Origin: a virus
Length of the DNA: 38,031 bases
IMG/VR virus record: IMGVR_UViG_3300042298_002127
Span: 1-38,031 of that record
Strand: one strand, 5' to 3'
Shown here: in pieces, positions 1-38,031 of the stretch
How positions within the stretch are numbered: the stretch's first letter is position 1
Layout: every line of letters begins with the position of its first letter
Translations under genes and position numbers: made by a program
The notes under the pieces: model-generated
The model's database searches: none
Told to the model about the DNA's origin: nothing
The model's input: the letters and a program-made list of their open reading frames with translations, nothing else

Positions 1-1
1 G

Positions 2-496
2 TTACCCAACCGCGCCGATCTGCTGGGCAAACCGGCGCATCGTGATCCCCACCGGCTCGGCCTTGGCCTCGGGGCTGGCGGCGGTAACTTGTTTGTCCGT
101 GGTGATGTGGCGCACCAGCGCCATCGCGTTGACCTCGGCGTAGGCCTTGCGCTTGGCATCGTCGGGCATGTCGTTCGCAGACTGGATCGCGGCAATGATC
201 GCGTCGGCGGCGCGCTTGGCGCTGCGGCGGATGCGGCCCCGCGTGTGGGCGCCCAGCATGTGGGCGTCTTGCGGCTGCATCCGCATGTAGCCGGTGCCGC
301 GCACGCTGCCAAAGATGGCGCCGGTTTCGCGCGTGGCGACCTGCATGGCGCGGATGGCGAGATACCGGCGCTCCGCGATGCTGCGGCCGATGGCCTGCGA
401 CATGGCGGCATAGGTGACGGTGCCGCCAACCGGCGTGGCCGCGAACAGGTCGGCCAGGGCGCGGCATTCAGCGGAGAGGGATTGCGTGACGTTCAT
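2..496 (-). CDS. Conserved phage protein, probable winged-helix fold
   Basis: A 164-residue protein whose TAA stop lies at the window edge. Residues about 25-73 read like a winged-helix DNA-binding unit: a helix beginning TVTYAAMSQAIGR, a second helix RYLAIRAMQVATRE, then a beta hairpin GAIFGSVRGTGYMRM. I recall this helix-helix-wing pattern from small phage proteins of unknown role; that is recognition from memory, not a search. The C-terminal half is helical and basic. An AAGGA ribosome site lies about 7 bases before the ATG, the same AAGGAACC leader used by the gene at 690-1283, so the two are probably co-regulated. DNA-binding or recombination accessory function is an inference. Confidence 0.8.
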   Translation of the reverse strand: MNVTQSLSAECRALADLFAATPVGGTVTYAAMSQAIGRSIAERRYLAIRAMQVATRETGAIFGSVRGTGYMRMQPQDAHMLGAHTRGRIRRSAKRAADAIIAAIQSANDMPDDAKRKAYAEVNAMALVRHITTDKQVTAASPEAKAEPVGITMRRFAQQIGAVG

Positions 497-597
497 TGTG
501 GGTTCCTTGTGGGAGACGTTGCGGAGAGTGGCGTGGCGGTGCGCGGCGTGTCATGGCGAGGAGTTGAGGCGTGGTGCGGTGCGCGGGAAACGGGAGA

Positions 598-616
598 CAA
601 ACGAATCGTTGCGTTG
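598..616 (-). repeat. Leader repeat, copy 1
   Basis: A 19-base element (minus-strand reading CAACGCAACGATTCGTTTG) that recurs with one substitution at 1366-1384. Each copy lies 80-105 bases upstream of a leftward gene start (here the gene ending at 2). It could be a promoter part, an operator or a processing site; no canonical -35/-10 pair can be assigned. Confidence 0.5.
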
Positions 617-650
617 AGTAGCAGCGCGTAGCGTGACGCGGCATCGTGAT

Positions 651-680
651 GAGATGCGGCGAGATGCGCCGAGTTGCCGC
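651..680. repeat. Three tandem 10-base units in the intergenic leader
   Basis: GAGATGCGGC, GAGATGCGCC and GAGTTGCCGC follow one another in the 193-base gap between the genes ending at 690 and starting at 496. The gap has no open gene that I can support. Nearby bases are also low-complexity GCG-rich sequence. Confidence 0.45.
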
Positions 681-689
681 GCGCGGCGG

Positions 690-1283
690 CTACGCTGCAA
701 GCTGGCGGTTATCCTGCCACTTGATTTCTTCGATCTTGAACCGGCCGTTCGTGCCGCCCTTCTCCGGGCGGAACCGGCCCACGCCGATGAACATTCCGGC
801 CATCGTCAACATTTCGCGAAAGATATCCTCGCTGATGATCGGATCAAGAATGATCACATCGAACGTCGCGGACCACTTCGGCATTACCGGAAACTTGCGG
901 GGCACGCGCTTGCCGGAACCCCGGATGCCATCAGCGTTCGCGCTGATGGTCACAGCGTCCACGGTGGCGGGGTCGATGTTCAGCGCCGGATCATCCAGCA
1001 GCGTAATCCCGGCCGTGAATTTTGCCGTCCACGTCGCCTTGCCCTGGCCGGGAATCTGGCGCTTGGAATACTTGGCCGCGCTGGCGATGGCCTGGTGCAG
1101 CCCGTGCGCGGGGATCACGACCGTCTGCTTGCCGTCCCGCTCGGAGACGTTCAGCTTGGAGCGCCACGTGCGCTTATCGTAATCGTCGGGGCGTTCCCCT
1201 TCTAACTTTGGTTCGTCGTGCTGGCGCGACTGGCTCAGCGGCGTGATGCCGACGATGCGGACGGTGGCGATGCTGGTATTCAT
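690..1283 (-). CDS. Conserved phage protein with RAMP/Cas7-like sequence features
   Basis: A 197-residue protein of a family I recognise from tailed phages of several proteobacterial groups, without an established function. It opens with a beta strand followed by ITPLSQSR, has a central block rich in lysine and glycine (SKRQIPGQGKATW), and ends with the glycine-rich loop GVGRFRPEKGGTNGRF before a final strand. The N-terminal strand-plus-TPL motif and C-terminal glycine loop resemble the RAMP fold (Cas7, Cmr, Csm subunits), which binds single-stranded nucleic acid. That similarity is seen by eye only. The ATG has an AAGGA site 7 bases upstream. Its neighbour is a probable winged-helix protein. 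A single-strand-binding or annealing role is an inference. Confidence 0.85.
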   Translation of the reverse strand: MNTSIATVRIVGITPLSQSRQHDEPKLEGERPDDYDKRTWRSKLNVSERDGKQTVVIPAHGLHQAIASAAKYSKRQIPGQGKATWTAKFTAGITLLDDPALNIDPATVDAVTISANADGIRGSGKRVPRKFPVMPKWSATFDVIILDPIISEDIFREMLTMAGMFIGVGRFRPEKGGTNGRFKIEEIKWQDNRQLAA

Positions 1284-1365
1284 GGCGTGGTTCCTTGCGT
1301 TGTGGTGCTAAGCGAGGCGCGGCGCTGTGGCGCGTAGCGCAACAATGCGCAGCGGAGAAAAGCCT

Positions 1366-1415
1366 CAAACAAATCGTTGCGTTGCGGCGCGGTGCGGTGC
1401 GGTGCGGAGCGGAGC
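1366..1415 (-). repeat. Leader repeat copy 2 followed by CGCNN pentamer tract
   Basis: Bases 1366-1384 repeat the element at 598-616 with one mismatch. Running from about 1377 to 1415 is a five-base periodic tract (minus-strand reading CGCTC, CGCTC, then CGCAC three times, CGCGC, CGCAA, CGCAA). It sits in the 161-base gap upstream of the gene starting at 1283; no gene is visible in the gap. Such a tract can change length by slippage and so alter leader or promoter spacing. Confidence 0.5.
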
Positions 1416-1444
1416 GACGTGTTGCGTGGCGCAGCGGCGCGGGG

Positions 1445-1714
1445 TTATCTAAACGGCCACCATCGGCGGGGCGGCGGGGAAGGCGGGGGCCGCGCGGCCT
1501 CGGCGAGTTGGTCGGCCACGGCTTCGATGGCGAACACCAGCGCGCGCAACTCGACCAATTCACACTGAGGCAGCCGCCGGAGGTTGCCGGCTTCCAGTTT
1601 GCCGGCGAGTTGCGCGGCCATCTGGCGCAGGCGGATGCGCGCCGGGGTGGTGTCGTCCATGATCGCGCGGAGGGTGGGGGAGGCCAGGGTTTGGAAAGGG
1701 CGGATGGCGCTCAT
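1445..1714 (-). CDS. Small helical protein of unknown function
   Basis: An 89-residue protein that I do not recognise. Its start ATG overlaps the TGA stop of the upstream membrane-protein gene (ATGA), and a GGAGG site lies about 6 bases before it, so translation is coupled. Residues 15-73 are predicted helical with heptad-like leucine, isoleucine and alanine spacing, followed by a proline- and arginine-rich tail ending RRWWPFR. No membrane segment or catalytic motif is visible. Confidence 0.7.
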   Translation of the reverse strand: MSAIRPFQTLASPTLRAIMDDTTPARIRLRQMAAQLAGKLEAGNLRRLPQCELVELRALVFAIEAVADQLAEAARPPPSPPPRRWWPFR

Positions 1715-1893
1715 ACCATTGCCTCCCAAAGTGACACCGCCGCCGCAACCCAGCACACGACCATCGAAAGCCCGGCCCGCACGGCGGTTGTGTTCTCGCC
1801 CAGCCGCATGTTGAACGCGGCTTCCTGCGCGCAAATCAGGCCCCCCAGCGCGCACAGGGCGGCGGGAACCAGGTGCATCAAGTCCCAGGTCAT
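1711..1893 (-). CDS. Small two-span membrane protein
   Basis: A 60-residue protein with two hydrophobic helices (about residues 6-24 and 40-58) joined by a short polar loop carrying NMRLGENTT. The ATG overlaps the upstream TGA as ATGA; a longer reading from further upstream would run through the neighbouring gene and is rejected. Small inner-membrane proteins in early phage operons often alter host envelope functions or block superinfection, but nothing here shows which. Confidence 0.7.
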   Translation of the reverse strand: MTWDLMHLVPAALCALGGLICAQEAAFNMRLGENTTAVRAGLSMVVCWVAAAVSLWEAMV

Positions 1894-2144
1894 CGCCCCA
1901 CCTCCCGCACCGGACGCGGCGCCGGCAAACCCACCGGCAAGCGGAACGGGAGCGACGGGAACACCGCCTCGCGCATTTCGGCGAGCCAGGCCGTGTCCAT
2001 CGCCACCCATTCGGCCAGCGGCTCGCGCCACGCCGAGTCGGTTTCCTTGGCCAGCATGGCAATCTCTTGCGCCAGGGTGCGCTCAAAATCCTCCACGTCC
2101 TCGGGGGTGTAGACTTCCATGTAGAAGGGGATGCGGCGGGTCAT
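1890..2144 (-). CDS. Small acidic protein of unknown function
   Basis: An 84-residue protein starting MTRRIPFYMEVYTPEDVEDFERT. A strong GGAGG lies 7 bases before the ATG at 2144; a GTG one codon earlier is too close to the site. The start ATG overlaps the TGA of the upstream 55-residue gene by one base (TGATG), and its stop overlaps the next start (ATGA). The N-terminal part is acidic and helical and the C-terminal part proline-rich. No family was recognised. Confidence 0.7.
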   Translation of the reverse strand: MTRRIPFYMEVYTPEDVEDFERTLAQEIAMLAKETDSAWREPLAEWVAMDTAWLAEMREAVFPSLPFRLPVGLPAPRPVREVGR

Positions 2145-2311
2145 CACTTCACCTCCCTAATCAGCGGAAGCACATCAAACCCGCGCTCACGCAGCCGCTC
2201 GCGGACGTGCTCCAGTTCGTGGGGTTCAGCGCCGGGCAGCCAACGGTCGAGCGCGTAAGCCAGCGCGGCGTCGGCTGGCGGGGTTTCGTGGATGGAATGG
2301 ATGATAAGCAT
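2144..2311 (-). CDS. Tiny protein of unknown function, 55 residues
   Basis: A short reading frame beginning MLIIHSIHETPPADAAL and ending PLIREVK. Support is positional: its ATG overlaps the stop of the pentapeptide gene by one base (TGATG), its own stop overlaps the next start the same way, and it fills what would be the only gap in the operon. The composition (helical segment HELEHVRERLRERGFDVLP) looks like a real soluble protein. Confidence 0.65.
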   Translation of the reverse strand: MLIIHSIHETPPADAALAYALDRWLPGAEPHELEHVRERLRERGFDVLPLIREVK

Positions 2312-3144
2312 CAGATCAGCCCCCGCACACGCGCCACACGCTCGATATGATCCAGGATCGAAGACGTCTCGTCACGCATCGCCACGTCCTCGCGCTTTGC
2401 GTTGTGCGCGCGGTATTCGGCCAGCGTCAGGTTGCGGCACCCAGCGCGGATCATCATGTCGGCGCCTTTGATCCAGCCGACAAAGCGATAACCGTCGATG
2501 CGCTGCCCGCCGTCAATGATGTGCTGCGAGGCCAGATTGGCGTCGGCCAGATTGGCGCCGGCCAGATAGGCGCGGGCCAGATCGGCGCTGGCCAGATTGG
2601 CGTCGGCCAGATTGGCGCCGGCCAGATAGGCGCGGGCCAGATCGGCGCTGGCCAGATTGGCGTGGGCCAGATTGGCGCCGGCCAGATCGGCGCGGGCCAG
2701 ATCGGCGCGGGCCAGATAGGCGCGGGCCAGATCGGCGCGGGCCAGATTGGCGCCGGCCAGATTGGCGCCGGCCAGATTGGCGCCGGCCAGATCGGCGCCG
2801 GCCAGATTGGCGTCGGCCAGATTGGCGCCGGCCAGATTGGCGCTGGCCAGATTGGCGTCGGCCAGATTGGCGCCGGCCAGAGTGGCGTCGGCCAGATTGG
2901 CGCCGGCCAGATTGGCGCTGGCCAGATTGGCGTCGGCCAGATTGGCGCCGGCCAGATAGGCGCGGGCCAGATCGGCGCTGGCCAGATTGGCGCGGGCCAG
3001 ATTGGCGCCGGCCAAATCCGCGCGGGCCAGATTGGCGTCGGCCAGATTGGCGCCGGCCAGATTGGCGCGGGCGCCACCGTCGCCCAAGCGCCACTTCCGA
3101 TGTTCTTCCAGGATGTGCGACAGGTTGTCGCGGGGGTTCGTCAT
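2311..3144 (-). CDS. Pentapeptide-repeat protein
   Basis: A 277-residue protein. Residues about 27-205 consist of some 36 uninterrupted A(N/D)LXX pentapeptides, the pattern that folds into a right-handed square beta helix. Residues 206-277 form a separate domain (GYRFVGWIKGADMMIRAGCRNLTLAEY) that I recall as a common C-terminal partner of phage pentapeptide proteins. Some pentapeptide proteins, such as MfpA and Qnr, mimic DNA and protect or inhibit gyrase; whether this one does cannot be read from sequence. The ATG at 3144 overlaps the upstream TGA (TGATG). The DNA repeats are so exact that copy number probably changes often. Confidence 0.9.
   Translation of the reverse strand: MTNPRDNLSHILEEHRKWRLGDGGARANLAGANLADANLARADLAGANLARANLASADLARAYLAGANLADANLASANLAGANLADATLAGANLADANLASANLAGANLADANLAGADLAGANLAGANLAGANLARADLARAYLARADLARADLAGANLAHANLASADLARAYLAGANLADANLASADLARAYLAGANLADANLASQHIIDGGQRIDGYRFVGWIKGADMMIRAGCRNLTLAEYRAHNAKREDVAMRDETSSILDHIERVARVRGLI
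2530..3068 (-). repeat. 15-base tandem array with 60-base and 75-base higher-order copies
   Basis: About 36 units of 15 bases (core GCCAGATTGGCG on the plus strand) encode the pentapeptide helix. A 60-base block is identical at 2531-2590, 2591-2650 and 2921-2980. A 75-base block beginning near 2801 is repeated next to itself with one substitution. Codon-level identity shows recent duplication rather than protein-level selection alone. Confidence 0.9.
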
Positions 3145-3428
3145 CACAGCCACTCCCGGCTAAGCCGCGCCTGTTCCAGCGCCTTGTCCATCTGGGCGAG
3201 GAACGCCTCGCTATCGGCCAGCAGGTAGGCATGCGGCGGAATTTCCGTGCTGTCGAAATCCCACGAGAACGTGCGCAAACTGGCCATCGCCACGACGAGC
3301 GCGGCTCGGTAACGCTGCATGTTGTGAATATCGTCGGCCGTCGCCACAATCAGCGGCGGTTCGGGGCGGTAGGTGCCGCCGGGGCCGGCATCGTAAGCGC
3401 GGGAGTTGAAGTTATCGGGGTAGGGCAT
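3144..3428 (-). CDS. Small phage protein of unknown function
   Basis: A 94-residue protein starting MPYPDNFNSRAYDAG. GGAGG lies 6 bases before this ATG, which fixes the start; an upstream in-frame extension would overlap the preceding gene. The C-terminal half is helical (DSEAFLAQMDKALEQARLS), the middle carries LIVATADDIHNMQRYR. No known domain was recognised. Its stop overlaps the start of the pentapeptide gene by one base, so both are made from one mRNA. Confidence 0.7.
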   Translation of the reverse strand: MPYPDNFNSRAYDAGPGGTYRPEPPLIVATADDIHNMQRYRAALVVAMASLRTFSWDFDSTEIPPHAYLLADSEAFLAQMDKALEQARLSREWL

Positions 3429-3429
3429 G

Positions 3430-3651
3430 TTATGCCTCCACCGCGCGATGGGCCGCGATGCATCCGGCGTCCAGTCGCGTCCTGATTGCAGTGATCGGCA
3501 TCCGGCGCCCGCGAGCCGCAAGCAGAAACAGCATCAGAGAAAAATGGAGACTGCTAGACACGGCTTCCAAGCGGGCGCGCCGCTCGGCGGCATGCGCGGT
3601 GGCGCCGCACGTTGCGGCAATGATGGCTTGGTCGGTGGGGTAAGTTTGCAT
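3430..3651 (-). CDS. First gene of the leftward operon, small protein with one hydrophobic helix
   Basis: A 73-residue protein beginning MQTYPTDQAIIAATCGATAHAAERR, with GGAGG 6 bases before the ATG. Residues about 34-47 (SLHFSLMLFLLAAR) are hydrophobic and may be a short membrane or amphipathic helix, followed by a basic stretch. Being the promoter-proximal gene of the operon it should be expressed earliest and most strongly. No family was recognised. Confidence 0.6.
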   Translation of the reverse strand: MQTYPTDQAIIAATCGATAHAAERRARLEAVSSSLHFSLMLFLLAARGRRMPITAIRTRLDAGCIAAHRAVEA

Positions 3652-3791
3652 GGCGTCCTCCGTTTGTCTGACAATGAGAGTTTGGCATTGCGCGAAACAC
3701 CACGCAAGAGGTTTTACGCGCTTCGCAAATTTTTCCCGTGTCCCTGCAATTCCCCTTGCGCCGGATTGCGCGCGGTGACAATCTTCGCGCC
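3652..3791. promoter_or_regulatory. Divergent early control region with TTGCG/CGCAA elements
   Basis: This 140-base gap separates the leftward operon from the rightward early genes and is visibly richer in A+T than its surroundings. It holds TTGCG at 3688, 3756 and 3766 and the reverse form CGCAA at 3703 and 3724; the pair at 3688-3707 is an inverted repeat with a 10-base spacer. Spacing and orientation suggest operators for the Cro-like protein encoded immediately to the right. A leftward promoter may use TTGCGT with a -10 about 17 bases on. Exact promoters are uncertain. Confidence 0.55.
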
Positions 3792-3992
3792 ATGACACCC
3801 CTCCGCGAATATCTGTTCAGGCACCGTATCCGGCTGACGCAATTCGCGGCCGATGTGGGCGTGCCAATTTCAACGGCGCACGGCTGGGTGACAGGTCGCA
3901 GGACGCCGCCGCTTCATACGGCGGTCAAAATTGAGGAAATCACAAGCGGCGCCGTCAAGGTCCGCGATTTGGTGACGGTGAGGGCGCCATGA
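3792..3992 (+). CDS. Cro/YdaS-like helix-turn-helix regulator
   Basis: A 66-residue protein with a compact HTH: REYLFRHRIRLTQFAADVGVPISTAHGWVTGRRTPPL at about residues 4-40, the last helix (STAHGWVTGR) being the probable recognition helix. Size and position beside a divergent control region match Cro-type repressors. No strong ribosome site precedes the ATG, so it may be translated from a very short leader; an upstream extension reading from 3738 would add a basic stretch with no homology I recognise. It probably binds the TTGCG-containing region at 3652-3791. Confidence 0.8.
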   Translation: MTPLREYLFRHRIRLTQFAADVGVPISTAHGWVTGRRTPPLHTAVKIEEITSGAVKVRDLVTVRAP

Positions 3993-4879
3993 GTTCCAAC
4001 CACTCCGCTGATATCGCGGGCGCGGGCACGCCTGCGGGTGTGGTTGCCACCAGCGCGGGCCGGGGGCAGTTCCCGCGCGTTGGTGGAGAGTTGGGCACGG
4101 GCGGGCTTCTCCCCCCGGTTGAGCCTGCGGCGGGGGGCAGGCCCGTGTTCCATCCCCCGCACTTTTCCTCAAACTCGTTCCCGGCCGCTTCGTGCGCGCC
4201 GGGGGTGCTTTTTGAGGGGGCGCGCACGCCTGCCAGAAACCGCACAGGCGACCGCTACGGCAAGATGTTGGCGCTGCGCTGCGTCGGCCCTGTGCATGGC
4301 GAGGCGGAATACGTCTGGCAATGCGACTGCGGCGTCACGGTGCAGCGCAAGGCGCGGCACGTCGCGCGGATCGGCGAGGCGGCGAACTGCGGGTGCGTGA
4401 TCCGCGACCTGCGCATCGCACAGGCGGCGCGGCGCGCGGCGAAGCGCCAGGCCATCGCGAAACGCCTCGAAGAACGGGCGTGGACGGCGGAGGACGTGGA
4501 TGCGCTGCGGCGGGCGTGGATTGATTCCGCGATCCAGAATATGGACCTGCCGGGCCGCTTGGCCCGCACGTTAGTTGCCATCCGCGCCAAGGCGAACGCG
4601 CTGAACCTCGGCAAACGGCCTTTGGTTCTCGATGGCAAGCGCCGTGCAGCCGCACAGCGCGCGCTGGTGCAGGAGGCGCGGGCACAGCAGCGCCACCGCA
4701 TCGAGGCTTTGCAGGAAGAACTGGCGAACCCGGTAGAGCCGGAGCCGCCGGGACTGCGGGAAACCGAACGTCTGGTTCGCGCCCGCATGCTGATCCAGCG
4801 CGGCATTAGCGTCGCGTCGGTTGTTTACGGGTTGAAACTGACGGCCTTGGAACTGGCCGCGCTTAAGGGGGTGCGATGA
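3989..4879 (+). CDS. Zinc-ribbon and SANT/HTH-like DNA-binding protein
   Basis: A 296-residue protein overlapping the HTH gene by ATGA. Residues 87-137 form a zinc-ribbon unit with cysteines at 112, 114, 134 and 136 (WQCDCG and NCGC), preceded by GDRYGKMLAL; this matches a small domain I recall from many phage proteins (GxxFGxLxV...CDCGN...SCGC). Residues about 165-210 resemble a SANT/Myb-type helix bundle (WTAEDVDALRRAW ... LVAIRAKANALNLG). The C-terminal third is helical. Residues 1-80 are low-complexity and glycine/proline-rich, and true translation might start later. A sibling zinc ribbon is encoded at 8892-9095. A regulatory role is inferred. Confidence 0.75.
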   Translation: MSSNHSADIAGAGTPAGVVATSAGRGQFPRVGGELGTGGLLPPVEPAAGGRPVFHPPHFSSNSFPAASCAPGVLFEGARTPARNRTGDRYGKMLALRCVGPVHGEAEYVWQCDCGVTVQRKARHVARIGEAANCGCVIRDLRIAQAARRAAKRQAIAKRLEERAWTAEDVDALRRAWIDSAIQNMDLPGRLARTLVAIRAKANALNLGKRPLVLDGKRRAAAQRALVQEARAQQRHRIEALQEELANPVEPEPPGLRETERLVRARMLIQRGISVASVVYGLKLTALELAALKGVR

Positions 4880-5454
4880 GCGACTGGCCGGGGAAGGATT
4901 CGCAGCTTACCGCGTTGTGGGCGGAGGGGTTGCCTACCGCAGAAATTGGCCGGCGGCTGGGCGTGACGACCAACGCGGTAATCGGCCGCGCGCATCGCAT
5001 CAAACTGCCGCCCCGCCCGCCGGCTATTGGGCTGGAGGCGGTGGAACGGCGCCGGCTGGAGCGATGGGAGAGACTGCGGCCCATCATCGCGGCGGCGTTG
5101 CTGGCGGGCCAGTCGATGGAACGCATCGGCCGGCAGAATCAGATCAACCGCGAGACCGTCGGCAAGATCGTGCGCCATTTCGACCTGCGCCGCGCCAAGC
5201 CGCCCGCCTCCACCTACGTGCGGCCAGTTGTCGTCAAGCCGGCGTTCCGCGCTCAAAGCGTTTCCGACTTCCTCGCAGCCGGCGGGCAAATCACGCGCTG
5301 CCCCGCCGCCGCCGTTCACGCCACGACCGCCGACATGGGCGAGGGGCGGGAGGTGATCCGGGCGCATGCGGTGGCGATGGCGGGGGATGACGGCAACTGG
5401 ATACAGCGCGCGAAGAAGAAGATGGGGCGGTTTCATTTTGGGGTGGGCCCATGA
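4876..5454 (+). CDS. GcrA-like transcription regulator
   Basis: A 192-residue protein. Residues 1-48 match the GcrA family: WPGKDSQLTALWAEGLPTAE, then IGRRLGVTTNAVIGRAHRIKLP, the hallmark being AVIG(R/K)xHRxxL. In Alphaproteobacteria GcrA works with sigma-70 at promoters carrying CcrM-methylated GANTC sites. A second HTH-like block lies at about residues 66-104 (ALLAGQSMERIGRQNQINRETVGKIVRHFDL). The C-terminal part contains GGQITRCPA, which I recall from phage GcrA relatives. The start overlaps the upstream stop (ATGA). It probably redirects host transcription, perhaps in concert with the phage methyltransferase at 7275. Confidence 0.85.
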   Translation: MSDWPGKDSQLTALWAEGLPTAEIGRRLGVTTNAVIGRAHRIKLPPRPPAIGLEAVERRRLERWERLRPIIAAALLAGQSMERIGRQNQINRETVGKIVRHFDLRRAKPPASTYVRPVVVKPAFRAQSVSDFLAAGGQITRCPAAAVHATTADMGEGREVIRAHAVAMAGDDGNWIQRAKKKMGRFHFGVGP

Positions 5455-5657
5455 CCGACGACGAACTGAAGCAGGCCACGTACGCCGCTACACGCCGCAC
5501 GGCCACGCGTCCCGTGCGCGTGATCGGCCAGCCAACGATGGATAGCCCGCCGCGCATTGTCTACCGCGTCGATATGGAGGCGGAGGTGCGGGCGCAGATG
5601 AAGGCGGCGGGGTTTGAGTTTGCGGATGAAGCGCCGGGGCGGGGGAATTTCTACTGA
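5451..5657 (+). CDS. Small protein of unknown function
   Basis: A 68-residue protein whose ATG overlaps the upstream TGA (ATGA) and whose own TGA overlaps the helicase start by one base (TGATG). The tail VDMEAEVRAQMKAAGFEFADEAPG is acidic and helical. No family was recognised; its coupling between regulator and helicase genes suggests an early accessory role. Confidence 0.7.
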   Translation: MTDDELKQATYAATRRTATRPVRVIGQPTMDSPPRIVYRVDMEAEVRAQMKAAGFEFADEAPGRGNFY

Positions 5658-7033
5658 TGCTGCATCCTGATTACGCGGCGTTCCTTGCCGGCAAAGCCCC
5701 TAAGCCGCAGGCCGTGGGCATAGAGCCCGGCGCCATGCCGGCGCACCTATTCGATTATCAGGCCGAGTGCGTGGCTTTCGCTCTGCGCCAGGGCCGGGCT
5801 GCGATGTTTCTGGACACCGGCCTTGGCAAGACGCGCATTCAATTGGAGTGGTGCCAGCAAGCCGCCGCCGCCACGAACGGGCGCGCGTTGCTCCTGACGC
5901 CGCTGGCCGTGGCGCGGCAGATCGAGCGCGAGGGGCTGGCGCTGAACTACAACGTCCGCGTGATCCGCAGCCAGGACGAAGCGCGCGACGGCATCAACGT
6001 ATGCAATTACGACCGCCTCGGCGCGCTGGATACGGTGCAGTTCGGCGCGGTATCGCTCGACGAAAGCTCCATTCTTAAGAGCTTTACGGGCGCCACGACA
6101 CGGGCATTGATCGCGTCGTTTGCTGGCCATCGGTTCAAGCTGGCCAGCACGGCAACCCCGGCGCCGAACGATCACATGGAGCTGGGCACGCATTCGGAAT
6201 TTTTGAGCCAAATGCGAAACGTCGAGATGCTGTCGCGATGGTTCATCAACGACACCGCGACGGCCAGCCAACAGTGGCGCATCAAGGGCCACGCGGTTGA
6301 TGCGTTTTGGGATTGGGTGGCCTCGTGGGCGCGGTGCGCCGAGACGCCGGCCGATCTTGGATACGACGCATCCCGCTTTGTGTTGCCTGCGCTTCAGATC
6401 CATCGGCACAAGGCGGCGGGCGACACGCGCGCGCCGGCCGGGATGCTGTTCGCGGGCGACATGAGCGCGACAAACATGCACGCGGTCAAGCGCGAGACGG
6501 CACAGGCCCGCGCCGATGCTGTGGGCGCACTCGTGGCAGCTGAGCCGGGTGAGGCTTGGGTTATCTGGTGCGACAACGACGCCGAAGCCGATGCGCTTAG
6601 GGCGGCGGTTCCTGGGGCCGTGGAGGTGCGGGGATCGCACACGCCAGACCGGAAGGAAGAAGCTTTAGCGGCGTTTGCGGCTGGGGAAGCGCGATACATC
6701 ATCACCAAGCCGAGCGTTGCGGGTATGGGGTTGAACTGGCAGCACGCGGCGCGGATGGCGTTTGTTGGCCGCAGTTTCAGCTACGAGGCATGGTATCAGG
6801 CCGTGCGGCGTTGCTGGCGCTTTGGCCAGACGCGCCCCGTCGATGTGCATCTGATCGTTGCCGAGGGCGAGGACCAGATCGGGCGAGTGATTGACCGCAA
6901 AGCCGGCGACCACGCTACCATGAAGCGCGCGATGGCTGCGGCCATGGCGCGAAGCCGGATCGAGCGGGTGGTTACTCGCGTCCGATATGAACCAAATCAC
7001 GTAGGGAGGATGCCGCAATGGATGACGGCGTGA
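5657..7033 (+). CDS. SF2 (SNF2-like) DNA helicase
   Basis: A 458-residue superfamily 2 helicase. Visible motifs are a Q-like LFDYQ (31-35), Walker A DTGLGKT (53-59), motif II DESS (135-138, in place of DEAD/DEAH), motif III STATPAPN (164-171), motif V KPSVAGMGLNWQ (351-362) and motif VI QAVRRCWRFGQ (381-391). The order and the RxxRxGQ-type motif VI are those of the SNF2-like group, common in phage replication modules. Length is typical for the compact phage form with no extra domain. It sits between regulators and a methyltransferase/nuclease pair; a role in replication, recombination or repair is probable. It overlaps the next gene by 16 bases. Confidence 0.92.
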   Translation: MLHPDYAAFLAGKAPKPQAVGIEPGAMPAHLFDYQAECVAFALRQGRAAMFLDTGLGKTRIQLEWCQQAAAATNGRALLLTPLAVARQIEREGLALNYNVRVIRSQDEARDGINVCNYDRLGALDTVQFGAVSLDESSILKSFTGATTRALIASFAGHRFKLASTATPAPNDHMELGTHSEFLSQMRNVEMLSRWFINDTATASQQWRIKGHAVDAFWDWVASWARCAETPADLGYDASRFVLPALQIHRHKAAGDTRAPAGMLFAGDMSATNMHAVKRETAQARADAVGALVAAEPGEAWVIWCDNDAEADALRAAVPGAVEVRGSHTPDRKEEALAAFAAGEARYIITKPSVAGMGLNWQHAARMAFVGRSFSYEAWYQAVRRCWRFGQTRPVDVHLIVAEGEDQIGRVIDRKAGDHATMKRAMAAAMARSRIERVVTRVRYEPNHVGRMPQWMTA

Positions 7034-7278
7034 AGGTGCCTGTTCCTCAATGGTTGCAGGATGCAGTAAGGCCTAATTTGTATCGTGCCGACAAAAGCGC
7101 GCCGCCGCCGAATAAGCCTGATCCGGTGTCGCAGGAAGTGGCGACCGCGTTTATGGCGGAAATCGTCAAATTGTGTCGGGTTCATGGCGTATGGCTGGCG
7201 CATGAGGATGCTTACGGCGGGTTTATCGTGCAGCGTGAAAACACTGAAGCATGGCTGATGAGGGGGTTTGGAGCATGA
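7018..7278 (+). CDS. Small protein of unknown function
   Basis: An 86-residue protein starting inside the end of the helicase gene, with GGGAGG about 8 bases before the ATG. Residues 45-80 (FMAEIVKLCRVHGVWLAHEDAYGGFIVQ) look like a small alpha/beta fold. Its stop overlaps the methyltransferase start (ATGA), so it is part of the same polycistron. No family was recognised. Confidence 0.75.
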   Translation: MDDGVKVPVPQWLQDAVRPNLYRADKSAPPPNKPDPVSQEVATAFMAEIVKLCRVHGVWLAHEDAYGGFIVQRENTEAWLMRGFGA

Positions 7279-8210
7279 GCGAAATTACATGCTTGAACTC
7301 CGCCCACGGAGAACGATGGACCGCCATCAACGGCGATAGCTGCGATGTGTTGGCGCAGTTGCCCGATGCATCCGTTGGATTCTCTGTCTACTCGCCTCCG
7401 TTCGGCGACCTATTCGTGTATTCCGAGAGCGAATCCGACCTCGGCAATTCCGCGAATGACGCCGAGTTTTTCTTGCATTACGAATTTATCATTCGCCACA
7501 AGCTGCGGGTGACGAAGCCGGGCCGGATGACGGCCGTGCATTGTTCCGACCTGCCCACGCGCAAGTGGAAGGATGGATACATCGGCACAAAGCCGTTCAG
7601 TGATGACATCGTGGCCGCGCATCTCCGCGCCGGATGGACGTTTGTGCGGCGCGTCACTATTTGGCGCGATCCCGTGGTGGAAATGACACGCACGAAAGCG
7701 TTGCATTTGCTGCATAAGCAAATCTTGAAAGACAGCACGTGCTCGTGGCCCGGCACGCCTGACTATCTGCTGATCTTTCGCGCGCCAGGCGAAAACGCCG
7801 AGCCGGTAGGGCACAAGCCGGCCGACTTCCCGGTTGACCTCTGGCAGAAATGGGCCTCGCCGGTCTGGTTCGACATTTCGCAGACGGCGGTTCTGAACAA
7901 CAAGGCCGAGGCATCCAAGTGGGTCGGGGATGCCGTAAGCCTTGACGCCGCGCGAGACGAAGCGGACGAGAGGCATCTGTGCCCGTTGCAACTGCCGCTG
8001 ATCGATCGGGCGGTGACGATGTGGAGCAACCCCGGCGATGTGGTGCTGTCGCCATTCCTCGGCATCGGATCGGAGGGCGTTGTTTCCGTAAAGCGCGGGC
8101 GGCGGTTCTTCGGGTGCGAGTTGAAACCGTCCTACTGGCGCCAGGCCGTGCATGCTTTGGAAGGCGCGGAGCGGGGCGCGGTGGACCTGTTTAGCGTGGC
8201 GGCGGCATGA
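7275..8210 (+). CDS. DNA methyltransferase, beta-class N4-cytosine/N6-adenine type
   Basis: A 311-residue SAM-dependent DNA methylase. The catalytic motif IV SPPF is at 40-43, well before the SAM-binding motif I SPFLGIGSEG at 259-268, the circular order of beta-class enzymes. LCPLQLPLIDR (about 235-245) is motif X-like and FFGCELKPSYW (278-288) motif II-like. SPPY/SPPF more often goes with N4-cytosine enzymes and DPPY with N6-adenine, so the base modified is uncertain. No restriction partner is adjacent, so it is an orphan methylase that could block host restriction or tune promoter activity next to the GcrA-like gene. The start overlaps the upstream stop (ATGA). Confidence 0.92.
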   Translation: MSEITCLNSAHGERWTAINGDSCDVLAQLPDASVGFSVYSPPFGDLFVYSESESDLGNSANDAEFFLHYEFIIRHKLRVTKPGRMTAVHCSDLPTRKWKDGYIGTKPFSDDIVAAHLRAGWTFVRRVTIWRDPVVEMTRTKALHLLHKQILKDSTCSWPGTPDYLLIFRAPGENAEPVGHKPADFPVDLWQKWASPVWFDISQTAVLNNKAEASKWVGDAVSLDAARDEADERHLCPLQLPLIDRAVTMWSNPGDVVLSPFLGIGSEGVVSVKRGRRFFGCELKPSYWRQAVHALEGAERGAVDLFSVAAA

Positions 8211-8698
8211 GACCCGAAGACCGCCTCCAATCCCGCGCGCGCATGCTGCTGAACAGCCATTTGCCGGCGCCGTGCCATTGGTCCAGCGTCGGCCACGAGC
8301 GCAAGCAGACGATGCGACAGGGCCAGATGCAGAAGGCGCGCGGCGTCAAGCGCGGGCTTCCGGATGTGATGATTTGGGCGCCGGGCTATTTCCTCGGCGT
8401 GGAACTGAAAGCGGGGAAGAACACCGCGACGCCAGAACAAGCCGCGTTCGGGCAGGCCATGGCGCGGTTGCAGTTTGGATACGAGGTGGTGCGGAGCGTC
8501 GAACAACTCGGCGAGGCCCTAGAGCGCCACGGCATCCCGTTGGCGCCCGGCTGGCGGCTGGCGGCGATGCACCACGATGCGGCGCTGGACGTGCCCACCA
8601 AGGGCCACAACAAGCCGCCGCGTGCGAGGGCCGCCAAACCCACGGCGCGGGGGTTGGCGAAGTTGGCTAAGGCGCGGGCATCGGGGGTTTTCACATGA
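8207..8698 (+). CDS. VRR-NUC family nuclease
   Basis: A 163-residue protein of the PD-(D/E)xK superfamily, VRR-NUC branch. Catalytic positions are visible: D53 in GLPDV, E66 and K68 in GVELKAG, and Q78 in TPEQ. Phage members of this size act as stand-alone structure-specific endonucleases in replication or recombination. Residues 120-163 form a basic tail rich in alanine, proline and lysine that could bind DNA. Coupled by ATGA to the methyltransferase upstream and to the truncated methylase downstream. Confidence 0.9.
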   Translation: MRPEDRLQSRARMLLNSHLPAPCHWSSVGHERKQTMRQGQMQKARGVKRGLPDVMIWAPGYFLGVELKAGKNTATPEQAAFGQAMARLQFGYEVVRSVEQLGEALERHGIPLAPGWRLAAMHHDAALDVPTKGHNKPPRARAAKPTARGLAKLAKARASGVFT

Positions 8699-8895
8699 TG
8701 ACGATCCTATCCCTGTGCGACTACTCCGGCGCCTGGTCCCAACCCTACGTGGATGCCGGCTATGACGTGGTGCGCGTGGATATCAAGCGCGGGCAGGATA
8801 TCCGCCTGTTTGAAGCTTTGCCCTTCCCTGTGCGGGGTGTTCTGGCCGCGCCGCCTTGCAACGCGTTCACCCCTGTCAACGGGGGAAATGTATGA
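8695..8895 (+). pseudogene. Truncated C5-cytosine methyltransferase, N-terminal stump
   Basis: A 66-residue reading frame. It matches the start of phage C5 DNA methylases as I recall them: ILSLCDYSGAWSQPYVDAGY (motif I region), VVRVDIKRGQDIRL (motif II), and GVLAAPPCNAF with the catalytic Pro-Cys (P54-C55). Everything after motif IV is missing, including the target-recognition domain and the ENV and QRR motifs, so it cannot be a normal enzyme. The stop overlaps the following zinc-ribbon start (ATGA), so the junction has been cleanly fitted into the operon. It may still be translated. Most probably a remnant of gene replacement. Confidence 0.75.
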
Positions 8896-9095
8896 GCCCC
8901 GACTTTATCGAAATGGCCGGTCAAACCATCGGCAACCTCCAAGTCATCGACTACGCGCGCACAGGCAACCACGGCGCGCATTGGGTGGTGATGTGTCTCG
9001 ACTGCAAATCGCAGCAGGTTGAGCGTGGGACAAACCTGCGGAAGGCGCAGAAGCGGGTGGGGTCGCAGATTGTTTGCAAGGGCTGCGGCACATGA
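8892..9095 (+). CDS. Small zinc-ribbon protein
   Basis: A 67-residue protein consisting almost only of a zinc-ribbon domain: GQTIGNLQVIDYA at the start, VVMCLDCKSQQ (CxxC) and VCKGCG (CxxC) at the end. The layout parallels residues 87-137 of the protein at 3989-4879, and both match a domain I recall from phages fused to HNH or HTH units. On its own it probably binds DNA or a protein partner. GGGGG lies about 6 bases before the ATG, and the start overlaps the upstream stop. Confidence 0.8.
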   Translation: MSPDFIEMAGQTIGNLQVIDYARTGNHGAHWVVMCLDCKSQQVERGTNLRKAQKRVGSQIVCKGCGT

Positions 9096-9445
9096 GCGGC
9101 AACCTCAAGATTTCCGGCATGCGCTACGGCTGGGCGATTAAGGTTCCCCCGTCGGAATACAAGCCTAACGGCACGCTGTTCGGGAATTTCGACGGGAACC
9201 GGCCTGCGCGGCATGAGATGTATCCGGTCGGCATCTATGCGCTGTTCCCGACCGAAGCCGAAGCGCGGGCATTCCTGCGGGAGCGTGTCGGGCCATGGCG
9301 GGGCAAGCGCGATTGCCGCGTGGTTCGCGTGCGCGTTGAGGAAACAATAGAGGAAGTCGATCGGTTCCCGAACCCGCCGCATCTGCGATGGAGCAAGAAC
9401 GGCAACCACTACCCGCCGCGTCGGCGTGAGAAGGCGGTGTCATGA
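9092..9445 (+). CDS. Phage protein of unknown function
   Basis: A 117-residue basic protein. Residues 48-70 (IYALFPTEAEARAFLRERVGPW) and the strand VVRVRVEETI suggest a small alpha/beta domain; the tail is rich in arginine, proline and asparagine. Starts and stops overlap the neighbours (ATGA on both sides). No family was recognised. Confidence 0.75.
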   Translation: MSGNLKISGMRYGWAIKVPPSEYKPNGTLFGNFDGNRPARHEMYPVGIYALFPTEAEARAFLRERVGPWRGKRDCRVVRVRVEETIEEVDRFPNPPHLRWSKNGNHYPPRRREKAVS

Positions 9446-9759
9446 TCCACCTCCACCTCTCAATTAACCCCCGCGCCGGCACAATCACCATCCACGGCGA
9501 ACGGTGGACCCTCGCAACCTGGCACAAAGCCGCCGAGGGCCAGATGCACGCCACCACTACGGAGGGCGAGCGGGTGACGCTGGCCATGGGCGAGGAGGTG
9601 TCGAGCCTGACGATCGGCAACACGGGAAGCGCCCGGCGATGGACCATTTGCGAGGTGGTGAAGGACGGGGCGGCGTTCACGGGCGTGGCGCTTGAAGCGC
9701 CGTCCGATGCTTGGCTGGAAGGGTATAACGAGCGGATGGCGGAGAGGGTGAGGGGGTGA
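9442..9759 (+). CDS. Phage protein of unknown function, beta-rich
   Basis: A 105-residue protein of predicted beta strands (IHLHLSINPRAGTITIHGERW; SSLTIGNTGSARRWTICEVV) with a helical end. The ATG overlaps the upstream stop, and the TGA overlaps a GTG start downstream. No catalytic motif or family was recognised. Confidence 0.75.
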   Translation: MIHLHLSINPRAGTITIHGERWTLATWHKAAEGQMHATTTEGERVTLAMGEEVSSLTIGNTGSARRWTICEVVKDGAAFTGVALEAPSDAWLEGYNERMAERVRG

Positions 9760-10136
9760 AACACCGCCTAGACCCCCTCCACCTCCACCACGCGGCGCAG
9801 CGCCTGGGCGATATCGTCGCCACTGGCCAGATGACCGACGCGGACGCATCCGAGACAATCAAGACGTGGCGGGCGGATGGCGTGGACCGGAGCGGGCTGC
9901 AAGCGCGGCTGCATTGGGCGATGCGGGACCAGGCTGAGGCCACGCGGCGCCTGCGGGAGAACGTCGCCACGGCCATACGGTGGGCGGTGCGGCCGTTGAT
10001 CCAAGCGGGCGCCACCAAGGCAGCCATCGAGGAAGCCGCCGGGCAGGCCAACGGCGACGTGCTGACCTGGGAGGAAATCGTGTTGATCCTGCGCAGCGAA
10101 TGGGATGCGGCGCACGGTCGCAGGAGGCGGCGTTGA
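9756..10136 (+). CDS. Helical protein preceding the RepA-like ATPase
   Basis: A 126-residue, almost wholly helical protein with an arginine-rich end (HGRRRRR). It begins at GTG, overlapping the upstream stop as GTGA. It carries ATAIRWAVRPLIQAGATKAAI and DVLTWEEIVLILRSEW but no motif that I can tie to a family. Its position directly before the replicative ATPase, with overlapping stop and start, suggests a replication accessory such as a loader or origin binder; that is inference only. Confidence 0.7.
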   Translation: MKHRLDPLHLHHAAQRLGDIVATGQMTDADASETIKTWRADGVDRSGLQARLHWAMRDQAEATRRLRENVATAIRWAVRPLIQAGATKAAIEEAAGQANGDVLTWEEIVLILRSEWDAAHGRRRRR

Positions 10137-11236
10137 ACCGTATGAGCCGCAACCCCTGGATCGACGCATCACACGTCGCGCGCCCGATTATTCCGTTCTT
10201 GTATTGGCGTGACATCGCCCCGCGCCTTGACGCTGAGGACTTTGTAGAGGGTCTTTTGATTGATGCGGCCATGTCGGTTGTTTATGGCCAGTCTAATAGC
10301 GGCAAAACGTTCTGGTGCGGCGACCTCGCTTGCCACGTAGCCGCCGGCATCCCGTGGAACGGGCGCCAGGTGGAGCATGGCGCCGTGATCTGGCTCGCCA
10401 TGGAAGGCGCTTTCGGCATTTCAAACCGTATCGCCGCATGGCGCGCGGAACATGGCATCACGCACGACGTGCCGCTGGCCGTGGTGCCTGTGGCGTTAAA
10501 CCTGCTCGACCCGGAAGGCGACACAGACCCTCTGATTGAAGCCATCCAAGCCGCCGCTGAAGCCATGGGCGTGCCGGTGCGTCTGATCGTGGTGGATACG
10601 CTCTCCCGCGCCATCGCCGGGGGCAACGAAAACAGCCCGGAGGACATGGGCGCGCTAGTCACGAACGGCACCCGCATCCAGCAGGCCATCAAGGCGCATC
10701 TGATGTGGATTCATCATAGCGGGAAGGACGAGGCGAAGGGCGCACGCGGCCATAGCCTGTTGCGCGCTGCCACGGATACGGAAATTGAAATTAGCGCCGA
10801 AGGCCCCCAGCGCATGGCGCGGGTCACGAAGCAGCGCGAACTGGAATGCGACGGCACGTTCGGGTTTCAGCTTCGCATCGTGGAACTGGGCCAGAACCGG
10901 CGCGGAAAGCCGGTGACTACGTGCGTGGTGGAGCATGAGGGGCAGACCGCTATTCCCGCGCGGAAGAAGGTGGAGGGGCATAGCAAGCGGGCGCTTGAGG
11001 TGCTGTGCCATGTTATCGGTGCAAACGGCCGAACCGGGGAACGGGGGGTGCCAAGTGGGTATCCCAGCATCCCCGAAAAGTGGTGGCGGGATCGGTTCTA
11101 CGACGCCACGCCGGGCGAGCAGGACACGCGGAAGAAGGCATTCGGCCGGGCTTCGCAGTGGTTGGTGGAGCAGCGCATCGTGGGCATGGCCGAGGGGCGA
11201 GTGTGGATTATCAGCTACACGGAAGGCGGGACATGA
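10133..11236 (+). CDS. RepA-like AAA ATPase, probable replicative helicase
   Basis: A RecA-fold ATPase of the RepA/AAA_25 type. Numbering from the ATG at 10142 (364 residues), Walker A GQSNSGKT is at 49-56, an acidic switch AMEGA follows at 86-90, Walker B RLIVVDT is at 147-153, and the family signature HHSGKD plus ARGHSLLRAATDTEIE is at 191-215. Such hexameric ATPases unwind DNA at plasmid and phage origins. I place the start at TTG 10133: GGAGG lies 5 bases before it and it overlaps the upstream stop as TTGA, like other genes here; the ATG at 10142 is 14 bases from that site. The gene ends inside an array of repeats that may be its origin. Confidence 0.9.
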   Translation: MNRMSRNPWIDASHVARPIIPFLYWRDIAPRLDAEDFVEGLLIDAAMSVVYGQSNSGKTFWCGDLACHVAAGIPWNGRQVEHGAVIWLAMEGAFGISNRIAAWRAEHGITHDVPLAVVPVALNLLDPEGDTDPLIEAIQAAAEAMGVPVRLIVVDTLSRAIAGGNENSPEDMGALVTNGTRIQQAIKAHLMWIHHSGKDEAKGARGHSLLRAATDTEIEISAEGPQRMARVTKQRELECDGTFGFQLRIVELGQNRRGKPVTTCVVEHEGQTAIPARKKVEGHSKRALEVLCHVIGANGRTGERGVPSGYPSIPEKWWRDRFYDATPGEQDTRKKAFGRASQWLVEQRIVGMAEGRVWIISYTEGGT

Positions 11237-11384
11237 ACCGGGACATCAAACGGGACATGGGGGTTTTGCGGCGTGTCCCCAAATCGGGACATGGGGGGGG
11301 GGAGACATCCCCCTTTAGGGGGATGTCCCCCCTGTGTCCCGATGGAACGGGGGACGGGACATTTGAGGCGGTGTCCCGTGTCCC
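11228..11384. repeat. Iteron-like GGGACAT/TGTCCC array, candidate replication origin
   Basis: GGGACAT occurs at 11228, 11240, 11252, 11286 and 11356; the inverted form TGTCCC occurs at 11274, 11324, 11335, 11372 and 11379. The first three copies are spaced exactly 12 bases apart. The array includes a run of ten G (11293-11302) and a perfect hairpin (11304-11327). It begins at the last codons of the RepA-like ATPase gene. Repeated binding sites directly beside a replication initiator or helicase gene are the classic layout of an iteron origin. Function is inferred from arrangement. Confidence 0.7.
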
Positions 11385-11457
11385 GCCCACCCCAAACCCC
11401 CGCGCGCGCGCGTTGTGTCCAAACGGGAATAGCGGGGGTGGCGATGGGGTGGCGTGA
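11233..11457 (+). CDS. Doubtful 74-residue reading frame across the repeat array
   Basis: This frame starts with an ATGA overlap on the RepA-like stop, as real genes here do, but nearly all of its sequence is the GGGACAT array. The product is low-complexity and rich in arginine, glycine and proline (MNRDIKRDMGVLRRVPKSGH). I give it low weight; the repeats better explain the sequence. Confidence 0.25.
   Translation: MNRDIKRDMGVLRRVPKSGHGGGETSPFRGMSPLCPDGTGDGTFEAVSRVPPTPNPRARALCPNGNSGGGDGVA
11304..11327. other. Perfect hairpin inside the iteron array
   Basis: Arms GACATCCCCCT and AGGGGGATGTC are exact complements over 11 bases around TT. No run of T follows on either strand, so it is not a standard terminator. 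Its arms contain half-elements of the surrounding repeats. It could extrude as a cruciform or act as a single-strand loading site. Confidence 0.7.
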
Positions 11458-11542
11458 GGTGTTGGCGTTGCATGCCGAGTGCGAAACACTGACGACTGAA
11501 AGCGAGGAAATACCCGCCAAGCTGGGGGCGCTAGGTGGGTAG
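11444..11542 (+). CDS. Possible 32-residue peptide
   Basis: A short frame starting MGWREVLALHAECETL with a GGGGG stretch about 5 bases before the ATG. It follows the repeat array and overlaps the end of the doubtful frame at 11233. The amino-acid composition is ordinary and helical, which slightly favours a real gene. There is no other support. Confidence 0.35.
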   Translation: MGWREVLALHAECETLTTESEEIPAKLGALGG

Positions 11543-11574
11543 CGGCGAGGCGCGCGACGGGCTGTGGCGGTGTC

Positions 11575-11772
11575 CTACGCGGGCGGCGGCGGGTCATCCC
11601 GCATCGCCTGCCTGTGCGCCTCCAGCCGCCGCGCGAGCCACGCGGACACGTCGGGGGGCACGGTGTAGCGGTCGCGCGTCCAATTCATTACCGTTCCAGG
11701 CGGGCGGCCGAGAACCCGCGCGAGGTGGCGCAGGCTCCAGCCGAGTTCGGATAGGGTTTGGACGAGGGTCAT
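11575..11772 (-). CDS. Small helix-turn-helix protein
   Basis: A 65-residue protein. TLVQTLSELGWSLRHLARVL, then GRPPGTVMNWTRDRYTVPPD, fits a short HTH with VMNWTRDR as recognition helix, as in small phage and plasmid regulators. A GAGGA stretch lies about 8-10 bases before the ATG. It lies on the minus strand between the origin-like array and a second leftward gene, so it may regulate replication or the late switch. The proline-rich end (DDPPPPA) is probably disordered. Confidence 0.7.
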   Translation of the reverse strand: MTLVQTLSELGWSLRHLARVLGRPPGTVMNWTRDRYTVPPDVSAWLARRLEAHRQAMRDDPPPPA

Positions 11773-11806
11773 CGGCTCATCCTCGTCTCTCCTCGTTGGG
11801 GTGGGG

Positions 11807-11826
11807 GTGGGGGCCGGAGCCCCCAC
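11807..11826 (-). terminator. Strong hairpin between the two leftward genes
   Basis: GTGGGGGC and GCCCCCAC pair over 8 bases around a CGGA loop (plus-strand reading). It directly follows the stop of the gene at 11832-12068. No T run follows on the minus strand, so it may reduce rather than end read-through, or stabilise the mRNA end. Confidence 0.4.
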
Positions 11827-11831
11827 TTGGG

Positions 11832-12068
11832 TTAGTTCTTCGGCGCGTAGCTGCAAACGGTGGGATCGAACGCGATTTTGCTCATGGGAAAGATGCGGCA
11901 TTCAGTGCCGTCAAACAGCGTGAATACCAGCATCCCGGTGCTGTCGTCCTTGGCAACGGCGGTCACGCGCTTGGCAGTGGGCCAGCGGCGGCCGTTGTTG
12001 AAACTTTGGATCAGATCGCCGGGGCGAATGTTGGAAGCGCGGATAGTTGCGGTGAGCGTGTAGGTCAT
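11832..12068 (-). CDS. Small beta-barrel-like protein of unknown function
   Basis: A 78-residue protein with strands TLTATIRASNIRPGDLIQSF and KRVTAVAKDDSTGMLVFTLF, an arrangement seen in small barrel folds (SH3- or Hint-like: the RPGD turn followed by a strand). GGGAG lies about 9 bases before the ATG. It is the first gene of the two-gene leftward unit and is divergent from the gene at 12167. No function was recognised. Confidence 0.7.
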   Translation of the reverse strand: MTYTLTATIRASNIRPGDLIQSFNNGRRWPTAKRVTAVAKDDSTGMLVFTLFDGTECRIFPMSKIAFDPTVCSYAPKN

Positions 12069-12166
12069 CGTCGTGTCTCCCTCTCTGATAACGGCATCTT
12101 GCCGTCACGCCGCGCCGAAGTCAACGGCAAAATGCAGTCACGCGCGATTTTTCCGGAGGCCCGCCC

Positions 12167-12391
12167 ATGACCCACGACGATGTAATCCGCGCGATGTGCT
12201 GCATGGGCCGCCCCTGCTCCCGCCCAGATGCGTGCGTTGTGATGGACAAATCACGTTCCCACCTTGTAGATTTGCACTCGGCAGCGTCGGCGGTGGCGGA
12301 AATGCACGCCAAGGCGGTGCATGAGGCTTGCGCGGCGACGGTAACCGCGATTCAGCAGGCTTGGCGCGACAGGGGCAGCCATGTTCCCTGA
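12167..12391 (+). CDS. Small cysteine-containing helical protein
   Basis: A 74-residue protein with three early cysteines (MCCMGRPCSRPDAC) and a long helix (SAASAVAEMHAKAVHEACAATVTAIQQAW). GGAGG lies about 7 bases before the ATG. The 98-base gap upstream to the divergent leftward gene should hold its promoter, but I cannot assign one. No family was recognised. Confidence 0.65.
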   Translation: MTHDDVIRAMCCMGRPCSRPDACVVMDKSRSHLVDLHSAASAVAEMHAKAVHEACAATVTAIQQAWRDRGSHVP

Positions 12392-12575
12392 CCTCCCCAA
12401 CGGCGCTCAGATCACCACATGCGCGCGCGGCCTGTGGATTTGGCCAACGTGGCGGGATGGGCAATTGCATTGGGCCGGTCACTCGTGGACGCCGCGCGAT
12501 GGCGACGGCTGCATTTATTGGGGCGCCTGCCCCGACTCTCTGTGGAGGGCTTGGAATGACACACATCCCGCCTGA
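12381..12575 (+). CDS. Small tryptophan-rich protein
   Basis: A 64-residue protein with seven tryptophans (GLWIWPTWRDGQLHWAGHSW), overlapping its upstream neighbour by 11 bases and its downstream neighbour by 20 bases. The upstream ribosome site is a GGGG stretch 5 bases before the ATG. Pattern and overlap are like other compact phage genes, but no homologue comes to mind. Confidence 0.55.
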   Translation: MFPDLPNGAQITTCARGLWIWPTWRDGQLHWAGHSWTPRDGDGCIYWGACPDSLWRAWNDTHPA

Positions 12576-13023
12576 CCTCGGCGCCAACGGCCCGGCCGCG
12601 CTGTCCCGCCTCGTGCGCGATGCCGAGTTTCGTGGCAACGTGGTTGCGCGCCAGGTCTGCGAACCGCTCGAAGAGCTATACGAGCGCGGCCAGCTCACAG
12701 CGGCGCAGCTACACGCCGGCCACCGCCTGCGCCATGCCCTTACCGGATCGTGGCCAGAGGCGCGCGTTTCGATGCGCTGGGGCTATGTGTCTGACGCGAG
12801 CGAATATGACGATGATGGCAAGCCTGTGAGCGAGGAAGAGGCATGGGCGAGGCGCGGCGAGGCTCACGCGCTTTGGCGCGCGGCCGAGGCGCTGATCGGG
12901 CGCGAGTGCTGGCCGTCGGTGGCAGGCGTGTGCCGGGGGTTTCGGCTGGGGAGCCAAGGGCGGGGCGATCTTGTGCGGCGGGGGTTGGATGTGCTGGTTC
13001 GTGAATGGCGCTTGACAACCTAA
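12556..13023 (+). CDS. Phage protein before the late region, possible late regulator
   Basis: A 155-residue mostly helical protein; GGAGG lies 7 bases before the ATG. The final block, AEALIGRECWPSVAGVCRGFRL with LVRRGLDVLVREW, resembles the C-terminal part of some alphaproteobacterial HTH-like proteins. Its location, last gene before the terminase block and directly upstream of a promoter-like element with an inverted repeat, is where RinA/ArpU/Q-type late activators sit. That role is inferred from place, not from motifs. Confidence 0.7.
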   Translation: MTHIPPDLGANGPAALSRLVRDAEFRGNVVARQVCEPLEELYERGQLTAAQLHAGHRLRHALTGSWPEARVSMRWGYVSDASEYDDDGKPVSEEEAWARRGEAHALWRAAEALIGRECWPSVAGVCRGFRLGSQGRGDLVRRGLDVLVREWRLTT

Positions 13024-13040
13024 CCCGCGTTAGGTAGCAA
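13012..13040 (+). promoter_or_regulatory. Late promoter-like element 1, before terminase
   Basis: TTGACA (13012-13017), 17 bases, then TAGCAA. The spacer holds a perfect inverted repeat ACCTAAC-N4-GTTAGGT (13018-13035). A matching element lies at 24243-24271 before the major capsid gene, sharing TTGACAACC, TAAC...GTTA and the following GCAAGCC and CGTGCG blocks. A promoter with an operator in its spacer is a reasonable reading. Confidence 0.6.
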
Positions 13041-13047
13041 TTGCCGC

Positions 13048-13082
13048 AAGCCCCCGTGCGCCTAGTGTGCCGGGGGCTTTTT
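13048..13082 (+). terminator. Intrinsic terminator before the packaging genes
   Basis: AAGCCCCCG (13048-13056) pairs with CGGGGGCTT (13071-13079) around a 14-base loop and is followed by TTTTT. It separates early/middle genes from the terminase block. As it lies just downstream of promoter-like element 1, it may also attenuate late transcription until an antiterminator acts. Confidence 0.85.
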
Positions 13083-13098
13083 GCGTTTGGAGCGCGCA

Positions 13099-13512
13099 AT
13101 GGGTCATCGTTGCTGGGCCAAGCCTGGATCGCCGAACTACAGGCCACCGCGTGGGCTGGGGCATGGCGGCGAGGCTTCGGGCTGGCCAGCGCGCGGGGCG
13201 GGTAGTGGCGCGGCGATGGCGGCGCCGTTCAGCGCGGACAACCAGCCGCCGCCGGAGCATGTGAGCGCAGGAAAAATGGAAGCAACGGAATACCGGGAAA
13301 AGCTGCGAGAGCGGACGGCGCGGGCCATCGCGGCCTATGACGATGCGTTCGCGAGCGGCGATCCAAAGCTAGCGCTGTCGGCGGCGAAGCAACTTGAGGA
13401 CCGGCTTTACGGCGCTGCGAAGCAGACGATTGAGAACGTGCCCGATACGCGCACCGCAGAGGAAATCATGGCCGACATAGCCCGCAAGCGCCGCGAGGCT
13501 GGGCTTGAGTGA
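13099..13512 (+). CDS. Putative terminase small subunit
   Basis: A 137-residue protein immediately before the large terminase. Residues 1-55 are basic and glycine-rich (RPPRGLGHGGEASGWPARGAG, then PFSADNQPPPE), a pattern I recall from alphaproteobacterial phage proteins at this location; residues 62-110 are helical. Small terminases recognise the packaging site and load DNA on the large subunit. The ATG at 13099 has GGAG 7 bases upstream; the upstream in-frame TTG falls inside the terminator. The assignment rests mainly on position and size. Confidence 0.65.
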   Translation: MGHRCWAKPGSPNYRPPRGLGHGGEASGWPARGAGSGAAMAAPFSADNQPPPEHVSAGKMEATEYREKLRERTARAIAAYDDAFASGDPKLALSAAKQLEDRLYGAAKQTIENVPDTRTAEEIMADIARKRREAGLE

Positions 13513-14929
13513 CGTTACCGCGCTTCTCGATATAGAGCGCGACTTGGACCGGTTGATCGAGGCCCGGCGCACGAACCGGCTGGCAGACTACAAGCCCTAT
13601 GCCAAGCAACGCGCCTTCCACGACGCGGGCAAGGGCAAGCGCGAACGCCTCTTTCGCGCCGGCAACCAGCTTGGCAAGACGCTCGCCGGGGCTGCTGAGA
13701 TGGCTTACCACCTGACCGGCGATTATCCGGTTGACTGGCAGGGGCGGCGGTGGGAACGGCCCATCAAATGCTGGGCGGGGTCCAAATCGGGTGAGGCCAC
13801 GCGCGGCGGTGTGCAACGGCTGCTGATGGGCGAGCCAAGCGACCCAAGCGCGCAAGGATCGGGGTTCATCCCGCGCCGCGCCATTGTGGACGTATCGCCG
13901 GCCCGTGGTCTGGCGGATGCCATCGACACGGTGACGATCCGGCACGTGACCGGCGGCAACTCGACGCTGAAATTCAAGTCCTACGAGCAGGGCCGCGAAC
14001 GCTGGCAGGTTGAGACGGTCGATTGCGTGTGGATGGACGAAGAGCCGCCGTCCGACATTTACACCGAGGCGCTGTCACGCACGAACGCCACGAAGGGCAT
14101 GGTCTACGTGACGTTCACGCCGTTGCTGGGCGTGTCTGACGTGGTGATGCGGTTCATCAAAGAGGCGCATCCCGACCGCGCTGATATCGTGATGACGATT
14201 GACGATGTGGAGCATATCGGCGCCGAGGAAAAGGCGCGGATCATCGCGTCGTATCCGGAGCATGAACGCGAGGCGCGGACCCGTGGCGTGCCGATCCTTG
14301 GCAGTGGGCGGATCTTCCCGGTGCCGCGTGCGGCGCTGGAAGTGGAACCGTTCGCGATCCCCGATTACTGGCCGCGCATTGCCGCGCTCGATTTCGGCTG
14401 GGACCATCCCACGGCGGCGGTGCAAGTGGCGCACGACCGGGACACGGACACGGTTTACGTGACGCAGGCGTATCGCGTGGCACAGGCAGCCGTGCATAGC
14501 CACGCCGTAGCTCTCAAAGCCTGGCAGGCGCCGGTTTGGTCCTGGCCGCACGATGGCTTGAACAGCACCGCAGGCGCCCCGGACCCGCTCGCCGAGCAAT
14601 ACCGCACTCATGGCCTGATGATGCTGCCGCAGCCGTCCAGCTACGACGATACGCGGCGGAACACGGTTGAGGCGGGGCTGATGGACATGCTTGACCGCAT
14701 GACCACGGGCCGGTTGAAGGTGTTCAAGCACCTCAACGATTGGTTTGAAGAGTTCGAGTTGTACCACCGCAAGGATGGCAAGGTGGTCAAGGAGCGGGAC
14801 GACCTGATGAGCGCGACACGTTACGCCATCATGGATATCCGCTTTGCGCGCGCCAAGGCCGAGAAGCACGCGCACGAACGGTATCGGCGGTATCGCGGCG
14901 AGGAAAGGGCGACAGGATGGGCAGCATGA
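13505..14929 (+). CDS. terL: Terminase large subunit
   Basis: A 474-residue packaging ATPase-nuclease. The ATPase shows Walker A RAGNQLGKT (51-59), Walker B CVWMDEE (174-180) and the coupling C-motif YVTFTPL (201-207). The RNase H-like nuclease begins IAALDFGWDHPTAA with acidic D296 and D300; a later acidic cluster ERDDLMSATRYAIMD completes the site. It resembles the P22-type headful-packaging group, which would fit a circularly permuted genome. The only workable start is TTG at 13505, with GAGG 6 bases upstream and an 8-base overlap with the small subunit gene. Confidence 0.93.
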   Translation: MSDVTALLDIERDLDRLIEARRTNRLADYKPYAKQRAFHDAGKGKRERLFRAGNQLGKTLAGAAEMAYHLTGDYPVDWQGRRWERPIKCWAGSKSGEATRGGVQRLLMGEPSDPSAQGSGFIPRRAIVDVSPARGLADAIDTVTIRHVTGGNSTLKFKSYEQGRERWQVETVDCVWMDEEPPSDIYTEALSRTNATKGMVYVTFTPLLGVSDVVMRFIKEAHPDRADIVMTIDDVEHIGAEEKARIIASYPEHEREARTRGVPILGSGRIFPVPRAALEVEPFAIPDYWPRIAALDFGWDHPTAAVQVAHDRDTDTVYVTQAYRVAQAAVHSHAVALKAWQAPVWSWPHDGLNSTAGAPDPLAEQYRTHGLMMLPQPSSYDDTRRNTVEAGLMDMLDRMTTGRLKVFKHLNDWFEEFELYHRKDGKVVKERDDLMSATRYAIMDIRFARAKAEKHAHERYRRYRGEERATGWAA

Positions 14930-14979
14930 AGGGTGGCAAGGGTGGCAAGGGCACCAAGAAGGGCGGCAAGGGATACTGA
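14917..14979 (+). CDS. Gly/Lys-rich micropeptide, 20 residues
   Basis: A very short frame (MGSMKGGKGGKGTKKGGKGY) starting inside the end of the large terminase gene with an AGGAAAGG site before it. The product is built of repeated GGK units. A similar tiny GGK-rich peptide at this terminase-portal location is something I recall from related phages, but cannot verify here. Strong positive charge suggests binding of DNA or another polyanion. Confidence 0.5.
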   Translation: MGSMKGGKGGKGTKKGGKGY

Positions 14980-14980
14980 T

Positions 14981-15103
14981 GTGGCGGCGGTAAAGGAGGC
15001 GGCAGACCAATGGTTTGCCGCCTTTTCCGTTGTCCGGGCGCTGTATCCGAATGCGGACGTGGCGGCGGTGGTGGCGGCGACTGATTGGGCGATGACACGA
15101 TGA
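14981..15103 (+). CDS. Tiny protein of unknown function, 40 residues
   Basis: A GTG-started frame reading VAAVKEAADQWFAAFSVVRAL and ending ATDWAMTR. Its stop overlaps the portal start as ATGA, the pattern used by most real gene pairs here, and it fills the gap between the micropeptide and the portal. One amphipathic helix is predicted. No family was recognised. Confidence 0.55.
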   Translation: MAAVKEAADQWFAAFSVVRALYPNADVAAVVAATDWAMTR

Positions 15104-17406
15104 ACGACGCGCGCGGCCCCGACACCTTCGCCGAGCAATTCCCGTCCGAAATGGACCCCGGCGACCTCGCTGCCTACGTGGCGAAAGAGGTTCGGCTCGA
15201 CTACGAGGCGGCGGGCGATTGGCGGGACGAGGCGCGCGAGGCTTACGATATCGTCGCGGGGCGCCAGTGGGCAGATGAGGACGTGGCGAAGCTGCTGGAA
15301 GAACGCCGGCAGCCCATCACGTTCAACCGTGTCGCGGCTATGATCGACGCGGTTTGCGGTGCCCAGGTGAACAACCGCAACGAGGTGAAGTTCCTCCCGC
15401 GTTCCGGCGATGACGGCGGCAAGTCGGAATTGCTCAACGGCGTTGCGCGCTGGGTGATGGATCAGGCCGACGCGGAGGACGCCGACAGCGAGGCATTCCG
15501 CGACGTGGCGATTGCCGGGCTGGGTTGGATCGAAACCCGCATGTGCTACGAGGAGGAGCAGGACGGCCAAATCATGATCGAGCGGCGCGATCCGTTTGAG
15601 ATGGGATGGGACCGCTACGCCCGCAAGCGCAACCTCGCCGATGCAAGCCATGTGTGGTCGCGGCAGAAGTTCAGCCCGGAATATGTGGCGTCGCGCTGGC
15701 CGGAGTTTGCGGACGTGGCGACGGTGGCGACGGGCGACGTTCCCGACGCGCCGGGGCATCGGGTGGTGAACCCCGTGCGGGACCAATACGCCGACGATGA
15801 CAACGACCCGAACCGCAACACCGACGATGTGACCGTGACGCATTTCCAATGGTGCGAGCGGCGGCCGGTGGTGCATGTGCTGAACGCTGCGACGGGCCAG
15901 ATGGAGACGATCACGCCCAAGCAGTGGGAGGCGTTGGGCGAGAAGTTGGGCGACGCGCGCAAGGCCGTGAAGCACGTGCAGCGGGCCGAAAAGCGATGGT
16001 TCCAAGTGTTCGAGTGCGGCGGCGAGGTGTCCGAAGTGACGGAATGCCCCGACCGCTACGGGCCGACCTACAAGGCCATCACGGGCCGGTGGGACCGCAA
16101 CAAGCGGGTGTTTTACGGGCTGGTGCGGGCGGTGAAAGACCCGCAGATGTGGGCCAACAAGTGGCTGTCTCAGTCGCTGCACATCATCAACACCAACGCC
16201 AAATCCGGCCTGTTGATTGAGAAGGGCGCGGTGGAGAACGTGCGCCGGTTTGAGGAGCGATACGCGAAGGCGGGCAGCGTTGTAGAGGTGGAGATGGGCG
16301 CGCTGTCTGGCGGGCGCATCCAGCCGAAAACTGCCCCGCCGTTCCCGCAGTCGTTTGACCGGCTGTTGCAGTTCGCCATCGGCTCCATGCCCGATGTGAC
16401 GGGCATAAACCGCGAATTGCTGGGCACCGTGGACCGCGAGCAGGCGGGCATCTTGGAGGCGCAGCGCAAGCAGGCATCTCAGGCGGTGCTGGCGCCTCTG
16501 TTCGACAGCCTGCGGCAATACCACAAAGAGCAAGGCCGCTTGCTCATGGTGTTCATCGCCAAATTTATCCCGCCGGGCAAAGTGATGCGGATTACGGCCC
16601 CGGACGGAAAGCCCGAAACGGTGCAATGGCTGGGCATGCGTGAGACGGCGGAATTTGACGTGGTGGTGGACCAGGCGCCCACGTCGCCGAACCAGAAAAG
16701 CGAGGTGTGGATGGCCTTGCAGCCTATGCTTCCGGTGCTGGTGAAACAGGTTCCGCCGCCGGTTCTGCTGAAGCTGCTTCGGTTCTCGCCTCTGCCGGAA
16801 TCCGTGGTGCAGGAAATGGCGGCCGAGGTGGAGAAGATCGCCCAGCAGCAGCCGCCGCCTGATCCGCAGATGATGAAGATTCAGGCGGATATGCAGGCGC
16901 AGCAGGCCAAGACGCAGATGGACCTACAGATGAAGCAAGCGGACATGCAGATGACCCGCGAGAAGGCGGAAATTGAGTTCGCCAACGAAGTTCGCAAGGC
17001 CGAGGCGATGCTTCAGATTGAGCGAATCCGGGCCGAGAACACGATGGCGATTGAGCGCATGAAGGCCGAGCACGACGCGCGGATCAAGCAGCAGGCGGCG
17101 GAAACGGACATCGCCATTACCGAGCGCAAGGCGACCATCGACAACGCCAAGCGCGTGGAAAGCATGAAGCAGGACCGCGACGTTCTGGCCGAGCCGGTGC
17201 GCGAGATCATTGAGCCGATTCAGCAAGTGCAAAGCCAGATGGCGCAATTCCTGTCCGACATGTCGCGGCAGAACGCCGAGGCGCAACAGCACCTTTTCGC
17301 GCTGATCGGGGAGGTGCGCTCGCTGGTGTCGGCGGAAAAGGAGTTGGTGCGCGGGGCTGACGGGCGCGTGACGGGTGCGCGGATCAAGCAGGCGGTGATG
17401 AACTGA
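15100..17406 (+). CDS. Portal protein, P22-like
   Basis: A 768-residue portal, the dodecameric ring at the DNA-entry vertex. The core (residues about 30-560) carries recognisable P22-like segments: AGRQW, QPITFNRV, GDDGGKSELLNG, the long segment ending DPQMWANKWLSQSLHIIN, and PDVTGINRELLGT. Residues about 580-690 form a very long helix/coiled coil rich in Q, M, K, E and A (MKIQADMQAQQAKTQMDLQ), equivalent to the barrel domain of P22-type portals, which extends into the capsid. The ATG overlaps the upstream stop (ATGA). Length is like P22 gp1 (about 725) plus a longer barrel. Confidence 0.92.
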   Translation: MNDARGPDTFAEQFPSEMDPGDLAAYVAKEVRLDYEAAGDWRDEAREAYDIVAGRQWADEDVAKLLEERRQPITFNRVAAMIDAVCGAQVNNRNEVKFLPRSGDDGGKSELLNGVARWVMDQADAEDADSEAFRDVAIAGLGWIETRMCYEEEQDGQIMIERRDPFEMGWDRYARKRNLADASHVWSRQKFSPEYVASRWPEFADVATVATGDVPDAPGHRVVNPVRDQYADDDNDPNRNTDDVTVTHFQWCERRPVVHVLNAATGQMETITPKQWEALGEKLGDARKAVKHVQRAEKRWFQVFECGGEVSEVTECPDRYGPTYKAITGRWDRNKRVFYGLVRAVKDPQMWANKWLSQSLHIINTNAKSGLLIEKGAVENVRRFEERYAKAGSVVEVEMGALSGGRIQPKTAPPFPQSFDRLLQFAIGSMPDVTGINRELLGTVDREQAGILEAQRKQASQAVLAPLFDSLRQYHKEQGRLLMVFIAKFIPPGKVMRITAPDGKPETVQWLGMRETAEFDVVVDQAPTSPNQKSEVWMALQPMLPVLVKQVPPPVLLKLLRFSPLPESVVQEMAAEVEKIAQQQPPPDPQMMKIQADMQAQQAKTQMDLQMKQADMQMTREKAEIEFANEVRKAEAMLQIERIRAENTMAIERMKAEHDARIKQQAAETDIAITERKATIDNAKRVESMKQDRDVLAEPVREIIEPIQQVQSQMAQFLSDMSRQNAEAQQHLFALIGEVRSLVSAEKELVRGADGRVTGARIKQAVMN

Positions 17407-17834
17407 TGGCTGGGCACTACGAACGGTTGCGCGACCTGTTGGCCGAGGCGCCATACGACACGATGACGCCAGCGGAGGCCGAAATGGCGTTGAACGCGGC
17501 GACGGTGGCGACGGCGGGCAAATCGCTGGTGACGCCGGATGAGTTCGTCGCGCGGTTCACGCCGGCCGAGTTCATCGCGGCGCGGGCCAGCTCTGATCCC
17601 GTGGTGGCGCAGTTGATGTTTCGCATATCCGTGCGGCGCGATCCCTTGAACCTGGCAGGCGCGACGGTGCAGGGCGGGCTGGCCTACATGGCGCAGGCGG
17701 GGATTCTGACGGAGGCGCGCGCCGACGCTATCGGGGCGGTGGAGCCGGGCGCGCCGATCACGCCGCGCGAAGTGTTGGGCTGGCCGGAACCCTACGTATG
17801 GGCGGCGGACGTGATCGCAGCGCGGGGGATGTGA
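17406..17834 (+). CDS. Phage structural-region protein of unknown function
   Basis: A 142-residue, helical protein directly after the portal, the ATG overlapping the portal stop by one base (TGATG). I recall this location and pattern (TAATVATAGKSLVTPDEFVAR..., then DPVVAQLMFRISVRRDPL) from podovirus relatives without a named function. It may be a virion or assembly protein. No catalytic or membrane motif is visible. Confidence 0.7.
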   Translation: MAGHYERLRDLLAEAPYDTMTPAEAEMALNAATVATAGKSLVTPDEFVARFTPAEFIAARASSDPVVAQLMFRISVRRDPLNLAGATVQGGLAYMAQAGILTEARADAIGAVEPGAPITPREVLGWPEPYVWAADVIAARGM

Positions 17835-17835
17835 G

Positions 17836-18318
17836 ATGGCGGATATTGCGAAACTCATTTACGGCGCTTCTACCTCCACATGGCAAAGCGCTGAGTTTAC
17901 GGCTTCTGATTTCAACTCGCGCGCCAATGGCTCCGTTGTGGTGGCGGCGACCGCAATTGACCAAGACACGAACCTCGATCTGGAGTGTGAGGTGTCGTTC
18001 ACTTTCGAGGTTGGCGGCACCACGACCTCTGCCAGCCGCTTCCACCTCTACATTCTGCCGCTTGACCAAGGCGGCACCATTTACGGCGACAACGTAAGCA
18101 CGGGCACCACGCCCCCGGCCGATACGTATTGGGTGGCTTCGGCGGGCGTGTTGAGCGGCGTCACCAGCGGCAACAAGGTGTATGGGACGTTCCCTCGCGT
18201 GCCTCTGCCGGCGGCTGATTTCAAATTTGCCATCGTCAACAGCATGGGCGCGGCGCTGGATGCGACTGCGGCGGCGGACGTGAAATATCGGACGGTCAAC
18301 CGGAACTTGAACGGATAG
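17836..18318 (+). CDS. Beta-rich structural protein
   Basis: A 160-residue protein with alternating strands rich in threonine, serine and glycine (TNLDLECEVSFTFEVGGTTTS; SRFHLYILPLDQGGTIYG), typical of a virion jelly-roll domain. GGGGG lies 7 bases before the ATG. It precedes a LamG-like tail protein and a large fibre, so it may belong to the tail-spike or decoration set. The specific role is unknown. Confidence 0.65.
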   Translation: MADIAKLIYGASTSTWQSAEFTASDFNSRANGSVVVAATAIDQDTNLDLECEVSFTFEVGGTTTSASRFHLYILPLDQGGTIYGDNVSTGTTPPADTYWVASAGVLSGVTSGNKVYGTFPRVPLPAADFKFAIVNSMGAALDATAAADVKYRTVNRNLNG

Positions 18319-18322
18319 CACG

Positions 18323-19441
18323 GTGCTGATCCGCTACAGCCGCCCGCGCGTTCGCCCACCCGCCAGCGTTGCGCTCCGGCTGCGGCGGTCGCATCCGTTG
18401 GCAAGCGGGCTTGTCGGACTGTTCGTGACGGGAGGGCAGTTTGGGCTTGGCCGCGACGTGGTGACGGGCTCGCTGCTAAGCGGGACCAGCAGCCCGACCG
18501 TGGGTTTGACACCGGACGGGCCGGCGCTGGATACGACCGGCGCAGCGTTCGCGGAGGTGCCGCATAATGTTGCGTGGAACGTAACGGGCGATATCACAGT
18601 TGCGTGGCGCGGCGTTGTCCGGTCGATTGCGTCGTTCGGGTATTTTTTTGGCAAAATACCTGCCGGGGGAGCAGGTGGGACAAATAACCCATTTAGTTTT
18701 GAGTTTACAAACCCGACCTCTGGCAAAATTATGATGTCGCGGTCAAACACGGGCGTCCTTCCGTTCCGTGTTTGGCAAAGTGGCAGCGTGCTTATAACAG
18801 CTAATGCTTTGTCAACATTTAGTGTGTCTGGTAGCGAAGCAATACAGAGCGCTCCGGCGTTTTACCTAGATGGCGTTTTAGACGCGGCGACGCCGACTTC
18901 CGAATACGGCGGCACGGGCACGGGTGCGGCTGGCACAAACACTGACCCTGTGCGGTTTGGGCGTCGCGCTGATGGCGCCTGCCAGATGGACGGCGCTATG
19001 AATATCGCTGCCCTCGCCTCCCGCCAGTGGAACGCGGACGAACACGAAATGTTCGCGGTGGACCCTTACGCTTTGTTGGAGGAAGCGCCGCTTTGGCATT
19101 TCCTGGCTCGCCCGCCGCCGCCGCCGCCTGAGCCATCGGTGACGGCCACGGCCAGCTTTTCCAGCTTGCACGGGACGCTGATCCGCCGCCGCCGCACGCG
19201 GACATGGGAGGACGTGCCTGTTGAACTCGCCCCGGCGGTGAGCCTCGCCGAGAACTACTCCGAAGAGCTAGCCGTGCAGCGGGCCGTAGACGATGCCTTG
19301 GCCCGTTATGCGGCCTTGAAGGCCCGCGCCAGCCTCGCGCGGCGGGAACGGCTGGTGAACGACCTAAAGGCGGCGATCATCCATGCGGTTGAGCGCGCGG
19401 CCGAGCAAGACGACGAGGACGCCCTAGCGGCGCTTTTGTAG
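18323..19441 (+). CDS. LamG/concanavalin-like tail protein
   Basis: A 372-residue protein started by GTG. Residues about 35-245 read as a LamG/jelly-roll domain: [36 protein letters not shown] and the ending [29 protein letters not shown], the last being a characteristic end of phage LamG domains. A proline run (PPPPPPEP) links to a C-terminal helical part ([30 protein letters not shown]). A tail or fibre part binding host glycans is likely. Bases about 18635-18880 are much richer in A+T than the neighbours, suggesting an exchanged receptor-binding segment. Confidence 0.75.
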
Positions 19442-19452
19442 GAACTCACGAT

Positions 19453-22400
19453 ATGCCGTTTGTGCTGAGGGATCGCGTCCGTGAATACACGGACACGAAC
19501 GGGACGGGTGCGATCCGAGTAACCGGCGTTGTTCCCGGTGGATACCAGCGGTTTACCGATGTGCTGGCCAACGGCGACACGACGCTGGTGTGTGTGCGCA
19601 ACGCGGCGGGCCAGTGGCAGACGTTCATGGCGACGTGGACGACTGCCACGCAGACGCTTGCCCGCACCACGGCCTACGATGGCTCAAGCGGCGCGGGCGT
19701 GAACGTGTCGTTTTCGGGCGAGGCGCAGGAAGTTTGGATCAACTACCCGGCCAATGCCTATGACAATCCGTGGTTTGAGCGGGTTTACATCGGCACCAGC
19801 CCCTTTGCCCTGACAGCGCCGACAGGGTTGCGCATGCAGTCCGTGGAAGCAGTAACGGATTCGGGTGCGAATCTGCGAGTTTCCGCAAATCTGTTTTCGA
19901 CAAATCTTACCGCCCCAAAAACCGGGTATTGGATGTTTACGGGTGACTCCGACGCAGTAACTTTTGCCAATACAACGGACGGAATGACCCTGAATTACAT
20001 GGGGCATACCGTTTCGACAAATGCGAGCGGCGGCAGAACGACGCACGCAACATTTCAGAACGTCACGGGCGCCGTCACGGCAGGGGCAGGCGCCTTCCAC
20101 GTTTCGGGCGCTAGTGAAATCCGGACTGAGGCCAGTTTCGGCGGCACTGCGGGCGCGGCGCGAGGGAGTGTTTTTGCTCGAAACGAAATTGCGTGGGTTC
20201 AAAACGGTTCCGGGCCGCATCTGACGCAGATATTCGCCGACGAATTTGATGTTGCCGTCGAAGCTGAGGCGCAAGTGCTTTGGAAAGGTGGCGTCAAAGT
20301 CGTTTACTTGGACCAGGATGCGCGCCGGGGGTTGCAGCAGGATTACGCTTATTCTGTCGGCCTACAGGCCAGCGGCAAAGCGCCGGGCGTCGGAATTGCC
20401 TATGCGATGGGCGGCGTCGAGGGGTGGTGGCCGCTTACTGAAACATCTCACGTGATGGAAGGCATCACGGAAGGCGGGATCATCAACGGGCCAGAGGCGG
20501 CTATCGGCGCCGGCATCGACTTTTCGAACTTGGCTCGCATCCGCGAAAGCGCGTTCAAGTCCATCGGTTTCAAGGTGGATGGGCTGGGCAATCTCGGCGC
20601 CACGGTGGCGGCGGGTGGCACGCTACAAACGTCTGGGTCGGTGGTTGCCAAGACGGCGACTGTTTCGGCTATCGAGGTGCTGGACGGCGGGCTTTACGGC
20701 GGCGCCATCACGCTCAGCATGGCCGGCGGTGCCACGGCTGCGGTAAATGCCTGGGGCATCATGGGCAGCTTCTCGATCGGCAACAACGGCGCCACGCATA
20801 TCGTGGGCGACACGTTCGAGGTGCTGGGCGGCACGGCAACGGCCAAGGCCACGTTTACCGGGTCCATCAGCGGCAACGTCCTGACGGTGACGGCGGTTTC
20901 GGCGGGCACGATTACCAACCGTTCGGTGATTGTCGGGGCAAACGTGGTGCTGGGCACGCGCATCATTGCTTTCGACACCGGGGCGGGCGGGTCCGGCACT
21001 TACATCGTAGACACGTCGCAAGTGGCGGCGAGCGGCACGATTGAGGCCGGCGGGCCGGCGGCGGGCATCGTTACGCGCATCAACGGGTCGGGCGGGGTGC
21101 TGGGCTTCCTGATCACCAATCCGGGGCGCTACACGGCGCTGCCTTCCACGGCGGCGGTTGTGACCGGCGAAATTGCCGGCTTTACGCTGACGGTAACGGC
21201 AGTGACCAGCGGCACGCTTGCCGTTGGCATGGTGGTGACGGGCACAGGTATCGCGGCCAACACCTACATCACGGCCCTAGGCACGGGCACGGGTGGGACC
21301 GGCACGTATACGGTAAGCATCGGCCAGGCCGTGAGCAGCACGACGATCACGGCGGCGGGTGTTGGCGTAGTCACGACCAGCGCCGGCAGCGGCATCGCGT
21401 TCACGTTCATTCCTGCCTACACCATTCTTTCCGTGAACGTGACGGGCGGCGGCAGCGGATACGGCGAGTTCCTGCCTCCAACTGTTTCGACCAGCGCCAC
21501 CACGGGCGTGTATCGCGCGGCCACGTTCAAGGTGACGATGGTTGGGGTGAACGCGCCAATCAACATCGGCAACAACTACGCCAATTTCCTGACCGTGACC
21601 GGGGCAGCTGGGGGCAGCAACCCCACGCTTTCCACAGCCGGAAGTGACGCCATCGTTGATTTGATCTTGTCGGGGAAGGGCGCTGGGGCGCGCATCAGGG
21701 CTGAGCGCGGGATACTTCAGAGTTTCACGCAAACCGCATCCGGAAGCGTGACCCGGTTTATTCAGTCTGACAACAATCTCGGCGGCACAGGTGGCGGGGC
21801 GTTCTCAGGAAACACATTCAACATCAATGACACGCTCGACAACGGCGGAACGGACTTCTACGCCCATTATTTTGGCCATTTGATAAGCGGTTCTTACACG
21901 GGCGGACGGGCATCGTTGCGTGCGCTGATCCAAGTAAACAGCGCCGCTACCACATCGGCCATGTTCTACACAGGCACGAACTCGACGGCGCAGGCTGGCG
22001 TAAACCTCAACAACGGGTATCTGTGCGCTTATACGGGCGACGCGAGGCTAACTAGCGGCGGGTCTGCTGGGCTTGTGGAGGCGATGGAAATTGGCGCGGG
22101 CATTCTTTCGGGGGCTTCGGCAACCTTCGTAAACGTGCTGAAAATTTCGCCGCTGAGAAATGGCGTGGCCCCGACAACTTCTTACAACGGGCTGGCGTTT
22201 TCGTCCGATGGCGTTGGGCAGCAATTGCTTGTCGGGATCGCGTTTGGCGGGCAGGAAGCCGCAGGTTGGCCCATCGCCACGACCGGCAAGTTGATTGCGA
22301 TTACCAACCCGGGCGGGACGCCCGCAAAGACGGTGGACTACGGCATCGATTTTGAAACGGTGGCTTGCACCTTCAGCACGGCGGCGTTTGCCTCGCCGGG

Positions 22401-22734
22401 CTTCCGGGTAAATGGCAGCGGCACCGTTACAAGCACCGGCCAAATCCTGGCGCTGCGTGTCGTGACCGCAGCCGGCGCCGTGACCGTGAGCGCGACGGAT
22501 GATGTGGTGGTAGTAAACAAGACGGTTGGCGCGGCAACGACGGTCAACCTCCCGGCAGGCGTGACTGGGCGCCGCTACACGATCAAGGACGGCAAGGGCG
22601 ATGCCCACGTTAACCACATCACCATCACGCCTGCCGCCGGCAACATCGACGGCGCGGCAACGCTAGTGATTAACGACAACTATGGCCGCGCAACCGTGGC
22701 CTACAACGGAACGCAATGGAATCAAGTGGCATGA
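19453..22734 (+). CDS. Large tail fibre / tailspike-like protein
   Basis: A 1093-residue protein, the largest here. The N terminus ([24 protein letters not shown]...[18 protein letters not shown]) matches a virion-attachment domain I recall from many phage tail proteins. The middle is built of glycine- and threonine-rich beta segments; two similar repeats of about 65 residues begin near residues 468 ([16 protein letters not shown]) and 571 ([16 protein letters not shown]). The last 85 residues ([27 protein letters not shown] ... YNGTQWNQV) form a C-terminal beta domain also common in fibres. It probably sets host range. Part of the body (about 19840-20300) is less G+C-rich than the flanks. 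Confidence 0.85.
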
Positions 22735-22901
22735 CCCTTTCCCCTTCTCTCCCCGCCGATGTGTGGCAGACGCTTTATGCCATGATGCTGGGCCAGCGCC
22801 CGCCATTGGCGATGGAGCGGCAGGCGATCCAGGCGTTTGAGGCTGCGATGCAGGCGGCGCAGCAGCCGCCCGCGCAGCCTGACGCCAACGACGCAAAGTG
22901 A
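22731..22901 (+). CDS. Small protein downstream of the fibre
   Basis: A 56-residue protein overlapping the fibre stop (ATGA). It is a single amphipathic helix ([13 protein letters not shown] ... [18 protein letters not shown]) plus a proline-rich tail. It could be a fibre chaperone or connector; nothing shows which. After it comes about 60 bases without a gene that I can support. Confidence 0.6.
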
Positions 22902-22961
22902 ATGCGTTCCGGTGAATGGCATTTACCGATATAACTCCGCTCTGATGGTGAGGGTGTCTTG

Positions 22962-23117
22962 ATGCAGAACATGACTGACGATGAAGCGCGATACGTCAAC
23001 GAGACGTATGCTCCGACCTCGCGCATGACGCCGGAAATGTGGCTCCAGGCTGCCAAGGCGTTCGGCAAATACGAGGAATGGCTGGCAGCGAACCCGGCGC
23101 CGGCCGAGCCTGACTGA
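22962..23117 (+). CDS. Tiny protein of unknown function, 51 residues
   Basis: A frame reading MQNMTDDEARYVNETYAPTS and ending PAPAEPD. GAGG lies 8 bases before the ATG, and the stop overlaps the next start by one base (TGATG). It has a helical middle (PEMWLQAAKAFGKYEEWLAA). It lies in the head-assembly block before the scaffold. No family was recognised. Confidence 0.6.
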   Translation: MQNMTDDEARYVNETYAPTSRMTPEMWLQAAKAFGKYEEWLAANPAPAEPD

Positions 23118-23392
23118 TGGCAGGCCCCATTTCCGCCCGGCCGATTTCTGGGCAGGCGGTTTCCGGTGACGCCGACGACCCAGCCGCGCAAGCGGGCAAG
23201 TTCAAGCGCAAGTTTCGCGGGCCGATGGTGAGCGGCCGATACGAAGAGGTGCCCGAGGAAGCGCCGGCCGTGGCGGCCGAGCCGGAACCCGTCCCCTGCC
23301 CAAATTACGACAGCCTCCCGCCCGACGAACGCGCGGTGGTGGATAGGCTGATTGTCGCAACCCGCATGCAACTCACGAGAGGTATTGCTTGA
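23117..23392 (+). CDS. Small acidic protein before the scaffold
   Basis: A 91-residue, mostly disordered protein: proline- and alanine-rich with a lysine-rich patch (KFKRKFRGP) and a C-terminal helix (DERAVVDRLIVATRMQLTRG). Coupled by overlaps on both sides. Position suggests head assembly. No family was recognised. Confidence 0.65.
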   Translation: MAGPISARPISGQAVSGDADDPAAQAGKFKRKFRGPMVSGRYEEVPEEAPAVAAEPEPVPCPNYDSLPPDERAVVDRLIVATRMQLTRGIA

Positions 23393-24246
23393 GCGAGACA
23401 CAGACTGACCCCGCCGCCTATGAGGACACCTCCACCGATACGGAGGCGTTCGCCCCGGAACCGGAAGCGCCGCCGCCTGCGGAAACTGCCGAAGCGGCAC
23501 CCCAGCCGAAACAGACCGTGCCGCTTGCCGTGCTGATGGAGGAACGCGAGGCGCTGAAGCGCGAGCGGGCCGAGCGGGCGCGGCTGCAAGAGCAGATGGA
23601 GCGCGGCAACGAACGGTTGCAGCAGTTGCTTCACCAGTTCCAGCCGCCGCAGCAGCCGCGCGAGCCGGTGCCGGATATCAACACCGACCCCGTGGGCTTC
23701 TTCAAGGCGCAGCTTGACGCCACGCAGCGCGAGCTTGCCGAGGTGAAGCAGTTCCGCGACCAGTCGGCGCAGCAGTCGCAGGCGCAGCACCAGCAGCAGC
23801 AGTTTTTGGCCAGCTACCAGGCCGACGCGGCGCAGTTCGCCCAGCGCGCGCCGGATTTCGGCGAGGCTTACAACCACGTCACGCAGTTGCTTCTGCAAGA
23901 CTACATGGAAATCGGCTATCCCGCGCAGGAGGCCCGCGCGGAATTGCAGGAGCAGGAGCGCAAGATTGCGGAACGTGCCTTTCGCGATGGCCGCAGCCCG
24001 GCAGAGGCCATTTACAAGCTGGCCAAATCGCGCGGCTTCTCTGCCAAATCCCCGCCGGCAGAGGCCCGTATCGACGCGATGCAGCGGGGCCAGCAGGCGG
24101 CGCGCAGCACGGCCGGCGGCAACACGCGCGCGGCCGGCGACGGCATGACCTTCGCCGAACTGGCCAACATGCCCAGCGATCAGTTCGACGCGCTCTACCG
24201 CAAGAATCCGGCGCTTGTTGATAAACTGATGCGATCCGGCGGTTGA
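23389..24246 (+). CDS. Scaffolding protein
   Basis: A 285-residue, highly charged, helical protein. Residues 1-48 are acidic and proline-rich; 49-135 are coiled coil with many Q and E (REALKRERAERARLQEQMER, then QQSQAQHQQQQ); the C-terminal part includes PAEAIYKLAKSRG and ends MTFAELANMPSDQFDALYRK, a helix typical of scaffold-coat contact. Located directly before the major capsid gene, as usual. The start is TTG, overlapping the upstream stop as TTGA, with GAGAGG 6 bases upstream; no other start precedes the conserved region. Scaffold is expelled or cleaved on maturation. Confidence 0.8.
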   Translation: MSETQTDPAAYEDTSTDTEAFAPEPEAPPPAETAEAAPQPKQTVPLAVLMEEREALKRERAERARLQEQMERGNERLQQLLHQFQPPQQPREPVPDINTDPVGFFKAQLDATQRELAEVKQFRDQSAQQSQAQHQQQQFLASYQADAAQFAQRAPDFGEAYNHVTQLLLQDYMEIGYPAQEARAELQEQERKIAERAFRDGRSPAEAIYKLAKSRGFSAKSPPAEARIDAMQRGQQAARSTAGGNTRAAGDGMTFAELANMPSDQFDALYRKNPALVDKLMRSGG

Positions 24247-24271
24247 CAACCGCTAACTATCGCGGTTAAAG
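24243..24271 (+). promoter_or_regulatory. Late promoter-like element 2, before major capsid
   Basis: TTGACA (24243-24248, containing the scaffold stop codon), 17 bases, then TTAAAG. The spacer has AACCGC-N8-GCGGTT and TAAC-N7-GTTA inverted repeats. The sequence matches element 1 at 13012-13040, so both are probably bound by the same factors. It would provide extra capsid mRNA. Confidence 0.6.
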
Positions 24272-24450
24272 TCACCGGCAAGCCGTCGTGCGTCTAGCGA
24301 CGTAAACATTGGACGTTTCGCCAGCCCTGCGCATGGGCGCCGTTCGGCCACGGACTCAGGCCGTTTCGCCATCGCCCCGCGTGAGAGGGCGTTTCGTTCG
24401 CTAGGCACGCAGCCCAGCACTGGAACAATCTCTCACACATAGGTGCAACG
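24272..24450 (+). promoter_or_regulatory. Long structured leader of the major capsid gene
   Basis: About 180 bases without a gene. It begins with GCAAGCC and CGTGCG blocks shared with the region after element 1, has a hairpin CGTCG-N9-CGACG (24284-24302) without a T run, and carries CGTTTCGCCA at 24314 and 24362 plus CGTTTCG at 24390. AGGTG lies 6 bases before the capsid ATG. Probable role is mRNA stability or translational boost. Confidence 0.5.
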
Positions 24451-25503
24451 ATGGCTGATACCTCCTTTGGGGTAAACCATCCGCTCGCCGTGAAGGCTTG
24501 GCGTAAGCGTCTGCATGTCGAATCCCTCAAGCAGATGTGGTTTTCCAAGTTCATCGGCAGCGGTCCCACGTCCGTCATTCAGAAGGTCGACGAACTGCGC
24601 AAGGGTCCAGGTGACCGCGTGCGCGTTGGCCTGCGGATGCAGCTTTCCGGCTCCGGCATTCAGGGCGATGCCTCGCTGGAAGGCAACGAAGAGGCCCTGA
24701 CGCTCTACAACGATGATGTTCTGATCAATCAGATTCGTCACGCGGTGGTGAGCGGCGGCAAGATGTCGGAACAGCGCGTTCCGTTCAGCGTGCGTGAAGA
24801 GTCCATGCAGGCTCTCGCCGACTGGTGGGCGCAGCGTGATGAAGTGGCGATTGCCAACCAGCTTTGCGGCAACACCACGCAGACTAACACCGCTTTCACC
24901 GGCAACAACTCGGCCACGGCGCCGTCCAGCAACAACCTGCTGGTTGCGGGCGAAACCGCCGAGGCTTCGCTTTCCACGGCGGCGGCGCATCAGTTCTCGC
25001 TCACGCTGCTGGATCGTGCCGTGGCGCGCGCCAAGACCCTCACGCCGATGATCAAGCCCATTCGGATCAACGGCGACGAGTATTACGTCGCGTTCCTGCA
25101 TCCGTTCCAGGTCTACCAGATGCGGACCAGCACCAGCACGGTGCAGTGGGCAGATATCCAGAAGTCGGCGATGGCCGGCGCCCGTTCGGCGGACTCGCCG
25201 ATCTTTACTGGCATGCTCGGCATGTATAACGGCGTCGTGCTGCACGAGTGCCCGTATATGCCCAGCTTCTCGCTTGGCTCCTCAACCTCGGCGTATCGCG
25301 CCGTGTTCGCGGGTGCGCAGGCGGCGCTTTGGGCCAGCGGCGGCGATGGCTCGGATTCCAGCATGTCGTGGTCGGAAGAGATGTTCGACTACGGGAACAA
25401 GCTGGGCGTCTCGGCTGGCCGCATCTACGGGTGCAAAAAGGCGGTGTTCAATTCCCAGGATTTCGGGGTGATCACCATGGCCACTCACTCGCCGCAGCCG
25501 TAA
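24451..25503 (+). CDS. Major capsid protein, N4-gp56 family
   Basis: A 350-residue capsid protein that I recognise as the N4-gp56 family: VKAWRKRLHVESLKQMWFSKFIG near the start, then GDRVRVGLRMQLSGSGIQGD, LEGNEEALTLYNDDVLINQIRHAV and MSEQRVPFSVREESMQAL. The middle (FLHPFQVYQMRT) and the end (YGNKLGVSAGRIYGCKKAVFNSQDFGVI) also fit. It folds as HK97-type coat and forms the head shell. It has its own upstream promoter-like element and leader, consistent with the need for hundreds of copies. Confidence 0.93.
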   Translation: MADTSFGVNHPLAVKAWRKRLHVESLKQMWFSKFIGSGPTSVIQKVDELRKGPGDRVRVGLRMQLSGSGIQGDASLEGNEEALTLYNDDVLINQIRHAVVSGGKMSEQRVPFSVREESMQALADWWAQRDEVAIANQLCGNTTQTNTAFTGNNSATAPSSNNLLVAGETAEASLSTAAAHQFSLTLLDRAVARAKTLTPMIKPIRINGDEYYVAFLHPFQVYQMRTSTSTVQWADIQKSAMAGARSADSPIFTGMLGMYNGVVLHECPYMPSFSLGSSTSAYRAVFAGAQAALWASGGDGSDSSMSWSEEMFDYGNKLGVSAGRIYGCKKAVFNSQDFGVITMATHSPQP

Positions 25504-25516
25504 GGAGGGCAAGCAC

Positions 25517-25981
25517 ATGGCCACGAAAACCGCTGATGCTGGGCATGATTTCGTCCAGCCCCGCAGCAACTACAACGCCATCACCTACATGGTGTCCAAC
25601 TACGTCGCCAACGGTTCCACCGTTTCGGCCGGTGACGTGTTCCTGATGGCGAAAATCCCGCACGGCGCCACCATCGTTGACCTCAAGTTCTTCGGCCGCG
25701 CTTCGGCGGGCGGTGGGACGGTGTTCAACCTTGGCACCACGACTAGCGCATCGCTGTTTGGGCCGGTGACGATTTCGGCGACGCATCAGTTCATCGCGGT
25801 CGGGCAGACGGCCGGCACCTCTGCAACGCAGCAGATGCCGTTTCTTGTCAGCCTGTCGGACGATGCAACCCCGCGCCACATCACTCTGGCCCTGACGGTG
25901 GCAACGGCAACGTCGCCGACTGCGACCTCTTCCTTTGGGCTGATGGTCGGATACCTAATGCCGGGCGAGGCTGGCCCGTAA
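25517..25981 (+). CDS. Probable head decoration or minor capsid protein
   Basis: A 154-residue beta-rich protein directly after the capsid gene, with a strong AAGGAGGG site about 7 bases before the ATG. Segments GDVFLMAKIPHGATIVDLKFFG and ITLALTVATATS are strands of a jelly-roll-like domain. Genes in this position next to N4-gp56 capsids usually encode a head protein; the exact function is inferred. Its transcript ends at the UUCG-loop terminator. Confidence 0.7.
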   Translation: MATKTADAGHDFVQPRSNYNAITYMVSNYVANGSTVSAGDVFLMAKIPHGATIVDLKFFGRASAGGGTVFNLGTTTSASLFGPVTISATHQFIAVGQTAGTSATQQMPFLVSLSDDATPRHITLALTVATATSPTATSSFGLMVGYLMPGEAGP

Positions 25982-25997
25982 CCAGCCGATCAACGGG

Positions 25998-26019
25998 AGG
26001 GGGGCTTCGGCCCCCCTTT
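25998..26019 (+). terminator. Intrinsic terminator with UUCG tetraloop
   Basis: AGGGGGGC (25998-26005) pairs with GCCCCCCT (26010-26017) around TTCG, the extra-stable C(UUCG)G loop, followed by TTT. It ends the capsid transcript and insulates the glycosyltransferase cassette. The short T run suggests partial termination, so downstream genes are made at a lower level. Confidence 0.8.
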
Positions 26020-26036
26020 CCATTTGTGGAGATTGC

Positions 26037-27371
26037 ATGCGGCCCGTGATCGAATTTCTCCGCGAGGGCGAGGCGCTGTTGCAGGCGCACAAGTGGCAAG
26101 AGGCCGCAAAGATTTTCGATGCGGTGCTGTCCAAGCAGCCCAAGATTGCCGAAGCCGCGAATGGGCTAGGCATCGCGCATCATCATCTGGGCAACATCGG
26201 CTCGGCCATCGCTGCGTTTTCGCACGCAACGCTGGTGGCGCAAGAGCATCCCGACGTGTGGGCCAACTTCGGCGCGACGCTGCGGTTTGCCGGTCATATC
26301 GAGTGGGGCCGGGCGGCTTACGAACGGGCGTTGAAGGCGGCGCCCAACCATGCCGGCGCGCTGAACGGCATGTGCGGCAGCTACGTAAACGAAGGCAACC
26401 CGGCGGAGGGCGTTCGCTGGGGCGAACGTGCCGTTGCCGCGCCGGATGCCCCGTTGCCTGCGCATTTGAACCTCGCGCTGTGCCTGATGGAGCTCGGCCG
26501 GTGGGATGAGGCGTGGCCGCATTGGCGCCGTCGCGTGGTGCCGGGATGTGTGGAGCGACATTACCCCGGCGACCGCTGGCGCGGCGAGGATGTGGATTGG
26601 TTAATCGCCCACGGCGAGCAGGGCCTCGGCGATGAAGTGATGTTCCTTGGTTGCCTGCCGGAACTGATAGACCGGGCGCATCGGGGCGTTGTGATCGAGG
26701 TGAACCCGCGTCTAGTGCCGTTGGTGCGCCAGTCGTTCCCGCAGGCTACCGTGATCGGCCGGGCGGAGGAATACCGCCATCCCGGCGACGGCGTGATTGC
26801 CCACGTGGCGCTGGGGGATTTGCCCGAACTGTGCGCGGGCGGCATCCCTCCGAAGCGGAGCGGGTATCTGCGCGCGCCGGGTGGGCTACTGTCCACCGAT
26901 GCCGTTCTGCTGGCCATGCGCGGCGGCACGATGCAGACCCATGACTACCTTCGCAACCCGCCCGTGGACGCTTGGCGCCCCGTGGTGGAAGCGATCCGCG
27001 CCGTGGGGCTGCGGCCGGTGTCTATCCAGTATGGCCCCGATGGGCCGGGCATGGCGGCGGCGCTGGGCATTGAACACGACGCGGATGCGGCGGGCGACCT
27101 GACGCGCCAGGCCGAGGCTATCGCGGCTGCGGTGGCGCTGGTGAGTGTGCAGCAGACGGCCTTGCACCTCGGCGGGGCGGTGGGCGCGCATGTGCTGGGC
27201 ATCGTGTCCAATAAGCCCGCGTGGCGCTACGGGATCACGGGCGACATGCCTTGGTATGAGACGGTGGACCTCTACCGGCAGGCGGCGGACGAAAGCGATT
27301 GGGCCCCGGTGATGGGGCGCGTGGTAGACGCGCTGCGGTATGTGTGGAAGCGCGAGGAGTGCGCGGCGTAA
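26037..27371 (+). CDS. TPR-containing glycosyltransferase
   Basis: A 444-residue protein. Residues 1-165 contain four or so tetratricopeptide repeats (EGEALLQAHKWQEAAKIF; ANGLGIAHHHLGNIGSAIAAF; WANFGATLRFAGHIEWGRAAY; LNLALCLMELGRWDEAW). Residues about 180-440 form a GT-B type transferase domain with the family signature WRGEDVDWLIAHGEQGLGDEVMF (181-203), as in bacterial TPR glycosyltransferases related to the O-GlcNAc type. It would add sugar to a protein or glycan, perhaps a virion protein. GGAG lies 5 bases before the ATG. It forms a three-gene cassette with the next two genes. Confidence 0.85.
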   Translation: MRPVIEFLREGEALLQAHKWQEAAKIFDAVLSKQPKIAEAANGLGIAHHHLGNIGSAIAAFSHATLVAQEHPDVWANFGATLRFAGHIEWGRAAYERALKAAPNHAGALNGMCGSYVNEGNPAEGVRWGERAVAAPDAPLPAHLNLALCLMELGRWDEAWPHWRRRVVPGCVERHYPGDRWRGEDVDWLIAHGEQGLGDEVMFLGCLPELIDRAHRGVVIEVNPRLVPLVRQSFPQATVIGRAEEYRHPGDGVIAHVALGDLPELCAGGIPPKRSGYLRAPGGLLSTDAVLLAMRGGTMQTHDYLRNPPVDAWRPVVEAIRAVGLRPVSIQYGPDGPGMAAALGIEHDADAAGDLTRQAEAIAAAVALVSVQQTALHLGGAVGAHVLGIVSNKPAWRYGITGDMPWYETVDLYRQAADESDWAPVMGRVVDALRYVWKREECAA

Positions 27372-27880
27372 TGCTGATCACAGAATCCTACCGCGCCGCA
27401 AACGCCCACCTCCACGCCACCACGGACTTTGGCACCACGGCGCCGCGCTTCGAGCGGTCCATCCGGCACATGGCCAATCTGTATAAGGCGGTGTCGTTTC
27501 TCGACTACGGCAGCGGCGGCAACAGGTGGGTGGCGAAGATGTTCCCGCTTGCTGCGGTGCAGTCCTACGACCCCGCCATTCCCGACCTTGCCGCCCCCGC
27601 CGCGCCGGCCGACATGTTGATTTCCTGCGACGTGCTTGAGCATATCGAACCGGAATTGCTGGGCAACGTGTTGCAAGACATGAAGCGATGCACGCGCCAT
27701 TGCGCGTTCGTCACCATCGCCACGCGCCCGGCGAAGAAGGTTCTGCCCGATGGGCGCAACGCTCATCTGATTGTGCAGCCCGCCGACTGGTGGCTTCCGC
27801 GTGTGTCTGGGCTGTTCAATGTCCGGGCGTTCTTCAACCCGGCAGATCAGGAAATCGAACTGTGGCTGGAACCGCGATGA
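27371..27880 (+). CDS. SAM-dependent methyltransferase, class I
   Basis: A 169-residue Rossmann-fold methyltransferase. Motif I FLDYGSGGN is at 43-51, the acidic D67 follows in SYDPA, and motif IV DVLEHI is at 87-92. It is short for the class, with no extra domain. The start overlaps the stop of the TPR glycosyltransferase (TAATG), and its own stop overlaps the next gene, so the three are translated together. The likely target is a sugar or glycan added by its partners, not DNA; that is inferred from context. Confidence 0.8.
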   Translation: MLITESYRAANAHLHATTDFGTTAPRFERSIRHMANLYKAVSFLDYGSGGNRWVAKMFPLAAVQSYDPAIPDLAAPAAPADMLISCDVLEHIEPELLGNVLQDMKRCTRHCAFVTIATRPAKKVLPDGRNAHLIVQPADWWLPRVSGLFNVRAFFNPADQEIELWLEPR

Positions 27881-28611
27881 ACGTCGTTATCGGCTACGAC
27901 CCGCGCGAATGGGAAGCCTATCAGGTGTGCGCGGCGTCCCTGCGTCGCCATGCCTCGCGTCCGGTCAACATCATCCCGCTTGACCTCGCCGACTTGCGCG
28001 AGGCGGGCTTGTATGACCGGCCGTTCCGCGTGGATGAAACGGGCCAGATGTGGGACGAACGCGACAAGCGGCCGTTTAGCGTGGCCTTCTCGTTCTCCCG
28101 CTTTCTTGTGCCGTTCGTCGTGGCCAAGGGGCCGGCGCTGTTCGTGGACTGCGACTTCGTGTTTCGGCAGGACGTGGCGCGGTTGTTCGCCGAGTTTGAT
28201 CCGCTTTACGCCGTCCAAGTGGTGAAGCACGACCACCGCCCCGCCGGCACGATGAAGATGGATGGCATCAGCCAAGGCCAATACAACCGCAAGAACTGGT
28301 CTAGCTGCGTGCTGTGGAACGTGGATCACCACGCCAACCGCAGCCTGACGACGCACGCGGTGAACACGTGGGCGGGGCGTGACCTGCATGCGTTCAAGTG
28401 GCTGTCCGACTGCTACATCGGCAGCCTGCCGGAAAAGTGGAACTGGTTGGCCGATGCCTCGCCCACGTGCGGCGGCGATCCGGCGGACATTGGCGCCATC
28501 CACTACACCAGCGGCGGGCCGTGGTTCCCGCACATGCAGGATTGCCCTTTTGCCGGTGTGTGGCTGGCCGAACGGGCGGCGATGCGGCGGGCTATGGCGG
28601 AGGCTGTTTAA
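27877..28611 (+). CDS. GT8-like glycosyltransferase
   Basis: A 244-residue GT-A type transferase. It begins MNVVIGYDPREWEAYQVCAASL, then the acidic metal-binding DCD at 91-93 (ALFVDCDFVF), and later GAIHYTSGGPW, the second metal-ligand region typical of GT8-like enzymes. Such enzymes use nucleotide sugars. It completes the glycan cassette. The ATG overlaps the methyltransferase stop. The acceptor cannot be told from sequence. Confidence 0.82.
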   Translation: MNVVIGYDPREWEAYQVCAASLRRHASRPVNIIPLDLADLREAGLYDRPFRVDETGQMWDERDKRPFSVAFSFSRFLVPFVVAKGPALFVDCDFVFRQDVARLFAEFDPLYAVQVVKHDHRPAGTMKMDGISQGQYNRKNWSSCVLWNVDHHANRSLTTHAVNTWAGRDLHAFKWLSDCYIGSLPEKWNWLADASPTCGGDPADIGAIHYTSGGPWFPHMQDCPFAGVWLAERAAMRRAMAEAV

Positions 28612-29238
28612 ATGCCATCCCTCGGCACGATGAAAGCTCGCATCGCGGACGAACTGGCCCGCGACGATCTTACCAGCCAAATCGCGGCGGCTATCGTGTC
28701 GGCGGTGGCGCACTACGAGCGGCGCCCGTGGTGGTTCATGGAAACCGAGGGCACGTTCAACACCGCGCCGGGGACGGATGCTTACACGACCTCCACGGCC
28801 ACGTTCCTTTCGACGCTAGTTGACGAAGATTCCCTGACGATGACGGTGAACGGCTCGAAGGAACCCCTGCGCAAGATCGCGTTTGCGGAGATGCAGGATT
28901 ACCGCATCGACACCGTGCCATCCGGCCCGCCGACGCATTATGCGATGTATCGCCAGCGGGTCTACGTGCATCCGGTGCCGGATCGCACCTACTCGGCCAC
29001 GGTGTTTTTCACGGGAAACATCGGCCTGCCAGCGGCGGACGGTGACAGCAACTCGTGGACCAATGAAGGCGAGGAACTGATTCGGCTTCGTGCCAAGGCG
29101 GATTTGTTCGAGAACGTCATCCGCGACTACGCCGAGGCGGACCGGATGCGCGGGCGGGAGATGGAAGTGCTCCGGTCCCTCCAAGGGCTGCACAGCAACC
29201 GCACGGCGACCGGCTTCCTTGTCGCGGAGGACTTCTAG
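28612..29238 (+). CDS. Head-tail adaptor, P22 gp4-like
   Basis: A 208-residue protein. The N terminus (SLGTMKARIADELARDDLTSQ...AIVSAVAHYERRPWWFME) and the central and end regions (PPTHYAMYRQRVYVHPVPD; GEELIRLRAKADLFENVI) match the phage adaptor family as I recall it, which binds below the portal and closes the head. GGAGG lies 8 bases before the ATG. It follows the glycan cassette without a gap. Confidence 0.82.
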   Translation: MPSLGTMKARIADELARDDLTSQIAAAIVSAVAHYERRPWWFMETEGTFNTAPGTDAYTTSTATFLSTLVDEDSLTMTVNGSKEPLRKIAFAEMQDYRIDTVPSGPPTHYAMYRQRVYVHPVPDRTYSATVFFTGNIGLPAADGDSNSWTNEGEELIRLRAKADLFENVIRDYAEADRMRGREMEVLRSLQGLHSNRTATGFLVAEDF

Positions 29239-29969
29239 TGTCCCAGACGTGGAACGCGCACATCAGCATGGTGAACGGCTTGCTTGATGCCGAGCGAGCG
29301 CGCCGGCAGGAGCGGCAGTTTGCAGCGGCGACCACGCGAGCGCAGCAACAGGCGGCGTTCGCGCCGGCCCCGCAAATGTTCACGTTTTTTGACGAAGGCG
29401 GCGGCGGGGCGAACGACACGGCGACCGCCGCCGCGCCAACGGACAACGGATCGCGCTGGGGTGGCGGGTTCCCGAACTCGGCGACCATCGGCAAGGCGCT
29501 GGACATGAACCCCATGGCCTCGCGAGCGGGGATCACGGCGCTGGGGCTGCTGGGCGGGCCTGCTTTCGGGATGGGCCTCGGCGCGATGAACGCCTTTGGC
29601 AACATCGCGAACACGACCAACAACGTCGGCATGCTGTCGGGCCTCGGCGTCAACCCCGGCTTTGGCTCGACGGTGGGCGGGCTGCTGGGGTTCAACGGCC
29701 TGGCGGGCGACTACACGGACGCGCTTAACGCCGCGATGGCGGGGAGGTATGACGGATTTGCCAACCTCTCCCCAGCGCAGGCGGATGGGTTCAATTTCGG
29801 CGGGTGGGCGGATATCGCGGCGGCGATGGGGCCAACTGCGGGAATGGCCCCGATGGGCGCCGTTGACGTTGCCGACATGCAAAACCCCGGCGACCTGTCG
29901 GGCGGCGGTGGTTGGGGTGGCGGCGGGTTTGGCGGGCTGGGTGGTGGTATGGGGGGGCTGTTCGGTTGA
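29238..29969 (+). CDS. Gly-rich virion protein, possible ejection-associated
   Basis: A 243-residue protein started by GTG overlapping the upstream TAG. An N-terminal helix (LDAERARRQERQFAAATTRAQQQAAF) is followed by glycine-, alanine- and methionine-rich hydrophobic stretches (ITALGLLGGPAFGMGLGAM) and a poly-Gly end. The pattern fits proteins injected with DNA or inserted in the membrane. No family was recognised. Confidence 0.6.
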   Translation: MSQTWNAHISMVNGLLDAERARRQERQFAAATTRAQQQAAFAPAPQMFTFFDEGGGGANDTATAAAPTDNGSRWGGGFPNSATIGKALDMNPMASRAGITALGLLGGPAFGMGLGAMNAFGNIANTTNNVGMLSGLGVNPGFGSTVGGLLGFNGLAGDYTDALNAAMAGRYDGFANLSPAQADGFNFGGWADIAAAMGPTAGMAPMGAVDVADMQNPGDLSGGGGWGGGGFGGLGGGMGGLFG

Positions 29970-31471
29970 CCATCCTCCCCGTTGGCGACTACCGCCCCGA
30001 CCTCCCCGCGTATCTCGGCACGCACAGCACCATCGCCAACAACGTGTATTTCAAGCCGGATGGATCGGTGGGGCCGTTGAGAGCGGCGGTTACGTGGTCC
30101 AATCCTCTGACCCGCCCGGCTGGCGCGTTCCAGGCCCGCAACGGCGCTGGGACTGTGGTTCTCTACGTGGGACAAGAGAACTCCCGCGACCTCGCCGTGT
30201 ATCGCGGTTTCGCGTTCTCCCAGATGACCACGGCCACGGACATAGGTGTAGCGACGCTGTATTACCCGTGGCGGTTCACGCAGTTTGGGGATTACGTCTA
30301 CGCTTCCCACTGGTCGGGCGGGTTGTGGACGCATCCCACGGGCGCAACGGCGGCGTTCGCGCGAATTGCTGCAGCGCCGAGTGGCGCGCACATCGCCACG
30401 ATAGAGCCGGGCTTCCTGATGCTCGGCCACCTCAACGACAGCGCGGGCGAAAAGCCTTCCAGCCTGCGGTGGAGCGCGATCAACGACGCCACGGACTGGC
30501 CAACCGTCGGCTCCAGCGACGCGGCGAGCAAGCAGGCGGATGAACAGGAACTCCCGAACGGCGGGCGGATCATGGGCCTGCTTAGCGCCGTGGGTGGCGC
30601 GGCCGGTGCCGTGCTGGCCGAACGGGCGATCTACCGCATCGAATACGTGGGCGCTCCGGCGGTGTTCGCTTTCCGCGAGGTGGCGCGCGGGGTGGGCAGC
30701 GTGTGCCCGAACGGCGCCATCAGCGTCAACGGCGTGGCCTACTTCATCAGCGAGGACGGGTTTCAGCGGTTCGACGGCCAGAACGTAACGCCGATTGGGC
30801 AGGGGCGGGTAAGTGCCACGTTCTGGGCGGATGTTTCCCAAGAATACTTGCACCGCGTCTACGTGGCGCACGATCCCTTGCGCAAGGTGCTGGTGTGGGC
30901 ATACCCAACGCCCAGCGCCACATGGGGCGATCCGAATCGATGGTTGATCTACTCCTACGCCACGGATCGATGGAGCGCGGCAGACGACAGCGGCATTGCC
31001 GTGTCGGGGCTGTTCACGGCGCTAACCAACTTTATCGGCGTGGACTCGTTCGATGTGACGTTTGGCGTTTCTCCGGATAGCGTTGGCTTCCTGCTGGAAA
31101 GCCCTACGTTGAACGGCGGCGCCCCGATCCTCGGCGGGTTCGATACGTCCTATCGCCTGGTATATTTTACGGGCGCCAACCTGGCCGCGCGCATTGAAAC
31201 CGGCGAGACGGATGCGCAGGGCCAGCGGGTGTATGTGTCTGGTATCCGCCCCCTGACCGACGCGGGCACGTTGACGGCACAGGTGGGCCACCGCACGCGG
31301 TTCGCCGATGCGCTGGCCTACACCACTGCCCGCACGCGCGGCGCCGACTACACGGCCCCGGCCCGGATCGCCACGCGCTACGCCCGCGCCCGCGTGAACA
31401 TCCCTGCCGGCGCTCAGTGGACGTATCTTCAAGGCGCGGATGTGACCGTGCGGCAGGAGGGGCGGCGGTGA
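29966..31471 (+). CDS. P22 gp10-like tail hub / stabilisation protein
   Basis: A 501-residue protein. It begins with TTG overlapping the upstream stop (TTGA). TILPVGDYRPDLPAYLGTHST at the start, the repeated beta-propeller-like strands (PWRFTQFGDYVYASHWSGG; AYFISEDGFQRFDGQNV), and ISVNGVAYFI are typical of gp10-type tail accessory proteins, which join adaptor and tail needle or fibre. Length is near P22 gp10 (about 470). No other start makes a full domain. Confidence 0.82.
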   Translation: MTILPVGDYRPDLPAYLGTHSTIANNVYFKPDGSVGPLRAAVTWSNPLTRPAGAFQARNGAGTVVLYVGQENSRDLAVYRGFAFSQMTTATDIGVATLYYPWRFTQFGDYVYASHWSGGLWTHPTGATAAFARIAAAPSGAHIATIEPGFLMLGHLNDSAGEKPSSLRWSAINDATDWPTVGSSDAASKQADEQELPNGGRIMGLLSAVGGAAGAVLAERAIYRIEYVGAPAVFAFREVARGVGSVCPNGAISVNGVAYFISEDGFQRFDGQNVTPIGQGRVSATFWADVSQEYLHRVYVAHDPLRKVLVWAYPTPSATWGDPNRWLIYSYATDRWSAADDSGIAVSGLFTALTNFIGVDSFDVTFGVSPDSVGFLLESPTLNGGAPILGGFDTSYRLVYFTGANLAARIETGETDAQGQRVYVSGIRPLTDAGTLTAQVGHRTRFADALAYTTARTRGADYTAPARIATRYARARVNIPAGAQWTYLQGADVTVRQEGRR

Positions 31472-31803
31472 GCTACCTCCCCCCAGCCGAACGCCCGAAC
31501 GGCAACGATGTGTCGTCACTGGTGCGCCACCTTGTGGACGTGGCGCGCGGCGTGCGGCTGCTGTTTCAGGGGAAAACCAACAATGTTGGTGAAATTACCC
31601 TAACCGCCAACACGACGACAACGACGCTATCTGACCGGCGCTTGACGGTGGGCAGCTTTGTGGCGTTCGACCCCATGACGGCGAACGCGGCGGCGGATGT
31701 GCCGTATGTGCTGGCGGCTAACCGCAACAACCTTGCGTGGACGTTGACGCACAGCAACGCGGCGACGACCGACCGCACGTTTCGCTATGTGATCGTGGGA
31801 TGA
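31468..31803 (+). CDS. Small structural protein
   Basis: A 111-residue protein starting GTG (GTGA overlap). A short N-terminal helix is followed by a beta domain (GEITLTANTTTTTLSDRRLTV ... FDPMTANAA) that recalls small fibre-like domains in phage virions. Position suggests a tail accessory protein. No specific function was recognised. Confidence 0.65.
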   Translation: MSYLPPAERPNGNDVSSLVRHLVDVARGVRLLFQGKTNNVGEITLTANTTTTTLSDRRLTVGSFVAFDPMTANAAADVPYVLAANRNNLAWTLTHSNAATTDRTFRYVIVG

Positions 31804-32207
31804 ACGTGGCACAGGTTCCAGCCCAGCACGTTGACCGCGTGTGGCCGATGGTGGGGCCGTTCATCGCCTCGGCGCTAGCCCATAGCGCGGGGCACATGCG
31901 GACGGAAGACGTTCGCGCGGAGGTGGCGCGCGGGCATCGGCAGTTGTGGATTGCCAGCGAGGGCGGGCCAATCCGGGCCGTGTGCGTAACCCGCATTGCT
32001 CAGTATCCGGCGACCCGCGCGTTGTGGATTCAGGAGAGCGGCGGGACGTTGGATGCGGTGCAACATTTCTGGCCGCATCTAGTGGAATTTGGTAAAGAAT
32101 GGGGCTGCGAAACCGTCTGCTTCATGGGGCGGCGCGGCTGGTCTAGAAGCGGGGTGCTTCCGCCGGAACTCAAGCACGTGTCTGACTTCTGGGTTGCGGA
32201 GATTTAA
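31800..32207 (+). CDS. GNAT-like phage protein
   Basis: A 135-residue protein with the strand-helix pattern of GNAT acetyltransferases: HVDRVWPMVGPFIASAL, LWIASEGGPIRAVCVTRI and WGCETVCFMGRRGWSRSG. This is a family I recall in podovirus tail operons beside ejection proteins. Whether it retains acetyl-CoA binding is unclear, as the pyrophosphate loop is poor. The ATG overlaps the upstream stop. Confidence 0.7.
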   Translation: MNVAQVPAQHVDRVWPMVGPFIASALAHSAGHMRTEDVRAEVARGHRQLWIASEGGPIRAVCVTRIAQYPATRALWIQESGGTLDAVQHFWPHLVEFGKEWGCETVCFMGRRGWSRSGVLPPELKHVSDFWVAEI

Positions 32208-32209
32208 CC

Positions 32210-32956
32210 ATGTCGCAGGAAGAACGCACTTCCACCGTTGCCACGAATACGGCGCCTTGGAGCGTGCAGCAGCCTTATCTGGAGCGCGGCTTCCAGCAAG
32301 CCGGCGGGCTGTTGGATCAGGGGCCGCAGACCTATTACCCCGGCCAGACGGTGGTGGATCAAAGCGCGGCCACGGCAACGGGGCAGGGCGCGGCGATGGA
32401 TAGCGCCGGCCTGTCCAACACGCTGCGCAACTACACGGCCGGCGGCGGGTTCCTGAGTGCTGGCAACCCCTACTTTTCCGGCATGGTCGACCAGATTGGC
32501 CGCGCAATCCGGCCGAACATTGACAGCACGTTTGCGGCAACCGGCCGACTGGGCAGCGGCGCGCATGCCAATGCCTACGCCTCGGCCATGGCGGACAAGG
32601 CGGGCTCGCTGGCGTTCCAGAACTACGGCGCCGAGCGGGCGAACCAGATGGCTGCGGGCCAAGACTACAGTGCCCCGCAGGCGATGATGGGCGTGGGCCA
32701 GGCGCAGGAAGGCCGGGGCCGCGAGTTTATTGCAGACGCCATGAACCGTTGGAACTTCGCGCAGAACGCCCAGCAGCAGGCCCTAAACAACTACATGAAC
32801 ATCGTGGGCAATCGGTCGTATGGCGGGGCGCAGACTTCGCAGCAGCCCTACACAGTGAACCCCATGATGCAGGGCATCGGCACCGGCATTGCGGGGCTTG
32901 GGGCGCTGGGTGCGTTGGGGCAGGGAATGCCCGGCTTGCTTAGCCTGTTCCGGTAG
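32210..32956 (+). CDS. Ejection/DNA-transfer protein (P22 gp7-like position)
   Basis: A 248-residue protein. AAWS-type N terminus (TAPWSVQQPYLERGFQQAGGLL), then helical stretches (GSGAHANAYASAMADKAGSLAFQNYGAER) and a glycine-rich hydrophobic end (GIGTGIAGLGALGALGQGMPGLLSLF). These fit the smallest of the three podoviral ejection proteins, which cross the host membrane with DNA. GGAG lies about 8 bases before the ATG. Confidence 0.7.
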   Translation: MSQEERTSTVATNTAPWSVQQPYLERGFQQAGGLLDQGPQTYYPGQTVVDQSAATATGQGAAMDSAGLSNTLRNYTAGGGFLSAGNPYFSGMVDQIGRAIRPNIDSTFAATGRLGSGAHANAYASAMADKAGSLAFQNYGAERANQMAAGQDYSAPQAMMGVGQAQEGRGREFIADAMNRWNFAQNAQQQALNNYMNIVGNRSYGGAQTSQQPYTVNPMMQGIGTGIAGLGALGALGQGMPGLLSLFR

Positions 32957-32965
32957 GAGGCGCGC

Positions 32966-34237
32966 ATGTCGTGGTTTGATCGATTCGACCCCAGCACCCC
33001 GCAGGGGATGCAGCTTGCGGGCCTCCTCGGCGGGCTCAACGCGATGGGCGCCGGGTTGCTACAGGCAGGCGCGCCGCGCCCTGTAGGGCAGCCGGGGCCG
33101 ACGCTGGGCGATGCCTTCGGGGCGTTCGGGCAGGGGCAGCAGCGCGGCATGATGACGGCCAAGGCGCAGCGCGATTTGCAGGCGATGCAAGCGTTCGGGC
33201 AGGCGTTGGCTCCCGATGCGGACTTGGCAAAGCTGTCGCCTTCGGCTGCGGCGTTGCGGGCGTCTATCCCTGAGAACATGCGCGGCGTGATCGGTGCCCT
33301 GCCGTCCGACATGCAGGCGCAGACCGTGGCGAAGTTGATGACGCGCAAGACGAACCCGAAAGACAACCTGATGGAAGTCAACGGGACCATCGTGGACGTG
33401 AGCAGCGGCCAGCCTCGCCCCTTGATGCGGGTGCCGCGCATCATGGACCCGGAGGAAGAGGCCCAGCAGCGGCGCATTCGTGCGGCTAGCGCTACGCGCG
33501 TGGATATGCGGCTGCCTGCGGCCGAAAGTGAGTTTGAGAAGAATTACGGCAAGGGTTTGGCCGATCAGGCGTTGAAGGTGCTGCAAGACGCGGACAAGGC
33601 CACGGCTACGCAGATGACGCTTTCCCGCATGCAAGAACTGTTGCCGCAAATCACGGCGGGGCGGCTCGGGCCGGCACTTACGACGATTACCGGCTTTGCG
33701 CAGGCGGTGGGTATGTCGCCGGAATCGCTGGAACGAATGGGGCTGCCGAAAAGCGCCACATCAAACGAAATGTTCCAGATGCTTGCGGCTAAGTTGACGG
33801 CCGCGAACATCGGCGGCGAGGGCGGTGTGCCTGCGGCAAACTTCTCGAACGCCGACATGGAATTCGTGAAGCAGATGGAGGCGAACCTTTCCCGCCGGCC
33901 TGAGACAATTGGGCTTGCGTTGGAGGCGCGGCAGAAGATCGCCGAACGGTCGGTTGAAGCTGCGCAGTCGTGGAACGCGGCGCGCGCTGACGGCAAGACG
34001 TTCGATCGGTGGCAACAGGAATGGAAGCGTTACGTGAACGCTAACCCGCTTTTCGCCGGATCGGAGTGGCGCCCGGCGGCGGCCGGCATGGCGACCCCCG
34101 CGCGCCCCGGCTTGCAAGCGGAGCCTCCCCCTAATCCTGCGGCGCCCGCAAGGATCATGTCGCCGCAGCAGTATCAGGCATTACCAAGCGGAACGCAGTT
34201 CATCGCCCCTGACGGTTCTGTGCGGGTAAAGCCATGA
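32966..34237 (+). CDS. Internal virion / ejection protein
   Basis: A 423-residue, helix-rich protein. A short hydrophobic N-terminal part (GMQLAGLLGGLNAMGAGLL) is followed by long helices rich in A, E, K and Q. The C terminus includes RIMSPQQYQALPSGTQFIAPDGSVRVKP, a motif that I recall at the end of phage internal proteins. Position and composition match the second ejection protein of P22-like phages. GGAGG lies 5 bases before the ATG. Confidence 0.75.
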   Translation: MSWFDRFDPSTPQGMQLAGLLGGLNAMGAGLLQAGAPRPVGQPGPTLGDAFGAFGQGQQRGMMTAKAQRDLQAMQAFGQALAPDADLAKLSPSAAALRASIPENMRGVIGALPSDMQAQTVAKLMTRKTNPKDNLMEVNGTIVDVSSGQPRPLMRVPRIMDPEEEAQQRRIRAASATRVDMRLPAAESEFEKNYGKGLADQALKVLQDADKATATQMTLSRMQELLPQITAGRLGPALTTITGFAQAVGMSPESLERMGLPKSATSNEMFQMLAAKLTAANIGGEGGVPAANFSNADMEFVKQMEANLSRRPETIGLALEARQKIAERSVEAAQSWNAARADGKTFDRWQQEWKRYVNANPLFAGSEWRPAAAGMATPARPGLQAEPPPNPAAPARIMSPQQYQALPSGTQFIAPDGSVRVKP

Positions 34238-36351
34238 GCGGCGCGCAAACCAATTGGTGGGAAGCCGCGCCCCTTGTCGGTGCCCAGCCCCCGCCGTCTC
34301 CGGCAGCCGTCGCGCCGGGCAACTGGTGGGAAGCAGCGCCACTTGCACCTGGCCCGCGCGAGATTGAACCTGTCCTAACCTCCGGCATCATGGACGACCG
34401 CGCACGCGCGGCGCCGGCCCGCACCATCGCCAACGCCTCGCTATTCCCGAACCTGAAAGACCGCATCCCCGTTTTTGCAAAGGCCATGGGCATTCCGGCC
34501 GAGCGGTTCGCCATTGCAGACGGGGATATCGTCTATTCCGACGAACGCAACCCGAACCTGTTTTACAGGGTGGAGCCGTCCGTTGTCGGCGCCAAGGGCC
34601 CGGCGGATGCGCTGGGGCGCGTTGGCTCCTACATGGCGGGCAGCGTCGGGCCGGCGATCCCGGCGGTGGCAGGAATGGCGGCGGGGTTGGCGACCTCGCG
34701 CATGGGTGCGCCGGGATCGGTAACAGCGGCGACGGCGGCGAGCGGGGCAGGGGACGTGTTCCGGCAATCGCTGGGCCAAGCCATCAACGCAGGCGACCCC
34801 ACCAATATTGATTGGCTGAACGTCGCCGGGCAGGCGGCGCTTGGCGGCATTGGGCAGGCAGCCGGGCGCGGCTTGGAGGCGCTTTACAACCGTGCTCCGG
34901 CAGGCTTGGCGGCAGCCGACAAGCAATGGTTTCGCGACCCCGCCAACGTGGCGCAAGCGCGGGCCAACGCGGCGCTACTCCAGCGCGAGGGGATCACGGC
35001 CATGCAGGGGCCGGTGACGAACCGGGGAAGCCTGTTGCACGCCGACCGGCAGATGATGCGCAACGCCAACACGGCAGATCCGATGCGGGAGGCGGTGCGG
35101 CGGATTAACATGGACGAGGTGCCGGCGGCGGCGGAGCGGGCGGCGTCGAGGATTGCGCCGAACCAAGGGGTAGACCAGACGGCGCGGGCGGTGCGGGAGG
35201 CGGCGGAACCCGTGATTGAGGCGCCACGCGCGGCGGGCAATGCGGCGGCAACCCCGTTTTATCGGCAGGCTGAGAGTGGCGCACAGACGTGGACACCTGA
35301 ACTGGCGCAGATTGCCGATGCCCCTGCGTTCAAATCGGCGCTTCGGGAGGCATCGCAGACATACGCCAACAAATTCGGCAAGCCGGCCCCCGATGTTCCG
35401 AATTTCCAGCTGCTTGATTTGGTCAAAAAGCAACTTGACGCCGAGTATGACGCTGCCGGTTCCGCCGTGATGCCTGCCGCACGAGCAAGCCGGAGCGGTA
35501 TCGATGACGTCCGCAAGCGGCTGGTCTCTGCCATGGAGGACCTTTATCCCACTTACGCCCAAGGCAAGGCGGTTGCACAGCCCGGCATGCAGGCATCGGC
35601 GCGGCTGCGCGAAGGCGTTCTTGGCGACGTGGCGAACGTTGGCCCGGATGCCCCGGCCCCGACTGTGCTGGGCAAGTTGTTTGACCCCGGCCGCACCTCT
35701 CCGGCGGCTATAGCTGAAAGCCGCGCCGCATTCGCAGCAGCAGGGCGTGGCGCGCAGTTTGAAGAGGCATTCGCGGCCTACGTCCGCAACGTCGCGGACC
35801 AAGCACAGCGCACCCTTGCCAGCGGCGACACCGGCAACGTGGCGGGCAAAATTTACGCTGAACTATTCAGCACTGAAACCAAGCGGAACGCCGTGGCTGC
35901 GGCGCTGGGGGGGCGGAACACGCCGGCTTATCAGCAATTCGCAGAAACAATGCGTGCGATGGAAATTGCATCCCGCATCCCGGCCATGGGTTCGCAGACG
36001 GCCACGGACGTGGGGCAGATTGGCGCGGTGGCGTCTCCTGCCGCCCGCACCGTGGCGGCGCCTCTGCGGCTTCTCAGCCCGTCCACGTGGGCGAATTGGG
36101 GCAACCGGCTGGCCGATGCCATCGAAACCCGTTCCGCCTCCAATGCGGCGCTACGCACGGCCACGAACTACGCGGCGGGGCCTGCGATGAACGGCGCGAT
36201 GATGGAAAGCATCAGGATCATGAATCCTGCGATGGCGGGCCTTTTAACCGCAGGGGCGCGGGGTGGCGTTGGAGTGCTTTCCGGGCTGTTGCCTGGCGCG
36301 CCCAACGAAACAGGCTGGCAACCGTATCAGCCGCCACTGCCGCGCCCATGA
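34234..36351 (+). CDS. Large internal virion / ejection protein
   Basis: A 705-residue protein, the third and largest ejection protein. The N terminus carries NWWEAAPL twice (residues 7-14 and 30-37). A hydrophobic segment (GPAIPAVAGMAAGLATSRMG) near residue 140 and helix-rich sequence follow, with another hydrophobic stretch near residue 660 (MAGLLTAGARGGVGVLSGLL). Such proteins form a trans-envelope conduit for DNA in podoviruses. No lytic transglycosylase motif is evident. The ATG overlaps the upstream stop. Confidence 0.75.
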   Translation: MSGAQTNWWEAAPLVGAQPPPSPAAVAPGNWWEAAPLAPGPREIEPVLTSGIMDDRARAAPARTIANASLFPNLKDRIPVFAKAMGIPAERFAIADGDIVYSDERNPNLFYRVEPSVVGAKGPADALGRVGSYMAGSVGPAIPAVAGMAAGLATSRMGAPGSVTAATAASGAGDVFRQSLGQAINAGDPTNIDWLNVAGQAALGGIGQAAGRGLEALYNRAPAGLAAADKQWFRDPANVAQARANAALLQREGITAMQGPVTNRGSLLHADRQMMRNANTADPMREAVRRINMDEVPAAAERAASRIAPNQGVDQTARAVREAAEPVIEAPRAAGNAAATPFYRQAESGAQTWTPELAQIADAPAFKSALREASQTYANKFGKPAPDVPNFQLLDLVKKQLDAEYDAAGSAVMPAARASRSGIDDVRKRLVSAMEDLYPTYAQGKAVAQPGMQASARLREGVLGDVANVGPDAPAPTVLGKLFDPGRTSPAAIAESRAAFAAAGRGAQFEEAFAAYVRNVADQAQRTLASGDTGNVAGKIYAELFSTETKRNAVAAALGGRNTPAYQQFAETMRAMEIASRIPAMGSQTATDVGQIGAVASPAARTVAAPLRLLSPSTWANWGNRLADAIETRSASNAALRTATNYAAGPAMNGAMMESIRIMNPAMAGLLTAGARGGVGVLSGLLPGAPNETGWQPYQPPLPRP

Positions 36352-36469
36352 ACACCACAGCCCCTAAGATCATCCCGCCGCCGATCCCAAACGGCGCCAA
36401 GGCCAATCCGGCCAAGAAAAAGCCGCCGGCTATCGGCCACGCTTTGCGCGCCCTGGAGTAATCACTCAT
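36218..36469 (-). CDS. Possible antisense two-span membrane protein
   Basis: An 83-residue frame on the opposite strand, overlapping the end of the large ejection gene. Residues 11-48 form two hydrophobic helices (WPIAGGFFLAGLALAPF; MILGAVVFMGAAVAADTV), and GGAGG lies about 11 bases before the ATG. The helix pair looks like a real membrane hairpin, but strand and overlap argue against it. Given low weight. Confidence 0.25.
   Translation of the reverse strand: MSDYSRARKAWPIAGGFFLAGLALAPFGIGGGMILGAVVFMGAAVAADTVASLFRWARQATARKALQRHPAPLRLKGPPSQDS
36348..36461 (+). CDS. Possible 37-residue basic peptide
   Basis: A frame reading MNTTAPKIIPPPIPNGAKAN and ending HALRALE, proline- and lysine-rich. 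Its ATGA overlap with the ejection gene stop supports it, but no ribosome site is seen, and the same DNA encodes a plausible membrane protein on the other strand (36218-36469). Only one is likely to be functional. Confidence 0.4.
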   Translation: MNTTAPKIIPPPIPNGAKANPAKKKPPAIGHALRALE

Positions 36470-36890
36470 GTCTCAAATCTCCTCCTGGTCAAGCACCGCC
36501 GCCAGCAACAACAGCACTCCGCCGGATGGCTGGCCCGAAGGCATGGCGGTTGCGGACGTGAACAACACCGGCCGCGAGATGATGGCGGCAATCAGAACGT
36601 GGTGGCAGTTTCTTTCGCCCACCGTGACGGCGGCAGGCACGGCAGACGCGCTGACGCTCACGTATAGCCCGGCGCCGGCCAGCCTCTACGCGGGGCTTAC
36701 GCTCGCCTTCTACAAGCAGGCATCGGACAACACCGGGGCAGTGACGCTCAACGTCAACGGCCTCGGCGTGAAGAACGTGGTGAAGCGCGACGGCTCCACG
36801 GCGCTGGGTGCCGCCGACCTCAAGGCCAATACGCTCTATCAGGTCTCGTATGACGGCACCTCGTTTCGTGTGTGGCAGACGGGCGTCTAA
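36468..36890 (+). CDS. Fibre-tip-like structural protein
   Basis: A 140-residue protein. The N-terminal region (PPDGWPEGMAVADVNNTGREMMAAIRTWW) is a motif that I recall from phage tail fibre proteins, and the rest (SLYAGLTLAFYKQASDNTGAVTLNVNGLG ... LYQVSYDGTSFRVW) is a beta domain common at fibre ends. It would be a short fibre or tip. GGAG lies 9 bases before the ATG. Confidence 0.75.
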   Translation: MSQISSWSSTAASNNSTPPDGWPEGMAVADVNNTGREMMAAIRTWWQFLSPTVTAAGTADALTLTYSPAPASLYAGLTLAFYKQASDNTGAVTLNVNGLGVKNVVKRDGSTALGAADLKANTLYQVSYDGTSFRVWQTGV

Positions 36891-36967
36891 GCGCTAATAA
36901 TGCGTCAATGTAACGCAAATGTGATGTTTTCGCCTGTAGGTTGTGGAAGTGCTAAGGGTTTTGTCCG

Positions 36968-37225
36968 ATGAGTGAGACGGCGGTTAACAACTGGCATTTA
37001 GACAAACGGGTGAACGTCTCCATCATCCTCGTCCTATTGGGCCAACTCATTCTTGGCGCATGGTATGCGTCGAAAATGGAAAGCCGCGTGGCGGTTGTGG
37101 AAGAAAAGGTGGTGAACCTCCAGCGTAACGAGGACGAGGACCGCAAGACGGCGGCGGCGATCAAGGAAGATTTGCGCGAAATCAAAACGATGTTGCGTGT
37201 GTTGTCAGACAAGGAGCGACGCTAA
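36968..37225 (+). CDS. Single-span membrane protein with coiled coil, lysis-associated
   Basis: An 85-residue protein: WHLDKRVNVS, a transmembrane helix at about 16-35 (IILVLLGQLILGAWY), then a coiled coil (MESRVAVVEEKVVNLQRNEDE). I recall this WHLDKRV-TM-coiled-coil form from phage lysis regions. It may be an accessory (antiholin or spanin-like) or the holin itself. The 77-base gap upstream is A+T-rich and may hold a promoter. Its TAA overlaps the next ATG (TAATG). Confidence 0.7.
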   Translation: MSETAVNNWHLDKRVNVSIILVLLGQLILGAWYASKMESRVAVVEEKVVNLQRNEDEDRKTAAAIKEDLREIKTMLRVLSDKERR

Positions 37226-37395
37226 TGGAATACATCGTTTCCCGCCTTCGTGAGCCTTCCACTTACGCCGGGATGGCTGCCATCGTGGCGGCGTTCGGGC
37301 TGGCGGTGCCGGCTGAGTGGGTGCAGGCGCTGTCCGCCCTCGGCGTGGCCGTGGGGGGCGTGGTGGCGGTGGTGATGCGGGAGCGGGGCGCCTAG
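37225..37395 (+). CDS. Probable holin, two-span small membrane protein
   Basis: A 56-residue protein with two hydrophobic helices (about 14-29 and 34-50: MAAIVAAFGLAVPAEWVQAL, GVAVGGVVAVVMR) and short polar ends, the form of small phage holins, which make holes in the inner membrane at the end of infection. Its start overlaps the upstream stop, and its TAG stop forms part of the palindrome CTAG shared with the convergent gene on the minus strand. Confidence 0.65.
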   Translation: MEYIVSRLREPSTYAGMAAIVAAFGLAVPAEWVQALSALGVAVGGVVAVVMRERGA

Positions 37396-37628
37396 CCCCG
37401 ATCCTCTACGTAATGCGTCGGCACCCCGGCTAGCGCGTGGGTTCGATGCAACGCCGAATCCGCCCGCCAGCCGTCGCCTTCCGGCCCGCCCCACATGCCG
37501 CGCCATACGTGGCCATCGTGCCATGCCAAGATGTGGACGCGATACATGTCGCGCGGGTAATCGGCCAGCGGGCGGATGCGGGCGTGCTGGGTGGGGGTTA
37601 GCTCGAACGGAGGGTTTGTGTCGTCCAT
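37392..37628 (-). CDS. Small phage protein of unknown function
   Basis: A 78-residue protein (MDDTNPPFELTPTQHARIRP; then YRVHILAWHDGHVWRGMWGG). The ATG at 37628 overlaps the stop of its upstream neighbour by one base (TGATG). The stop overlaps the holin stop by 4 bases (CTAG), so the two operons converge tail to tail. Tryptophan-rich; no family was recognised. Confidence 0.65.
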   Translation of the reverse strand: MDDTNPPFELTPTQHARIRPLADYPRDMYRVHILAWHDGHVWRGMWGGPEGDGWRADSALHRTHALAGVPTHYVEDRG

Positions 37629-37999
37629 CACAGCCCCTCCGCCTTGGCGCGGGCGAGGGCGGCGCGGGCAACAGGCCCAAGGCACGCATCAATGGCTGCG
37701 TCGATTTCCGCGTGCGACGTTCCCGGCACATGCCGCAGCATGTTCACGCGTAGGACAGCGGATAGCTTTGTGAAGGCGATACCGATGGCGTCGCGTTCGT
37801 TCTTCCGGCGATGGGCAACATCTTCGAATAGCTGCACCTTCTGGCACCATTCGCTGGCCTCCGCCCGCGCCACCTCCGCCCGCAGGGTGGCGAGTTCGGT
37901 GGGGGTGGCGACGGGCTGGGTCGTTCGCGACAACTGCCCCAACTGGCGTGCAGCAGTCAGCAGTAAATTCGGCACGTAGACGGCGCGCTCCTGCGCCAT
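37628..37999 (-). CDS. Helical phage protein; start uncertain, may run past the window edge
   Basis: About 123 residues from the ATG at 37999 (GGAGG 11 bases upstream). The frame stays open to 38031, with LLEAADFMAQERAV before it, so a TTG at 38017 or a start beyond the window is possible. Joining position 1 to 38031 puts the in-frame TAA of the gene at 2-496 just upstream, which would close the frame. A helical coiled-coil segment (TELATLRAEVARAEASEWCQ) is clear. No family was recognised. Confidence 0.6.
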   Translation of the reverse strand: MAQERAVYVPNLLLTAARQLGQLSRTTQPVATPTELATLRAEVARAEASEWCQKVQLFEDVAHRRKNERDAIGIAFTKLSAVLRVNMLRHVPGTSHAEIDAAIDACLGPVARAALARAKAEGL

Positions 38000-38031
38000 G
38001 AAATCGGCTGCCTCCAACAGTCTGCGCCGCG

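Follow-up and report, generated by a model that had tools for sequence, protein, structure and literature searches.

The window, by which we mean the whole stretch of DNA analysed here (38,031 nucleotides), is a 38-kb virus record that belongs to a tailed phage, with terminase, portal and major head protein genes at 13505, 15085 and 24451. The gene considered here (Table 1) encodes a RepA-like protein that matches Pfam AAA_25 (E = 8.5e-35) and the PHROG families phrog_2850/906. Its AlphaFold2 model (pLDDT 89, 43 aligned sequences) contains a RecA-fold motor part that superimposes on RSF1010 RepA (1g8y; TM 0.71 by target length, rmsd 2.9, 249 columns), placing the window's helicase within the RSF1010 RepA ATPase fold, followed by a predicted C-terminal winged helix with elements H279–295, E309–311, H312–322, H327–343, E347–350 and E353–356. 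Modelled alone, this second domain has the order H-E-H-H-E-E (pLDDT 86.5) and resembles the winged helices of CRP, ORC/Cdc6 and MCM at a generic level (VIA-align, Z about 8). A Foldseek search with the C-terminal domain alone returned nothing below E 0.001, so that its assignment goes no further than a winged helix of generic fold, and tblastn with the window's domain alone found no match among named phages and plasmids.

A first-pass annotation, made from the DNA letters alone, had described five GGGACAT and five TGTCCC elements within 157 bases, three of them spaced by 12 bases, together with a run of ten G and an exact hairpin with 11-base arms, in an array beginning at the stop of the RepA-like gene. 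This description was accurate in every respect. All ten elements are present, the first three GGGACAT copies are exactly 12 bp apart (TRF period 12, 11227–11259), the gene extends over the first heptamer with its last codons (stop TGA at 11234–11236), the G10 run occupies 11293–11302 and the hairpin arms lie at 11304–11314 and 11317–11327, with a longer imperfect dyad extending beyond the hairpin, which forms its tip. In 20,000 first-order Markov sequences the ten GGGACA/TGTCCC sites found within 157 bp were never approached, the maximum being five with the array's own base steps and three with those of the window, while the remaining GGGACA/TGTCCC hexamers across the 38 kb are isolated singles. 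The locus thus has one of the features expected of an iteron-type origin, namely multiple short repeats, above chance, adjoining the putative initiator gene. Folded as single-stranded DNA the array gives z = -4.5.

As to an AT-rich unwinding region next to the iterons, another feature of such origins, no long AT-rich stretch adjoins the array in the window sequence and only the TTTA/TTAA hairpin tip is AT-rich. GC skew is positive nearly everywhere in the window without a switch at 11.3 kb, hence of no use as an origin marker here. The next likely gene after the array, an HTH gene at 11575–11901 on the minus strand, is convergent with repA, so that the array sits between two 3' ends. Elsewhere in the window, a 15-bp unit, GGCCAGATTGGCGCC, is repeated 36 times in tandem at 2530–3072, inside a gene (2347–3228) for which a virion structural protein is the best match in PHROG.

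Table 1. Positions in the window of the helicase gene, its C-terminal domain and the elements of the repeat array
Feature	Position	Strand	Remarks
RepA-like replicative helicase gene (AAA_25 ATPase and C-terminal winged helix)	10142..11236	+	364 aa from ATG 10142
C-terminal winged-helix domain, residues 278-358, variable, putatively origin-reading	10973..11215	+	AF2; swapped with array between phages
Recognition helix H3 (predicted), residues 327-343	11120..11170	+	Lys331 codon 11132-11134, Lys332 codon 11135-11137
Whole iteron array	11228..11384	.	10 GGGACA/TGTCCC sites; arrays at same place in relatives
Iteron 1 GGGACAT	11228..11234	+	
Iteron 2 GGGACAT	11240..11246	+	
Iteron 3 GGGACAT	11252..11258	+	
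Inverted iteron TGTCCC	11274..11279	-	
Long imperfect dyad, TTTA tip	11283..11343	.	Inverted repeats; DNA fold; arms hold iterons and G10 run
Iteron GGGACAT, left arm of dyad	11286..11292	+	
Exact hairpin GACATCCCCCT-TT-AGGGGGATGTC	11304..11327	.	Conserved apex CCTTTAGG at 11312-11319
Inverted iteron ATGTCCC, right arm of dyad	11323..11329	-	TGTCCC from 11324
Inverted iteron TGTCCC	11335..11340	-	
Iteron GGGACAT	11356..11362	+	
Inverted iteron TGTCCC	11372..11377	-	
Inverted iteron TGTCCC	11379..11384	-	

Arrays and hairpins in related elements

Relatives were taken from IMG/VR and GTDB genomes, and the position of any array was scored without a preset motif, by finding the most over-represented hexamer in every 360-bp segment of each locus. 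The segment directly after the helicase stop was the top-scoring one in 43/62 loci (27–309 segments per locus), although many of the 62 are closely related and the 43 are therefore not independent events. The clade motifs found after the helicase are GGGACA, GGAGACA, CGGACA, CCGACA, CATCACA, CGCAACA, GCGAAACA, CGTGACA, CGGAAAC and GTAACA, with GCAACA and GAAACA as further iteron motifs among the relatives. Named elements with arrays include Roseobacter phage CRP-831 (TATAAA, ten copies) and plasmids of Caenibius (TCCGCA, twelve), Xanthobacter (GGGACA, seven) and Pseudorhodobacter (GTGACA, seven). Rhizobium phage 16-3 carries 14 copies of GTGACA (CGTGACA) after the stop of p101, with CCTTTAGG at +336. 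This array, of which we found no description in the literature searched, is a candidate origin of a phage long used in the laboratory and appears to belong to the same system as the window's, which would make phage 16-3 a cultured model.

Not all AAA_25 helicases have such an array, which is absent after the helicase-primases of several actinophages, Caulobacter and Microcystis as well as from a marine clade: none was found in Caulobacter GB2A, Mycobacterium phage Rich, Vibrio 1.210.O or Microcystis Mae-JY30, and none was detected after the gene in the AT-rich marine clade (L054–L083), despite the same ATPase. The members of that clade have a winged-helix-like tail, and their origin may lie elsewhere or have a degenerate motif. 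Two individual loci may also be mentioned. In a Roseomonas locus (L081, 7056–7287) the helicase frame continues through the array, whose iterons would encode a Gly-Thr/Val-Pro-rich tail. Similarity between the window and its relative L006 ends abruptly directly after the last iteron (11386 onward), which suggests that the array marks a mosaic boundary.

The apex of the hairpin, CCTTTAGG (usually CCCTTTAGGG), is found among the iterons in most array loci irrespective of the iteron motif, where it is located at +49 to +135, and it is normally present once per 5–13 kb locus. The stems vary yet stay complementary, with 69–88% pairing at offsets 5 to 8, counted from the hairpin centre, compared to 34–54% expected from column composition. 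The set used for stem pairing was selected on the apex, so that the invariance of the apex within it reflects this selection, whereas its position and once-per-locus occurrence do not. Comparable hairpins, with TTAA, TATA or CTTTAG at the tip, occur in more distant AAA_25 arrays.

Covariation of the iterons with the C-terminal domain

The first-pass annotation had asked whether GGGACAT changes in step with the ATPase among relatives. It does change in step with the RepA-like protein, but with the C-terminal winged helix and not with the ATPase domain. Among pairs with ATPase identity of at least 70%, those whose C-terminal domains are at least 60% identical have a motif in common in 235/235 cases, compared to only 7/106 where the C-terminal domains are less than 30% identical. 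The boundaries of the unit that changes can be seen most cleanly in two loci, L039 and L046, which over about 12 kb are 90–94% identical on both sides of a single divergent block (428/440 bp) that corresponds exactly to the C-terminal domain plus the array, with GGGACA iterons in one and CCGACA in the other. The same domain-plus-array swap was found in two further pairs (L038/L045 and L039/L044). As read from these alignments, what is exchanged between phages is the putative replication specificity, as one cassette of domain and array. A neighbouring 126-residue protein, whose binding to the array the annotation had suggested checking as well, is not required to explain the data.

The finer correspondence was examined in 62 distinct domains, an ATPase signature being required upstream, which excludes spurious frames. 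Within the first turns of the predicted helix H3, two neighbouring residues, Lys331 and Lys332 in the window, correspond to the first two bases of the iteron. Lys or Arg at the first position occurs with G at base 1 in 48/50 cases and Gln with C in 7/7, and at the second position Lys or Arg occurs with G at base 2 in 40/41, Ala with C in 5/5 and Val with T in 7/9. Loci fetched after the correspondence had been noticed agree (Gln with CGGACA, Lys/Arg with GGGACA, Val with GTAACA, Ala with GCAACA), although some of these overlap contigs already seen, making this only a partly independent test. Phylogenetically independent pairs drawn on trees built without the helix residues also agree, 4/4 and 2/2 and in the same direction throughout (6/6, two-sided sign test 0.03), which is a fair measure of how strong the evidence is once phylogeny is taken into account.

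The most telling evidence for the residue/base correspondence is a natural minimal pair, L540 and L541, whose proteins are 96% identical over their last 276 residues, with a Lys to Gln replacement in the helix. Their arrays differ by G to C at base 1 in 9/10 iterons, in both orientations, while 0/50 other iteron bases differ, compared to 16/126 spacer columns. Together with the above, this strongly implies that the helicase tail would contact the iterons directly, an inference for which there are no binding data. The code is nevertheless incomplete outside the two best-sampled subfamilies, where exceptions include Arg-Val with GAAACA in L051 and Arg-Thr with three motifs.

Interpretation as a replication origin

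We consider it very likely that replication of this phage starts at the array and that the helicase encoded directly upstream binds there. The annotation's proposal that the iterons mark where a RepA-type helicase loads is thus supported by the covariation in relatives, with origin function itself remaining an inference. The C-terminal winged helix of the RepA-like protein would read the iteron hexamers directly, the residue at the Lys331 position contacting base 1 and that at the Lys332 position contacting base 2. Iterons bound on both sides of the hairpin may gather helicase subunits in both orientations, and the hairpin with its invariant CCTTTAGG tip would be the fixed part, serving strand opening and/or priming or loading. 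The RecA-fold ATPase ring could then be loaded where the hairpin opens and unwind outward. What the comparisons described establish is the array and where it lies, the tight covariation of its iterons with two neighbouring helix residues, the cassette exchange and the conserved hairpin; melting, helicase loading, a bidirectional start and the exact job of the hairpin are inferences only, there being no replication data.

It is not possible to exclude from sequence alone that the array is instead an operator, at which the winged-helix tail of the helicase regulates repA or the next gene while replication starts elsewhere, as any direct binding would yield the same covariation. A same-strand gene indeed starts right after the array in some relatives (L039, L046). 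However, in the window no sigma-70-like promoter was found within 10900–12200 and the next likely gene is convergent, a repressor needs one or two sites rather than ten around a long dyad, and the protein in question is a replicative-type helicase; we therefore regard regulation as an unlikely primary role. We give very little credence to an RNA element that would terminate or attenuate transcription at the 3' end of the repA message; such an element could account for a strong GC-rich stem-loop directly after the gene and for the covarying stems, but not for the change of the iterons in step with the helix residues. The array region contains no T tract and no terminator-like site, and the asymmetric tip points either way with respect to the gene (19 vs 13 distinct sequences), which is not expected for a strand-specific RNA loop and argues for a DNA element.

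That the array serves another phage protein, as a partition (parS-like) or packaging site, seems more improbable still. Centromeres also use repeat arrays, and mycobacteriophage parS repeats are located downstream of repA in some phages (PMC7157519), but the motif described here changes in step with the tail domain of the helicase itself, the two being exchanged as a unit, and no ParA or ParB was recognised among the proteins scanned. Protein-level selection on a low-complexity tail or small protein (Gly-Thr/Val-Pro-Ser-Arg type) encoded by the repeats can be practically discounted, despite an open frame (11005–11457) that spans the array and the Roseomonas helicase frame that runs through its own, since the helicase ends at or before the array in most relatives, the iteron changes between L540 and L541 strike one and the same base whatever the frame or strand, the use of both orientations and palindromy are properties of DNA, and the window and L006 have identical iterons while the overlapping frame differs by non-synonymous changes. 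Conservation of that frame in relatives was what the annotation had named as grounds for refutation, and it is not seen; other relatives have arrays that differ in length and sequence.

For an origin read by its own helicase, SaPI Rep and SCCmec Cch2 are a direct precedent, as in these the C-terminal domain of the helicase recognises short iterons directly downstream of its own gene (PMC7581432), and by analogy the window most likely carries a self-recruiting helicase origin. The likeness to SaPI Rep, Cch and Cch2 consists of a helicase with a predicted C-terminal DNA-binding domain and an array at the stop codon, in the absence of binding or origin data for the window. The staphylococcal islands, however, use D5/DUF927-type AAA+ helicases, whereas the window encodes, in a tailed phage, a RecA-fold AAA_25 motor similar to RSF1010 RepA and not a D5/Primase_Cterm or DUF927 motor; its iterons also lie on both sides of a hairpin whose tip, CCTTTAGG, is invariant, and single residues can be seen to correspond to single bases.

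With RSF1010 (IncQ) the window shares the RepA helicase fold (1g8y), and the IncQ origin likewise contains iterons plus inverted repeats. The iterons of RSF1010 are read by a separate protein, RepC, whereas in the window the putative reader domain is fused to the C-terminus of the helicase, and no RepC-like protein was recognised among the window proteins scanned, which did not cover all ORFs. Lambda O and P1 RepA are similar in that short repeats adjoin or lie inside the initiator gene, but these initiators are not helicases and recruit host DnaB. The core origins of SV40 and the papillomaviruses contain inverted pentamer pairs. SV40 large T antigen and papillomavirus E1 are initiator helicases with their own origin-binding domain (PMC7581432), but they are SF3 helicases and the domain is N-terminal and of unrelated fold. 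Precedent for both covariation and exchange comes from the RepA/ori of Vibrio cholerae PLE, in which the origin iterons vary together with the DNA-binding domain, the two forming a specificity module that is swapped between otherwise similar elements (PMC8263062), although this is a RepA_N initiator with no helicase motor described in it, iterons of about 30 bp and a different architecture.

Probably, then, the window represents a large and previously undescribed family of origins in tailed phages and prophages/plasmids, in which a RecA-fold replicative helicase has its own iteron reader with a two-residue/two-base code, specificity shifts by concerted iteron change or cassette exchange, and the hairpin core remains fixed. 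No earlier description of such origins was found in the literature searched, which did not cover most subscription journals. If this is correct, such diversification is what selection would favour where elements compete for origins or interfere with each other through them, and the swaps suggest that replication specificity may pass between phages as a cassette, in a way comparable to the origin warfare of PLE and ICP1. Most tailed phages from metagenomes have no known origin, and a rule for locating them would be to look just after the AAA_25 helicase gene, with iteron bases 1 and 2 predictable from two amino acids in the best-sampled subfamilies. Natural minimal pairs also offer a means of studying the joint change of an initiator and all copies of its site.

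GGGACA arrays after VapE, DUF5906 and DUF927 helicases raised the idea that a common host factor reads GGGACA. We dropped this as unproven because the arrays there have another extended motif, CTGGGACA, and because the loci had been collected by the GGGACA pattern. Among the matches listed, the reversed control also matched abundantly, so that GGGACA was not shown to be special, although at least two sites on both strands were present in 47/120 GGGACA loci compared to 6/118 reversed-control loci; across 385 alphaproteobacterial genomes, the triple pattern matched in 20 and its reversed control in about 16, which is hardly a difference. In loci L090, L118, L136 and L484–L492, VapE-type primase-helicase genes are followed by CTGGGACA/TGTCCCAG arrays in both orientations, with up to 18 sites, so that the core hexamer also accompanies another type of helicase, unrelated to the first.
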